Origin: Loripinus fragilis
Lineage: Eukaryota; Mollusca; Bivalvia; Lucinida; Lucinidae
DNA length: 64,000 bases
Direction of reading: 5' to 3'
NCBI GenBank assembly: GCA_964019695.1
Contig: OZ026526.1
Location: forward strand, 10,633,754 to 10,697,753
Below, in pieces: positions 1 to 64,000 of this stretch (its first letter is position 1; the number at the start of each line of letters is the position of its first letter). The notes below the pieces were generated by a model. It was not told where the DNA came from. It did not search any database and saw only the letters and a program-made list of their open reading frames with translations. The translations under genes and the position numbers were made by a program.

Positions 1-80
1 CCATTTTACACAGGTTGTACTGTATACCACTTAGGGCTTATAAGTCATTGGCCTTAATTCTCAGCTCTGGAAAAGAAGAC

Positions 81-582
81 TTTGGCTGTTGTCAGGCCCG
101 TTGGGGTTTACCTGTTGGATTTCTTTTGCTCTGGTATTCAGTTTTATTTACTGTTGAGTCCTTATCTTTGCTTTATCTCTTTTTTATATCTTGATTTATA
201 TGTTCTAGATGATGCATTGATAAGTTAGGGGTCTTTCATGCAAAACAAACAACTATGTGTCTTGATCCACACCTGAACTAAGGGTGAGGTTGGTGCACCG
301 TTAAACCTGTTTAAGCCCTCCAGTAAAATATTTTTACTGACCATTCCAAGGCAATGCTTCTTTTGTGGATCATTTATTTTATTTCCGTCTTGTTTTGTTA
401 TAATTTCATGCAAGTCTGTTTGTTGATGCCTTGTGGTCACCTGCTGGGATAGGGCTGACCTCTTGGCTCTCGTTTTTGATGTCTAATTGTGACGTTGTCA
501 CTTTTCCATTGGTATCCTGGGTCAGGTGTGGTGCTTGATTGTATTGATTCCTGATCTTTGCCCTCTTTCTTACTTTTGTTAG
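81..582 (+). repeat. dispersed 0.5-kb repeat R1, copy 1
   Basis: About 500 bp that recurs in the same orientation at 2622-3112. Shared landmarks in order are GTTGTCAGGCCC, TTTACTGTTGAGT, GATAAGTTAGG, CATGCAAAACAAAC, GTAAAATATTTTTACTGACC and a common end at CTTTGCCCTCTTTCTTAC. There is no long ORF and no TG...CA ends, so I do not call it an LTR. The T/G-rich text with a GTTTAAGCCC motif loosely resembles the retroelement tails at 57.8 and 61.8 kb, so it may be the 3' tail of a related element. That link is inference. Confidence 0.75.
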
Positions 583-702
583 GTTTTTACCATATATGTG
601 CTTATATATAATCTTGGTCATGATGATGATAGACAGGACCATTGGCAGAGTCATTGGTAAACTATTAGCTCACCAACAAGCCTTTGACTCAGGTAACCTG
701 AG
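583..702 (+). repeat. deleted remnant of the 1.64-kb element (R3)
   Basis: It begins with TTTTTACCATATATG and an ATCTTGGTCATG block, then jumps to CTATTAGCTCACCAA...GCCTTTGACTCAGG. Both blocks occur in the same order near the 3' end of the 1.64-kb elements at 16446 and 25609. The intervening sequence and the GACGGACGG run are missing. It is a decayed copy of the 3' end. Confidence 0.55.
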
Positions 703-833
703 AAAATTAAATCTGTTAAAACAGATCCATGAATGAAATTCCTAAGGTTTTTGGTTGACTAATAGTGGAAGCTTAAAGAATATTTCTCTCTGCAGTTCCT
801 GCAGGTGGTAAAGGAAAATATCAATAACTCCAA

Positions 834-1034
834 TCACACCGGATAGGCGGCAATCGAAAACGATCTTAACAATCGACAAATGCCGATCAAAAATCGCTAG
901 AAACAGTGTTTTTGATTGCCATTTATCGCCATTCAGACGACAAATGGCAATCAAAAACTCTGTTTCTAACGATTGTTTACCTACATTCATTGATAGCATT
1001 AACGTTTTCGATTGCCGCATACCGGGTTGTGTGA
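834..1034. mobile_element. palindromic miniature element (M1), full copy
   Basis: A 201-bp unit with inverted ends: TCACACCGGATAGGCGGCAA at the left and TTGCCGCATACCGGGTTGTG toward the right. The inner arms also pair (TTTTTGATTGCCATTT against AAATGGCAATCAAAAA). A second, truncated copy is at 62932-63072, which shows the unit is mobile. It has no coding capacity. The superfamily is not clear, since no target duplication can be read. Confidence 0.8.
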
Positions 1035-1325
1035 ATGTTTCCAAAATAGTCTTTTCTAAAAATTTCTTTCAGGAATAAATAAAATACATTGTACCATCAG
1101 TGTCCAGAAGTTTGGATCCAGAACAGGCCTGATGTTTTGGGCCAGATCTGGGTCCAAAGGGGCTGCAAAAGTTATATGCAAAAGACATTGAGGCAGAGTT
1201 TAAAATCTATGAGGCATTCTACTATATCGTTCCCGATAGATTTCTTTAAATTATCCATTTAAGAAAAAATCTGCATTTCAACAAAAATGCATGAAGAAAC
1301 TTCCTAAAAAAGCCACATGTGTATA
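1035..1325. other. no feature seen
   Basis: AT-rich intergenic sequence. It includes the phrase GATCCAGAACAGGCCTGA followed by GCCAGATCTGGGTCC, a degenerate form of the hairpin core shared by many small elements in this window. Confidence 0.4.
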
Positions 1326-1470
1326 TGGACAGGAGATCTAGCTTATTGGTTGAGATAATTCAATTGGCAATATAATTGGATGGAAATGTATGTTGATTTA
1401 GGTCTGTAGCATTTTATGATTATCTCAACCAATCATAATCTCAACCTGGATAAGCTAGATCTCCTTTTCA
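1326..1470. repeat. inverted repeat, probable small element
   Basis: The left arm reads AGGAGATCTAGCTTATTGG and the right arm reads GGATAAGCTAGATCTCC. Inner GAGATAATTC and GATTATCTCAACC blocks also pair. The structure runs directly into the AT-rich minisatellite that follows. Confidence 0.5.
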
Positions 1471-1985
1471 CATAAACAACCAATAAGTTGTATCTCCTAA
1501 GCATATAAATGAACAATAAGTAACATCTCTTATATTAACAACCAATAAGCTATATCACATATATGAACAACGGAACCAACAAGCTGTATCTCCTTAGCAT
1601 ATAAAAAACCAATAAGTTATATCTCCTTAAATAAACAACAAATAAGTGACAACTAAAAGTTTATATCTCCTTCAGTATATAAACAACCAATAATTATATC
1701 TCCTTAATTATATAAACAATCAATAAGTTATATCTCCTTATATAAACAACCAATAAGTTTAAATCTCCTTCAGCATGTTCAGTATATAACAACCAATAAG
1801 TTGTATCTCCTTAAGTACCCATGTATCAGATTCAAGATCAATAAGCTAGATCTTCTTAAATAACCAATAAGTTAACTTTGTATTTCTTTTTCAATAACTG
1901 CATGTATCTCTTATCACATAAATGACCATTAATTTTAAGCTAGATCACTTTATCACATAAGCAACCATTAGTGCCAGGTTGTTGT
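1471..1985. repeat. degenerate AT-rich minisatellite
   Basis: At least ten irregular copies of AACCAATAAGTTATATCTCC, spaced by variable A/T-rich text (TATAAACA). The copies differ in spacing and are interrupted, so this is an old array. Its unit (GCTAGATCTCC, CAATAAG) resembles the end of the adjoining inverted repeat, which suggests the array grew from that element's edge. Confidence 0.65.
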
Positions 1986-2621
1986 TGTTTAGTGCCTCGC
2001 TTAGAAGCACAATCCTATTAAAGGTTAAGTTTGAACCAGCTGAATTTTGGTCACAGTCAAACTAAAATCACTTCACAACTACAACATTTTTGAATGAAAT
2101 CTCTAATCCTGAATAATCACTAACCAAAATTGTTCTTTATTTTACACTTAAATCTTATCTTTCGCACATTGAATGGAATTTCCATTTCGCACTGCATTCA
2201 TCCACCTTAGTTGCACTCCCTTTTAATAATCTGGGTCTAATATAAATGAAAAACTATTCCAATATAGCCACATTCCAATAATGCACAATCCTCTGATAGT
2301 CTTGAAGTATTTAAAAGGACACATTAAACAAATTCATAAAGTGCTGTTCCCATGGTCCAATATACAAGAGAGCTTTGATGGCCTGGATTTTATCTCTTTT
2401 GGCTTTAAAAATGGCAGTTCATATAGAGTTTTGGCAGACCATGCACAACCATTGCAACAATTGGAAGCTCAACTTTGAGCACTATGTACATGTTAAGGTG
2501 GGGAAAAAAAACAGTCAAAATCTGGGACTCTTGTTACCCAAGCTATGAGGGTCCGATGGTGTAACGAGACAGGGGGGAAGCCATTCTGGTGACCTATTAT
2601 TTGGTGACCTATTAGCCTGAT
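1986..2621. other. no gene seen
   Basis: AT-rich sequence. A 65-codon open frame at 2281-2478 shows no recognisable domain, no splice context and no repeat identity. I do not call it a gene. Confidence 0.4.
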
Positions 2622-3112
2622 GCTTTGACTGTTGTCAGGCCCACCAGGATTTACCTGTCGGATTTTTTTGCTCCGGTATTCAGTTTTATTTACTGTTGAG
2701 TTCTTTTCTTTGCTTTATCTCCTTTTTATGTTCTAGGAGATGATGCAATGATAAGTTAGGTGCCTTTCATGCAAAACAAACTTCTATATGTCTTGATCCA
2801 CATCGGAACTTAGGGTGAGATTTGCGCGCAATGAAACCGGTTTAAGCCCCCCAGTAAAATATTTTTACTGACCGTTCCAAGGCAATGCTTCTTTTATGGA
2901 TCATTTATGTTATTTCTGTCTTGTTTTTGTTGCTTTCGTGCTGGTCTGTTTATTGATGCTTTGTGGTCAGTTGCTGGTAAAGGACTGTTCTCTGGCTCTC
3001 CTTTGTGATGTCTAATAATGAAGTTGTCATTTTCCCATTGGTATATCCTGGGCCATGTGTTTTGCTTGATTGTATGGATTCCTGATCTTTGCCCTCTTTC
3101 TTACTTTGGTTA
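2622..3112 (+). repeat. dispersed 0.5-kb repeat R1, copy 2
   Basis: Second copy of the repeat at 81-582, in the same orientation and colinear to its CCCTCTTTCTTACTTT end. It is diverged by scattered substitutions and short indels, so the two copies are not a recent tandem duplication. The 2 kb between them holds unrelated sequence. Confidence 0.75.
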
Positions 3113-3383
3113 GCATATTATATACATGGGACAAAACCTAAATTTGAACTCGACAAGCAATTATTTTTTAAGTCTGGCCCGGGTTAATTACACTACCTGA
3201 CCTGAATAGAAGACTAGTGACCTATCCTGCAGCCTCCGGTGACATCGGAGCAATAAAAAATCATCAATATCGTATCAATGAGTTCATATTAATATAGCCT
3301 AATGTCATTATTTTCAATTTTTTATTGATCACTGCTTGCTCAGCTTTTATCATCCCTTTATCCTGCTGAATATATTTATATAC

Positions 3384-3547
3384 TACAGTGAAACCTGTCA
3401 CTCAAATATAGACAAAACAAAGGTCTTGAGGACAAATGGTAGCTTAATGAAGGTCGAAAGTATTGCAGAATGCTCTCTTGGAGCATTCTGCAATACATTT
3501 GACCTGCATCATATCTATACTTGGCACAAGCAATTTTCACTTTTCTA
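3384..3547 (+). mobile_element. mariner-like miniature element (M2), decayed
   Basis: Starts TACAGTGAAACCTGTCACTC and contains the perfect hairpin GTATTGCAGAATGCTC / GAGCATTCTGCAATAC. A complete relative at 52776-52987 has TACAGTAAAACCTG and its inverse at the two ends. The right terminus here has decayed. TA-bounded ACAGTNAAACCTG ends are typical of Tc1/mariner-derived miniature elements. Confidence 0.75.
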
Positions 3548-4744
3548 GCTAGTCTCTGTAGCTGTGGAGAGTGGTTTGGGTATGACCTGTTCGAAAACCC
3601 CGAAGACAGGTTTTTTCCCCAAGGCGTCAGGCCCATATTGATCCCAGTAAGAATTTTTCACTGAAATCTGCATGGTTTGACCTGAAATGCTATTATTTGG
3701 CAATTCAATTTTCTCAACTTTATATTAACATGGAGATTTTTCATTTTCCTTTTTAAAGAAGTGGGGTTGTCATATGGTTACAAAAGTGAAGTTAACCAAT
3801 GAGTGGTGAGTTCATTACAGTTAAGAGCCCTTTAGTAGAGCGCACAAAAATTTTGATGATCATCTAATAGGTGAGCAGCGAAGGCTCAGACAAGCCTGTG
3901 CTTACATGTACACACAGTCTTGCCGGAGCCTTCGCTTCTCGCATAAACAAAATATGGAAGTAGTGGAAGACTCAGACCAAAAATTTGACCTCTAGCCTCT
4001 CTGGTTTCAGGTCAGCAATCAGCAGCAGTCTTAGCAGGCTTTTGTGTATGCTAAAATTTTGTACAGTAGTTTACCGTCATAAAATCCTAGACAATTACAA
4101 ACAGGGCAGACCCAGATCAGAATGAAGCTGTCTGATCAGGGTCTTCCCTGATTGCTATGATTCTGACAATTTTTTCAGCCTTAATAACATATTATTTGAG
4201 AACAGAACGAGAAAAGTGTTTAGAGCATTTACTGAAAGTACCAAAATAGCATGTGCTGGCCCAATCATTTTTCATTTATTGCTATATCAAATGTATGATC
4301 AAAGGAAGCTAATTTACAGAAACAAAACAACAGAAACCAATAAACTTAATTAACAAAGTTTATTATGAAACAGTTTGCATTATTTATGGTCATTCTGACT
4401 CAACAAAAAATTGATTTTCACAAATTTACCCTTTCAATATTCCTTTGTCATGCTGAATAGCAGTATGTACTACACTCCTCCCCAATTTTTATCCTGTTAA
4501 CCTGCAGCATTCCAGTAGTATGTATTTTTACAAGCAGAGTAGAAACAGCGTGGATCCCGATCTGCAAGCCCAACATTTTGCAAAGACACTGGCACGTCAT
4601 TATTTCAAAAGGGAGGCAACCACGTTTTCAGAACATTCTACAAGTGCATTTAAGTGATGTCCCCTCCCAATTTAACCAAGTACAGAGGTTGTTTTATTGC
4701 ACAGTCAACAATATTAAGATCATGCATGGAGCAGGCTCAGTATC
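3548..4744. other. mixed repeat fragments, no gene
   Basis: 3580-3636 shares the phrase GAAGACAGGTTTT...CAGGCCCATAT with 43240-43275. 3871-3943 is an imperfect hairpin (GTGAGCAGCGAAGGCTC against GGAGCCTTCGCT). 4187-4260 matches the AGAACA...TTTAGAGCATTTACTG end of the small element at 30442. No coding signal was seen. Confidence 0.5.
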
Positions 4745-4918
4745 TTAACCCTAAAAGCGTCAAGAAAAAAAATGCATCTGAAAATGTCATCTGCTGAATT
4801 CCTCTGCTGCAAATGATTGCCAAACATTACTGACGAATTGAGTATAAAAGCAAACAGCAAGGACCCAGAACAGATAGTCTGATCTGGGTCCACACTGTTT
4901 GCCATAGAGGCTTCTTAA
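4745..4918 (+). mobile_element. left half of a split TTAA-flanked miniature element (M3)
   Basis: Begins TTAACCCTAAAAGCGTCAAG and is colinear with the intact 248-bp copy at 45001-45248, through the hairpin GGACCCAGAACAG...CTGATCTGGGTCC to CATAGAGGCTTCTTAA. It stops exactly at a TTAA that lies inside the intact copy. The missing right half (ACATTTCAGCAGAC onward) is found 6.7 kb away at 11604-11652. TTAA duplications and CCC-type ends suggest the piggyBac superfamily. Confidence 0.85.
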
Positions 4919-5049
4919 CCCTCTAGTGCCCAAACCCCTTTTTAGTGGTGGGAAAAATATTATTTGAAAGTATTTGGTTCCTGTCATGAATAAAACCACA
5001 AAATCGTATTTGTTTTGATAATTTATGTCGCGGATATTATTTTATAGCA

Positions 5050-5103
5050 TGTATCATATATGATACATTGGGCATTAAGTTGTAATGTATCATATATGAT
5101 ACA
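5050..5103. repeat. paired 18-bp palindromes, left arm
   Basis: TGTATCATATATGATACA occurs at 5050-5067 and 5086-5103. Three perfect copies lie in the opposite arm of the large element, at 11183-11200, 11218-11235 and 11571-11588, with a near copy at about 10988. I saw it only in the two arms. Its subterminal placement fits transposase-binding repeats, but no binding protein is known here. Confidence 0.8.
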
Positions 5104-5502
5104 TACCATTATTATATGTGTTTTGCCTCAGTAATATCAAAACATTATCAAAAAATATATGCTAACTTTAAACTTAATTTTAATTCAACATTATATAGAA
5201 CAGCAGTATGATATATGTGATCGGAAGCATCGTAAAATTCTCAGTAAATCAAGAATGTCATAAAGGGCTTAGTTCACGAAGGGGTAAAATCGGCCCTGTA
5301 AAATCCTATTTTAGAAATGTATGAATATAATATAAATGACATTATTTCTACAGAAGACGATCTTCCCTCTCTTCAAGTACATACCAAACAATTTCTTGGA
5401 TGCTTCCCTAATACCGCAAAAATCCATATTATGACCCCCAGTTTCCCCAAAATGGCTGAAATTGTGGGGATTTAGTGTAAATATATCCATAACAAAACAT
5501 GA

Positions 5503-5594
5503 GGCCATTATTTCGACACCACACTTTTTGGCTTAGCTGTGCAAATTAACATTGAGAACCCATGGCCAAAAATTCAAGGTGTCGAAATTATGGC
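5503..5594. repeat. short inverted repeat
   Basis: GCCATTATTTCGACACC at the left and GGTGTCGAAATTATGGC at the right enclose about 57 bp. It may be a very small miniature element inside the 6.7-kb unit. No second copy was noticed. Confidence 0.5.
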
Positions 5595-6812
5595 TATATA
5601 ATGTAATATTATGTAACCTAAACGATCACGTTTGGATATTTTGTCTGTGTTTGGTCTTTTCAGGCCATTTATACATGTTCTAAGGCTTAAAATATACAGA
5701 TATGACTACATTATCTCATGAAAGCAGGGCTGGACTATTTTAGAAGCCGAAAATACGCCTACTTTCTCACATTTTTCAGTGCAAACAATGCCGATTCCGA
5801 AATAATGTTACGTCCGAAATTTACATTCAGTATGAGACGCTCGTCGTGCTACCGTTAGTTTTGTCTGCTTTTGCAGGTATATACTACCTTTTGTGGTTAA
5901 CGGGATGTGAATTCATTCATAAATCACTATTAGAAAAATACACGGGGTCATATTTTTACAATTAATGTGTGTCAGCTTGTTTATTTTTGTATATTTCTAA
6001 AAGCCTATTGTTGTTTTGTTCGTATTTAAAAATACATAGTTTTAAGTGCGCTGCATTTAAATATATGCAACTACGTGGTCGTGCGGTTAAATCCAGGAAT
6101 TGTCCTATGTTTTGCAACGGGTCCTGGGTTCAATCCTCAGTGACGGCAATTTTTTTCTTTCCTTTTTTTCTCTCGTTTCTCTTAAAATGCTAGTTTATAT
6201 ATTATTGCAAGCTTTGAGGTTTATCTGATAGCTGAAAACAAATAACCACATGTACTGGTCGTTTTATTTCAGAAATCTTCCACTGTCCAGTATATACTTA
6301 CGCCAAGCATATTTGACATGCCTTCATTGTATTCCATAAACTCACTAAAAATGTAACTTTGGTTCCAAAGGGGGTCCAACATTTTCCAGGGGTGGGGGTC
6401 GAACTCAATTGCTTATTCCCTATAGAACTTGTGATTTTCAAGGTGAGTCCAGGCCACCTGTTACTCCCACCTCCTCTCCGGGCCCGTGCATGACTGATCC
6501 TTCACAAAATGATCGTGTTTCATGTCTTAATCATGAGTTAAGTTTAGTTTGTATTGCACTGATTTTCCTATAGCAAAAATAACTTATTCGACCACCAAAA
6601 TGCATGCGTTTCTTTAGAAATGTGACACAGTTGGAGACCGTTTTGAAAGAAAAATCGCATTGGGCATTCGCGACGAGGTGATAGCTCTACTATATTTATG
6701 TCCCTCATTGTCCCCGTGTACCCCATGTGTAACCTGCGTGTAGTGTTAAGAACTGGGGATTTTTTGGTCAATAATCGGCAATGACGCATGTTTCACATAC
6801 GTTCGGCAAGAC
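5595..6812. other. no gene; weak tRNA-like head
   Basis: AT-rich. 6068-6150 reads GTGGTCGTGCGGTTAAATCC then GGGTTCAATCCTC followed by T-rich text. This resembles the A and B boxes of a tRNA-derived SINE head, but no tail or duplication is visible. The remainder is unremarkable. Confidence 0.35.
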
Positions 6813-7015
6813 AGTGAGTGCAGTGGCTCAATGGTAGAGTGCTTGACTCGAGACCGAGGGGCCGCGGGTTCGAGCCTCACCGGTGTCACTGCGTTGTGTT
6901 CCTTGAGCAAGACACATTTATCCTAGCTGAGTACTGGTTCAACCAGGAAGACCCGTCCCTGTTTAACTGAAAGATTGTTGATGGGACATAAAAAATCAAA
7001 TCAAACAAACAAACA
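6813..7015 (+). mobile_element. tRNA-derived SINE (S1), near full length, with target duplication
   Basis: The best-preserved copy of the main SINE here. Pol III boxes are visible: A box TGGCTCAATGG at 6824-6834 and B box GGTTCGAGCC at 6867-6876. The body carries GAGCAAGACACATTTATCC and GACCCGTCCCT, and the tail ends GATGGGACATAAAAAATCAA then (CAAA)n. An 11-bp duplication TTCGGCAAGAC flanks it at 6802-6812 and 7016-7026, so it inserted by retrotransposition fairly recently. Other copies lie near 8556, 12363, 12853, 18323, 23104, 24952 and 34098. It lies inside the 6.7-kb TTAA element and is therefore younger than it. Confidence 0.93.
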
Positions 7016-7026
7016 TTCGGCAAGAC

Positions 7027-8032
7027 GTACAGTTGATTCAAAGATAGATGAGAATCGTTGTAAACAAAAATATGAACTAATCCAGGTAATGTGTATTTTA
7101 TACAGGTATATTACATTAACTGCCTCAAACTGCAGTATTTCATTGACCGTTATTAACCCGTTTCAATGGAAAAAATACAATGTGGTATAGTCTGATTATT
7201 TTGCATCTTTGAAACATCAGTACGAGCAATCTGTGGGGTGAACGGAAGTCACACTTGTATTTGCATGGGGAGAATAAAGGAAGGCGATATAATTTAGGAT
7301 TTATCATGATTTCAGGAGTCAGGTACATCGTTTTGAAAAAAAAGATCCATGTATAATTTAGAAGTTTGTATTATACTAACAATTAAACTCCAACTGAAAT
7401 GTTTTAGACCTGTTTTTGCGATGATTTTTACCACATCATTTTTTTGAAATCCTTATCCCGATGAAAAGTATTCAGAAACATCCATGCCAACTTCTCAAAA
7501 CAGTTCCAACATCCAAGATGATGATGCATAGATGCACTCTGAGTATTTTAAGCAAAGCACAAATATAACAAGTCAAAGATGTCAATCAAAATGTTACATT
7601 GTACCGCCACAATTCACCTGTTAAAGCGATGTATTATATGGCTTGTTCAAATATATTGGAAATCGCGCCTGATTCGCACGTGCGTTAAGCTAGTGGGGAT
7701 TCGCACGTGCGTTAAGCTAGTGGGATCATCTCGGTACCGTAAATTTTAGAACAACTGCAAAGGAAAATGGCACGTTGTGCACAAACCCAAACTTTGTTCG
7801 TACAAATGAGCCTATCTGACGTTGATTCTGTGTGTGCACTGAAAATTCTGGGCATGCAAATGGCAGTTTTATCACTTTCTACACAACCTTTGAATAACAG
7901 GATTTTCATCGTTCACGATTATTTTTTGATAATACCTCTTTCTGACACGCCCATACGAATTTTACCCGTCAATAAAACATAAAACTTTGAAATGTTAAAC
8001 GAACTCAATTAATTGCATTTTTTTATCTAAAT
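7027..8032. other. intergenic, with one 27-bp tandem duplication
   Basis: 7671-7724 is two nearly identical copies of a 27-bp unit (GATTCGCACGTGCGTTAAGC then TAGTGGG). Each holds a GCACGTGC palindrome with a CACGTG E-box core. Nothing else was recognised. An open frame at 7767-7982 shows no domain. Confidence 0.45.
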
Positions 8033-8365
8033 ACAGTTGAATCTCGTTAATTCGAAGTCCTAGGGGCTAGAGGTTTATTTCGAATTATCGAAAATTCGAA
8101 TTATAGGTAGGTAGAAATAAAAAAATATATAGCCCCCAGAAATTATAATGATTTTTTTTTCTTATCAAATATATGTTTTGTGTGCATAAAAGAAACGCCT
8201 AAGGGAGAAGTTCCTTTTACTCACCCAGAACATATATTATTATAGAAAGTTATCAAAATAGATCATGAATAGGTCCTATACTCTGAATTCAGTCTGTCCC
8301 AAATTTATTTCGAATTAGCCAGTATTTCGAAAAATCGGAGCTCGAATTTTTGAGGTTTTACTGTA
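8033..8365. mobile_element. mariner-like miniature element (M4)
   Basis: The left end is TACAGTTGAATCTCGTTAAT and the right end is TTGAGGTTTTACTGTA, both TA-bounded. TTCGAATTA motifs recur inside each end. ACAGTNGAACCTCGTTAATTCGAA-type ends are widespread in Tc1/mariner-derived elements of invertebrates. The interior is non-coding. Confidence 0.75.
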
Positions 8366-8555
8366 CACAAAATCTGTTCATGTAACAAACACCAGACCTT
8401 TAGGAGAAATTGGCAGAAAGTCTTCTCTACAGCTTTATCGTTAACACATTTTGCTAAATTGAAGATAAAAACGTTATTGCGAAAGAATAGCAGCTGGATT
8501 TTTTTTTCATGTCGTATAATAACTTATTTTCAGGATTGAGTAATTGAGATTTACT

Positions 8556-8735
8556 GTCGTGGTAGAGTGCTTGACACGAGACCGAGTGTCCGTGGGTTCA
8601 AGCCTCACCGGCGCTACAGCGTTGTGCCTTGAGCAAGACACATTAATCCTAGCTTAGTAATGGTTTTACCCAGTATGACCCCGTCCCTACATAATTGAAA
8701 GTTTGTTGATATGACTCATGGCAAACATCACTATT
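8556..8735 (+). mobile_element. tRNA-derived SINE (S1), decayed
   Basis: GTGGTAGAGTGCTTGACACG, GGGTTCAAGCCTCACCGG, CCTTGAGCAAGACACATTAA and GACCCCGTCCCT follow the order of the copy at 6813. The head is clipped and the tail has lost its CAAA repeat. Confidence 0.85.
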
Positions 8736-9085
8736 TAATTCCGTCCATCAAAAATGTTCGTTTCGTGTAAATGCTTAGTGTAAGTCCCATTATCACATTT
8801 TGACAAGCCTGCCCCACTTTAGCGAGGCGGGGAGAATCAAAAATAGCAGCTTACCATCGGCCCAGCAATATGCAATTACCTTTTGCCGTTTGCCGATAGT
8901 GGTTAGCTTTAACGTTCTTTCTGGAACTTTATCAAAAACGAAATGCCCGTGAAACTTCTACGCTGTCTTTAATTTGAGCGGGCAGTATCAGGGAAGGTTC
9001 TGGCTAGTCTGTTCGAATGCTCAATCTACTTTGCACTTGCGCTGGTCGCCAATGATAAAAAAACATAAACATCTTCTGAGCTGGC
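8736..9085. other. unique-looking sequence, no gene
   Basis: Slightly richer in CG dinucleotides than its surroundings and without any recognised repeat. No convincing frame on either strand. Confidence 0.35.
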
Positions 9086-9330
9086 TTAACCCTTAATGCG
9101 CCAATCGCAACAAAAGTCGTCTGCTTTCTCGTCTGCTGAAATGTTTAAGAAGCCTCTATGGAAAACAGTGTGGACCCAGATAAGACTGCTCCTATAGGAG
9201 CACTCTGTTCTGGGTCCACACTGTTTGCTTCTATACTAAATTCGTCAGTAATGCTAGAAATTATTTGCAGCAGATGACTTCAGCAGACGACATTTTCAGA
9301 TGCATTTTTTTCTTGGCGCTTTAAGGGTAA
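9086..9330 (-). mobile_element. TTAA-flanked miniature element (M3), inverted copy
   Basis: Starts TTAACCCTTAATGCGCCAAT and ends TTGGCGCTTTAAGGGTAA. Read on the minus strand it is colinear with 45001-45248. The central hairpin (GGACCCAGATAAGACTGCTC and its inverse) is at about 9161-9227. The right TTAA has mutated to GTAA. Confidence 0.85.
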
Positions 9331-9385
9331 AATATTACAGCATCACTCTACAATAAGTTACCGCGTCCGGGAAACCCAACTATAT

Positions 9386-9387
<2 letters not shown>

Positions 9388-9424
<37 letters not shown>
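9388..9424. repeat. (TA)n microsatellite
   Basis: An uninterrupted TA dinucleotide run of about 37 bp. Confidence 0.95.
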
Positions 9425-9427
<3 letters not shown>

Positions 9428-9644
9428 CACGGGTATTTAAGATCAGTCAGAATGACAAGCTCCTGCCTGAAAATCACGAGACTACCGAAAAATGACCACT
9501 CTGCATTCAATTGCATAAAATGCGTTACGATTGTGTTATCTATTGTGTGCATACAGTTGTAATACACTTTTTCTCGGACCCGCGAAGCGTGGTCGGCAGA
9601 GTTCTATTTATAGTCTGACTTCTATGGACTAGTCTTGAGGGTGG

Positions 9645-9646
<2 letters not shown>

Positions 9647-9697
<51 letters not shown>
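9647..9697. repeat. poly-G tract of 51 bases
   Basis: 51 consecutive G residues preceded by GGTGGCC. The sequence just after it (GAAATTATTTTCTCTC, AGTAAGTACTTGATA) resembles the body of the second SINE family (51846-52146), so the tract may lie within or beside a SINE remnant. Runs this long are often mis-sized by sequencing. Confidence 0.9.
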
Positions 9698-9699
<2 letters not shown>

Positions 9700-10206
9700 C
9701 ATGAGTCTTGAGTTTGAACCCTTGTACAATTTTGGTGAAATTATTTTCTCTCTTCTACTGATTCTGATGAGAGTATTTAGTAAGTACTTGATACTGATAC
9801 ACCGTTTGTAAAGCAGCGGTATAGGATACATTGACCGCTACCGTGATATGACTAAAATTGATGAAAATTACATGGACATCAAGCCTCAAACAAACATGCT
9901 CATTTCAGATGGTTGGCGGGCGTATCGCCATGATAGACTGTTTATCGAGGTTTATAATACATTTTGGCACAAATTTGGATGCAATACACACTTGTTTAAC
10001 AAAAATTTGTTAACCAAACTTAGCGATGTCTTTGGCGTTACATTGCAATGTAAATGACGTTACTTTTTGCGCAAAATTAACAGAGGGTCCTTGTCTTTAG
10101 AAACCCATAGTTTTCACAATTTAAGCACTAGGCAGATAAAATTTCGATTTTTCTCAATGAAATAAACCATTTAAACATATTTTAAGTCAGTATGCATTTC
10201 TATGGC
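9698..10206. other. no gene seen
   Basis: SINE-like residue up to about 9800, then AT-rich DNA. A 69-codon frame at 9848-10057 has no recognisable motif. Confidence 0.35.
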
Positions 10207-11603
10207 AGGGCCGATTTCACCCCTTCGTGAACCTAGCCCTTTAATACAGTTTTGCTTATATTAGATAAATATTGGGCATAAAGCAATGTAATCTTATTCA
10301 AAAGACAAATATTAGTCAAAGAGCATTTCAGACTTTAAAAAATAACTAGTAACAAGGAAGATATGGGTAGAAAACATAACCCAAGATGCCTAGTGACCAC
10401 CACCCCCACCATATGGGCTAAACATGAGGTAAAAATGTAATTTTAAGACATAGGATGTGGCATTTGATTATTGTCTACATATTCTCTTATGCTTATTTAC
10501 TGGGAAAATCATTAGTTATGTAGAATTTACATTCTAAAATATTTTATCGTCATATATACGGCTTAGAAGAACAACATTGACGCCAATCGGATAAAAAAAG
10601 AGCACTTGATCAAGCCTGAGGTCTACAATGCTTACTAATTAACATCTTAATAAAACAGCACATATGGCATGCTTCGGAGCAGTATCAACCTTATTTGTGT
10701 ATAGATGAACATTAAATTCCAAACACTTCATAAATAAGAATGCAAAGTTACTACTAAATAAATATAACGGGAGTTTGCGGTATCTGACGGTTCCCAAGTC
10801 CCACACAAAAAGGTAATCTACAAACCAAGTCATCAAATGATTGTTTTGTTTTATTCAAAACTCATCTAAGAAGCTCAAATCACTTTCTACATCACACAAA
10901 AGCTATCTAATAGCTCACGTTGTTCAAATAAGCTGATGTATATTATCCATTCCAAAATAAATTGATGCCATTCCTGAAATGCCCATTGTAGCATATATGA
11001 TACATAATTAAATATTGGCAAATGTGTGTTAGAATGTAAATATATATGGATAATACTGCTTTATATATTTTCTATAGGCATGTTTAAAGAGTATTAGGTA
11101 GTTATTTAATCATAATTTGTGAAACAATTGAGACAAGTTATGAAATTAAATGCGGTTAATACATGTTTTACTTGTTACCCAATGTATCATATATGATACA
11201 GAAAAATTAATGCCCGGTGTATCATATATGATACACCAAACTTTATGCACAATATCTGAAAATATCACAATAAGAAAATGACCGATTTTTATAAGGTTTT
11301 AGTCTTTAAGGTTTAATAAGTATTTCTACATTATTTTTGTACAATATATACAGCATGTTTATGTCTTTTTAGCCAAAGGTCATGACCTCTAATACTGACA
11401 ACGAGGTGTTAATGAAGGCGGCCATTTTTAAAGGAAGATGGAGGTCAACTGAAACATAACAAAGCTGAAAACAAAACCTTTCCATGAATACTGTAACATT
11501 TATTAATAGATACATAGGGAAATATATAAAATTAAACTCAATTTAGAATATTATGGCTTTGTAAAATCAATGTATCATATATGATACACTGGGCACTAGA
11601 GGG
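10207..11603 (-). repeat. right inverted arm of the 6.7-kb TTAA element
   Basis: Read on the minus strand it starts CCCTCTAGTGCCCA, carries TGTATCATATATGATACA three times, and ends with TTCACGAAGGGGT...AATCGGCCCTG, the same landmarks as 4919-5300. It is about 1 kb longer than the left arm, so one arm has been deleted or the other expanded. Confidence 0.7.
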
Positions 11604-11652
11604 TTAAACATTTCAGCAGACAAGAAAAGCAGATGACTTTTGTTGCGATTGG
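11604..11652 (+). mobile_element. right half of the split TTAA miniature element (M3)
   Basis: TTAAACATTTCAGCAGACAA then AAAGCAGATGACTTTTGTTG matches the right part of 45001-45248 immediately after the internal TTAA. The terminal GGTGCTTTAAGGGTTAA is absent, so the far end has decayed or been deleted. Confidence 0.85.
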
Positions 11653-12030
11653 CTCATTCAGAGCTGACAGTTATAACCCATGTCCGGCTGAATAAATTAA
11701 CATGGCATTCCAACCAGTTCAGCTCTGTGATTTCAATTAACCCATTTCTGCTGATTGGAATTTCCCTCTCTTATCAGTTGGGCCTGTCCATTTCCCTTGT
11801 AAGGGTTGTTGGGTGGAAATTTTCACTTTTATTCAATTCTGTAAGCAAACAGTGGAGAACCTGGTCAGATGCCAAGTTGTGCGGCGTCTGAGCTGGATCT
11901 GCACTGTTTGCCTATGTCCCACAAAAAGGACGCTAGGCTTATATGGGTCTAACTCTTAGAGGTTGCATATTGAATACTTTCAGTGCAGGCTTTGTCAGAA
12001 GATCCACACTGTTCTCTAAGGAATCTCCTG
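11653..12030. other. no gene seen
   Basis: Contains fragments resembling the shared hairpin core (GCTGGATCTGCACTGTTTGC near 11890 and GATCCACACTGTTCTC near 12001). An 83-codon frame at 11640-11891 partly overlaps the split element and is not a gene. Confidence 0.4.
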
Positions 12031-12362
12031 CAGGGCTTTTTCCAGCAAATTTGGGAAAAATGCTCCTGACTTTGGGAAAAAATAATCCACTTAACATCAA
12101 ATTTGAGAGAAATTAACGACATAGAACATAACAAGGGTAGCAAAATATATCCTCAAAATCAAGTTATTTTAGATTGTATTATGCCCAGCATACCACTTAA
12201 GCATCATTCTGATATGGATCATTGTTACTCATAAGTAGTAGTGTTCTATAAAAAAAGTAAAAAAAAAAAATGAAAAAAAAATTGGGAAAAAACAGACATG
12301 GTATTGGGAAAAAGGTGGCTTTTTTCAATTGGGAATTAATGGGGACAAAATTCCTACCCCTG
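12031..12362. mobile_element. CAGGG-ended miniature element (M5)
   Basis: Starts CAGGGCTTTTTCCAGC and ends AAATTCCTACCCCTG, with several internal TTTGGGAAAAA motifs. It is related to 37603-37972 (CAGGGATTTTTTTTG ends, same GGGAAA internal phrases). CAGGG ends suggest a hAT-type element. It abuts a SINE directly at its right side. Confidence 0.65.
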
Positions 12363-12511
12363 GATCAAGGACACAACGCAGTGACGCCTGTGAGGCTTGA
12401 ACTCGTGGCCCTTCAGTCTCGAGTCAAGCACTCTACCACGGAGCCAGTGACACCCCCCAATCTTATGTCTAGCATTCTTCCACTGAGCCACTGCGCTTCC
12501 AACAAATGTCA
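12363..12511 (-). mobile_element. tRNA-derived SINE (S1), rearranged head
   Basis: On the minus strand the B box region (GGGCCACGAGTTCAAGCCTC) and CCTTGAT are present. The A box region appears twice: GTGGTAGAGTGC, then about 30 bp further a second CAGTGGCTCAGTGGAAGAAT. The tail is cut off by the adjoining M5 element. Confidence 0.75.
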
Positions 12512-12852
12512 TAAAGGATGGTTTAGAAAACTATTGCCAACTTCGATTTAGCTATGACGTCTGCACTCTAGCGAAAACAGGCACAAATTCTACAAATGAA
12601 ACCAAATGACAGAAATCCAATGAATTTCCATAATCAATTATCCGCCTTAGCAATCCGAATAAAAACTAAATGAGATGGTCACCCACCGATCAAATATAAA
12701 GAAGATTAATTGAACTAATAGGAGATAAAGTCAAGGGTTTGCTGTGCTTGTGGTTTAATACTGTAAAAATAACACTATTTAAGTCATACTGGGACACAGT
12801 TGAGTCTAATCATATACCTCATTGTTCCTGATAATTTTGGTAGTTTGTTTGA

Positions 12853-13003
12853 TTCTCAGTCAACAATTTTTAGTTATGTTGAGACGGGTCTTCCTAGGTT
12901 ACCCAGTACTATACGCATTAATTGCTCTAGGACACAATACAGCAATGCTGGTGAGATTCGAACCCGCAACCCCTCAGTCTCGAGTCAAACACTGCGCTCC
13001 TTA
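12853..13003 (-). mobile_element. tRNA-derived SINE (S1), partial
   Basis: On the minus strand GAGTGTTTGACTCGAGACTG-type head, GGGTTCGAATCTCACC B box, then the GACCCGTCTC and GTTGACTGAGA tail. The A box is largely lost. Confidence 0.75.
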
Positions 13004-13022
13004 TCGTTCCTGATGAGGATTG

Positions 13023-13250
13023 AGCGGTTAGCTTCTGCTAGTGTCTTTGCAAATAGTTTGGAATCAGATCAGGCCTGACAAAACGTCAGCAGTGGAAACA
13101 CAGCGGATTATAGGCTGCAATCAAAAACAGAATGTTGGTCCTGATCTGTATCTAAACAGTTTGAAACTCTTGATTATGTTCCTGAAAGAATTTTTTGAAA
13201 CTGTTGATTTTGAAAAAAGTAAGCAGACGACATCAAAAGCATGAAAAATT
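13023..13250 (+). mobile_element. miniature element of the GGATCCAGATCAG group (M6), partial
   Basis: Contains AGTTTGGAATCAGATCAGG, TCCTGATCTGTATCTAAACAG, GAAAGAATTTTTTGAAACTG and AGCAGACGACATCAAAAGCA in the same order as 47303-47528 and 44028-44230. Those relatives begin TTAACCCTT or TTAACTCTT. Confidence 0.65.
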
Positions 13251-13276
13251 ACCCAGCATGCAACAATTTAAAGGCT

Positions 13277-13353
13277 TACCTGACTGTATAATCATGTCCA
13301 TATAGACACCACACAGCTTCCCGATCATGATTACATCGATATTACTGTACTCA
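13277..13353 (-). CDS. possible orphan exon, weak
   Basis: On the minus strand an open stretch of about 25 codons, with residues EYSNIDVIMIGKLCGVYM followed by DMIIQS, ends at a textbook donor CAG|GTAAG (junction near 13276/13277). I do not recognise the peptide. The upstream side has no polypyrimidine tract before a plausible AG, and a stop lies just upstream in frame. It could be a real exon of a gene on the minus strand or a chance open frame between repeats. Confidence 0.15.
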
Positions 13354-13657
13354 TCAAAACATCCTCATGTTTTCCTCAATTTTGTCTTTCTTTTACGCCA
13401 TCAGAACGAATAATTAAAGGACTTCGATATACCGGTAGAATCATCCTGTTTCAGCTATCAATAACTTATCCCTGGATAAGTGGAGTATCAACGTCGTCAG
13501 TTTGCTTATTTCTCCGAGAAAACCTATGTTGTGGGTACTCATTAGAATGGTCTCATAGAGACACTTCCAATGAAAACCATGACAAATTTTTATGCATGGA
13601 AATTTAAGAAAGATATCATATGCCTTTTCACTCTCCACGAATAACTTAAAACTTATT

Positions 13658-14300
13658 CAACAGCAAAAACAAAGTAATTGTCATGAAACCTCAGGTACAC
13701 AATTCATTTCAGAAACCTGGTAATTCACACATATTATTCCATTCTTGCAGGAAAAAAGGCACCTTTTTCGAATTCCAAAACAAAATTAAACCTTAAAGCA
13801 CCAATCACAACTGCAGCAGACGGCAAATTTTGGGACATCTTTCCCAATTTTCAACAAAATTAAGGTATGATATTACATGAAAATTGTCTGCCAGCAGACG
13901 ATTCTCATGAAATATCATACCTTATTTGCTATTTTTGAAAAAGCGGCAAAATTTGAAATTGCCGTCTGCTGCAAATTATAGGTGGCGCTTTAAGGGTTAA
14001 AAACATATTCTTTCTGAATCTTGTCAACAGCAAAAAACAAAGTAATTGTCATAAAACCTCAGGTAATTCATTTCAGAAACCTGGTAATTCACACATATCC
14101 CTTAAAGCGCCACCTATAATTTGCAGCAGACGACAATTGCAAATTTTGCTGATTTTTCAACAATAACAAATAAGGCATGATGTTTCATGAGAATCCTCTG
14201 CTGGCAGAGAATTCTCATGAAATATCATACCTAATTTTTTCGAAAATTAGGAGAGTTGTCACAAAATTTGTTTTCTGCTGCAGTCGTGATTGGCACTTAA
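13658..14300 (+). repeat. tandem duplication (about 367-bp period) carrying two TTAA-type elements (M7)
   Basis: CAACAGCAAAAACAAAGTAA...ACCTGGTAATTCACACATAT occurs at 13658-13733 and again at 14025-14097. Each copy is followed by a miniature element. The first element (13786-14000) has TTAA at both ends, ACCTTAAAGCACCAAT at the left and GGTGGCGCTTTAAGGGTTAA at the right. The second (14099-14300) starts CCCTTAAAGCGCCACC in the opposite orientation. Both have a central hairpin (CATGAGAATCGTCTGC type). The flank duplication with inverted element orientation suggests an inversion or a second insertion. Confidence 0.75.
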
Positions 14301-14455
14301 GAGATATTGGCGCTAATTTTTCTCTACAACTTTCATCGCGAACACGGTTTGATAAAATTAATAAGAAAAAAGTTATTGCCGAAAATCAATGTGAAAAACA
14401 TAAAAAATCGAGTTTAGTGTTCAACATTTCTTGAACATTTACCTTACTAACTCCA

Positions 14456-16445
14456 TGAGGCAGATATGTGATGAGAGGCTGGGCGGGAGATCTGTCATGT
14501 CACAGGTTAAGTAAATGAATATCTGTCATGTAAGGGTGGGAGGAAGATCTGTGATGACAGGTTGTTTGGGAGATGTCATGACAGGTTGTGTGCAAGATTT
14601 GTGATGACTGGTTGAGTGGGAGAGCCATGATGACAGGTTGGGTGGGAGATCTGTCATTACAGGGTGAGAGGATGATATGTAATAACAGGGTGGGAAATGG
14701 ATCTGTGATGACAGGTTGAATGGGAATTCTATGATGGCAGGGTAAGTGGGAGATATGTGATGACAGGGTGAGTGGGAGATGTGTGATGTCAGGTTGAATG
14801 GGAGATCTGTGATGACAGGTTGAATGGGAGATATGTGATGACAGGTTGAATGGGAGATATGTGATGACAGGTTGAATGGGAGATATGTGATGACAGGTTG
14901 AATGGGAGATATGTGATGACAGGGTGAATGGGAGATATGTGATGACAGGGTGAATTGGAGATATGTGATGACAGGTTGAATGGGAGATATGTGATGACGG
15001 GTTGAATGGTAGATATGTGATGGTAGAGTATGTGGGAGATATGTGATGACAGGTTGAATGGGAGATCTATGATGGTAGAGTGAGTGGGAGATGTGTGATG
15101 ACAGGTTGAATGGGAGATCTGTGATGACAGGTTGAATGGGAGATATGTGATGACAGGTTGAATGGGAGATATGTGATGACAGGTTGAATGGGAGATATGT
15201 GATGACAGGTTGAATGGGAGATATGTGATGACAGGGTGAATGGGAGATATGTGATGACAGGGTGAATGGGAGATATGTGATGACAGGTTGAATGGGAGAT
15301 ATGTGATGACAGGTTGAATGGGAGATATGTGATGACAGGTTGAATGGGAGATATGTGATGACAGGTTGAATGGGAGATATGTGATGACAGGTTGAATGGG
15401 AGATATGTGATGACAGGGTGAATGGGAGATATGTGATGACAGGGTGAATTGGAGATATGTGATGACAGGTTGAATGGGAGATATGTGATGACGGGTTGAA
15501 TGGTAGATATGTGATGGTAGAGTATGTGGGAGATATGTGATGACAGGTTGAATGGGAGATCTATGATGGTAGAGTGAGTGGGAGATGTGTGATGACAGGT
15601 TGAATGGGAGATCTGTGATGACAGGTTGAATGGGAGATGTGTAATGACAGGTTGAGTAGGAGATCTGTGATGACATGTTGAATGTGAGATATGTGATAAC
15701 ATGGTGAATGGGAGATCTGTGATGACAGGGTGAATGAGAGATCTATGACGGCAAGGTGAATAAGAGATATGTGATGACAGGTCGAATGGGAGGTATGAGA
15801 TGGTAGGGTGAGTGTGAGATCTGTGATGTCAGGTTGAGTAGGAGATCTGTGATGACAGGTTGAGAGGGAGATCTGTGATGACAGGTTGAATGTGAGATAT
15901 GCGATGGTAGAGTAAGTTGGAGATATGTGATGACAGGTTGAATCGGAGATCTATGATGGTAGAGTGAGTGGGAGATCTGTGATGACAGGTTTAATCTGAG
16001 ATATGTGATGAAAGGGTGAGTGGGAGATCTGTGATGTCAGGTTGAGTAGGAGATCTGTGATGACAGGTTGAGTGGGAGAACTATGATGACAGATTGAGTT
16101 GGAGATCTGTGATGTCAGGTTGAGTAGGAGATCTGTGATGTCAGGTTGAGTGGGGATCTGTGATGGCAGGGTGAGTGGGAGATATGTAATGACAGGGTGA
16201 GTGGGGATCTGTGATGGAAGGGTGAGTGGGAGATATGTAATGACAGGGTGAGTGGGGATCTGTGATGGCAGGGTGAGTGGGAGATATGTAATGACAGGGT
16301 GAGTGGGGATCTGTGATGGAAGGGTGAGTGGGAGATATGTAATGACAGGGTGAGTGGAAGATCTGTGATGGAAGGGTGAGTGGGAGATCTATGTTGGCAG
16401 GGTGAGCGAGATATCGGTGATGGCATAGTGGGTGGGAGATATGAA
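14456..16445. repeat. 26-bp minisatellite, segment 1
   Basis: Consensus unit GGGAGATATGTGATGACAGG plus TTGAAT, 26 bp. Because 26 is not a multiple of three and the unit has few stops on the minus strand, long spurious frames arise there (14789-15676 and 15067-15702). A higher-order repeat is visible: the variant phrase GATGACGGGTTGAATGGTAG recurs 494 bp apart (14993 and 15487), which is 19 units. Near 16190-16390 the array shifts to a 51-bp dimer (25+26) with alternating GGAAG and GGCAG. Confidence 0.95.
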
Positions 16446-18084
16446 ACTAGAGGACCTGAAGGTCCTGAGGCGCTCACCTGATCTCCTTAATAATGTTAAA
16501 ATAGGTCAAGGTCAACTACAGCTTATAATGGAACAAATTTTGTTTTACCATATATGGGGGTTGCAGACATTTTGGTCAAGTGACTTAAACAATCTAATTA
16601 ATAATCCATCAAACCGTCCAGTGATTACTGAGAAACAGATGTTTAGATAGGTGTGTGGCAGTCTAAATGAGTGGCCTTGGATAAAAGGTCACAGGTCAGC
16701 TTGACATTTGTTACTTAATACAGGATTTTTCCCAAATAAATGCATAAGGAATCAAATTTGACCTTGCCATAAAGTACGTCAAGGTCAACGTAGATTAGTC
16801 ATTTGTGCAAATCTGGTAGGGCCCACATCCCCAATGCTACATACCAAGTCCCAAGGCCATTGGCCTTTTGGTACCAGAGAAGAAGACATTTGAAGGGTTT
16901 TAACCATATATGGGCGTGATGGCCATCTTGGTCATGCGACCAGTACAATTGGTATAAATTTTGGCTAACTTATCGTAAGGAGTCTTCATATGAAATTCGA
17001 GTTCAAATGACCTAGTGGTTTCTGAGGAAACTATGTTTGATGTGTTGATGGGACTCCAATATGAGCGACCTTGGCTGAAAAGTAAAAGGTCAACCTTGTC
17101 CTTTGAAACTTATTTATAGCCATTGTCTCATTTGGTTTAACATATCAAGTGAGAATAATGACTTTGGTCTCAACAGTTTTCAAAAAATTAAATTTTCAAA
17201 AAAAATCCCATTTAAATGCATTAGGAAGCAAATTTGACCTTGACGTTAAGTAGGTCAAGGTCAACATAGGTTCATCATTTGAACAAACTTGGTAGGCCCC
17301 ACATCCCCAATGCTACATACCAAGTCCCAAGGTCATGGGCCTTCTGGTTCTGGAGAAGAAGATTATTAAATGGTTTTAACCATATATGGGCATGGCGGTC
17401 ATCTTGGTCATGTGACCAAAATATTTTGCATAAATTTTAGTTAACTTATCATAAGGAGTCTTCTTCTGAAATTTGAGTTCAATTTGGCCAATGGTTTGTG
17501 AGAAAACTATGTTTTAATATATTGATGGGACTCTTATATGAGCCACCTAAGCTGAAAGGTCAAAGGTCAACCTTGACCTTTGAAACTTATTTATAGCCAT
17601 TGTCTCATTAGGTTAAACATATCATGTGAGAATAATGACTAAAGCTTCCAAAGTTTTCAAAAAAATCAACTTTTCAGAAATTTTCCCATTTAAATGCATT
17701 AGAAAACAAATTTGACCTTGACGTTAAGTAGGTCAAGGTCAACCTAGGATCATCATTTGAACAAACTTGGTAGGCCCCACAACCCCAATGCTACATACCA
17801 AGCCCCAAGGTCATCAGCCTCCTGGTTCTGGAGAAGAAGATTTTTTAAGGGTTTTTACCATATATGGGCATGGCGGCCATCTTGGTCATGTGACCAAGAC
17901 CATTTGAACAAACTTTCGTTCCCCCATCCTAAGGAGTCTCTATATGAAATATGAGTTCAATTAGCCCAGTAGTTTCAGAGAAGAAGATGTTTGAAAATGT
18001 TGACGGACGACAGATGACGGACGGACGCCGGAGTCACTGGTATACTATTAGCTCACCAATGAGCCTTCGGCTCAGGTGAGCTAA
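16446..18084 (+). mobile_element. 1.64-kb tandem-module element (R3), copy 1, inside the minisatellite
   Basis: Starts ACTAGAGGACCTGAAGGTCC, contains a small palindrome (AGGACC TGAA GGTCCT) and GCGCTCACCTGATC. It then carries about three diverged modules of roughly 460 bp, each with TAGGTCAAGGTCAAC, GGCCATCTTGGTCATG, TACCATATATGGGC and TCAACCTTGACC. The 3' end is a GACGGACG run, GCCGGAGTCACTGGTATACT, then the nested hairpin AGCTCACCAATGAGCC/GGCTCAGGTGAGCT and CTAA. Minisatellite sequence resumes on both sides, so the element is an insertion. No ORF is conserved. A hairpin followed by CTAA recalls a Helitron 3' end, but the 5' end lacks the expected TC, so I leave the class open. Confidence 0.85.
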
Positions 18085-18322
18085 TAATAGAGTAAGGGAT
18101 ATGTGATGACAGGGTAAGCGGGAGATGTGATGACATGGTCAGTGGGAGATCTGTGATGACATGGTCAGTGGGAGATATGTGATGACATGGTCAGTGGGAG
18201 ATCTGTAATGGCAGGGTGAGTGAGGAAGATCTGTGATGACAGGTTGAGTGGGAGATCTGTGATGGTAGGTTGAGGGAGATATGAAATAACAGAGTAATAT
18301 ATGTGATGACAGGGTCAGCATG
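18085..18322. repeat. 26-bp minisatellite, segment 2
   Basis: The array resumes after the 1.64-kb element with GTGATGACATGGTCAGTGGG-type units, a different local variant from segment 1. Confidence 0.9.
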
Positions 18323-18532
18323 AAATGTGATTTTTGTTTGATTTGATTCTTTACGCCCCATCAGCAATCTTTCAGTCAAACAGGGATGGGTCTTCCTGGG
18401 TTGAACCAGTACTAAGCTAGGATAAATGTGCCTTGCTCAAGGACCAGAACGCAGTGATGCTGGTGAGGCTCGAACCCGTGGCCCTTCAGTCTCGAGTCAA
18501 GCACTCTACCACTGAGCCACTGCGCTCCCTCA
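18323..18532 (-). mobile_element. tRNA-derived SINE (S1) inserted in the minisatellite
   Basis: On the minus strand: GCAGTGGCTCAGTGGTAGAG, GGGTTCGAGCCTCACCAGCA, CTTGAGCAAGGCACATTTAT, CCCATCCCTGTTTGACTGAA, GATGGGGCGTAAAGAATC and a CAAA tail. It is nearly complete, with minisatellite units on both sides. Confidence 0.92.
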
Positions 18533-19553
18533 TGAGATGTGATGACATGGTCAGAGGGAAATCTGTGATGACAGGGTGAGTGGGAGATCTGTGATGGCAG
18601 GGTGAATGTGGAAAATCTTTGATGACAGGTTGAGTGGGAGATCTGTGATGGCAGGTTGAGTGTGGAAGATCTGTGATAACAGGTTGGGTTGGCGATCTGT
18701 GTAATGACAAGGTTAGTGGGAAATCTGTGATGAAAGGTTAAGTTGGAAATCTGTGATGTCAGGGTGAGTGGGAGATGTGTGATGATAGGGTAAGTGGGAG
18801 ATCTGTGATGGTAGGGTGAGTGGGAGATCTGTGATGGGAGGGTGAGCAGGAGATATAAAATAACAGTAAGAGATATGTGATGACAGGGTCAGTGGGAGAT
18901 ATGTGCTGACAGGGTCAGTGGTAGATCGATGATGATGGTCAGTGGGAGATCTGTGATGACAGAGGGGGTAGGAGATATCATGACAGGATGAGTTGGAGAT
19001 ATTTCAAGACAGGGTGAGTTAAAGTACTGTGATGACAGGTTGAGAAGAGGATCTGTGATAGCAAGGTAAGCGGTAGATCTGTGATGTCAGGGTGAATAGG
19101 ACATCTGTGATGATAGGTTGAAGTTGTGGAGATAGGGTGAGCAGAAGGTCTGTGCTTACAGAGCGTGTATGAGGTATGTGATGACAGGTTGTAAGGGATA
19201 TCCTTATTACATGTTGTATGGAATATGATAGATCTGTGATGACAGGTTGTGTGGGATATCTGTGATAACAGGTTCTGTAGGAGATATATAATGACATATT
19301 GTATGGGATATCTGTGATGACATGTTGCAATGGATATCTGCGATGACAAAATGTGTGGGAGATATGTTATGACAGGTTGTATGAGATATATCTGAAACTG
19401 GTTGCATTGAATATCTTTGATGACAATTTTAAAACTTTGTGAGAGCTCTGTGATGACAGGTATTTATGAGATTTGTGATTGTAGGTTGTGTGGGAAGATC
19501 TGTGATGACAGATTGTGTGGGAGATATGTGATGACAGGTTGCATTGGTGCAAA
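18533..19553. repeat. 26-bp minisatellite, segment 3
   Basis: Increasingly divergent units (GATCTGTGATGACAGG core) with indels. The frames read on the minus strand here are repeat artefacts. Confidence 0.88.
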
Positions 19554-19650
19554 TCTTTACATCAGTCAAAAAAAATTCAGTCATGTCGAGATGGGTCTTA
19601 CTGAGTTGAACTAGTACTCAGAGCAGCCGATAAAGAGTCTGTCTCATATG
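19554..19650 (-). mobile_element. SINE tail fragment in the minisatellite
   Basis: CATCAGTCAAAAAAAATTCA, GTCGAGATGGGTCTTACTGA and GTTGAACTAGTACTCAGAG match the 3' region of the minus-strand SINEs at 12853 and 23104. The head is absent. Confidence 0.6.
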
Positions 19651-20115
19651 ACAGGCTGCAATGTTTGATAATAATGGGATATTTGTGATGACAGATGGTA
19701 AGGAAGATCTGTGATGACAGGTTGTGTGGAATATCTGTGATGACTGATTGCAGGAGATATTTGTGAATGACAAATTGTGTGGGAAATCTATGAGGACTCA
19801 TTGCATATGAGATCTGTGATGCCAGTTGTTGAATATCTATGATGACATGGTGAGTGGTATAGTGACAAGGTGAGCAGAAGATCTCTAATGACAGTGTGTA
19901 CGAGATCTGTGAAGGCATTGACAGGTTGAACAGGAAATCTCTAATGACTGGGTGAGTGGAACATCAGTTATTAATGGTTTAGTGGGAGTTATGTAAGAGC
20001 AGGGTGAGTGAAAATCTGTGATGCCCAGGTTTGAGGGAGATCTGTGATGAGTGAGTGAGAGGGTGGTATGTGATGCCAGGGTGCAAGAGAGATATGTGAT
20101 GACTGAGTGAGTATG
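19651..20115. repeat. 26-bp minisatellite, segment 4
   Basis: The most degenerate part of the array, fading out near GTGATGACTGAGTGAGTATG. With segments 1-3 the array covers about 3.8 kb of repeat DNA once insertions are discounted. Confidence 0.8.
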
Positions 20116-21050
20116 CAGCATTAGATGTTTAGGTGTCCAAATATTTAGATTAAATACAGTACACAGTCCCCCCAGACAGTGACTAAAATTGAAACAAGCA
20201 CCATCTGCAGGAATTAGCTTTTGCCAAACTGCAGTGCTTTCTGAATTAATGAAATCTCAATGCCAAAATTGTAACCACTTCAGTAAATTCAGGAACATTT
20301 CTCCAAATTTCAGGGTTAAAACAGAAAATCATAAAAAACAACAGTGATAGTAAAAGATCGGGCTCCACAAAATGTGGGGAATTTTAACGATGGAGCTATG
20401 ACCTTGAAAAATAGTCAAGGTCACTTAAATATTATACGCTAAGATCTTTATATGCTTAAGTATGGTTGCAAATTAACGAAAATTACATTTTTTTGGCAGT
20501 GACCTTGAAATTTTATGCCAAGATCATTCAAATCTATTCAGCTATTTATTATGTCCAATTGCTACACTATCTATAGCCAACAAAAAAAGAAATGCAACAG
20601 TACAACTCGATCAATTTTCAGAAATATCAAAATGAAGGCCTGCTAGTTGTTGTTGCATAGCATATCTTTTGCAATCAGGGTAAATAAGTCACATAAAATT
20701 CGCGGCCTCGCTGAATTAGGTCACTTGATTAGAATAGTCTCAGTAGACCTCATATTTCGCTGACACTTCTACTTAAAAGTCTGCAACCTTTATCTGTTTT
20801 TATGTGCTACTTGTTTGCCTCTGTTGTGCGCCTGTAACCCTTTGAATAATGATTCCATACTAGAATTTAACCTTATACTTTTGAGATGTGTCAAATAATG
20901 AAAAGATGTCAGTTTTTAGTTTTTGTACTCTGCAAATGTAAAGCATACTCGAAATTCAATGTAGAAAGTAGCATAATTTTATTGAATAAGCCCCTGCAAT
21001 GTGGGTTTTCAGATTGCATTGATGTCTTTTGTTGATGCAAATGGAAACAA
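20116..21050. other. no gene seen
   Basis: AT-rich. 20390-20520 contains CTATGACCTTGAAAAATAG and TCAAGGTCACT, echoing the AAGGTCA-type motifs of the 1.64-kb element. No recognised element ends. Confidence 0.4.
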
Positions 21051-21279
21051 CAGTAGCGGATCCAAAGGTGGTTCACTTGAACCCCCCTGCCCGTGAACCG
21101 CCTTCCCTGCCCCCGGGTATTAAATATCCTATGAAAATGAAATAATTTGGTCTCAGTGAGACCAAATTATTTCAATTTCATGGGATATTAAGATAAAATC
21201 AGCAAAGTTAACACCCCTCCCCCAACATACACCATTATACATATGAACCCCATTTCCAGAAATCCTGGATCCGCCCCTG
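21051..21279. mobile_element. hAT-like miniature element (M8), copy 1
   Basis: The left end is CAGTAGCGGATCCA and the right end is TGGATCCGCCCCTG, imperfect inverted ends of the CAGGGGCGGATCC type. The centre is a palindrome (AAATAATTTGGTCTCA / TGAGACCAAATTATTT). An inverted relative is at 41329-41510 with the same centre. Confidence 0.82.
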
Positions 21280-22733
21280 CAGATACTTATATCTACGCCA
21301 TACTTAAGTTTTAGTAAGATTAGAGAATTTAGTATTTTTAGCCGTTCTGCAAATAGTCAACAGGCAAATCTTACTCTTTTTTTTTGTTTGGTATAGATTC
21401 ATATATTGTATACAAAACCACTTCTTTTCTAAATTTTGACAGCTTAGGCAGAGACTTTGAAAAATATGTCAAGGTCACAAAAGCATATTCTGCATGGTCT
21501 TTATCACATTTGAATGGTGAAAGTCTGATTAAGATCTAAAAATCACAAACATGAGTGAGATTAATCCATTGAATAATCTTCCAGTAAAGACAAACACCAC
21601 TGACATTAAGGCAGCCTTCACATTGAACTTTGAGCAATAATGAGCACACAGGAACATCAGCAAAGCCGTATGTCAACTATTAAAGCAATCACATGGATAG
21701 ACCAATGGTGACATTAATCTATCATATGTTTCAAGACCATTAACTATAGGTTACAGTTACCTTGATTAATTTAAAAAATAATTTTAATTCACATAGAATT
21801 CATTCTATTAATAGTTGTCTTGGAAGACACTCTATCTCATAAGTCAAGATAAGCAAGCCTTAAAGGGTAAAGTTGATTAAATTCAGACAGCAACCTTGTT
21901 TTAATTATTGGAATAAAAAATCAATTAACTAAGTAAACAGTGAAATTCCTGGTGAGACTGCTCATTATGAGCCGTCTCATTTGGATTTTCACTGTTTGCA
22001 AATGTATGTCCGAATTTACCCGCTGGCCGAAGTTACCGGACTTTATCCTATCCGGCACACAGGCAATAACTGTGTGTGACCATTAATTGGAAAACCTTTA
22101 AAAAGTGAAAGTAAAAACGTAAATCTATCAATCAATTTATAATGTCACTTCCTTAAAGTATTCCAACAGTCTGTCGTCTATTCCAACAATACACACTTAG
22201 GAGAAGAAATCTATGGAAGCTCTACTTTTGAAGACGCTAATTCCACAATTTTCTCAATTTTAACGCAGAAACAGCACAGTCTAGACGGCCTAATGTACAA
22301 GACATCAATATACCTTGAGACAGAAATCAAATAGTCTACAATCAGTCCGTCTCATTTTTTTCAATCTGAAACGATGTCATTTTCACTGACCCTTGTCTTG
22401 TGCCCAATTATGGCAATTTAATTAGTACGCCAATTCTCAGCATTTTCAGTTGCAAAATTTTATTCATTATCACTGCATTTTTAAAACAGTGTGGATCTTT
22501 CTCATCCAGCTGATCTGAATCTACACTTTATATCCAGGCTCGGCAGGATCAGGGTTAAGCAATCGGCACAATTCTCCAATCAATCCGAAAGCCAGAATCA
22601 TAAACCAGGCCATAATTTTGATAGATAAACATTCGGGGAGTTTGTTATTAGAATATATGAGTCTGGTCCAGCGAATAGCAAAACAGTGCTAATTAACCCT
22701 CTGTATATTAATGGATTGTTCCTTCTGGTTTCA
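21280..22733. other. no gene; scattered hairpin-core fragments
   Basis: 21941-22001 (AAACAGTGAAATTCC...GGATTTTCACTGTTTGC) and 22478-22537 (AACAGTGTGGATC...CTGATCTGAATCTACAC) are degenerate copies of the shared hairpin core. Otherwise unremarkable AT-rich DNA. Confidence 0.45.
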
Positions 22734-22881
22734 GGGTTCATACAGACAAGTTTGAGTAAAATTCAAGACTGTTCAAGGCCCCTTCGCATTTTCCAGTACT
22801 TTTCAAAGCATATTTAATTTTCAAGGACTTTTCAATAAAGCCCTCTAACTCTAAGTACTTTTCAAACCTGTGCGAACCCTG
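22734..22881. mobile_element. hAT-like miniature element (M9)
   Basis: Starts CAGGGTTCATACAGAC and ends GTGCGAACCCTG, with AAGTACTTTTCAA-rich interior. CAGGGTTC inverted ends are typical of hAT-derived elements. No 8-bp duplication can be confirmed. Confidence 0.65.
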
Positions 22882-22939
22882 AGTTTGATACGATAAAGTT
22901 GGGATAGTCCATTATGCTCATCTAACAAATATTGTCTTA

Positions 22940-23075
22940 AGATCTGTTTTACCTTTACAAACAGTGTAGATTGTAGACGCTGATGAAATGCAGCAATTTA
23001 TACTGCATTTCATCTGGGTCTTCACTGCTTGCAAAAGTACTCGTTATGGGGTTTCCTGAATATAAAGGGTTAAGA
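22940..23075. mobile_element. hairpin-core element remnant
   Basis: TTACAAACAGTGTAGATTG, GATGAAATGCAGCAATTTA against TACTGCATTTCATC, GGGTCTTCACTGCTTGCAA and a closing AAAGGGTTAAG. It resembles 49534-49603 and 24880-24930. The right end looks like a TTAA-type terminus. Confidence 0.5.
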
Positions 23076-23103
23076 CTGACAATTTGTTTGTGTTAATGCT
23101 GTA

Positions 23104-23318
23104 CATCCCAGTTAACAATTTTTCAGTCATGTCTAGACAATGCCCTGTCATCCTGGGTTGAACAAGTACATATGTACTAAGCAGCAGATTATCTAGAAAG
23201 TTTCTTGCGCATGCTTAAGGACACAACACAATATGACTCTGTCGGCGGTGAGTCTCAAACTAGCAACCTTTGATCCCCAGTCTATAACGCTCTACAAACT
23301 GAGCCACTGTGCTCCACT
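23104..23318 (-). mobile_element. tRNA-derived SINE, subfamily with GTCGGCGG
   Basis: On the minus strand: GCACAGTGGCTCAGTTTGTA, GGTTGCTAGTTTGAGACTCA B-box region, CCGCCGACAGAGTCATATTG, then GTTCAACCCAGGATGACAGG and the TTAACTGGGATGT tail. The CCGCCGACAG block also occurs at 24952-25138 and not in the copies at 6813 or 34098, so a distinct subfamily exists. Confidence 0.82.
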
Positions 23319-23677
23319 TATCATATCAGTATTTCTTTTCATAAAGATTGTTGTCTGCTTTTTACATCTGCTGCAAAGATTCAAATTTAATTTTGATTAT
23401 ATTTTATCACAATGGAAACAAACAATATATTCTAGCAGTAGTCCATATTGTTTGCAATAATATAGGCTTCATAAGTGTATTTATAAACAGATAAGTGAGC
23501 ATGAAAGGCAGTACAAGAATGGAGCATAGCAAGACTATTGATCTGATGACATTTGAGACAGGCCGCGCGAAGACCAATTTTTTCCCACTTACTGACATCA
23601 TCGACACAAATCAAACTGCCCATGCATAGATGTGCATTCTGATCAGCACCATTGGATAAATACCTGGAGTTGCTACC
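23319..23677. other. no gene seen
   Basis: AT-rich DNA. The frames at 23407-23607 and 23432-23623 overlap on one strand and show no conserved features. Confidence 0.35.
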
Positions 23678-23880
23678 TACAGTAAATGTTCTAAAATTTC
23701 GAACACTTTTCTCAGTCTTTTCTCAAATAAAACACTGGTTCTCAGGGCTGAAATTCACAAAATGTTGGTGAGAATAGTAAACAGGGAAGACACTGATCAG
23801 ACTACTTCTTTTCTTAAAAGAAGTAGTCAGATCTGGGTCTACTCTGCTTGTCAATAACCCTTCAAAAGCTTTTAGGAGGC
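23678..23880. mobile_element. TA-type miniature element (M10), partial
   Basis: Starts TACAGTAAATGTTCTAAAA and proceeds to the hairpin GATCAGACTACTTCTTTT / AAAAGAAGTAGTCAGATC. It is colinear with the complete copy at 30442-30667. The right end (AGAACATTTACNGTA) is missing. Confidence 0.7.
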
Positions 23881-24140
23881 AACCTGTACATGAACAAAGG
23901 TTCTTTGGTCAAAGGGAAACAACTCGAACTAAACCAGCACAAATTGCATTTGTAATTGTCCATTTTGTATTTTAAGGGGTTTGCTGGTAAAATTTCTATA
24001 AAATGATGCATTAATTCTGTCCCTGAAGATTATTTTTATCTTTGCAAGGAACTGGTATTTCATCTGAGTCTACTGACATTGTTTACTGGTATCCAGAACG
24101 AAGGTACCGGTTAAAACCATGAGGTTAAGAGTGCATAACA

Positions 24141-24255
24141 AAAAATATTTTTTCTTATTTCTCAACCTATACATACGTTGTGGGTACTCAATTTGAGCAC
24201 CAAAAACATATTTTAAAATGATGGGTAAGAAAATATTTGTAATAATTATTGTATG
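24141..24255. mobile_element. hairpin element M11, shortened centre
   Basis: CTTATTTCTCAACC, ACATACGTTGTGGGTACTCA, then directly TTTGAGCACCAAAAACATA and GATGGGTAAGAAAATATTTG. Compared with 28640-28770 the central AAGAACCGTCTC stem is missing, as if the hairpin had been deleted. Confidence 0.7.
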
Positions 24256-24951
24256 CTGAAAAATTTTGTTCATCTAAACTTGCGGGAAACCAACTACTGC
24301 ATTCAACATTCAACCTACAGTCTAAGAGCATTTGCAAGCCAAATACTTGAGTGTGAGCTCTTACGTCACTCGTGCCAACATCTTGCAACATGTACAGCAG
24401 CCTAATTTGCAGCAGTCTTGGGTCCCAATAAGATTGCACAAGAATCGCAAAGAAAATGAACACTGCGATATACAATGTAGTAAGGCTATCTTGCACAAAA
24501 CCCAGAAATGTGTTGCCGGGCAGAGGTGTACAGCAAGGCTGATGTGTAACAGTCTACATGGGGTTGGGGTGGGTGGTCAAAGGGGACATAAAAATTACCT
24601 GGGGATGGGGGATGAGGAGGGACGTAAAATTAACCTTGGTTCCTTTTTTAAAAAGCATTCAAGATCCCAATCATATGACTTCTATTTTCAATATAGGATA
24701 TTATGGGCCTCGATCTGTAGAACAAGGGTTAACCCTTAATATACTAATGAATTCTTCTCTCTGGTTTGATAAAATAAACTTGGAATGTCTTTTGTATTTA
24801 TGGAGGGGTGGGTCACAGGTTATAGTTTCCAAATAAATTGTATTTCTTTCTCTGAAAATCATTTTTGGCTTAGCCAACACTCAGTGTCGACCCTGATGAA
24901 ATGCCACATTTCATCTGGACCTTGAATGAATTTAGGAGTTTTGTTGCGTTT
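24256..24951. other. no gene seen
   Basis: Includes a G-rich stretch (24555-24620). Overlapping frames at 24332-24739 and 24558-24836 have low-complexity residues and no domain. A hairpin-core fragment lies near 24880-24925. Confidence 0.4.
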
Positions 24952-25138
24952 TTTTTGGTTTGATTTTTTAAGTCCCTCACAAAACAGTCATGTCGAAATG
25001 GTCTATCTTGTTTGAACCTGTACTAAGCAGCGGATAAGTGTCTTGCTCAAGCACACATCACAGTGACTCCGCCGGCGGTGAGGCTCAAACAAGCAACCTT
25101 TCGCTTCTCAGTCTAACACTCTAGCCACTGCGCTTCAC
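24952..25138 (-). mobile_element. tRNA-derived SINE, GTCGGCGG-like subfamily
   Basis: On the minus strand: GCGCAGTGGCTAGAGTGTTA, GGTTGCTTGTTTGAGCCTCA, CCGCCGGCGGAGTCACTGTG, TGCTTGAGCAAGACACTTAT and a TCAAACC tail. The A box region is shortened by a small deletion. Confidence 0.85.
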
Positions 25139-25367
25139 AAAATTTAGGAGTCACTAGTACACAGAGGTTACGAGAGATGAACACCCGTTTTTTTCATGCA
25201 GATTATGACATTTTTCCCACATGGCTCATCTTGTGATTATATAAAAACCTGTCAGCCTACATGTAACTGACAGCTGCTGTATGCTGCATTAATAAAAGCA
25301 GGTAAATGCATCAGGTTAATTCTTCCGAAAATTTCTCCTATTTATTAAATAACCATTTATTTTCAAC

Positions 25368-25540
25368 TCTTTGCCTACTGAATAATTTTTCATGATTTTT
25401 TGTCATCTGCTTTTTTTTGGGTTCAAAATTAACTTTTTCTACACAAATTAAAATCAATAACACTATCAGAGTGTGCGCTGTCAAAAGGTTTGGATCCAGA
25501 TCAGGATCAACACTCTGTCAGTCATCATCTGTATCCAACT
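25368..25540 (-). mobile_element. M6-type miniature element, partial
   Basis: TCAACTCTTTGCCTACTGAA, TTTTTCATGATTTTTTGTCA, TCTGCTTTTTTTTGGG and AAAAGGTTTGGATCCAGATC are the inverse of the right part of 47303-47528. Confidence 0.65.
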
Positions 25541-25608
25541 ATTTGCTAAGGTAATCAGCAGTTGCAGCTAGAAGGCAGAGTAATTTAATATCAATTTAAA
25601 CAAGTACA

Positions 25609-27245
25609 ACTAGAGGACCTGAAGGTCCTGAGGCGCTCACCTGATCTCCTTAATAATGTTAAAATAGGTCAAGGTCAACTACAGCTTATAATGGAACAAA
25701 TTTTGTTTTACCATATATGGGGGTTGCAGACATTTTGGTCAAGTGACTTAAACAACCTAATGAATAATCTATCAAACAGCCCAGTGATTTCTGAGATAGG
25801 TGTGTGGCAGTCCAAATGAGTGACCTTGGATAAAAGGTCACAGGTCAGCTTGACATTAGGTACTCAATACAAGATTTTTCCCAAATAAATGCATTAGGAA
25901 TCAAATTTGACCTTGCCATAAAGTAAGAAAAGGTCAACCTAGATTAATTATCATTTGTGCAAATCTGGTAGGACCAACATCCCAAATGCTACATACCAAG
26001 TCCCAAGACCATTGGCCTTTTGGGTTCCAGAGAAGAAAACATTTAAAGGGTTTTTACCATATATATGGGTGTGGTGGCCATCTTGGGTCATGTGACCAGA
26101 ACAATTGGTACAAATTTTGGCTAACCTATCATAAAGAGTCTTCATATGAAATTTGAGTTCAAATGGCCTAGTGGTTTCTGAGGAAACTAGGTTTTGATGT
26201 GTTGATGGGACTCCAATATGAGCGACCTTGGCTGAAAAGTTTAAGTTCAACCTTGACCTTTGAAACTTATTCATAGCCATTGTCTCATTTGGTTTAACAT
26301 ATCAAGTGAGAATAATGACTTTGGCCTCAACAGTTTTCAAAAAATGAAATTTTCAAAAAAAATCCCATTTAAATGCATTAGGAAGCAAATTTGACCTTGA
26401 CGTTAAGTAAGTCAAGGTCAACTTAGGTTCATCATTTGGACAAACTTGGTAGGCCCCACATCCTCAATGCTACATATCAAGTCCCAAGGTCATGGGCCTT
26501 CTGTTCTGGAGAAGAAGATTTTTAAATGGTTTTTACCATATATGGGCGTGGTGGCCATCTTGGTCATGTGACCAAAATATTTTTGCAAAATTTTGGCTAA
26601 CTTATCATAAGGAGTCTTCACATGAAATTTGAGTTCAATTGGGCCAATGGTTTGTGAGAAAACTATGTTTTAATATATTGATGGGACTCCAATATGAGCG
26701 ACCTAAGCTGAAAGGTCAAAGGTCAACCTTGACCTTTTGAACTTATTTATAGCCATTGTCTCATTAGGTTAAACACATCAAGTGAGAATAATGACTAAAG
26801 CTTCCACAGTTTTCAAAAAAATCAACTTTTCAGAAATTTTCCCATTTAAATGCATTAGGAAGCAAATTTGACCGTGACGTTAAGTAGGTCAAGGTCAACC
26901 TAGGATTATCATTTGAACAAACTTGGTAGGCCCCACAACCCTTATACTACATACCAAGTCCCAAGGTCATCGGCCATCTGGTTCTGGAGAAGAAGATTTT
27001 TTAAGAGTTTTTACCATATATGGGCGTGGCGGCCATCTTGGTCATGTGACCAAGACCATTTTAATAAACTTTCGTTTCCCCATCCTAAGGAGTCTCCATA
27101 TGAAATATGAGTTCAATTGGCCCAGTAGTTTCAGAGGAGAAGATGTTTGAAAATGTTGACGGACGATGGACGGACGGACGGACGGACGCCGGAGTCACTG
27201 GTATACTATTAGCTCACCAATGAGCCTTTGGCTCAGGTGAGCTAA
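25609..27245 (+). mobile_element. 1.64-kb tandem-module element (R3), copy 2
   Basis: Colinear with 16446-18084 from ACTAGAGGACCTGAAGGTCC to the terminal hairpin and CTAA, with only scattered substitutions and a few short indels. It has the same modular interior with repeated TCAAGGTCAAC and CCATATATGGGC. Its GACGGACG run is slightly longer. It sits outside the minisatellite, which shows that the unit moves independently of that array. The short open frames at 26913-27150 are repeat-internal and not conserved as protein between the copies. Confidence 0.88.
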
Positions 27246-27317
27246 AAATTACAAAATGTAATTCACCTTGATGATGGTTTCATGCTAACAGTATCAACAC
27301 CTCAGATATGTGAGGTC

Positions 27318-28440
27318 CACACTGGTAAATGTATACGTTGATTTGGTGGTATTTACGCGTATTGCCGGTACTTCATAGACCAGAAGTGGTGGATATTCGT
27401 GTTAATACTATATAGAAAAACATGCCATATGCCTAAAGGACTATAGACTTCAATCATTTTTAAGTATTTAGTATGTGCATGGCGATTTACGTAAGCATTT
27501 AGGAATAGATTCGAGTACCGATCATTCAGATCAGTACTCGAATCTATTCCTAAATGCTTACCTAAATCGCCATGTGCATGTCGAATACTTGAAAATGATC
27601 TAATTCTATAGTCCTTTAGGCATATGGCATGTTTTTCTATATATACTCAGAAAAACAATTGAAGGATATTTATATTCAGTTCCATCTCTAATATTTAATA
27701 CAATAAAAACTAAACTAATTATGCATGCATTTCATAGTTCCAGATATCTGCAATCAAAATGAATGTTTGATTTAAATCACGATTCAATGATTTAAGTACA
27801 GTATATATCCAAATGGTGCAACCCTCTATACTGAAAAGTCACAAACATTCAAAAATGATTGAAATCAATTTTTTTCGTATGTATTCCATAATGGCTAGCT
27901 TCAAAATCATAGCTGGCTCTCAGTCAAAGGTATGACACTTAATTTTGTAGTTTTTGCAAGTGTTTTACTTCACATTTGTTGTCATATTGGCTGGGGTATG
28001 CCATATCTGTGCATATTTGTTGAAAAAAGTTGTCACGTTATTAGGTGCAACTACTGATTAATGGATGTGAACACTTGTCTGTGGTCAGAATTAGAACATA
28101 AGTAATGACCAGGTAAAGGTAGCAGCAAAAAATACAAACGCTTATTTTTTCGCTTGTGAACTTTGGGTAAAGAGGGTTGGTACATTTGGTGTGGTCGTGT
28201 ATTGTAACCAATGACCCGTAAATTTTATTTTGCATTCTGTTGAATTGCATATTGGTAGTTCTATCAGATACGAAAATGCCTTGTATGGAAATCTTTTCTC
28301 AACTGTTATATAGTCAAAATAATTTTGATATCCTTCAATTGTTTTTCTGAGTATAGTATTAACACTAATATCTACCACTTCCGGTCTATGAAGCACCAGC
28401 AATATGCGTAAATACCACCAAATCCACGTATACATTTACA
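27318..28440. mobile_element. foldback element with 120-bp outer arms (M12)
   Basis: The left arm (27318-27410 plus 27642-27672) and the right arm (28305-28440, inverse) share GTAAATGTATACGT, GATTTGGTGGTATTTACGC, TTCATAGACC, GAAGTGGT and AAAAACAATTGAAGGATAT. The centre has no ORF of note (28041-28435 frames overlap the arm). A second palindromic element is inserted in the left arm, and the right arm keeps the uninterrupted site. Confidence 0.8.
27411..27641. mobile_element. 231-bp palindromic element inserted at TA in the foldback arm (M13)
   Basis: Almost entirely two arms of about 115 bp: TATAGAAAAACATGCCATAT at the left and its inverse at the right, with a short GATCATTCAGATC centre. Flanked by TA on each side (27409-27410 and 27642-27643). 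The intact opposite arm reads GTTAATACTATACTCAG, the empty site. TA duplication fits Tc1/mariner-type mobilisation. Confidence 0.88.
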
Positions 28441-28624
28441 ATTGTGAGGTCTCTCATTTGACTCTTTCCTTGCAGCGGTGACTTTTGTCATCTGCTTATA
28501 AGCTTCCCAAACAGACGGACAGACAGATCAGGACGGACAGAATCCAAATGTTACTATTTGACATCTGATATCCTCAACTTGCACTGTCTAAATGTTTTTT
28601 TTAGGAGAAAAGTTCCAGGCCCCC

Positions 28625-28800
28625 AGATAAGAGTGGGTAATTGAAAAATAGTTCTTATTTCTCAACCAAAACATATGTTGTGGGTACTCAAAAGAACCGT
28701 CTCATTGAGACAGTTCTTTTGAGCACCCAAAATGTATGTTTAAATTGATGGGTAAAAAATAATTACAATTTTACACTAAAACTTTTGGCTTAACCCAGTT
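28625..28800. mobile_element. hairpin element M11, full copy
   Basis: AGATAAGAGTGGGTAATTG, TTCTTATTTCTCAACC, ACATATGTTGTGGGTACTCA, the stem AAAGAACCGTCTCATTGAGA / CAGTTCTTTTGAGCACCC, then GATGGGTAAAAAATAATTAC and TTTTGGCTTAACCCAG. Relatives are at 24141, 29635 (part), 32371 (part), 32785, 43862 (part), 45966 and 47595. Confidence 0.82.
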
Positions 28801-28969
28801 ACACACTCATGATTTTGGGCATGACAGAGCTACGATTCACCCCAATTTGTCAAACCGGGATGCGCGGCATGAGAAGTGGCGCTGTTGTGATGCACCGGCG
28901 TGAATCGTAATAGAACCTAAGGGATTCTCGAAGAATCGTGGTGATTAGGGAAAATCAGGGACAACGCTA

Positions 28970-29184
28970 CAGTGATTTTGTTACCTATGCATCCTGCATC
29001 TTTTGTGCATAATTTTGTCTCTGGGATGCAAAGTTTTTATTTCAGCGAGTCTCAGGATGCTAAAGTATTGCGGACTTGTCATTAAAAATAGTGTTTCTGA
29101 CTCATTAATTTGCAGTTGGACTCATTGATATGGGAGACAGCGAGTCCCAGGACCCATAAGCCCAAAAATGCAAATGAACCACTG
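28970..29184. mobile_element. CAGTG-ended miniature element (M14), copy 1
   Basis: Starts CAGTGATTTTGTTACC and ends AAATGAACCACTG. It is flanked by direct repeats ACGCTA (28964-28969 and 29185-29190). CAGTG ends suggest hAT, whose usual duplication is 8 bp; only six bases match here. A second copy is at 31861-32066. Confidence 0.8.
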
Positions 29185-29970
29185 ACGCTAGGACAAGCTT
29201 ATACCGTTTAAACTTGTCAGGGTGAATCGTGTTGGATTGTGGGCGTGGTCTGGATCGTAGCTCTACAGTAGCGGGATCTGGATCATTCCTAGTGGCACCG
29301 TGGTAGTATTCATCATTCTTGGGCGTTCGGGGTTAATCTGGGTATCATCTGACATCACCATTCACCCCAATTCACCACAAATACAGTATGACTGTCCTAT
29401 GGTTATATTGTGACGCTACTGTAGTTGCACCGTTATGAATCATAGTGGATTGTGGTATATCGCCAGAATCGGGAATAAGTAACTTGGGCTTTAACTGGAA
29501 CTATGAATAACTGATATTTTCTTACCAGAGCCATTCGTCAAGATGAACAAAAATTTTGGGCTTAAAATTGTTGATATTTTCATCATCAATCTATTGGAAC
29601 AATTACAAAAGAACTGAGATGCTTCATTTGAGTATAGTAATGAGTATACCCACAACATATGTTTTTATTGAGAAATGAGAAAATTAATCTTCTGATTCAA
29701 TTACAAACTCCCATGCATGTGGATTACTGACTGTCATGAAATGGCAGGATATAAATGATTTCTCAAAGAAGCTACGAAATTTGTAAAAGTTTCCACTCTA
29801 AGTTGTGGACACTTTTGGAGATAATATGGCAGGGTATAGCTATTACAAACTGTTGGAAATTATTTCCTCAACAGATATCAAGGAAAAAGGTAATATACAG
29901 TAAGTTCTCTAAAATAATAAGTGTTACGATGGAACCAGTTCGATTTGGGTACTTACATGTATCACATACA
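29185..29970. other. no gene; repeated GAATC-rich phrases
   Basis: 28805-28969 and 29185-29470 contain many short variants of GTGAATCGT and TTCACCCCAATTC on both strands, suggesting a larger palindromic repeat into which M14 inserted. 29640-29685 is an M11 half. An 87-codon frame at 29755-30018 is not recognisable. Confidence 0.45.
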
Positions 29971-30439
29971 CAGTGTTCCCAGAGAAATTCAAAAACACAA
30001 TTCCATGATTTTCCATGATTTTCCATGATCAACAATGTAATTTCCATGACAATTTAATACATGGCCTCCAAGCTCCCCAGTGAGTTTTAGCGGCATCTTC
30101 ACCACCTGAGCATAAATGCGGATTGCAGCAACGGTAATAAATGCGGATTGCAGCAACGGTAATGTATTTAAATAAGCATGCTTGTAGACCATGCATGCAT
30201 TCTGAAAATATTAAAATTTGAAACCACCAGTAGCCAGAAAACTAGCTGTCAGACACACAAGTTTTGTGTGTCTGACAGCTAGTTTTCTGGCTACTGGTGG
30301 TTTCATCAAATTATTTCATGAAATTCCATGATTTTTCAATGATTATTCAGATTTTTTCAAATTCCATGATTTGTCCATGCATGGAACATTTTTGTGATTT
30401 TCCAGGTTTTCCTGAGTTCCAGAGCTTGTGGGAACACTG
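29971..30439. mobile_element. CAGTGTTCCCA-ended element (M15), with a nested hairpin
   Basis: Starts CAGTGTTCCCAGAGAAATTC and ends GAGCTTGTGGGAACACTG. The interior has many TTCCATGATTTTCCATGA repeats on both sides. CAGTGTTCCC ends are of the hAT kind. The central hairpin (30219-30305) is described separately. Confidence 0.78.
30219..30305. repeat. perfect 42-bp hairpin, 3-base loop
   Basis: The left arm (30219-30260) starts TGAAACCACCAGTAGCCAGA and the right arm (30264-30305) is its exact inverse complement; the loop is GTT. No mismatch was seen in 42 pairs. It lies inside M15 and may be a separate insertion or a recent intramolecular duplication. Confidence 0.95.
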
Positions 30440-30441
30440 CA

Positions 30442-30667
30442 TACAGTAAATGTTCTAAAACTTGAGACATATTTCTCATTCAGTTCTAAAATAAAATGTG
30501 GGTTGTCATGGCTGGAATGTCACAAAATGGCTTTCAGAAAATAGCAAACAGCAAGACTCCTATCAGACTGCTTCTTCAGAAGCAGTCTGATCTGGGTCTG
30601 CGCTGATTGCTTTAGAATACATATTTGGCAGGCAAAAAGTGTTCAAAATATTAGAACATTTACCGTA
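30442..30667. mobile_element. TA-type miniature element (M10), complete
   Basis: Inverted ends TACAGTAAATGTTCTAAAA and TTAGAACATTTACCGTA, with a central hairpin ATCAGACTGCTTC/GAAGCAGTCTGATCTGGG. It begins three bases after M15 ends. Relatives: 23678 (left part), 4187 and 52490-52546 (right parts). Confidence 0.85.
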
Positions 30668-30711
30668 TACATGCATAACCTCTCTGGTAAAAAATACATG
30701 ACTTCTGATTA

Positions 30712-31217
30712 TTAAAGGGGACGGCAACATTGAAAGCAAGTGAATCTGAAATGTAATTCCCTTATTAAACAATGCAATCTGCCGCAAACTAGGTCAAAAT
30801 CGAATGAAAATAAGCAAAGTATAGATGTTTATGGAGGGCTGCCATTTTTAGGCTGGGGGACGTCACATAGCCCTAATCAAATATGCATAAACAGAGTAAC
30901 TAGTTACCAATCATTCCATTTAACTTTGTTTGCATTTATAATGATATTCTACTGTTGAAAATAGTTGATTTTGAATTAATCTGTACATTTTGCAATGAAA
31001 TTAGGGATTTAATTGGTTTTTCAAATCTACAAGAAGTTAATTAAATATTCGAAATGGCGACCTCCATCATGGCTTAATAGAAATCAGAACTTGCTTTTCG
31101 GATTACTATAACTTTCTTATTTTATATATGATTTTGATCAGGTTTGCTGCAGATTTTATGGTTTAATTAGGGCTTTCATTTCAGATTCACTTGTTGTCAA
31201 TGTTGCCGTCCCCTTAG
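30712..31217. mobile_element. TTAA-type element (M16), copy 1
   Basis: The left end is TTAAAGGGGACGGCAACATT and the right end is AATGTTGCCGTCCCCTTA. The second TTAA has become TTAG. AGTGAATCTGAAATG at the left and CATTTCAGATTCACTT at the right extend the inverted ends. Related to 53331-53844. AT-rich, non-coding interior; the 72-codon frame at 30740 is not a gene. Confidence 0.85.
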
Positions 31218-31860
31218 ATCCCCGCAATATTGCATATACTGCAGGAAGATAGTGTCAGGTCTCTGGATGGGGTGATTATTAATTTATTTTCCAAATTTCT
31301 GAACCCAAACACTGCTCTGTGTGTACTCAAAAGAACCATCTGATAGAGTCAATTCTTTCAGTTTCAATTAGTACAGAAAACATGTGTCAAGGCTACATGT
31401 CAAGCATGTGTTTTTGTGTTTTAAATCCCACCAACAGCTATAACTAGGTCAGATGGAGATGGGGCCAGACTGGTGGCGCTGGAGATCAAACACACGACCA
31501 CTGGTTTACAAGGTGAGTTGTTTATCCAGTACCAGGGCTGTGGAAATACCATGCCCAACTTGTCCCACCTGGTCCCTTTTCATTCAGGACAAGTTGAAAA
31601 TGGACAAGTACAAATTTACAAAGTAAATAAAATTCTGCATATCATATTTTGATTAATTATAACGGGCTCACATATTGCATCGAAAACATTTTGGATCCTG
31701 ATCAGCTGGCTTCTTCAGAAGCCAGCTGATCTGGATCTAGACTGTTTACAAGAGAGTTGATATCTGGCTAGTTTCATACTCTTTAAGTACATTATGGCCA
31801 TTTACTTGTCCCTGGAAAAGCAGAAAATTTTATTATTTCCACACCCCTGAGTACACCACT
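31218..31860. other. hairpin-core copy and SINE-like residue
   Basis: 31320-31370 is an M11 fragment. 31410-31540 (AAATCCCACCAACAGCTAT, GAGATCAAACACACGACCAC) looks like an old minus-strand SINE. 31682-31749 is a clean copy of the shared hairpin (GGATCCTGATCAGCTGGCTT and its inverse, closing GACTGTTTAC). Confidence 0.5.
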
Positions 31861-32066
31861 CAGTGATTTTGTTACCTGCGCATCCTGCATCTTTTGCGCA
31901 TAAGTTTTTATTTCAGTGAGACCCTGGGAGTCCCGGGATGCAATAGTATTGCAGACTTGTCATTAAAAATAGCGTTTTGGACTCATAAAATTGCAGTTGG
32001 GACTCATTGATATTGGAAACAGCGAGTCCCCGGACTCATACGCCCAAAATTGTAAATGAATCACTG
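31861..32066. mobile_element. CAGTG-ended miniature element (M14), copy 2
   Basis: CAGTGATTTTGTTACCTGCG at the left and AAATGAATCACTG at the right. Colinear with 28970-29184 through GCAGACTTGTCATTAAAAAT and GCAGTTGGGACTCATTGATA. No clear target duplication. Confidence 0.82.
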
Positions 32067-32780
32067 CACAATGAGTGGCTCCTCAAAGCTCAGTAAACAG
32101 TAATTGCAATTTTATGAAGAGTTCAAATTATAGATGAACTCTATTAGTATGAAATATACAAAAATTTTGAACAACTACCGTATTGTCTTATCTGGGGTCC
32201 TGCAGTTACTCAATGAAAATACAGGTATATACCTGTCCAAGAAAAATTCAGAGCCCCAAAGAAGCATTTCCTAGCAATTAATTCTTTGCTTATCCCATAT
32301 ATTTATCAAATGTTCAAAAACCTTTGAACATCCATGGTATTTTACCCTATCTACAACCCTGCAGTTACTCAGATGGTTGTTTTGAGTACCCACAAGTTGG
32401 GCCACAACGTATTATGTTTAAATTGATGAATAAGAATTTAAATGAAAGCTAAACTCAACTGGAGCTGAGAAGCTATCAAAAAGATGGTAGAGTTCAGATA
32501 CATTTAGATAAACAAAAGAGCCCTACAGACTTTATTACATTGTATAAATGAGCCACAAGTTGGCATATGCATACAGCGAAGTTTCAAATCCACTCACTGG
32601 CACTCAGTCTGATCAGAGTCTTTGCTGTCCTTATGAAGATTCATTGCGACCTTCAGCTACCCATAAAGTGTCTAGCAAAGACTCTGATCAGACCGTGGAT
32701 GTGAAGGATGATCAGGGTCTTCGCTGGGAGAACATACCAAGTTGTTCCTTTTCCTGTGTCCCTGCTTAAATATCTCTACA
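32067..32780. other. no gene; hairpin fragments
   Basis: 32371-32450 is an M11 half. 32575-32735 holds paired phrases AGCGAAG...CTGATCAGAGTCTTTGC and GCAAAGACTCTGATCAGACC. The 73-codon frame at 32548 runs through this inverted repeat and is not a gene. Confidence 0.45.
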
Positions 32781-32962
32781 GGCCCCCAGATAAGAGTGCA
32801 TACTAGAAAACTATTTTTCTTATTTCTCTACCAATACATATGTTGTGGGTACTCAATAGAACCGTCTCAGTGAGACGGTTCTTTTGTGGGCCCAAAACAC
32901 ATGTTTAAACTGATGGGTAAGAAAATAATCACAATTTTACGCAAAAATAATTTGCTTAACCA
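32781..32962. mobile_element. hairpin element M11, second full copy
   Basis: CCCCCAGATAAGAGTGCATA, ATACATATGTTGTGGGTACT, the perfect stem GAACCGTCTCAGTGAGACGGTTC, then ACATGTTTAAACTGATGGGT and TTTGCTTAACCAG. Confidence 0.85.
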
Positions 32963-33559
32963 GCCCTATGCCTCTATCCAATGATCTTTCCAGGTTTTCC
33001 ATTATACCATATTTGATCTGTCCACATGTTATCAAAATTCTAGACATGTTATAGAATGCAGGGTGGATCAACAAGCATATATTCAGGGGGGCAATGGGGC
33101 AAACTAAACTGAAAATCACAAAAATATAGGGTTTCTTAGTAATACTGGTCGGGATCCCCTAAAAAATCACAAAGTTACCAAGCCAGCATTCGATGTTAGG
33201 CCATCATCAGCACTAGCTGATCAGGATCTACCCTATTTCTCATCCACTAAATATTAAATTAAATTGCACCACCAGATCGATCATACATATTCATTGTATT
33301 TAGCTCCCAAACTTTTATAAGCGCCCCTTCTGCAGTTGGAGAAAGGGTGTTTTCCCTCATTAAAAGTATAGATTTTAGCATTTAAATCATCGCCAGTTCT
33401 GCGGAAAATCTTATGGCACAAGAACTTTCAAAGCTGCACTCTATGTTGACTACTTGAAACTTTACACATTACCATACCATTTCTCATAAAAATTGATGTG
33501 TAGTCAAAACTTGTGGAAGCAGATACATGTATCTCCATTTTTACAATATAGACTGTACT

Positions 33560-33990
33560 CACATTGGACATAGAAACTGATGCATAGATCGCATGATGTA
33601 GAGGGTACAGGGTAACCTTTTTGATTTCTCTTGTAAACGCATCTCCTGAACTGCTGGACGAAGAGACTTCAAACTTTGAATACAGGTCACAAGTCATGAT
33701 GTAGAGGGTACTGGGTAACATTTCATATGACCTTGACCCCTAAAGGTCAAGGTCAAAGATCAAATAATTTATTTTCTTGGTAATTCATATCCTAAACTGT
33801 TCGACGTAGCAACTTTAAACTTTGCAGGTGCAAAGTTCACATGATAGTCTGATAGAGAGGGTACTGGGCTAAGTTTCATATGACCTTGACCTCCAAAAAT
33901 GTATTTTCTTGTGAATGCATCTGCTCTTAAACCATTGGATGTACATGTAGCAACTTCAAACTTTGAAGATGCTTTTGTTAGATAAAAAAG
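33560..33990. repeat. diverged tandem repeat, about 160-bp unit
   Basis: Three blocks share GAGGGTACTGGG, TTTCATATGACCTTGACC, a GCATCTCCTGAACTGCTGGA-like phrase and ACTTCAAACTTTGAA. Two blocks carry AAGGTCAAGGTCA or its inverse. It resembles the modules of the 1.64-kb element in motif content but not in overall text. Confidence 0.6.
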
Positions 33991-34097
33991 CGGGTAATTG
34001 TGATGGTGTATCCTCCTCGACTGCAGTCTAGTCTAAATATCATTTCACTCCCCATAAACTTATTACTTTCTTTAGCATCGTCATACCTAAAAAGGGA

Positions 34098-34304
34098 GCC
34101 GAGTGGCTCAGTGGTAGAGTGCTTGACTCAAGACCGAGGGGCCAAGGGTTCCTGCCTCACCAGCGTCATTGTGTTGTGTCCTTGAGCAAGAACATTAATC
34201 CTAGCTTAGTACTGCTTCAACCCAGGAAGACCCGTCCCTTTATAACTGAAAGATTGTTGATGGGACGTAAAGAATCAAATCAAACAAACAAACAAACAAA
34301 TACC
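34098..34304 (+). mobile_element. tRNA-derived SINE (S1), near complete
   Basis: GGAGCCGAGTGGCTCAGTGG A box, GGGTTCCTGCCTCACCAGCG mutated B box, TTGAGCAAGAACATTAATCC, GACCCGTCCCTTTATAACTG, GATGGGACGTAAAGAATCAA and (CAAA)5. The B box has lost its GGTTCGA core, so this copy is unlikely to be transcribed. Confidence 0.92.
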
Positions 34305-34675
34305 TAAAAGAAACATACAATGTCACCACTGCAAATTATGGTAAATAATTGTAAATGTATTACTGCAGTTAGAGGTAGTTTAGGATAAATACCTGTATAA
34401 ATCACCCATTACTTGGATTAGATCATATTTTTGTTTACAAGGATTCTCATCTATCTTTGAATCAACAGTACACCTGTACACATAGAAAACAATTGTGTGT
34501 TGTAAAAGAAAAGTTTGGTTTTTGAAGATCACTGTTTAGTGAAATTTTGTTCCCAATAATCAAGCACCCTCTTTTATTCTTAGCACATGTGGTGCAGCAC
34601 ATGGGGTGCTTAATTGGATGAATAAGGTAGTATAAACCACACTGTGACACAAAAAGTACCAAATGTGCATGTGCG

Positions 34676-34978
34676 CCATTGTGCTTTTATTAGGTCAAAC
34701 AAGGTAATTTCTAACATACATGTACCTTACAGGGGACAAAAATTCCACTCATCCACTCGTAATTTCGAGTGAAAGCTAGACAGGATGAGTAATTCTTCCC
34801 AAAGCACTCGTCCTACAGTCATGTTACTCCCTTATGTTCTTTATTGCATACGCCTTTAAAGGACAAGTGCATGTGTTTGCAGGAAGAGTAAAAATTATAA
34901 GTCACTCGTCCTGTAGGGAGAGTGCAATATTGAAATATTGTTGTCCCCTGTCTTATTTAACCTAATAAGCACACTATG
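34676..34978. mobile_element. inverted-repeat element (M17) containing a second one
   Basis: Outer ends CATTGTGCTTTTATTAGGTC and TTAACCTAATAAGCACACTA pair. Inside it, 34730-34950 begins CAGGGGACAAAAATT and ends ATTGTTGTCCCCTG, a hAT-like unit with its own inverted ends. The two sets of ends do not overlap, so one element sits inside the other. Confidence 0.75.
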
Positions 34979-36292
34979 TGCACACTTTTTTTTTCAAAAT
35001 TTTCTACCATTTTTTTAAAAATCAGCGTAAACATAAATTCAGGATCCAGTCCTAGAGGTAAAAGCGTCCTGACTCCCATGGGACAATCACAATTCCTGAC
35101 AATGTTTTTTCCGGGGCAGAATCAAACATATGACCCCTGCATCTGCAATAAGCCTCAATACTGAATGGGCCCTACGGGGATCAGTAAGGTGATTGTTGGT
35201 TTAAACATACACTGAACCGAAGTTATAAGTAGCCACCATACAATTTTTGCTCCCGTTCAGAAAGTAAAAATCGCTCTCACAAAATTGAAACTAGGCAGGT
35301 TTGCAATCACCTGTACTTGATTTCGATAAAAACTGCACTCAAAACGCTTTTTTTCTTCAAAAAGTTGATTTTTGCATTTTTGAGCCCAAAAATCGTGAAG
35401 TGATAGAAAACTCTTCCAAAACACCTCTTAACTTTAGTCCTTTACAATGCACATACTTGGGCAAAACTTCATTTCAATATCACTAGGACTTAGTCAGAAA
35501 AAAAGAAATTGAAACTTAGAACTTCGTTTCAGTGTATTTTATTTTTCTATTTCAAATTGACATGCAAGACATATATACATACAATAGCAATCTATAGGAT
35601 TGTTAATATACTACCTGTCCCCAGAGTCATTCCTCATGGAAGAGGCTCAAGGTCTGGTACTGGAGCCTGAGACACTATAATCTTTCTTTCTAAAGATTCT
35701 ACATTACCCCCTTGCGATTACATGCAGGTTGATCTGCGACTCTGATTCTAAGAGTCTTGTACCAGATGCCTAGACACTATCGTTTACAAGTGGGCATTGC
35801 GAACTCTACTTAAGTACTTTTAATGAATGGGAAGCTCATTGCAACACTTTTCCAAAAGACAGGTATCACAAAACTGACAACAGACCTCCTTCTAAGCTGT
35901 GATGACCATTAGTGACCGTGACATTAGAAAAGAATTTGAAATGACAATACTTTTGGCTCTGGATGATTTTATCATGGACATCGCGATTTTACATCGGATC
36001 CCGGCCCACCACAAACCAGTAATACCAGGAGATACTGTAGAAAACTACCATGAGATCTCATAACCTGTGAAATATTTGTTGTATCAACATAAAACCCAAG
36101 AACATGTACATCCAACCCACTGTAAATGTAGATACTGAGGCGGTAGAAGTGTATAAAGATAAAGAAGCTTTATCCTCGAGTGACCAAACTGCGCCACACT
36201 GAGCTTTATCGGTAATTCTAACTATAAAACAAATGAAGCATGCAAAATCAAATATGCTTGCCTTATTTATGCATCATTTTTGCAATTTCGAC
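34979..36292. other. no gene seen
   Basis: 35040-35165 includes GGCAGAATCAAACATATGACC, a possible old SINE head on the minus strand. The remainder, including 35640-36290, shows no recognised repeat and no convincing frame. Confidence 0.35.
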
Positions 36293-36530
36293 TCATCATC
36301 ATCATTATCGGATTTTTGATTAACGTGCAGGTGCAGGGGCATCATCCACATCAGTGGGCCCCTTTCCAGGCAACTGGCTAGCTGCACGCATAGCAGATCT
36401 CACACCTGATCTCCAGGTGCTCCTTTCTTGAGGGTCAACTGTCGTGAGCTTCCACTCACGGCAGTCTCTCTCCGTCAGTTTCTTCCAGGTAAGCTTTGGC
36501 AAATTGGCCTCCCTGCCCCTCGCCTGCCTT
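36293..36530 (-). pseudogene. 3' end of a non-LTR retrotransposon (RT C-terminus)
   Basis: On the minus strand the frame gives GREANLPKLTWKKLTERD, then CREWKLTTVDPQERSTWRSG. This matches the pattern of the C-terminal tail of RTE/CR1-type reverse transcriptases (basic residues, W..D, then D..RW R). The frame closes after APAPAR and is followed by a tail with (ATG)n, seen on the plus strand as TCATCATCATCATTATCGG at 36293-36311. Short microsatellite tails are usual for such elements. A stop lies just upstream in frame, so only a 5'-truncated fragment of about 70 codons remains. It is on the same strand as the AGAP exon but has nothing to do with that gene. Confidence 0.6.
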
Positions 36531-37545
36531 CAATCTGTATATCACAATCTGACTACACAGATAAATCCTTACTCTGAATCAACATCCTACTATGAAAACT
36601 GAAGTTTATGTTAACATGGTCCGCCTAGTGAGTGATGTATGTCACACTATTCCCGCTCAAAAACTCAATATTAAGGCCAAGCATAATTGTAATATTGGGT
36701 TTTAACAACATTCAACTTTCATAAAATACAAAACTGGGGGAAAAAAGAAATGTTTCAATGTGTAAAAGCAAAATATCTATATGCACTCTACCGGACAGCC
36801 TGTCTCTCAAAGTAGTATGGGGTATGTTGTACAGTTTTCTCACTGGCATCTTATTTTCTACACACTGAATGTAGGCATTTGTCAGTGGTTCATGGGCGTA
36901 GACCTTTTGGGGTTCTGAATTCTGTTCTGGTGCAGAATTTGTTGAGGTTTTGCCTCAAAAAACGGGCAAAGAAACACACAAAAAAAAAACCGTCATAAAA
37001 ATGTGTTCTATTCCAAGACCCCAAGCCACAAAAAAAAAACATTTAGATACATTGGCCTTATAATTCTGTTACCCTACCATGTGTCTTCCATTCATAAAAT
37101 ATCAACATTGCAGACGACCAGCTTCAATTTTGCCCAGACTTCGGAATCTTAGAAAATCATGTGAATTATGAAGGGGCATTTTTGGATAAGTAAAAGTGAG
37201 TAAAATAAGCTATCTTAATTTAATTATGCTGTACTTTAACTGTTTGTGCCTCATTATGGATGGATCAACTTTACTTCACAGTGTTTACACTTCCGTAAAT
37301 AAATTCCCACGGTCACTGTCATGCTAACTCAAGATTTCGGGTTAGTATATAGAGTAAACAACAAACATCGCGGACGTATGGAACGGGCGAAGGTAGGGTA
37401 TTTGACGATATCTAACGTCGGTAATATTTGAAACAGACAGCATTAGCTCTTATCTTTAAATAGATACTTAACTGCCTAGCATTATACCATTTTGATGCAA
37501 GCATCAGAAAGGAGCTGCTAGTACAATTTTTTTACATCTTTGGTA
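36531..37545. other. no gene seen
   Basis: Unremarkable AT-rich DNA with short A runs near 36975 and 37030. Both strands were scanned for the next AGAP exon (expected residues like AFVNSQEW) without success. Confidence 0.35.
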
Positions 37546-37560
37546 TGGTGCGGTGACTGC

Positions 37561-38001
37561 GGCCTGGATTCAAACCCATGACCTCCCGCTCCAAAAGCAG
37601 ACGCAGGGATTTTTTTTGCAATTTTGGGAAGGGGCCCTAGGGCCTTTCAGATTGGGAAAATTAGCGTGGTTAACCACTATTTTGGGAAATTTTCTAAACA
37701 ATCAAAAACAGCATTTTTGGTCAGTTTAAAAACAAAATTAGCTATTACACATACTATTGCCATTAAATTGAAGGAAAATAGGATGTAATTCTAGTAGATT
37801 GTCATCATGTAGCTTGTGAGTGTGTGTGGTGACTGAATGAAAATTCTAAAAAAAAAAAAAAAAATTTTTTTGAGATTGGGAAATTTTTTTTCAAATTGGG
37901 AAAAAAGTCACCTAAATCCCATTGGGAAAGGGGTCGAATTTCGGCCCCTGAGGACACCAAAAAAAATCCCTGAGACGCTCTACCAACTGAGCTATCCAGG
38001 C
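37561..38001 (-). mobile_element. tRNA-like SINE head interrupted by a miniature element
   Basis: Minus strand: GCCTGGATAGCTCAGTTGGT then AGAGCGTCT, a 370-bp insertion, then CGTCTGCTTTTGGAGCGGGA and GGTCATGGGTTTGAATCC. A box and B box are both canonical and the ends GCCTGGA/TCCAGGC would pair. The T arm does not fold well, so this is a tRNA-derived SINE head or tRNA pseudogene rather than a working tRNA. Confidence 0.7.
37603..37972. mobile_element. CAGGG-ended element (M5) with 5-bp target duplication
   Basis: Inverted ends CAGGGATTTTTTTTG and C(C)AAAAAAAATCCCTG, flanked by AGACG at 37598-37602 and 37973-37977. Removing the element plus one AGACG restores an uninterrupted tRNA-like sequence, which proves the insertion. 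The duplication is 5 bp, not the 8 bp usual for hAT. The interior has repeated TTGGGAAA phrases and a 17-A run. A decayed relative is at 12031-12362. Confidence 0.88.
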
Positions 38002-38252
38002 AAAAAATTGAGGTGTATTCTATATTTAGCTCTACATCTACATCTACATCTACATCATAGCTGTGACAAATAACTGGGTTTATGCCTTAATAGTGTGCAA
38101 AACGGCTTTTATCAATGCATTGAGAGTGGATACCAGGACCAGTGGACTCTTCTTGCTGTTTGCCTGTGGGCAACCCCACATTCGTCCATTTTACGAGTGC
38201 TTGAGCCCAGATAGCGACTATAGCTATTGACAATATATATGTGTGGCCTTAC

Positions 38253-38427
38253 CTTCAATGCAAACAACATGTTCACGTATCTGTTGCTGTATGAGGGGGT
38301 CTGGAATTGCATCAATCAGATCGTAAATAGCGTAAATACTTGGATGAACACTTTCAAAACGTTGGATTTCTTGGCGAACAGCCAGAGAATTACTCAAGTA
38401 CGGTTGAATTGGACTCCTTTGATTCAT
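38253..38427 (-). CDS. AGAP1: AGAP (centaurin-gamma) Arf-GAP, first coding exon
   Basis: The ATG is at 38427-38425. The frame runs 58 codons to a donor AAG|GTAAGG at 38253/38252, leaving phase 1. Residues 19-37 read [19 protein letters not shown] and residues 48-58 [11 protein letters not shown], closely matching the N-terminus of human AGAP1 (pattern [23 protein letters not shown]). In that family this short leader precedes the GTPase-like GLD domain, which is followed by PH, Arf-GAP and ankyrin domains. The protein stimulates GTP hydrolysis on Arf1/Arf6 and acts in endosomal traffic. None of the later exons was found at lower coordinates here, so intron 1 is at least many kilobases or the rest lies outside. 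The first eight residues (MNQRSPIQ) differ from vertebrates. Assignment to AGAP1 rather than AGAP2/3 is nominal, because invertebrates usually have one gene (fly CenG1A). Confidence 0.88.
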
Positions 38428-38720
38428 TTTGCAAATATGTCTCAGTCATGATTTGATTGTTTTATTAACTTAATCCATTGTAAATAGGTGAAAACTATCA
38501 AAATTTCGGGAAAATCCATAACATTAGGATCTCCAAAATGGCTTTTGATATTTGCGCATGCTCATTGAAGAGCACCTGCTTGCGCATGTTAAAAAATACT
38601 TCCGGTAAACTTCCTGGTTGAGTTTTTTTGGGTGGAATCGGAGAGAAAAGAACCTGTTTTGGGCTAAATGACAGTTGATCAGTGAAAGAAACTCAACTTA
38701 AAGAGTGAAGGTCTACCTCT
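38428..38720. promoter_or_regulatory. probable AGAP promoter, possibly shared with ABRACL
   Basis: Upstream of the AGAP ATG lie CCAAAATGGC (38533-38542, YY1-like), TGCGCATGC (38563-38571) and TGCGCATG (38581-38588, NRF1-like) and ACTTCCGG (38598-38605, ETS/GABP-like). No TATA box is evident. This motif set is typical of TATA-less housekeeping and bidirectional promoters. The plus-strand gene ABRACL starts about 3 kb away with an upstream intron, so its first exon may lie here. The motifs are seen; their function is inferred. Confidence 0.45.
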
Positions 38721-39436
38721 TGTTATGTTCTTCTAATAATGTTAGTCTTTTAATCAAACGATAATTCGCAATAATCCATTTTGTCATTGTTTACAAAGTC
38801 CGAGGCTGTATTATACACGGTAGCCGTGTCTGCATGGCGGCCGTGTCAATAAATTATTGTGTGTGGGGGGGTGGGGGGGGGGGCGTCAATATACGGATCA
38901 AACATGTTTTTCTATGCATTAACATCTTCTGGACCCCGTGGCTAGTGTAGTGGTATACGGTCGGTAATCACGTTTATGGCTCTGCGCGTCTATGGCTCCA
39001 CTCGCAGCCCCATATCTTACTTTACATGTTAAATATAGCCACATGCGGAACATGCCCCGAGCTCGAGGCCAAACTAGCCTCGGTCTCCTCTAATGCCATA
39101 GACATGTTTAAATAGGTGCAATTGATGCATTGAGAGAAAACGAAAAATAAAAAAAAAATAAAAACCCACCCCCCTCTCTCTCTCACACACACACTCTCTC
39201 TCTCTATCACTTTTTATTACGCTTATTAGAAATATTTTGCCCGTAATTTTGTTAATGAAACAATAAGCTAGATCTAATGTATTGTATTGATATGGTTTGC
39301 AGTGTCTTTTAATTTTTATTCCCACTGCGGCCGTGTCTACGGAAAGTTATTTGCCCGGTCGCCGTGGGAATAGTCACTTCGGTTTACAAAATGTGGATTC
39401 GGCCATTGAGGGTTTCGCACACTTACTGAATTGTCC
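38721..39436. other. intergenic region with simple repeats
   Basis: 38861-38883 is a G-rich run interrupted by a T. 39170-39205 is a C/T and A/C microsatellite, the source of the frames at 39022-39325. GCGGCCGTGTC occurs at 38838 and 39326. A first, non-coding ABRACL exon could lie in this interval but I cannot place it. Confidence 0.4.
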
Positions 39437-39548
39437 TTTTTTGGGTTTTTTTTGGTTTGGTTTGTTTCTTTACATCCCAGTCAACAGCTATGGTCATGTC
39501 AGGATGGTCATTTCACCTAACCACCTTTTTTATCCTGGGCAAGCTTGA
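39437..39548 (-). mobile_element. SINE 3' part
   Basis: On the minus strand CAAGCTTGCCCAGGATAAAA, ATGACCATCCTGACATGACC, ATAGCTGTTGACTGGGATGT and an AAACCAAACC tail. These match the tail of the second SINE family at 51846-52146 (GTTGACTGGGACGTAAAGCA). The head is missing. Confidence 0.75.
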
Positions 39549-40044
39549 AAAAGCAGTTAACCAGTACTTTGTGCACTTTCTTTAGCTTGTAACTGACTCA
39601 GACCTAATATAAACGGACTGGTCACTGACATCAAGGTAAATGTATATATTGGAAATATGTTGTCGTGGCTGACGTTTAAAACTGACGAATGTTGAAGTTT
39701 AAATAATCATATCTCCATTATTTCTCTGTATATCTGTGATTTTTTCTTCAAAAAGCAATGGCTCAATAAATTATCTTTAAGACTGTATTGTTATATTTAT
39801 TTACAGTGTATCCGTCTTTATGAATGTCCGCAAATCGTCAGAAATCCACCTGAAAGGATGATAAATCAACAATTTTATTTGCTGTTGTAATATTTCAACT
39901 TTGAATATCAGGAATATTCTTCTTATAATCTCAGGTATTTGTCAGACTCAGAATCAATTTTATTGGCTGTACAGCGTGCCACTATGAAATAGTGATAAAA
40001 TGAAGCCACAACAACACAACTTTGTATTTCCCTCAGTGAACAGT

Positions 40045-40210
40045 CTGTTTATACTGGATCTGAGTAACTGACAACAACCCTTCTTGAATCAGCAGAATGG
40101 AGGAGAATGGTCGTAGAAATTATTTCACGATCAATCTCCTCGAAAGTATGGGGCCGGGCTGGGATTTAACTCTCGACCCCTTGATCTGTAGTCAGACAAG
40201 GACATGAGTA
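40045..40210 (-). mobile_element. SINE of the second family (S2), partial
   Basis: On the minus strand GACTACAGATCAAGGGGTCG, GAGAGTTAAATCCCAGCCCG and GAGGAGATTGATCGTGAAAT follow the order seen in 51846-52146. The tail part is degraded. Confidence 0.75.
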
Positions 40211-41237
40211 AGCTTCTAAGTTCTATAGCATTTCAAGGAGTCAAGTAGAAACAATGGCTTTACCCTTCTAGACCTTTTAAGATTATCTACTCTAAACAAA
40301 GGGATTAGTGAAGTATAATAACCATATTTGACTAATCAGATAATTCTACTTCAGGCCAGATGAGGGTTTCTTTTGGAAAGTGTCCAATTCTCTCAACATT
40401 CGATCATGGTATTTTGAAAACAGAAAGGTGTGAGAATTATGACCTTAGATGGGTGTAATTGCGTATAGGGTGTGAACAACAGGAGTCCTTTAATGTGTTG
40501 TCTATACAATGTGTCATAAAGTATAAGACTTTCTCACAAGAGATTAGTACCAGAACTGATGTGTGCTAACATTTTCACATCATACTGCAATACAAATGAC
40601 ATACTTCAAAGATTAATTCGACACATAGCAATTAATTACATTAAATTTGAAACAGTTTTTCACACATTAAAATGTAGTCTAGATATTATATATTCTCTTA
40701 ATAAAAATGTGTTGATCCAGATCAGCTGGCCTCTGGTAGTAGTAAAATCATCTGATCATGATCAGCACTATTTTCCATGCAGCCTTAGAGTCCACTGCAT
40801 TCATTGAAATCATGCATCTACAGAAGTGAATGCACCATAGCAGTGCAAGGGTTGACTATAGTGTGGTAAGTTTTTGATGAGTTTGAGGATAAATCTGAAA
40901 AGCATGTTTTTCATGTACATTGTATGCATTAATAAGTTTAACTAAGTGCACAGTTATACTCTCTCTGTACAGGCAAGGTATACCCTGTACAGACATTAGA
41001 GATCTTCTTAAAATATTACATGTAATTAGCTAGAGGAGTGGAAAGGGTAAAAAAATCTAACTATGCAATATGCACACTTTTAAGACACACTCTTCGCAAG
41101 CAAAGGGTGCTAAGTTTTTATTCCATATGAGTATGTAACGAAGTGGACTTAGTAACTTGTAACAAACAAATTCAATGAATTTGTTTGTTACAAGGTATTA
41201 TTCAATCTCAATATAAACGCAGAATGCTACTGTTAGG
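40211..41237. other. region upstream of ABRACL exon
   Basis: 40712-40775 is a hairpin-core copy (TTGATCCAGATCAGCTGGCC...CTGATCATGATCAGCAC). 41156-41194 is a 19-bp perfect hairpin (CTTGTAACAAACAAATTCA and its inverse). No exon was recognised. Confidence 0.45.
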
Positions 41238-41510
41238 GATTTTCCTAGACCAAATTCGGGGCGGTATATAGGCCCCTCCCCTACCCAATACCAAAATTAC
41301 TTAAATTTTTCCAAAATATCAGGATTTTCAGGGATGGATCCAGAATTTCTGGAAGTGGGGTTCATACGTATAAAGGTGTGGAGGGTTTGCTTTGCTGATT
41401 TTATCTCATTTTTCTTAAATGTCCCATGAAAATGAAATAATTTGGTCTCATCGAGGTCAAATTATTTCATTTTCATAGGACAGGTTCAAGCGAACCAACC
41501 CCCTGAACCC
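41238..41510. mobile_element. M8-type hAT-like element, inverted copy, beside a CAGGGATTTTCC-type fragment
   Basis: 41240-41270 (TAGGGATTTTCCTAGACC) resembles the end of 47894-48207. 41329-41510 starts CAGGGATGGATCCAGAATT and contains the palindrome AAATAATTTGGTCTCA...AAATTATTTCATTTTCATAG, the inverse of 21051-21279. Confidence 0.7.
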
Positions 41511-41580
41511 ACTCTGTATTGGCTTGTGACTTTCGATATACATTTATTTCTTTTCAGAAGGATAAAAGGAAACCTTCAAA

Positions 41581-41641
41581 ATGAATGTTGAACATGAAGT
41601 AAAGTTATTAGTGGAAGAAATACAAAGGCTTGGAACAAAAG
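41581..41641 (+). CDS. ABRACL: ABRACL (costars family), coding exon 1
   Basis: ATG at 41581 opens MNVEHEVKLLVEEIQRLGTK and the exon ends one base into the next codon at a donor G|GTTTGT (41641/41642). A TTCTTTTCAG acceptor at 41548-41557 lies 23 bp before the ATG, so the start codon sits near the 5' edge of an internal exon and a non-coding first exon exists upstream. Joined to 45557-45750, the product has 84 residues; human ABRACL has 81. The costars domain makes up the whole protein. Family members influence actin dynamics and cell motility, with reported links to cofilin and kinship to the actin-binding Rho-activating protein ABRA/STARS. The start agrees with the vertebrate N-terminus (MNV.HEV.LLVEEI.RLG), so it is secure. 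Confidence 0.95.
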
Positions 41642-42040
41642 GTTTGTAGAAAGATGGGACATGAAGGAAACATAAATTGGGCTGTCATGAGAAAATCTGA
41701 TTTTGTTGCATGTGAACAACAAAGGCACAGGTCGGGTTGCACATCTGTGCAGGCTGTTTTATAGGAGTTGATTTAGCGAGGGACAGATTTTCCTATCTCA
41801 TCCTCACACAAATAATGGATTCTTTTTCTTGCTTTCGAACAATCATAGGCAAGGGGTAATGATCATAAACAGGATTTACCATATGGATAAAACCTGTCTT
41901 TGGGGTTTCTGACAAAGTAAAATTCAAACCAGCCTGCTCAGCTAAAGAGACTAGCTAGAGAATTGAAATTTCGCTCATAGCAAGCCTATACTAGAACACA
42001 TTCAATGGCGCGCCATCGCAAATCCCCATGCTCTAGAAGA

Positions 42041-43146
42041 TATCTAATGGTATTTGATCCTTTGACCCCATCCCAAGGTCACCAGTTTGATCCTAGGGTA
42101 AAATTTTTCAGTGTATCCTGGTCTACTGCTCATCCCCTTTAATTTGATATGCCACATGACCATGTTCAGAAAATTAATTTTTTGACCCCCCAGCCCCCCC
42201 CCCCTCCCCCAAGTCCCAAACCCTGGGGCATGCATGACCCAGTGGACCGAATTAAATCATGTCTAATATGTTTTATATCTTTCACTTGTGAGAAGACACA
42301 CACAGTTTAGTTAAAAAATCTTTGAAATTGACTTTGTAATTGAGATTTAATGATATTTGACCTTTTGACCCCTCCCCAAGGCCCCAGGAGGCTGGGACCC
42401 AAAAAAGTGTAGCGTTGCATGTGCCATTGATGTAAGCAACTCACACACTAAATCTGGTTGAATTTGGGGAAAAAAAGTTTTTTGACCCCCCAACCCCCCA
42501 AGTACCCCCAAGTCCCACCCCTGGGGCATGACCCAGGTGAAGGAATGAAAATCCCGTCTGATATGTTTTATATCTTTCATTTGTGAGAAGACACACAAAG
42601 TATGGTTTAAAAATCTTTGAAATTGACTTTGTGATTGAGATTTTATGATATTTGACCTTTTGGCCCCTCCCCAGGGCCCCAGGGGGTGGGGACCAAAAAA
42701 ATTGTCCTGTTGCATGTGCCATTGATGTAAGTAACTCACACACCAAATCTGGTTGAATTTCGGAAAAAAAAATTTTTTGACCACCCAACCCCCCACGGTA
42801 CCCCCAAGTCCGACCCCTGGGGCATGACCCTGGCGACCGAATAAAAATCCTGTCTGATATGTTTTATATCTTTCATTTGTGAGAAGACACACAAAGTTTG
42901 GTTAAAAAATCTTTGAAATTGACTTTGTAATTGAGATTTAATATTTAATTATATTTGACCTTTTGGCCCCTCCTCAGGGCCCCAGGGGGCGGGGCCAAAA
43001 AAATGTGCCCTTGCACACCCTATTCATGTGAGCAACTCACACACCAAATTTGGTTGAATTTCGTCCAATGGTTTAGGAGGAGATAGCGTGACGGACGGAC
43101 GGAGGGGATTGCAATATCCCCGACGCTTTTTTAAAAAAGCGTCGGG
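42041..43146 (+). mobile_element. tandem-module element with terminal hairpin (R4)
   Basis: Four diverged modules of about 300 bp, each with ATATTTGACCTTTTGACCCC, a GGGCCCCAGGGGG phrase, CATGTGCCATTGATGTAAG, CAAATCTGGTTGAATTT and CTTTCATTTGTGAGAAGACA. Module starts are near 42041, 42351, 42646 and 42950. After the last module come GTGACGGACGGACGGAGGGG and the perfect 28-bp palindrome CCCGACGCTTTTTTAAAAAA... ending at 43146. The minus-strand frames at 42347-42892 are repeat-internal. It shares its architecture, but not its sequence, with the 1.64-kb R3 elements. Confidence 0.8.
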
Positions 43147-44027
43147 ATAATAATTATGATACTTTCCAATAAGTGGATAACAAAGGTGCTGACCAGACTG
43201 CGCAGATACGCAGGCTAGTCTGTGCCTTTGATGTTGACAAACCCCCAAAGACAGGTTTTCTCATGTCCAGGCCCATATACAAATGTAATGTCCTCGTTGA
43301 AGCAGCACATTTCAAGAAGTAAGTGAGTATGATCAGGAAATACCACAATCACACGCTGCAGACCAATCCACGGCACTGTGAGGAAGAGCCACAGAACATT
43401 TATAGTAACAATACATCTGTAAGACAATAATAGGAAAGAAACCAGCTTTCTCTTCCTCTTCATTTTGTCGGGCCTGATCTGGGTCCAAACTGTTTGCAGA
43501 GGTTATCAGCAGATGACTTAAGTCCCTGCTAGCGGGCAAAGAGTTAACTACAAATTTCTCACTACTACTTTCTGGCTAAAACCTTGGTTAAAGTCAATTT
43601 CATTTGACTCCAACTTTTTCCATTTGGCTAAAGGGTTGGCTACAGCAAATTCTGAGCCTGGGAAAGCCATGTAGATACTTCAAACAGATGCTTCAAATGG
43701 GTATCTACTGAGGTACTCACAAGACAATTATGTTTTGCAGTGAAATGAGAAATCTAAATACCCCCTTATCTAAAGCTGTGCATCATACCATATTCAGCCT
43801 TATACTAAGCATAGATCCTCTTGATTAAAATTTTTGAGCATAAAATTATCCATCAGTTTAAACTCATTGAGACGGTTCTTTTGATCATCCACAATATTTG
43901 TTTTCATTGTGAAATAAGAAAATCAATTTTGATTAGCAATTTTTGATTATACACCGTTTATACAGTTCTCTAATTATATCATATATATGTATTATGCTCT
44001 TATTAGCGCACACTGGGTGTTTATGGG
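43147..44027. other. element fragments in the ABRACL intron
   Basis: 43170-43235 is an imperfect hairpin (GACCAGACTGCGCAG / ACGCAGGCTAGTCTG). 43240-43275 repeats the phrase at 3580. 43480-43545 matches M6 ends (CTGATCTGGGTCCAAACTG...GCAAAGAGTTAAC). 43862-43925 is an M11 half. Confidence 0.5.
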
Positions 44028-44240
44028 TTGTTTAACCCTTACCATGCTAGAGCGCAACTTTTGTCGTCTGCTGATAACCTTTGCAAACAGTTTGGATCCA
44101 GATCAGGACAGACAGAATATTGGTCCTGATCTGGATCCAAACAGTTTGACACTCTGATAGTGCTCCTGAAATAACTTTTTGAAAATGTTGATTTTGAAAA
44201 AAAGTTTCTGTTTTCAAGTCAATTCACTGGTGCAGTTTCA
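44028..44240 (+). mobile_element. TTAA-type M6 element, partial
   Basis: Starts TTTAACCCTTACCATGCTAG then CAACTTTTGTCGTCTGCTGA, with a hairpin GGATCCAGATCAGGACAGAC/GTCCTGATCTGGATCC. Colinear with 47303-47528 up to GATTTTGAAAAAAAG. Confidence 0.7.
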
Positions 44241-44256
44241 TCATAGCGATGTTGGT

Positions 44257-44695
44257 AATTACTCTTTGTCTACTAGTGTCGTATGCTGATAAATTTTGCC
44301 AACACTTTGGCCCCAAGTCTGGCCCCCAAAATGTTGAGCCTGATGGGCCCTGATCTGGATCCAAACTGTTTGACACTGATAATATTCCTGAAAGAATTTT
44401 TTGAAAAGATTGATTTTGAACATAAATTAGCAGACGACAAATGAGCCGTGACATGGGATTTCCAACAATGTGGCATCAGAAGAGCCTGTGCAACCTCCTT
44501 TTAAGCTTAGAAACTCCGAATCATGTTCAGTCAGTAGCTTTACACTCATAGAATATTCAAGCGACTAGCAAAGGCTCCATGCGCAGGCTGGTCTGAGCCT
44601 TAGCTGCTCACACATACCACATTGTTGGAAATCTCATGCCATGGCTCAAATAAGTATGCAAAAAGAAAAACAGTTGGCAATGAGTTAATATGGAA
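44257..44695 (+). mobile_element. M6 element interrupted by a GAGCC-ended element
   Basis: The host part runs 44257-44440 (TACTCTTTGTCTACTAGTGT, GATCTGGATCCAAACTG, TTAGCAGACGACAA) and resumes at 44650 (AGTATGCAAAAAGAAAAAC...GGCAATGAGTTAA). The uninterrupted relative at 47303-47528 has GCAGACGACAAAGGCATGAA at the equivalent place. Confidence 0.7.
44441..44649. mobile_element. GAGCC-ended miniature element (M18), nested
   Basis: Ends ATGAGCCGTGACATGGGATT and AATCTCATGCCATGGCTCAA are inverted. The interior has TTTTAAGCTTAGAAACTCC, AATATTCAAGCGACTAGCA and GGCTGGTCTGAGCC. Other copies: 51112-51357, 55418-55630 and 61267-61510. Confidence 0.8.
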
Positions 44696-44703
44696 ATTGT
44701 GTT

Positions 44704-44756
44704 CATGAAAAATGGTGTGGATTCTGATCAGCTGATCTGGATCTACACAGTTTGCA
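44704..44756. repeat. isolated hairpin-core copy
   Basis: TGGTGTGGATTCTGATCAG directly followed by CTGATCTGGATCTACACAG and TTTGC. A minimal form of the core shared by M3, M6 and M10. Confidence 0.65.
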
Positions 44757-44814
44757 TTGAAAAATTATGTGAACAGTATGCTTTAATATCCCGTTGAATA
44801 CACTTCTTCAACTC

Positions 44815-45300
44815 ATGGGTGAAAGTTTTCAGGATTATTCCTGAATTCAGGATTTTGAGGCTGACTTTCCATAGAAAGTCAGCCTCAAAATGCTGAATTA
44901 GGGAGATTATAATAGATTCTCTGATTTATATTCAGTCTGTCTAAAGACAATTGACCATTAAACTTCAAATTGTGAGTGTTTAGTGGGCATACAACAAGTT
45001 TTAACCCTTAAAGCGCCAAGCAAAAAATGTATCTGAAAATGTTGTCTGCTGAAGTCGTCTGCTGCAAATAATTGCCTTACATTACCAATGAATAAAGTAT
45101 AGAAGCAAACAGTGTGGACCCAGAACGGACTGCTCCTATAGGAGCAGTCTGTTCTGGGTCCACACTGTTTGCCATAGAGGCTTCTTAAACATTTCAGCAG
45201 ACGAGAAAAGCAGACGACTTTTGTTTCAATTGGTGCTTTAAGGGTTAAGATCGGAGTTTTGAAAGTTCAGGATTTTGGAAATTTATAACTTTCACGTATG
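44815..45300 (+). mobile_element. CATGGGTGAAAG-ended element (M19), interrupted by M3
   Basis: Starts CATGGGTGAAAGTTTTCAGG, has the hairpin GAGGCTGACTTTC/GAAAGTCAGCCTC, and closes with AGTTCAGGATTTTGGAAATT...ACTTTCACGTATG. A second copy at 48373-48604 lacks the inserted 244 bp and provides the empty site (CAAGTTTTAA then AATTTGAATTTC). Confidence 0.85.
45001..45248 (+). mobile_element. TTAA-flanked miniature element (M3), intact reference copy
   Basis: TTAA at both ends (45001-45004 and 45245-45248). Inverted ends CCCTTAAAGCGCCAA and TTGGTGCTTTAAGGG. Subterminal repeats GTCGTCTGC/GCAGACGAC. The central hairpin 45105-45172 starts GCAAACAGTGTGGACCCAGA and its inverse closes it. It contains an internal TTAA in GAGGCTTCTTAAACATTTC, the site used by the 6.7-kb element in another copy. 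TTAA duplication and CCC-type ends fit piggyBac. No coding capacity. Confidence 0.92.
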
Positions 45301-45556
45301 TTAAGGCCTTAATGAAATAAATGTGTGGTTCCTGTTGCATACCAACAAAATTTAGGGTAGGTAGGTAGGGAAATTATTAAATTTTGTTATAACATTTAAC
45401 AAAGAAAATAGTGACAAAATCTGAAAAGGTGCCCATTTTAGGTATTTTTTCTCCAAAAGCCATTTTAATGTTTAGGGTAGGGTTAAACAAATTAGGGTAG
45501 GTAGGCAACAGGAACCACACATATATTTCATTTAAGCCTAACTTGTATTTTAACAG

Positions 45557-45750
45557 ATTCTGAAGGACATTATAAAGTTACCTTTGGTGTGCTATTTGCC
45601 GATGATAGATGTGCCAATATATTTGAAGCCCTTGTGGGAACTCTTCGGGCAGCAAAGAGAAAAAAGTTAATAAAATATGATGGAGAACTGCTTTTACAGG
45701 GAGTTCATGATGCCGTGGAGATTACATTGTTGCAGGAGGGAACAGCTTGA
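45557..45750 (+). CDS. ABRACL: ABRACL (costars family), coding exon 2
   Basis: The acceptor TTTTAACAG ends at 45556. The exon completes the split Asp codon and encodes the remaining 64 residues, including FGVLFADDRCANIFEALVGT, then LRAAKRKKLIKYDGELLLQG and VHDAVEITLLQ, to TGA at 45748-45750. These are the most conserved stretches of the costars domain (human: FGVLF.DD.CAN.FEALVGTL.AAKR..., ELLLQGVHD.V.I.LLQ). Every domain block is present with no stop or frameshift, so the gene appears functional. The C-terminus is slightly longer than in human (EGTA after LLQ). The exon follows 3.9 kb of repeats, yet its splice phase matches exon 1 exactly. Confidence 0.96.
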
Positions 45751-45965
45751 TGAACAGTTCATGTTAGGATTATTTACGTTTATATTTGTTTAGCTTCATA
45801 TCATGCAATAACTTTAAGAGCTTTTAAATAGGTAGGACTTCAGATAATGTAACTAAAAAATAAACTATTGTTCTATGCAGAATTCTGATATTTCTCTCAA
45901 TCACTTTAAAAATTTGAAAATTTATATGCATATAAAATATCAATAAATTAAAAAATTTATATGCA
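45751..45965 (+). terminator. ABRACL 3' UTR and candidate poly(A) signals
   Basis: AATAAA occurs at 45859-45864 and again at 45942-45947, 109 and 192 bp after the stop codon. The first is followed about 20 bp later by a T-containing stretch. Either could be used; the element at 45966 begins just beyond the second. Confidence 0.55.
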
Positions 45966-46132
45966 TAAAATAGTGATTATTTTCTTATCCATCAGTTTAA
46001 ACATGTGCTATGGGTTCTCAAAAGAACTGTCTCATCGAGACAGTTCTTTTGAGTACCCACAACATACGTTTTGGTTGTGCAATAAATAAAAATAAACTTC
46101 AGTTACACACTCTTATCTGGAGGTCTGCATAT
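45966..46132 (-). mobile_element. hairpin element M11, inverted copy
   Basis: GATTATTTTCTTATCCATCA, ACATGTGCTATGGGTTCTCA, the stem AAAGAACTGTCTCATCGAGA/CAGTTCTTTTGAG, GTACCCACAACATACG, then ACACTCTTATCTGGAGGTCT. It is the inverse of 28625-28800 and lies immediately downstream of ABRACL. Confidence 0.85.
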
Positions 46133-47302
46133 TTAAAAAATCTAATGTTAATATTAGATTCATTATAAATTAATCATTAGCTGCAAGGAACTGCCCTCAG
46201 AGTGGCAAAACTCAATGGAGCTCTGACCATTCTGAGTGCAGCAGTGTTAACAGTTGATTATTTTTAGAAATTGTCAAGCATTGTGACACGATTAAATGAC
46301 AATGACAAATAACAAGAAATTGATTTGGCTCTTTATACAGGTCAAGGCCACCAATCCAGCGCCTTCATTGCCTATACCAGTTGGATTAAACCTTCTGTTT
46401 CCTAATTTTGAGAGCAAAATTTTGAAATTAGGCAATGCTATTCGGTGAGACACTCATTGAACTTTTTGACACTCACATCAGTTTTAAGAGGATTTTCTAC
46501 TTGAGAGTTTAAAATGTTTTGTAGCGAAGAAATACAGCATTTTTTCTAACTTCAACACAGATTCTAGAATCAGTTTATGTGTCAGAGCACACTATTTATG
46601 GTATGTCGAAGGTAGATGTCAAGGCCATCGAATAGCATCTTCGGATTTTTGAAATTTTGCATTGGTTAGAAAAAATAATGATTTTTCTGAATTTAAGGTC
46701 CATCTCATTCATAGGAAACAGGTCCCTCTTCTTCATAACACAGTATTGATTTTATGCGATGAAGGAGCTGGATTGGTGGCAGTGAAAGATGTATTTAAAC
46801 AAATGGCTAAGAAAATGATTAAAATTTTACGCTCTAAAATGTCTCACATCTGGACCATTGTATAAAGCTTCTCAAATCTAAGGCACTTTGCTAACAGCTT
46901 TGGTCATTCTTTGTACGAAACACACTGTTTTTCACTATGCTTGTAAATACATGCCATTAACAGGAATGCTGCAAGTTTATAAAAATTGGGGAGAAGTGTG
47001 GCACACAGTAAATATACTGTATGGTCAGGTAAGATGTGCTTGATTAATCAAATTTCAAGATTCTAAAATTTCTTATTATCAGTTACCTTGCATTGTTGGA
47101 CGTTGCCTGATAAACATCGTCTATCTCACAGCATGTGCCTTTATCAGGTCATGATGACGTTGCACTTTTTGAATGAGTTCACTAATGACGCTGAATCAAC
47201 ACAAAAATCGAAAACTACGTCATAATCTCTAGTTTGAAGATTTTGAGAAGCTATGCATTGCACTGCCTCTAAAAAAATCCAAAATCAGAAAGATTTGATA
47301 TT
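46133..47302. other. no gene seen
   Basis: AT-rich DNA. A 67-codon frame at 46662-46865 has no recognised motif. Confidence 0.35.
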
Positions 47303-47528
47303 AACTCTTTGCCTGTTAGCGGCAACTTTTGTCATCTGCTGATAACCTTTGCAAACAGTTTGGATTCAGATCAGGCTCGACAGAACATTGGGCCTAATCT
47401 AAATCTAAGCTTTTTGACACCCTGATGGTATTCCTGACAGAATTTTTCGAAAAAAGTTGATTTAGAAGAAAAAAAATCAGCAGACGACAAAGGCATGAAA
47501 AATTACCCAGTGAGTAGGCAAAGAGTAA
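47303..47528 (+). mobile_element. TTAA-type M6 element, complete
   Basis: Starts TTAACTCTTTGCCTGTTAGC and ends GTGAGTAGGCAAAGAGTAAA. Subterminal GTCATCTGC/GCAGACGAC pairs and a weak central palindrome (GGATTCAGATCAGG / CCTAATCTAAATC). The first TTAA is intact and the second is TAAA. Confidence 0.8.
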
Positions 47529-47594
47529 ATGGCAAATTTCATATTTGACATAGGTCCAGATAAGGATTGTTTCAATTCGTGCATATAAATGTGC

Positions 47595-47748
47595 AATTAT
47601 TTTCTCATCCATCAATTTTAACATGTGTTTTGGGTGCTCAAAAGAACCGTCTCATTGAGACGGTTCTTTTGAGTACCCACAACATATGTTTTGGTTGAGA
47701 ACACAGAAAATAATTTTCAAATACTCACTCTTATCTGGAGGCCTGGAT
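47595..47748 (-). mobile_element. hairpin element M11, inverted full copy
   Basis: TTATTTTCTCATCCATCAAT, ACATGTGTTTTGGGTGCTCA, the perfect stem AAAGAACCGTCTCATTGAGA with its inverse, and CACTCTTATCTGGAGGCCTG. Confidence 0.88.
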
Positions 47749-47893
47749 TGAGTTCATGTTTATGTGTATTTTTTAGGAATATACAATATATACAATTCAG
47801 AAATATTTTCTATTTTCTATTAGTTTTTCTCAAAATGTGCAATGACTTTTCTGAGGTAAATACCTTGATAATGTTTATAATTTTTATTTTACT

Positions 47894-48207
47894 CAGGGAT
47901 TTTCCTACCTTTTTGAAGACAGGGCCAGGGCCCTGATGAATTCGGGAAAATTGCATTTGAGCCATCACAATTGATGCCAACTAATAATACTGGATTGCCG
48001 TTTTAAATTGCATAAATCATAACAAATCAACAGAGTAGAAGTGTAAAGAATTGCATAGGTCTCTATATGAATGTAACCATTCTGCAATTATGCTACTTTT
48101 GGCTCGATTTTCACGAACTTTTCACCAGATTGTAGAACTATCGGTAAGGAATTTGGAATGTTAACATCCTGATATTCAGCCCGAAATGAGCCCTAGGAAA
48201 ATCCCTG
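47894..48207. mobile_element. CAGGGATTTTCCTA-ended element (M20)
   Basis: The 14-bp ends CAGGGATTTTCCTA and TAGGAAAATCCCTG are perfect inverse complements. 314 bp, non-coding. The CAGGG start suggests hAT; no convincing 8-bp duplication flanks it. A fragment of a relative is at 41240. Confidence 0.85.
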
Positions 48208-48372
48208 ATACTATGAACATGCTTTATATTGATTTATGCGTCCTAAGTTTGATACTTAAGCCTTGATTCAAAGTAGAGGGTATGTAAATGAACCAGGGGC
48301 CAAACCTGAGACTGAATATTCACTACCAAAACTTTATTTTGTAAATCAGGTAATTCTTGAAAAAAACATTAA

Positions 48373-48604
48373 CATGGGTGAAAGTTTTCAGGATTAATCC
48401 TGAATTCAGGATTTTGAGGCTGACTTTCAGCCTCAAAATGCTGAATTAAGGAGATTATGATAGCTTCTTTGATTAGTTTTCAGATTGTCTAAACACAATT
48501 AATCATTTTAACTTTAAGTTATCCATTTTTAAAGACATCCTGCAAGTTTTAAAATTTGAATTTCTAAAGTTCAGGATTTTGGAAATTTTGAACTTTCACC
48601 CATG
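48373..48604 (+). mobile_element. CATGGGTGAAAG-ended element (M19), uninterrupted copy
   Basis: CATGGGTGAAAGTTTTCAGG at the left and GAACTTTCACCCATG at the right are inverted. The hairpin is shorter than in 44815-45300 (GAGGCTGACTTTCAGCCTC). It supplies the empty site for the M3 insertion in the other copy. Confidence 0.88.
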
Positions 48605-48846
48605 CATTAAGCACTTGAGCCAGTTCATGAGACGTTGGTACTTAAAGCATATGTGAGCAACAGGGCTCAAAGGAACCTGCGCAGCTGCACAGTCTGACTG
48701 AAGCCTTTGTCCCTCACACACTCAAAGAAGAGACATAGATTAAGGTATATTTAGGCCCCTAGCATTGGTGTAGCTCCCATTACGCAGTTATGCACATGCG
48801 TAATAAAAATAGTAACATACAAGGGAGGTCACCTAATGTTGTAAAA

Positions 48847-48970
48847 GTGATTTTTCATACCATAAGGAACTGCTCTTGAAGGAAAGAATTTGCTCCCTTT
48901 TGGAGCAAATTCTTTCATTTAAGAGAAGTTCCCATTTTGAAAAGGGAGGCATTTTAATAAAAAATCACTG
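48847..48970. mobile_element. small hairpin element (M21)
   Basis: Outer GTGATTTTT / AAAAATCAC and inner GGAACTGCTCTTGAAGGAAA with AGAATTTGCTCC paired to GGAGCAAATTCTTTC...AAGTTCC (48866-48931). Confidence 0.7.
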
Positions 48971-51052
48971 CTTGATCCAGTAGTCTCCCTTTAATGTGTG
49001 TAACTTTTTCAGCGTTCTTGCTACGCCATTGCCTAATCCCTTTGATAGCTGCATATGGAATTTTAACCACGCCCGTTCTGATTCTGATTATCCCATATAT
49101 ATTGAAATGTAATAGACTCATTTTCTTTTTTTAATGGCTATTTTAAGATCATGACATCATATTCTATTTTTAGATAACATAGAGAGAAAAAAATCAAGAA
49201 AAAATTATGTAAACTTTTGAATACTTTTGGAAATATTATGAGAAATGGAGCATTGCTTTAAAGGAGCAAATGCTCAATTTTGCATAATACTTTCAAATAT
49301 GTTGTTTTTCAAAAGGTGTTATTTTAGGGGTTGCCAGTCAAAATTTCAATAAAATGATGTACTGGTATTTCTGTCTCTGAAGAGACAGGAGCTTGAAGTT
49401 CTGTCTCACCTCTATAGCCTCAAAACCAAAAGCTTGCAATGTAATGACATTATGAGATTTTCGGTTTTAGGATTTAGAGTGATATAAGGATCAAACTTCA
49501 AGCTGCTGTGCTTAAGATTGGTTTTAACTTAGCAAACAATGCAAACCCTGATAAAATGCTGCATTTTGTGGCATTTGATCTGGGTCTTCACTGTTTTCCA
49601 AGGTACCTGTGTTCCAGTATCCAAAATGGAAAGGTCAAAGAGTAACTTTATTTCTCGCATACCAGATCAGAATTTCCATTGTTCTTACTCATGTGAGATA
49701 ATTCTATCTCACACCCGTACCAGCCAGTGGGAAAGATAAAAATCGAATAGCCGCACGCTGGCCGCACCTTGATCCATGACGTCATTGTAATGTTAAAATG
49801 ACGTCACCATGTCGCATCTCAGCGTATTCAGGATTTTCTGAGAGCCTTTTACATGTTTTTCCAATATAAAATGAGGTATTTAGTTGTGAGCAGGAAAAAG
49901 AATCCATTATTCGTTTGAGGGTGGGATAGAAGAATCTGTCCCTTGCGATCACCGTTTGTCATAAATCGACAAGCCTTGTCTGTGATCCTCAAGGCCGATT
50001 TTTCTATCCCACCCTCACACTCATGATGGATTTTTATAGTCTATGCAATAAGTTTCAAAATCTCATTAACTGCCAATTTTGTACGCTACTGTTTTTCTTT
50101 CAATGTTTTACATACTGTGCCTTGATATGTCTATTTTGCTAGTAATTTTATAATTTATATTTGACAAATATGCACTTCTTATTTTTTCTCCATGTAATAA
50201 TAAAACAAGGGGAATAACTGCTGTAATGTGTGTTCAAAATTTTTCCTTCGGCAAGTAAATAGTTGTTTTTATAGTAAGAAACTCTTTAACATGGAATCTT
50301 AGAATCCATAATTTACCTCGCTAAGGCCAAAAAAAAAATGAATTGTTTCTCAGGCACCCCCATTACTGTTTTAAAAGTCATGCATTATGACTTTTTATCG
50401 CTTTCTAAAAATAAAAATGAAATAAAAACGGCAGTTCCAGTTCAAACCATCGTTATCGGTAATGGTTATGCGGTTCCACTCAGACTTTGTGGTCCATTGC
50501 GGGTAATGTTGTGTTGTTTAATTGTTCTTGCCTCCATTTCCGGTTGAATGCTCCTATTATTTTCTACTGTTTTTGTTAGTTTTCGAGCCCCAACAGTGTA
50601 AGTTTTATGTATCTGTGATGAAATCAAGTCTACTTGGTGTGCAGATGCTTTCCCTATCAAGTTTTATGGCCTAACTTGATTTATATTCGATGAAATAACT
50701 GTACAAGCATAACTTTTAAAAATATCCTTCCGAGTTTCAAAAAAAAAAGTTCTTGCATCTGTGTTTGCCTGAATAAAAATAGAAGCCTGCCATGCTGCAT
50801 CTGTTTTTCAAATTAATGGCTTGAGAAACAATTCAAAACTTTTTTGGGCCTAAATTACATTTTTCAATACAGTCCCCACAAGTGTTTTTGCTTGTTTTAT
50901 CTTTGAAACTGTGCCATTTCGTACTAACACCTAGCACTACCATAGACATAATACCAAATATTAGTCAATGAAAAATAAATTTACATAGATAATGATAATG
51001 GGTTCTGACAATCACATTTTAAAAAAAAAATTATCCAATCAGACAACAAGTT
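48971..51052. other. no gene seen; short repeat phrases
   Basis: 49534-49603 is a hairpin-core copy (GCAAACAATGCAAACCCTG, TTTGATCTGGGTCTTCACTG). 49905-50030 is an imperfect inverted repeat (AATCCATTATTCGTTTGAGG, GTGGGATAGAAGAATC / GATTTTTCTATCCCACC). Short frames at 50338-50660 have no recognised motif. Confidence 0.45.
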
Positions 51053-51460
51053 GCAGTAAAACCTGTGTAAAATGGCCGATCAAAAACAGACAAAACACAG
51101 ATCTTTATGACATTTTGAGACTCAGCATGAGATTTCCAATAATATGGTATTTTGACAAGTGTAGACTTAGACTAGCTTGTGCAGCCTCCTTTTAAGCTTT
51201 GACACTCTAAATGATGTGCAGTCAGTAGCTTAACAGTAATAGAATATTCAAGCGACTAGCATAGGCTCTGATCAGACTGTGCATATGGGTAGGCTGGTCA
51301 GAGCCTTTGCTGGTCGCACATACCACATTATTGGAAATCTCATGCCCCGGCTCAAATGGTAGCTTAATCAAGGTCAAAAATATTGCAGAATGCTCCCTTT
51401 AGAGCATTCTGCAATACTTCTGACCTACATAAGCGATAGTTAGTCTTGATTTTTTTTTAT
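51053..51460 (+). mobile_element. mariner-like element (M2) interrupted by M18
   Basis: CAGTAAAACCTGTGTAAAAT, GATCAAAAACAGACAAAAC and TCTTTATGACA match 52776-52987. The sequence then breaks and resumes at 51358 with GGTAGCTTAATCAAGGTCAA and the stem GCAGAATGCTCCCTTTAGAG. The uninterrupted relative reads TCTTTATGACAAATGGTAGC. Confidence 0.85.
51112..51357. mobile_element. GAGCC-ended miniature element (M18) inside M2
   Basis: Ends with GCATGAGATTTCCAATAAT at the left and ATTATTGGAAATCTCATGC near the right, inverse complements, followed by CCCGGCTCAAAT. The interior matches 44441-44649 (CAGCCTCCTTTTAAGCTT, AATATTCAAGCGACTAGCAT). Confidence 0.88.
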
Positions 51461-51492
51461 CCAATCAGATATCACGTTATATTCATAAGTGC

Positions 51493-51724
51493 TTAACCCT
51501 TATCCTGCCACTAAAAATGTTGTCTGCTTTTTACGTCTGCTGCATATATTTAAGTGCACTTCAGACTAGATTTTTTCACGGAAGCAAACATTATGAAACC
51601 TGATCAGATTGCTTCCATGGGAGCTGTCTGATCTGGGTTCATATTGTTTGCAACAAAGGCTCCCGAAGAACATAAGCAGATGAGAGCAGAAAACAGTAGT
51701 CATGACTGGTAGGAAAGTGGTTAA
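51493..51724 (+). mobile_element. TTAA-flanked hairpin-core element, abutting the next
   Basis: TTAACCCTTATCCTGCCACT at the left and CATGACTGGTAGGAAAGTGG then TTAA at the right. Subterminal TTGTCTGCTTTTTACGTCTG. The core is GCAAACATTATGAAACCTGA / CTGATCTGGGTTCATATTG. Its right TTAA (51721-51724) is also the left TTAA of the following element. Confidence 0.8.
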
Positions 51725-52218
51725 CCCTTAAACTGCAGCAGACGACAAGGTTCCTAATTTGTCTTTAAAAATAAGGTATGATATTTCATGAGAATCGTCT
51801 GCCACAGACGATTCTCATGAAATATGCCTTATTGGTTATTTTTGACAGGGCCATGTAGCGCAGTCCGTAACATGTCCAACTACAGATGCGTGTCTGAGTG
51901 CAGATCCAAGGGTCGCGAGTTCAATCCCAGCCCTGTCCCAAACTTTTGTGGAGATTGATCATGAAATAATTTCTAGGGTCATTCTCTTCCCTTCCGCTGA
52001 TTCATTCAGAATAAGTGAAAGTATGTGCACGAAGTACTGGTTAACCCCTTGTTCAAGCTTGCCCAGGAAAAAAGTGTGGCTAGGTTAACTGACTGTCCCA
52101 ACATGACCATATCTGTTGACTGGGACGTAAAGCAACAAAACAAATATTATTTTTGAAAAAGCAGCAAAATTTTTAAATGTCATCTGCTGCAAATTATAGG
52201 TGGTGCTTTATGGGTTAA
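51721..52218 (+). mobile_element. TTAA-flanked element (M7) with a SINE inside
   Basis: TTAACCCTTAAACTGCAGCA at the left and AGGTGGTGCTTTATGGGTTAA-type right end (TTAA 52215-52218). The hairpin ATTTCATGAGAATCGTCTGC and its inverse is as in 13786-14000. A SINE occupies 51846-52146. Confidence 0.85.
51846..52146 (+). mobile_element. tRNA-derived SINE (S2), full length, with 10-bp duplication
   Basis: 301 bp flanked by TTATTTTTGA at 51836-51845 and 52147-52156. The head GGGCCATGTAGCGCAGTCCG and AGGGTCGCGAGTTCAATCCC carry Pol III-like boxes. The body is TGTGGAGATTGATCATGAAA and CGAAGTACTGGTTAACCCC. The tail GTTGACTGGGACGTAAAGCA ends in CAAAACAAA. Its tail is shared with S1-like SINEs (GTTGATGGGACGTAAAGAAT), so the two families may use one retrotransposon partner. 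Confidence 0.93.
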
Positions 52219-52349
52219 TAGAATCTTAAAATTTATATGGGTCTCATAATGTAGCAAGCATTGACATGCTAGAGAGAATGGCTGTACACTGCAGTTGCAG
52301 TGGTGGGGGGCTGTCCCAGTTGATGAGTGCTGTAACTTAAAGTAGCTGT

Positions 52350-52546
52350 TTTAAAATTCTGAACGCTAGTTGCCTGCCAAAATGATGCAGACAAACAGTG
52401 CAGACCCAGAAGACTGCTTCTGGAATGGGTCTGAACTGTTTTCTACATGTATTTTCACAAATATGTTGTGAGATCCAGCCCAGATAACCAACATTTTATT
52501 TGAGAACAAAAAGAGAAAACTATCTTAATTTTAGAACATTTACTGT
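52350..52546. mobile_element. M10-type element, right part
   Basis: CAAACAGTGCAGACCCAGAA / TGGGTCTGAACTGTTTTC core, then TATTTGAGAACAAAAAGAGA and the terminus TTTTAGAACATTTACTGTA. The left TACAGTAAATG end is not visible. Confidence 0.65.
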
Positions 52547-52775
52547 ACCTCACTGGTCAAGGCATTGTCCCAGTAATCCTGTGCACTGTCCCAGTAATCA
52601 GATGCACTGTAGCAGTAGACAAGTGCAAATTCACTGTTACATCAAATGGGACATACCTAACCACTGCAACTTCAGAGAATATTGGTTCGCCAGAGTGAAT
52701 AAAATTAGTATGTCTGATCAGGATCTACACTGTCTTGTGCCTTTTGCTATAATGCAGGATTCGGTTGGTGTTGAA

Positions 52776-52987
52776 TACAGTAAAACCTGTGTAAAGGGGC
52801 CACTCAAAAATAGACAAAACAAAATATCTTTATGACAAATGGTAGCTTAAATGTAGGTCAAAAGTATTGCAGAATGCTCCCCGTGGAGCATTCTGCAATA
52901 CTTTTTACCTGCATAAAGCGATAATTGGTATTGAAAAACAATTTTCTGTCTTTTTGAGAGTGGCCGTTTTACACAGGTTTTACTGTA
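52776..52987. mobile_element. mariner-like miniature element (M2), complete
   Basis: Ends TACAGTAAAACCTGTGTAAA and TTTACACAGGTTTTACTGTA are near-perfect inverses bounded by TA. The central hairpin GTATTGCAGAATGCTCC/GGAGCATTCTGCAATAC is at 52864-52901. 212 bp. It serves as the reference for 3384 and 51053. Confidence 0.92.
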
Positions 52988-53330
52988 CTTAATTTTTGGA
53001 GAAAGCTACTGGCATTTAGCAAGGTAGCAAGTGCTAAATTCAATCCCTGAAGGTTTGAATTGCTTCACTTTTGCCTCATTCTATGTGATAGGGGTTTACC
53101 CTAAAAGTCAATACACCACATTAAAGTTCTTCTTGTATGGATAGATCATATTAGGTATTACATGTTTGCGAATTAACTTCATATGCAATAGAAATCATTG
53201 TTTTGTTATTTTGAACTGTATACACTATTCTTGTTGGGACTAATGCTTTATTAAACTTAATAATTTTTCAACTTGTTTGTGTATTGGTATAAATGCCACA
53301 TTGCATACTGCTGGGTAGATCAAGAGTGCC

Positions 53331-53844
53331 TTAAAGGGGACAGCAACCCTGGTGATTGATATGTTTTATATAAAAGAACTTAATAAACCATGAATTTTGA
53401 TACCGGTTTCATCTAAATATGTTGAAAAACTTAAAAGTTGTGGGCGTTTGAATATTTGCAAATGGACTAATGGAAGCGGCCATATTGTAGGCTTAGTGAC
53501 GCCACACAGCCTAATTAAATATGCGTAATCAAAATAAAAGACAAACCAATGAATTATTTGCAATTATCTTTAATAAAACATTTTCCGTACGTATAAAGCT
53601 GCATATCTGCTGAAACACAGATGCTGTCATAGTATTGATAACGTAAGATTAAGCAGTTGAATAAATTCTGATAACTGATTAAATATTCAAAATTGCGGCT
53701 AAACGTTGGCCATATTGAATTTTTTAGATGTCCATAATTTCCCCATTTTTCAACCGATTTTGATGATACTTGTATCAAAATTCATGGTTCATAGAGCTCT
53801 TTCTGATAAAAAGTATTTATTATTAGGGTTACTGTCCCCTTTAA
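53331..53844. mobile_element. TTAA-flanked element (M16), copy 2, complete
   Basis: TTAAAGGGGACAGCAACCCT at the left and AGGGTTACTGTCCCCTTTAA at the right, with TTAA at both ends. The inner arms correspond over a long distance (TGATACCGGTTTCATC / ATCAAAATTCATGGTT). 514 bp, related to 30712-31217 by ends and by the phrase CCATATTG/CATATTGAA. No transposase ORF. Confidence 0.9.
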
Positions 53845-54791
53845 CCCATATAAGCCTAGCATCGTTTTCATCAGTGCAGACCAAGATCAAACACCACAGA
53901 ATGGGGTGGCTTATAAGGGTCTCCTCTGTTTATTTGGAGAATATTCTATGAGCTTTTGAATAAAAATGAATAATACCACTCAACATCCCTTAACACAAAA
54001 ATAGACTGGTCCAATTGATAAAAGTGGGAGATTCCATTAGGCATAAATGGGTTATTTAAATGGCATCTTTGAGCTCCAACTTTCCATATCCATCCAACGA
54101 CATTAAACTACCATGTATATATACTGTCCACAAAAAGTAAGAGATATTGGGACTTAAAAAATGTAGAAATTAAAATCCGAATTTGAGGCATAAATATTTT
54201 TGTCTTTTCATTGAGCAATATAAGCCAGTTTTCCTGCATGCTTTGAGGTCTGAAAATTGAGTAATGTGACCTTAAGGGTGAGCCAAAGAAACTAGGGGTC
54301 AAGACCAAAATTTCACAAAAAAAATATCAAAGTTTTTGACATGCTTTCGAAAATGCATGCTAAAGATGCATTTTGGATATCTTTATTTTTTTTAGATTTT
54401 TTTCGGGTACCATAATTGATATTTCTTTGAATATGGCAGTGACAAAATTGTAAAAAAAATGACATGATTCACTAGAAATTGACAGATTCAAGCCTCACTT
54501 TCCTGAAATTGAGGACAAAGAGATCAAAACAAATTCAAAACATAAAAAATAATGAAAAATAATGAAAAATAGATATTTTCTTTACAAAAAAACCCATAGC
54601 CATTGCATAATCCGTCGCTATGCTACTTTCAGGTGAAAATTGAAAGGCTACCCCTAGTCTTAATATGGTTTTCTCAGAAACATGTGGCCAGATTAATCTG
54701 AGAAAAAATTGTCGATAAGATGACTTGGCTAATCAATACTACTACTAGCTGTTTCAGGTTTATGACACCAGTTTGGTAAATGCTATAATTT
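53845..54791. other. no gene seen
   Basis: AT-rich. 54110-54720 has no recognised repeat ends, and frames here are short and uninformative. Confidence 0.35.
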
Positions 54792-54975
54792 TTAGTTCAC
54801 CTGAGCCAAAGGCTCTCGGTGAGCTTATAGGATGGGACTCGAGCCGGCGTCCGTCCGTGCGTCTGTTCACACTTTCAGACATGAATATCTCTGAGACCAG
54901 CTGGCCGATCATAATCAATTTTTTCTAAAGCATTGGGATGGGGGATTGGCTACATTAGGTTTTAGGCCAGATCGG
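54792..54975 (-). mobile_element. R3-type hairpin terminus on a different body
   Basis: On the minus strand it ends CGGACGGACGCCGGCTC, then GAGCTCACCGAGAGCC-like hairpin text, GGCTCAGGTGAACTAA. This is the R3 terminus (GACGGACG run, hairpin, CTAA). The adjoining body (ATGAATATCTCTGAGACC, CATTGGGATGGGGG) is unlike 16446-18084, so it belongs to a related but distinct family or a chimera. Confidence 0.7.
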
Positions 54976-55125
54976 ATCAGAACAGATTGCCAGAGCCTTC
55001 AATGCTCACACACACAAAGTATGGATGTAGATAAAGACTTGTGCTAAAATTAAGACATATTGCCCACTAGGTATCTGCCAATGCATGTTAAAAGAGTGAA
55101 ATAATGCATGTGCAATAAGTATCAT

Positions 55126-55299
55126 TATACCACCCTTACCAACATTAGCACGAAATATCTCGTGATGTGCAAGGTCTACACTGATGTAGGTGGTATAAAT
55201 TAGTTATACCATGGGTTGTCCACCTGTACGTTAGATAATCCACTCGCTAAAGCTCGTGGATTATCTACACGTACAGGTGGACAACCCATGGTATAACTA
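55126..55299. repeat. two adjacent hairpins
   Basis: 55126-55198 is bounded by ATACCACC and GGTGGTAT. 55201-55299 has long arms TAGTTATACCATGGGTTGTC and CACCTGTACG with TAGATAATCCAC, matched by their inverse. The loop is about 10 bases. Each could be a miniature element; no other copy was noticed. Confidence 0.8.
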
Positions 55300-55417
55300 T
55301 TACATAGCTCATGCGCTGGCTCACTATGGTTTAAAGATACGTAAAAGTCAAATCATTAGTGTAACAGAAACGTTGAATCCACGTTCTTTTAGCGGTTATT
55401 ATCAAAAGAATATATGA

Positions 55418-55630
55418 AAATTGAGCAGCCAGCAAAGCCTCAGATCAGCCTACCCATATGCGCAGTCTGATCAGAGCCTTTGTTAGTCACTTGAATATTC
55501 TATGAGCATTAGGCTACTGGCTGAGCGTAAGGCTACTGGTTGAACATCATTTGGAATTTTTAAGCTTAAAAGGAGGATGCCCAGGTTCGTCTAAGTCTAC
55601 ACATGTCAAAATATCAGATTGTTGGAAATC
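55418..55630. mobile_element. GAGCC-ended element (M18), decayed copy
   Basis: GCAGTCTGATCAGAGCCTTT, CACTTGAATATTCTATGAGC, TTTTTAAGCTTAAAAGGAGG and ATTGTTGGAAATCACATGTC match the inverse of 51112-51357. The ends have partly lost the GAGCC motif. Confidence 0.75.
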
Positions 55631-56219
55631 ACATGTCGCGTCTGTATAAGAATAATTTAAAATTCGTCCACTCCACTCTCAAAACGGATCTATTGCCTAA
55701 ATAATGCCAAATTATATGATTTGTTATACTTGTCGCAGTTATGAGCAACAAAAGACTCAATTCAGTCAACACATCTGCACAGACTCGCCAGTATTTTCAA
55801 TGCTCGTGAACACAAATAATGGGTTTAGATAAAGGTTCAGGCAAAACAATAAACAGAAAGTGAGTATAAGAGGGCAAGTTAGAACCGAAACAATTCTTTT
55901 AAACGGTTCTGTTTTTACAAAAGTAATGACGAATTAAATGGCCTGGAACGAACGTCTAAGTCCAGTCAAATGTATTTCTATAATTAATACAGGATAGATT
56001 TTAACACAGTATCTGATGTTCAATGAATATTGAATAATATGCATTTAAATGCTGTCATGTAAACTGAAATAATTAAATAGCCCAACGCCATATCTCATCT
56101 CCCCTGCATTGCCAGATGGACCCATAGCAGCCAAGGGAAACCCCTGAAAAAAATAAATAAAAAAGGACAAAAGGGAAGGCCACTTAAAAAGGGTAGGAGA
56201 ATATTTTAAAAAAAATGGG

Positions 56220-56622
56220 GGTGGGGGACTTTCCCTACGAATCCTCTCTCGGAGAATTCGTTTTTATAAGGCACCGCCCATAAAAAATCATTGTTTGTGG
56301 CCGTGTTCCTTGGCAGTACCAGTACTGGCCGGGTGGGTTTATGTTTACGGTGGTTCTATGTCCAGGAACTCCCGAAGGCTCAACCGGCAGTGGATCTGGT
56401 TTTAAAACGACTCAGAAGACGGAAGTCTGGTTCCCTCCCCTAGATCTACCTATCTAGGGTCAGGTATCCACTATTTAATTTCAAGTAGAGAATCCTACTC
56501 ATGCGACGACTGCGCATCCTCCAGAAAATATTTTCAACATAAACTTCAGATTTTTTCAGTTGCTATAAATTGATAATTAAGTAAAAGAAAAAAAATATAA
56601 ACTCCCAGAACAAAATAAACGT
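56220..56622. other. CpG-denser unrecognised stretch
   Basis: Visibly richer in CG dinucleotides than its neighbours (CTCTCTCGGAGAATTCG, GGAACTCCCGAAGGC, ACTCATGCGACGACTGCGC). One open frame without an ATG (about 56273-56445) includes GSTSTGRVGLCLRWF and KRLRRRKSGSLP. I recognise no domain. It may be promoter-like DNA, an old exon or the 5' part of the retroelement that follows. Confidence 0.3.
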
Positions 56623-57786
56623 ATGCTTATGAGCATAACAGGCTTGATGAGACGTCTATCGTTGATAGGCATCGATGCCATATGGCAGTTAAATTTGGGT
56701 TGTTTGTTGATGAGGACCATAGCAAGCTTCCTACGTTATACTGGTTACCTGCCCTATAAATCACGTTTTATTGCTAATTCTAGTGCATGTACAATTACTG
56801 AGTTGTCTAATCTTTTGACTTCTTGCCTCACTGCGATTAAAAACCATGTCATTAAATATTGCACAACAGTTTATGAAAGAAATGGTAAAAAATTATTCTG
56901 GTCTATTAAAAATTCAGGTGAAATTCTTAATAAATTGAAGTCTAGAAGTTTTCTAGCATCTGGTTTGTTTACATATGATTTCTCTACTCTCTATACTACA
57001 TTGCCTCATAATCTAATCAAAGAAAAACTCACAGACTTAATTTGTTACGAGAGAGACTTTATGTTGTCTCTGTCAGACAATAATCAAACTGATATTATTG
57101 AAGCTTTTACACCACCTCCAGATATTTAGATGACTTGCTTATTAATATTGATAATCCTTATTTTGAGCAAATGGTAGGTCAGATATACCCCACTGAACCT
57201 CAGTTAAATAAGGCAAATTCTTCTGATACTGAAGCTCCGTTTTTGGACTTGAACTTGTCAATAACAAATGGCATAGTTTCTTCAAAAATTTAAGATTAAC
57301 GGGATGATTTTAATTTTGAAATAGCAAATTTCCCATTTCTTGATGGAGATGTTCCTCACTCTCCTTCCTATGGTGTATATATTTCTCAGCTTATTCGTTT
57401 TGCTAGAGTATTTTCTAATGTTGATGACTCCAACAACAGAAACTTATTTTTTAACTGTTTAGTTAATATAAAATGTTATATATATATCATAAAATTCGAA
57501 AAAACATTTTCTAAATTCTACTACAGACACTCAGAGTAAATTGTTAAATACAACATCGGGTTAAAACTCTTCGGCAACAAGGCATATCAGAACCTATATT
57601 TTATGGTGATTTAGTTTATAAAGTCAAACGTATTATTGGAAAACCTAATTTTAGTGATCAATTCAAAAAGATAGTAAAACGTTATATAAGCGTTGGATAT
57701 AACTTGGATATCATGCGACAGTCTGCATGCTTAGTTTTAAACCCAATCACAGTTTATAGCTTAGTTTCCTCTTTAATTGCACAACG
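56623..57786 (+). pseudogene. broken reverse transcriptase, Penelope-like or related
   Basis: The frame at 56623-57129 contains PYKSRFIANSSACTITELSN, then LLTSCLTAIKNHVIKY and TYDFSTLYTTLPHNLIKEKL, the fingers/palm part of a reverse transcriptase. I associate this type with bivalve genomes. YWLP is encoded at about 56740 in another frame, showing a small deletion. After LTDLI the text jumps to CYERDFMLSLSDNNQTDIIE, so a central block is deleted. A frameshift follows, and the catalytic YLDD box lies at 57123-57134 in the next frame, continuing as NPYFEQMVGQIYPTEPQLNK. In-frame stops occur at 57288-57296, with more frame breaks after 57450. It is a dead copy. The Penelope-like assignment rests on the TYDFSTLYTTLPH and YLDD context and is tentative. 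Confidence 0.8.
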
Positions 57787-58402
57787 GCGGGTCAGGCCTA
57801 AGACTCTATGACGGCTCTGACGTAAAGCTTTAATCGGTGGGTTGGTGCCTGATACTTATCTGTAGCTGGACCCACCGTGGCTCAACTTGAGGTTTTCTTT
57901 AGCTCTGGCTATATGTGAGTCATGAGCCCTTTTCTTCGTTTCATCATGGTGTGTTAATTTGATTAGAGTGTTTCTCCATGATGATACATTGCATTAGTTA
58001 GATTGCCTCCATGCGAGCTGAACATTTCTTGTACTTCAACAACAGCAGAATCCAGGGCGAAGATTTGATACCAATAAAATGCATTTAAGCCCCCCCCCCC
58101 CCCCCGGTGGCTTAGGCTGCTGTCCGTTTTAAGGCGGTGGTTCTGTTGTTGTTGACGTTTTGTTTATTGTTACTCCCATTTTGAGAGTTTGTAATTGTTC
58201 TATGTTTTGTTGTACGTTACTTTATGTCCATTTTCATGATTCTGGTATTGCAATCGGCTTGATGGGGAAGAGAGAGCTGGTTGCTTTGCTTAATTTGTCT
58301 TCCTTGTGTCTCGTGATGGTTTAGCGGCTCTTCCTCGCGGTGCCGTGGGATTGTCTGCGGTTTGTGATTGTGGTATTTCCTGATCATACTCACTTACTAT
58401 TT
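57787..58402 (+). mobile_element. 3' tail of the retroelement, copy 1
   Basis: Follows the reverse transcriptase remnant directly: GGCGGGTCAGGCCTAAGACT, TCGGTGGGTTGGTGCCTGAT, GGACCCACCGTGGCTC, CAGAATCCAGGGCGAAGAT, a poly-C run at about 58090-58105, AAGGCGGTGGTTCTGTTGTT and GGGGAAGAGAGAGCTGGTTG. It recurs at 61800-62388 in the same orientation without coding sequence. Confidence 0.8.
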
Positions 58403-59547
58403 TTGTTTAAAAAATGCATTTTATGTCAAGGGTATTTTCCAATACCACGTCACTCATGACGTCAGTGTGTATGCTATACGTAGGCGCAATGGCGAATACA
58501 CTTTACCTGTCTTAATATGCTGACAAGCCATTAAACACCCAGGTAAACCGCATGTCTAGATCTCGGAGGGTGTTGACTATCGGAGGTAAACATTGCGATT
58601 ATGGATGGACAGGGTCTGTATTTATCCATTTTTATTTCCTATAGAAAGTTTCTTGGAGACGAAAGCAGCAAACAGGTTGCTTCTATATTGAATGATAAGG
58701 ACTCGGAATGTGTTAAATGCTTTTGACCCTGAGCGACTTTTCAAACGACGATTGTGAAATTTTCAATGAAAAAATGCTATTCGTTTGAGCATAGCTGGAT
58801 TAACATATGCCTTTGACCTAATTTGCTTGTGTCGCCACAATTCTATATCATTCTCCTGTATGATTTATAAGAGTCGTGTCTCAAACTGCTATTAAAACAT
58901 CAATATTTGAAATTTGGTTACGTTGATATCGTTTTGATGGTTAGCAAAATGTTCAGAGGAAACTTGACAGCTGACATGCTTGGTATCGGAGTGACAGTGG
59001 TTTTGATTTCGGAGATTGATACAAACTGCCGCACAATTAGTGCCTGAATCTGATATATTTCAAGCATGTCATGATACAAAAAAATATGTAATGCTACAGA
59101 TGGAAGATTACCAGGGGACGAAATACAGAAGGGAATTTGAGAGGCTTTACAGTTGTGATGTGTTGTGAAAAGCCCTCATCTTCAGTCGGTGTCATTATGC
59201 ATGTTTATGTCTAGTGAGTCTGGGAAAACATATTTGTTTAAATTATGCACAGATACATTTTTGGTGAAACCAATATGCTTGATATAGGAAGGGGATATGA
59301 TGGCTGGGTGGGGTGGGGGCGAGGGTATGGTCCCTGAAAGAAGGCAAGAACATGTTCCATATCTTTGCTCATTATCTTACCTGGCAACGCAGTGTATTAA
59401 CAACATGAACAGGGTTACAAAATTCAGGTTCACATTGAGGCGCTTTTTGTTGTGTAAATGGAGTGTCAAAATGCGAGGAAACTGTTGATTAAGATACCAC
59501 GTGTACATGATTAGTAAACCTTTGATCTAAAATATATACATGTATGC
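58403..59547. other. intergenic; CRE motif and short ORF
   Basis: 58455-58470 contains CATGACGTCAGTG, a CRE-like site. A 41-codon frame (58601-58726) begins MDGQGLYLSIFISYRKFLGD and has no recognised domain. An acceptor-like TTTTTATTTCCTATAG lies inside it. It may be a first exon or noise. Confidence 0.3.
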
Positions 59548-59795
59548 CACCCAGACTATTAAAACACCCATAACCACTAGTCTACTGAATTGCCACAGAA
59601 CACCCAAACACACACAGTACACTGAAATACACAAACCAGCCAACCCATTGAAACTCCCAAACTCCCTAGGCAACTGATACACCCAAACCGCCAAGCCCAG
59701 GGAAGCACTCAGACCGCTCAGTTCACTGAAATACCCTAATCAAATCCATTGAAACATGCAACTCACCTAGTCCACTGAAACACCCATCTGTTGCA
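59548..59795. repeat. degenerate minisatellite
   Basis: Repeated variants of CACTGAAACACCCAAAC spaced by about 20-30 bp, C/A-rich on the plus strand, with many indels. About ten units. Confidence 0.7.
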
Positions 59796-60953
59796 CCGCC
59801 CTTTAGGATTCTATTCAATGAAACAAACTATATAAACAATTTACCCCCCCCCCCCAAACCGTACAAAAACAACAACAACACATGCAAAAAAAAACACCAC
59901 AAAAATTGGATGGGTTTTAACGGGGCTGGTCGCCACCCCCCCCCCCCAACACACACACACACCCTCCCCCGCCTTCTCTTCTTCCTTTTTTGCTATGCAA
60001 CATCTAAAACATTAGAGTGGCATTTCACTGTCGGGCCGATGGTTGCTCGACATTGTGTGCTGGCTGGGATAGGGTATGTCCATGTATTGTACCGCCATCT
60101 AGTAGCTTTGCACTGATACGCGTTCTTCGGTTTTATAAAACATTAGGGAGAAAAATGCACATAATTATACAACAAAACATCTCATGCGATGTTGTTGTTA
60201 TCGCTTAATCATTCGTGGATCCAGAAATTTTGTCAGACGAAGTCCAACTAAACTCTGACACACTTTTTTTAGATGAATGGAGTGAGGAATCAAAATACCA
60301 CTAAAAGCGGACCATCATCAGCCCAACAGCAAAACGCTGGCGGGGCGATAATTACCCAATATGGAATGCTGGCTTGGTAGCTTTTGATTTTCCATGGGAT
60401 CTGGACCGGTATCGCTAAAGAGTCCCAAAGGTTTCCGATTTTCCAGGGAGGGGGTCAGGATCCTCTGCCACCCCCTCTCTGGATCCCCGCATCTTAATCT
60501 TAGTTCAATGTGCCGACATAATTGAAAAACTGTTGACTGGGATGTTAAGAATAAAATCAAACAAAAATGTATTATTGTTGTATTGCATTGTGTACATGAT
60601 GGGTCGTTGACCTTTTGTACTAAATAAAGATTATCTATCATAATAATGAACCCTGTACAGTTTACATATACTTTTTATAGCTGTAACGTTAATCTTTGCG
60701 CCATTACGACAGTAAAATAAAATACCACACGTATTTAAAAGCAATTTACCGTTTTGGTTCGTTGCCAGTTCATTCTTAAAAGTATTATTATACATGTAAG
60801 CTTATCTGGATTTTCACTGCATATTTGTATAGGTGGACAAAATGATCCACATAACAAATAACCGTAAAAATATTGAAGATATTGCAGTTTCGGTGGTAAT
60901 TCGTTCTGTTATTCTATTTTTTTTTACGTTTTTAAACTTTACATAGTAGTGTA
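59796..60953. other. simple repeats and a SINE tail
   Basis: 59844-59854 and 59936-59948 are C runs, with (AC)n at 59949-59962. 60505-60570 (TAATTGAAAAACTGTTGACT, GGGATGTTAAGAATAAAATC, AAACAAAAA) is a SINE tail on the plus strand. Frames at 59910-60208 and 60318-60641 are not recognised. Confidence 0.5.
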
Positions 60954-61204
60954 GGGCCCGGAATTACAATGCCTCCTTAAAGTTAAGGAAGACTTATTAA
61001 GTTAAGTATTGATATTTCAACATGCTAAAGAAATTGCCTGGATAGATGCAGTACTTGCGGTCAAAGATATCATTGTGATCTACAGAAAAATGAAACTATT
61101 TTGATTTTAATCAGTTTAAAACGTTATTTTTCGCATCCTGAAAAATTAATACTTAAAACACTAAGTCTTCCTTAACTTTAAGGAGGCAGTGTGATTCCCG
61201 GCCC
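60954..61204. mobile_element. GGGCC-ended miniature element (M22)
   Basis: Arms of about 43 bp: GGGCCCGGAATTACAATGCC then TCCTTAAAGTTAAGGAAGAC at the left, and their inverse ending GATTCCCGGCCC at the right. The arms contain their own small palindrome CTTAAAGTTAAGG. 251 bp, non-coding. Confidence 0.88.
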
Positions 61205-61266
61205 AGGTCCTCATATTCCGGTAACAGCAGCCCAAGCCCCACAATGGCATCTTTTTAAACAATATT

Positions 61267-61510
61267 ATTTGAGCCGCGACAGGAGATTTCTGACAATGTG
61301 GTATGTGCGACCAGCAAAGGCTCAGACCAGCTGCGCATACGCGCAGTCTGACCAGAATCTTTGCTTGTCGCTTGAATATTATGTTAACATTAAGCTACTG
61401 AACGAACATAATTTGGAGTTTCTAAGCTTAAAAGAAGGCTACACAGGCTCGTTTGAGTCTATTCATGTCAAAATGCCACATTGTTGGAAACCACATGTCG
61501 CGGCTCATTT
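61267..61510. mobile_element. GAGCC-ended element (M18), well-preserved ends
   Basis: Starts TTTGAGCCGCGACAGGAGAT and ends CACATGTCGCGGCTCATTT. Between them are CAGCAAAGGCTCAGACCAGC, AATATTATGTTAACATTAAGC and TTTCTAAGCTTAAAAGAAGG. A 130-codon frame across it (61191-61583) is an artefact of the repeat. Confidence 0.88.
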
Positions 61511-61799
61511 GTCATTAAAGACGAGTTGTATACTTAAGGAATCTTCTAACGCATACAGTAAACAATTTACTACAAAAGCTTAATTATGTTGAATGTTCTC
61601 AACATTCATTGTAAAACAAAAAATCAATATTATTCACATCATGTGTTAAAATTTCAGAACAATACCTTGGGTATTATGCAAAATAGCGCTTATTTGATTT
61701 GAAAGGGTCAAAATCGAAAGTCACAAAAATATTGTTTTTTATATATTTATGCTGAAATCTGCCTTTTAGGAAACGGCAAACGTAACTTTGTAAAATTCA

Positions 61800-62388
61800 C
61801 TGTGGGTCAGACTTCAGAGTCATTGACGACCCTGCTTAAAACTTTCATCGGTAGGTTAGTGCCTGATGTTTGTCTTTGGCTGGGCCCACCGTGGCCCGAA
61901 TAGGGATTTTAATTAGCTTTGACTGTCTGTATGTTGAGAGCCATTTTCTTTGTTTCATCACAGTATGTTTAAAAATGTGATTGTTTCGCCGTGATGATAC
62001 ATTCGATTAAACTAACCTCTACACAAGCTTAGCATTTTTTCTGGCTTGACAACAGCAGAATCTAGGGCGAATATTTAGCAATAAAATTAATTCAAGCCCC
62101 AAGTGACTTCCGCTTAGCGTTCTGAGGCGGTGGTTATGTCGTTGTTGTTTCATTGCTTATTGTTGCATCCATTGCTTTTTGTGGTATGGTTGGCCCTTGT
62201 TTGTTGTGCATTACTTAGTGTCGTTTAGAGTTTTGCAATAATCTTGCTGGGGAAGAGAGAGCTGATTGCTTCTCTTTAATTGCCTTTTAATTCCATTTGA
62301 CTGTTAGTGTTCATTGTCTCTTCCTCACGGTGCCATGGGTTAGTCTGCATTGTTTGATTGTGTGATTTCCCAGTCATACTAACTTACT
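61800..62388 (+). mobile_element. 3' tail of the retroelement, copy 2
   Basis: Colinear with 57787-58402: GTGGGTCAGACTTCAGAG, TCGGTAGGTTAGTGCCTGAT, GGGCCCACCGTGGCCC, CAGAATCTAGGGCGAATAT, GAGGCGGTGGTTATGTCGTT, GGGGAAGAGAGAGCTGATTG and a shared end before CATACTAACTTAC. No reverse transcriptase sequence precedes it, so it is a 5'-truncated insertion. Confidence 0.85.
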
Positions 62389-62931
62389 TTTTCATGTGAT
62401 TATACTCAGTTCAACTTTAAAAATCCACACTGTAAGTAGCATCAGCAGGGCTCTGTACATAAATAAATATATTACTATGGCCATCCTGCTACCCTACATG
62501 TAATCGAAACCCAATCGAGCAGGTATGCGATGTGATTGTCAGAAATTATTTATTACTTGTGTGTGCGTATACAGACTGACCTACCTTTGAAAATAATTCA
62601 TAAAATTCATAAAATAACTCATAAAATAGAATACAATGCCAAATTGCTTTTCTGTTTTCCGTATTGATTTGTTCTGTTGTTGTTGTTTTTACAAAAAAGG
62701 TAAACTTGCGACTTTAGGTTTTTGAAATTTTCAACTCAAACCTCAATATCTTAAATGTTCTGAGTCAATTGTCTCTGAAAATAACCATGCATTACCGGAA
62801 AACATTGTTCTAATGTATTTCAAAGTATTTTTAAATTCGAAACTCAAGTTTTCAAGAAAATGCCAAAACAAAAGTGTATGCGTTAGAAGATTCCTTAGGT
62901 GTATATCTTTAAGATAGTTTTAAAAAGTTTC
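62389..62931. other. no gene seen
   Basis: AT-rich, no recognised repeat. Confidence 0.4.
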
Positions 62932-63072
62932 ACACCGGATAAGCGGCAATCGAAAACATTAATACTATCCACGAACGTAGATCAAAAATCGTTTGAAACA
63001 GGGTTTTTGATTGCCATTTGTCGCCCGGCTGGCGAAAATGGCAATCATAAACACTGTTTCTAGCGATTTCCA
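62932..63072 (+). mobile_element. palindromic miniature element (M1), truncated
   Basis: TTCACACCGGATAAGCGGCA, ATCAAAAATCGTTTGAAACA, GTTTTTGATTGCCATTTGTC and its inner inverse match 834-1034 up to TTTCTAGCGATT. The right terminal arm is missing. Confidence 0.8.
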
Positions 63073-63500
63073 TATCCATAAAACAACATGTATTTGTAAC
63101 ATGTTATATATTTGTACTTATAAAAACAGATAGCTTCCCATTTCTGTAAAATCGAATGTTTAATTAGATCTTTCAGCAACTCTTTGCAGTAAAACTTTAA
63201 ATTATCTTTAGTTCAATAAATGTACCTGGGCGATGTCCTTTCAGAAAGAGATGGTCAATCGGATTGTAAACTCGTTTAGAGTTTGGGTACAATATTTTTT
63301 AAACATATCAAGTTTAGTAGTTTTATAGTTGTGATGTTTGTTCTATTATCTATAATAGAGGCCCTGCTAGCACGTTATTACAGTTCTTTACCATTGGATG
63401 ACGGAATTTGACAGAGGAGGACTGAACATGGGAGTCGAACACTCATTTCATTATACTCCCGTACTGCTCATGATATTTTGAGTTAATTACCAAATACATT
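63073..63500. other. no gene seen
   Basis: AT-rich sequence leading into the microsatellite block. Confidence 0.4.
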
Positions 63501-63511
63501 GGAGAGAGAGA

Positions 63512-64000
<489 letters not shown>

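Follow-up and report, generated by a model that had tools for sequence, protein, structure and literature searches.

The window, a 64,000-nucleotide stretch of contig OZ026526.1 from the bivalve Loripinus fragilis, holds a miniature element, M3, that is interrupted at an internal TTAA. The left half of M3 (4745..4918, plus strand; 81.5% to 9331-9145 and 79.4% to 45001-45188) ends at this TTAA (4915-4918), and the right half (11604..11667, plus strand) opens with a second TTAA (11604-11607). Between them lies an insert of 6685 bp (4919-11603) with 14-bp inverted ends and TTAA on each side. Searching the window for TTAACCCTCTAGTGCCCA with up to three mismatches returned two places, 4915-4932 on the plus strand and 11590-11607 on the minus strand, both exact; the motif occurred twice or more in 0 of 100 shuffles. 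This search and the M3 alignment bear out an earlier note on this DNA, which had described a 6685-bp insert in M3 with TTAA on both sides and both halves kept.

Joined at the TTAA, the M3 flanks align unbroken to two intact copies in the window, one at 9331-9092 (82% over 247 columns) and one at 45001-45233 (80% over 238 columns), the latter being the comparison that the note had proposed. The former belongs to a second M3 copy (9086..9331, minus strand, found by sequence match), which is one of the two copies used as empty-site reference for the outer insertion and is itself a passenger of the Spy-type family described below. The right end of M3 had been placed at 11652, where the match to the copy at 45001 does stop, but against the copy at 9331 the match reaches 11661. 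By eye, a diverged end continues past the BLAST match to about 11667, with 12 of 17 expected end bases and a mutated outer TTAA; 11652 is therefore not the true end. The same divergence could be read as a sign that the two halves are unrelated partial copies beside a TTAA element. We consider this extremely improbable, because, set against the two intact copies, both halves break off at one and the same TTAA: apart from the TTAA itself no base is missing or repeated, and there is neither overlap nor gap in M3 coordinates.

Outer 1.7-kb element

At up to two mismatches, the host genome contains 377 matches to the 18-bp outer end pattern, against 18 to a reversed control, and the places considered here are the first 100 of the 377. 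In all ten copies fetched for a spacing of 1.70-1.72 kb (L009-L017 and L023), the same two ends stand at that distance, window positions 4919-5264 are joined directly to 10240-11603, and 5265-10239 is absent. These ten were chosen by end spacing, so they show the canonical size and not the size distribution; a further 1.7-kb copy, L060, came from 20 loci not chosen by spacing. The element thus defined has a left part of 346 bp (4919..5264, plus strand, 14-bp end at 4919-4932; 94.8-96.5% in the ten copies of about 1.7 kb and 97.7% in L022) and a right part of 1364 bp (10240..11603, plus strand, 14-bp end at 11590-11603), the latter delimited by end search and copy alignment. TTAA flanks both ends in 10 of 11 copies (L009-L017 and L022) and in the window, while L023 has one side shifted. 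Both ends read CCCTCTAGTGCCCA, in copies that were found via this very pattern. Elements of the piggyBac superfamily have short inverted ends starting CCC or CCY. Judged by its sequence features, the outer 1.7-kb element is a non-autonomous piggyBac-like element.

The note had read the whole insert as one non-autonomous TTAA element that had grown to 6.7 kb or carried its own cargo and moved as a unit. In its favor, the entire stretch is enclosed by just one pair of 14-bp ends and one TTAA duplication. As the form of the family, however, this is contradicted: the ten spacing-fetched copies and L060 measure 1.7 kb and lack the other 4975 bp, which have ends of their own and copies elsewhere and form a second transposon family, and the outer element's flank is found at 0 of 20 fetched copies of that family. 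We regard a single moving unit as improbable. Genomic copies with the same two ends do exist, as the note had suggested looking for, but at 1.70-1.72 kb, and the first 100 end matches listed, of 377, showed no second pair spaced about 6.7 kb apart. What stands of the earlier interpretation is a non-autonomous insert and a TTAA element inside a TTAA miniature element; a length of 6.7 kb for the TTAA element itself is not supported. Also upheld is the statement that no transposase-like frame lies inside, since a six-frame Pfam search of 4919-11603 gave no credible match, transposase remnants included (best PRIMA1, E 0.0017, 18.6 bits against a cut-off of 38.6).

The only longer end pair fetched for its spacing, L022 (8163 bp), is again the 1.7-kb element, this time carrying another insert at another position, within the stretch matching window 10240-11603. 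It was considered as an autonomous copy and rejected: the 6.44-kb insert has long inverted ends of repeated units and a target overlap of about 10 bp, and Pfam returned nothing for it at E 0.001. Viral contigs yielded 0 stretches for either of two outer-end patterns, and the letters of the outer end and palindromes had no occurrence in the literature searched.

Inner Spy-type element and its passengers

The inner element (5265..10239, plus strand) spans 4975 bp, runs from GGGCTTAGTTCACG to CGTGAACCTAGCCC, and sits between AAA (5262-5264) and TTT (10240-10242) with no target duplication, as delimited by repeats, empty sites, and copies. An inverted-repeat search and fetched copies define its left (5265..5298, plus strand) and right (10206..10239, minus strand) inverted ends; these terminal repeats are present in the window and in the fetched copies, with ends GGGCTAAGTTCACG, GGGC. 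A count of the family gave 40 scored places, the window's own included, of 440 candidates, all at 96% or higher. Its members are non-coding and multi-copy, with complete copies of 4.2-5.0 kb.

All 11 relatives of the 1.7-kb element preserve the empty site of the inner insertion, which reads GTCATAAATTTAATACAG with AAATTT intact and no duplicated base. Among family copies, AAA stands to the left of 21 of 21 (20 fetched plus the window; 16 distinct flanks) and TTT to the right of 12 of 12 (11 with a readable right end plus the window; 9 distinct flanks). The family query started two bases outside the element, at AA, which favored copies with AA at the left; this bias touches neither the right-hand TTT nor the empty sites. 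For 11 copies, the flanks were joined and matched against all sequence gathered; three junction-spanning matches emerged, all without duplication: two read GAAATTTG and one, about 75% alike, reads ATGA/TTTT. The other eight had no empty-site match in the sequence gathered.

From the window flanks alone, which can be read as ATAA/TTAA or TA/TA, we initially took the inner element for a TTAA or TA family, and dropped this reading on the empty-site evidence. A Kolobok, Tc1/mariner, or PIF/Harbinger element whose TTAA, TA, or TWA duplication later mutated is very improbable, given that all 11 relatives have an empty site without a duplicated base, that fetched copies are flanked by AAA and TTT, and that three further empty sites lack duplication. 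Among the empty sites compared, none showed a single TTAA, TA, or TWA matched by two at the filled site.

AAA and TTT flanks without target duplication are the signature of Spy elements of the PHIS superfamily, and by sequence the inner element carries it. Its assignment to Spy is based on the target site, the missing duplication, and the GGGC ends rather than on a transposase. The original description of Spy is reportedly that of Han et al. 2014. Like the inner element, Spy inserts within AAATTT and makes no target duplication, according to PMC4482050 and PMC11304231. Since that target preference and the missing duplication distinguish Spy from every other group of DNA transposons (PMC4482050), clean empty sites are useful. 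In PMC11304231, intact Spy has a single reading frame, and 4 Spy are counted in 4 mollusc species; the family here differs in being non-coding, in its complete copies of 4.2-5.0 kb, and in its SINE and M3 passengers. No autonomous Spy-type partner was found, and a six-frame Pfam search of the window copy showed no PHIS/Spy DDE transposase; a PF13359 profile search of the host genome scored 150 of 524 candidates, which are candidate loci for such a partner.

Besides the M3 copy, the inner element holds two SINEs and a further miniature element. SINE1 (6813..7015, plus strand) has tRNA-like A and B boxes by eye and a flanking near-perfect repeat ending TTCGGCAAGAC, and gave no match in ARAGORN or Rfam; SINE2 (8550..8712, plus strand) is a second, shorter copy. 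Both were delimited by repeat search and copies. The miniature element (8032..8366, plus strand; sequence and copies, bounds by eye) we take to be probably pogo/Tigger-like. SINE2 and M3 are present in 12 of 12 complete copies of the family; SINE1 is entire or almost entire in 11 of them, with half of it present in L052, and the miniature element is entire or almost entire in 8, with half of it present in 4. By this shared presence, the two SINEs and the M3 copy are inherited passengers of the Spy-type family. The note was correct that the interior holds SINEs and other elements, although they are not cargo of the outer element. The two SINEs, the M3 copy, and the miniature element were aboard before these copies spread. 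A comparable case is the MER6 DNA transposon, which spread a SINE-derived stretch, the SINE V domain (PMC6887750); in both, a SINE stretch rides on a DNA transposon, whereas here SINE copies lie inside a non-coding element.

Palindromes and the probable history of the nest

A palindrome scan and the copies placed six 18-bp palindromes in the outer element. Palindrome 1 (5050..5067) is followed by TTGGGCATTA, the inner part of the end, inverted; palindrome 2 lies at 5086..5103; palindrome 3 (10987..11004) has one mismatch and is preceded by TGCCCAT; palindromes 4 (11183..11200) and 5 (11218..11235) are preceded by CCCAA and TAATGCCCGG, respectively; and palindrome 6 (11571..11588) adjoins the right 14-bp end. 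All six occur in each of 11 copies of the 1.7-kb element, and four are unchanged across the 11. Over these copies, the 6×18 palindrome positions carry 6 changes against a mean of 37.9 for random positions; 0 of 20,000 random position sets were as low, or 1 of 20,000 with CpG columns set aside. This test takes no account of the tree of copies, and 229 of the 328 substitution variants are singletons. Five of the nine invariant stretches of the element contain no palindrome.

The same ends and palindromes recur in a family of about 0.5 kb with a different body. Unpaired exact end matches were considered as autonomous copies, and 20 of about 68 listed were fetched: 19 belong to the 0.5-kb family (70-86% to its member L019, some partial or interrupted) and one, L060, is the 1.7-kb copy mentioned above.

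In a search of the host genome with PF13843, the piggyBac-type DDE transposase profile, 26 candidates yielded 20 matches. A coding piggyBac family of this genome is similarly arranged but differs in its letters, TTAA-CCCCTTCACTGCC-TTA-imperfect palindrome, with 7-bp arms around 5 bp by eye; in one stretch scanned it has no perfect palindrome of at least 14 bp. An autonomous partner of the outer element was not found: at the two PF13843 loci whose 5' tips were read, both transposase-bearing, the end letters differ, and a third fetched stretch belongs to the same coding family and stops short of the tip.

PiggyBac carries a 19-bp palindromic internal repeat to which the cysteine-rich domain binds as a dimer (PMC7351741), and the left end of piggyBat holds three units of tip motif plus imperfect palindrome (PMC11707139). 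The outer element shares with the piggyBac superfamily the duplicated TTAA target, CCC ends, and a palindrome inward of the tip; it differs in that its two ends together hold six 18-bp palindromes, all perfect or nearly so, in its letters, and in lacking its own transposase. The 14-bp end would be bound by a transposase core, and the subterminal palindromes, as candidate sites, by C-terminal domains acting as dimers.

Taken together, the locus is very probably a three-layer nest of M3, a 1710-bp non-autonomous piggyBac-like element, and a 4975-bp non-coding Spy-type element. M3 is an old TTAA miniature element. The empty site shows the piggyBac-like element entering at the internal TTAA of M3, which was duplicated, probably moved by a piggyBac-type transposase made elsewhere. 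Empty sites likewise show the Spy-type element entering this second layer between AAA and TTT without duplication, presumably through a PHIS/Spy DDE transposase made elsewhere that joined both strands at one target position; this entry may precede or follow the jump into M3. The apparent 6.7-kb unit is thus several elements of known kinds stacked together, because M3 is split by a 1.7-kb element that itself holds a Spy-type element of about 5 kb.

A broader reading, to which we give slightly less than an even chance, is that the inner family would be a large non-coding Spy carrier that spread SINE and miniature passengers through hundreds of host loci without target duplication, and that the outer 1.7-kb and 0.5-kb families would share one unseen piggyBac transposase whose candidate site, tip motif plus 18-bp palindrome, occurs up to six times per element. 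The locus also warns that clean ends bounding 6.7 kb need not mean a single element. It records two target rules base-exact, duplication of TTAA and splitting of AAATTT without any duplication; apart from these records and the candidate palindrome site, it is ordinary transposon nesting. Common to two families with different bodies, the palindromes offer a testable candidate binding site of the piggyBac type.

Nested insertion at an M3 TTAA

The observation in the earlier note is confirmed and its reading was right in part: the locus holds three nested transposons of known kinds. M3, an old TTAA miniature element, lies in two halves at 4745-4918 and 11604-~11667, the diverged right end being placed by eye. 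Between them, CCCTCTAGTGCCCA occupies 4919-4932 and its inverse occupies 11590-11603, with TTAA adjoining each. Sequence before 4919, joined to sequence after 11603, aligned unbroken to two intact M3 copies, at 9331-9092 (82%) and 45001-45233 (80%). The earlier proposal that a TTAA insertion splits M3 is therefore borne out, and the insertion is shown to lie at an internal TTAA. Elsewhere in the genome, an M3-like stretch (L016, 1-207; 88%) adjoins a 1.7-kb copy of the inserted element and stops at its TTAA, perhaps reflecting insertion at a terminal TTAA of M3.

The outer TTAA element and its palindromes

The host genome (1.99 Gb, 685 contigs) was searched with the 18-bp end pattern, allowing at most two mismatches, which gave 191 forward and 186 reverse matches; the reversed control gave 7 and 11. 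Inverted-end pairs were chosen among the first 100 of these 377 matches, and ten pairs ~1.7 kb apart, picked by spacing, were fetched (L009-L017, L023). In all ten, window positions 4919-5264 aligned and were followed directly by 10240-11603. These copies span 1699-1716 bp and lie 2.6-3.7% from their majority consensus; the window copy, minus 5265-10239, measures 1710 bp and lies 3.0% from it. TTAA adjoins both ends in nine of the ten and in a further copy, L022; in L023 one of the ends is displaced. Among 20 loci not picked by spacing, another 1.7-kb copy (L060) surfaced, the eleventh. Because this copy and all ten spacing-picked ones are ~1.7 kb, the canonical outer element is 1.7 kb; the earlier view of one 6685-bp unit is not borne out, as 10/10 spacing-picked relatives are without 5265-10239.

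L022 (G000:C10:21825500-21834070) itself carries a 6.44-kb insert at ~628-7067, which has long inverted ends consisting of repeated units, a target overlap of ~10 bp and no Pfam match at E 0.001; in appearance it is Mutator-like or foldback.

The longest open stretch in the 1.7-kb consensus is 81 codons, and the outer element has no evident coding capacity. Each of the 11 aligned copies (ten plus window) contains six matches to TGTATCATATATGATACA, several adjoining a repeat of the inner end part (TGCCCA). The six palindromes hold 6 changes, versus a mean of 37.9 for random positions; 0 of 20000 random sets were as low, or 1 of 20000 with CpG columns set aside, both counts ignoring the tree of copies. 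Of nine fully invariant stretches of at least 18 bp, three contain a whole palindrome and a fourth contains part of one at the scan edge; the palindrome is absent from the other five. A separate ~0.5-kb family, to which L018-L021 and 19 of 20 further loci belong, shares these ends, has a different body and contains one, two or three palindromes when up to three mismatches are allowed. One such copy, in L019, interrupts a SINE, the two parts of which (101-208 and 742-842) meet at TTAA; SINE2 of the window (8550-8712) has a single TTAA at that place, a second TTAA empty site.

In piggyBac, an internal repeat that is palindromic and lies inward of the tip is bound by a cysteine-rich domain dimer (PMC7351741), and piggyBat has repeated units of a tip motif plus an imperfect palindrome (PMC11707139), a layout of tip and inward palindrome that resembles the ends of the outer element. 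A coding piggyBac family of the host reads TTAA-CCCCTTCACTGCC-TTA-CCCCGAGTCACGCTCGGGG, where CCCCGAGTCACGCTCGGGG is by eye an imperfect palindrome; it is similar to the outer element in layout but different in letters. Two of its copies, L074 and L075 (G000:C16 at 79.58 Mb and C4 at 86.08 Mb), one with a 706-codon open frame, have two imperfect CCCCGAGT..CGGG palindromes after the tip. The outer element would thus be moved by a piggyBac-type transposase of matching specificity. Neither for the outer nor for the inner element did an autonomous partner turn up among the host-genome loci examined.

Insertion site of the inner element

The innermost transposon occupies 5265-10239 (4975 bp). At its insertion place, 11/11 relatives (the ten plus L022) read GTCATAAATTTAATACAG; the window reads GTCATAAA, then the element GGGCTTAG...CTAGCCC, then TTTAATACAG. 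No base is duplicated in the window relative to the 11 empty relatives, and the insertion is base-exact, without target duplication.

The left 640 bp of the element gave 440 genome candidates; 40 were scored, all at least 96% and including the window's place, and 20 of the other 39 were fetched. AAA precedes the left end in 20/20 copies and the window, with a mild bias, on the left side only, from a query that started with two of the three As. The left end starts GGGC throughout, except in L053 (GGTC), and TTT follows GCCC in the window and all 11 fetched copies with a readable right end. Since one flank is common to six loci, the distinct flanks number 16 on the left and 9 on the right. The six (L034, L035, L038, L040, L041 and L042, on four contigs) share ATAAACGTCAAA and are therefore probably part of a segmental duplication or of some larger repeat.

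Joined flanks of 11 copies were compared with all available sequence for empty sites; three had a match across the junction and eight had none. The unfilled relatives of L044 (neighbouring tandem-array units) and L051 (L065, 84% alike) read GAAA/TTTG, and that of L045 (L062, ~75% alike) reads ATGA/TTTT, the slash marking the junction; none of these three sites shows a target duplication. Insertion into AAATTT without target duplication is described as the mark of Spy elements (PMC4482050, PMC11304231), and both features are also seen for the inner element. The outer and inner elements may alternatively have reached M3 by a single joint jump of a composite, but outer-element flank adjoins 0/20 fetched Spy-type copies.

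Content and spread of the Spy-type family

Complete Spy-type copies measured 4217-5025 bp. Six of them contain no stop-to-stop frame above 165 codons, and a six-frame search of the window copy yielded no credible Pfam match. All 12 complete copies, the window's included, contain SINE2 and the M3 copy (9086-9331), and SINE1 (6813-7015) is whole or nearly so in 11/12, with half of it in L052. Being common to nearly all complete copies, these three were aboard before the copies spread. The cargo-bearing, non-autonomous unit proposed earlier fits at this inner layer, one level below the outer TTAA element. Positions 7493-8198 are absent, with identical edges, from L047, L049, L051 and L052 (of the 12 complete copies) and L046, five of the 20 fetched, which form a subfamily from one deletion or insertion.

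The window also contains a 26-bp minisatellite of ~71 copies (14545-16388) and, after it, 2.6 tandem copies of a 478-bp repeat (16727-17962). A 182-codon frame at 56581-57129 is reminiscent of Penelope-like reverse transcriptases, and had nothing above the Pfam cut-off.

Pairwise distances among the twelve complete copies are 0.6-3.6%. Four of the six closest copies have one common flank; these four may represent duplicates of some larger repeat. From these distances, the Spy-type family is read as having spread fairly recently.
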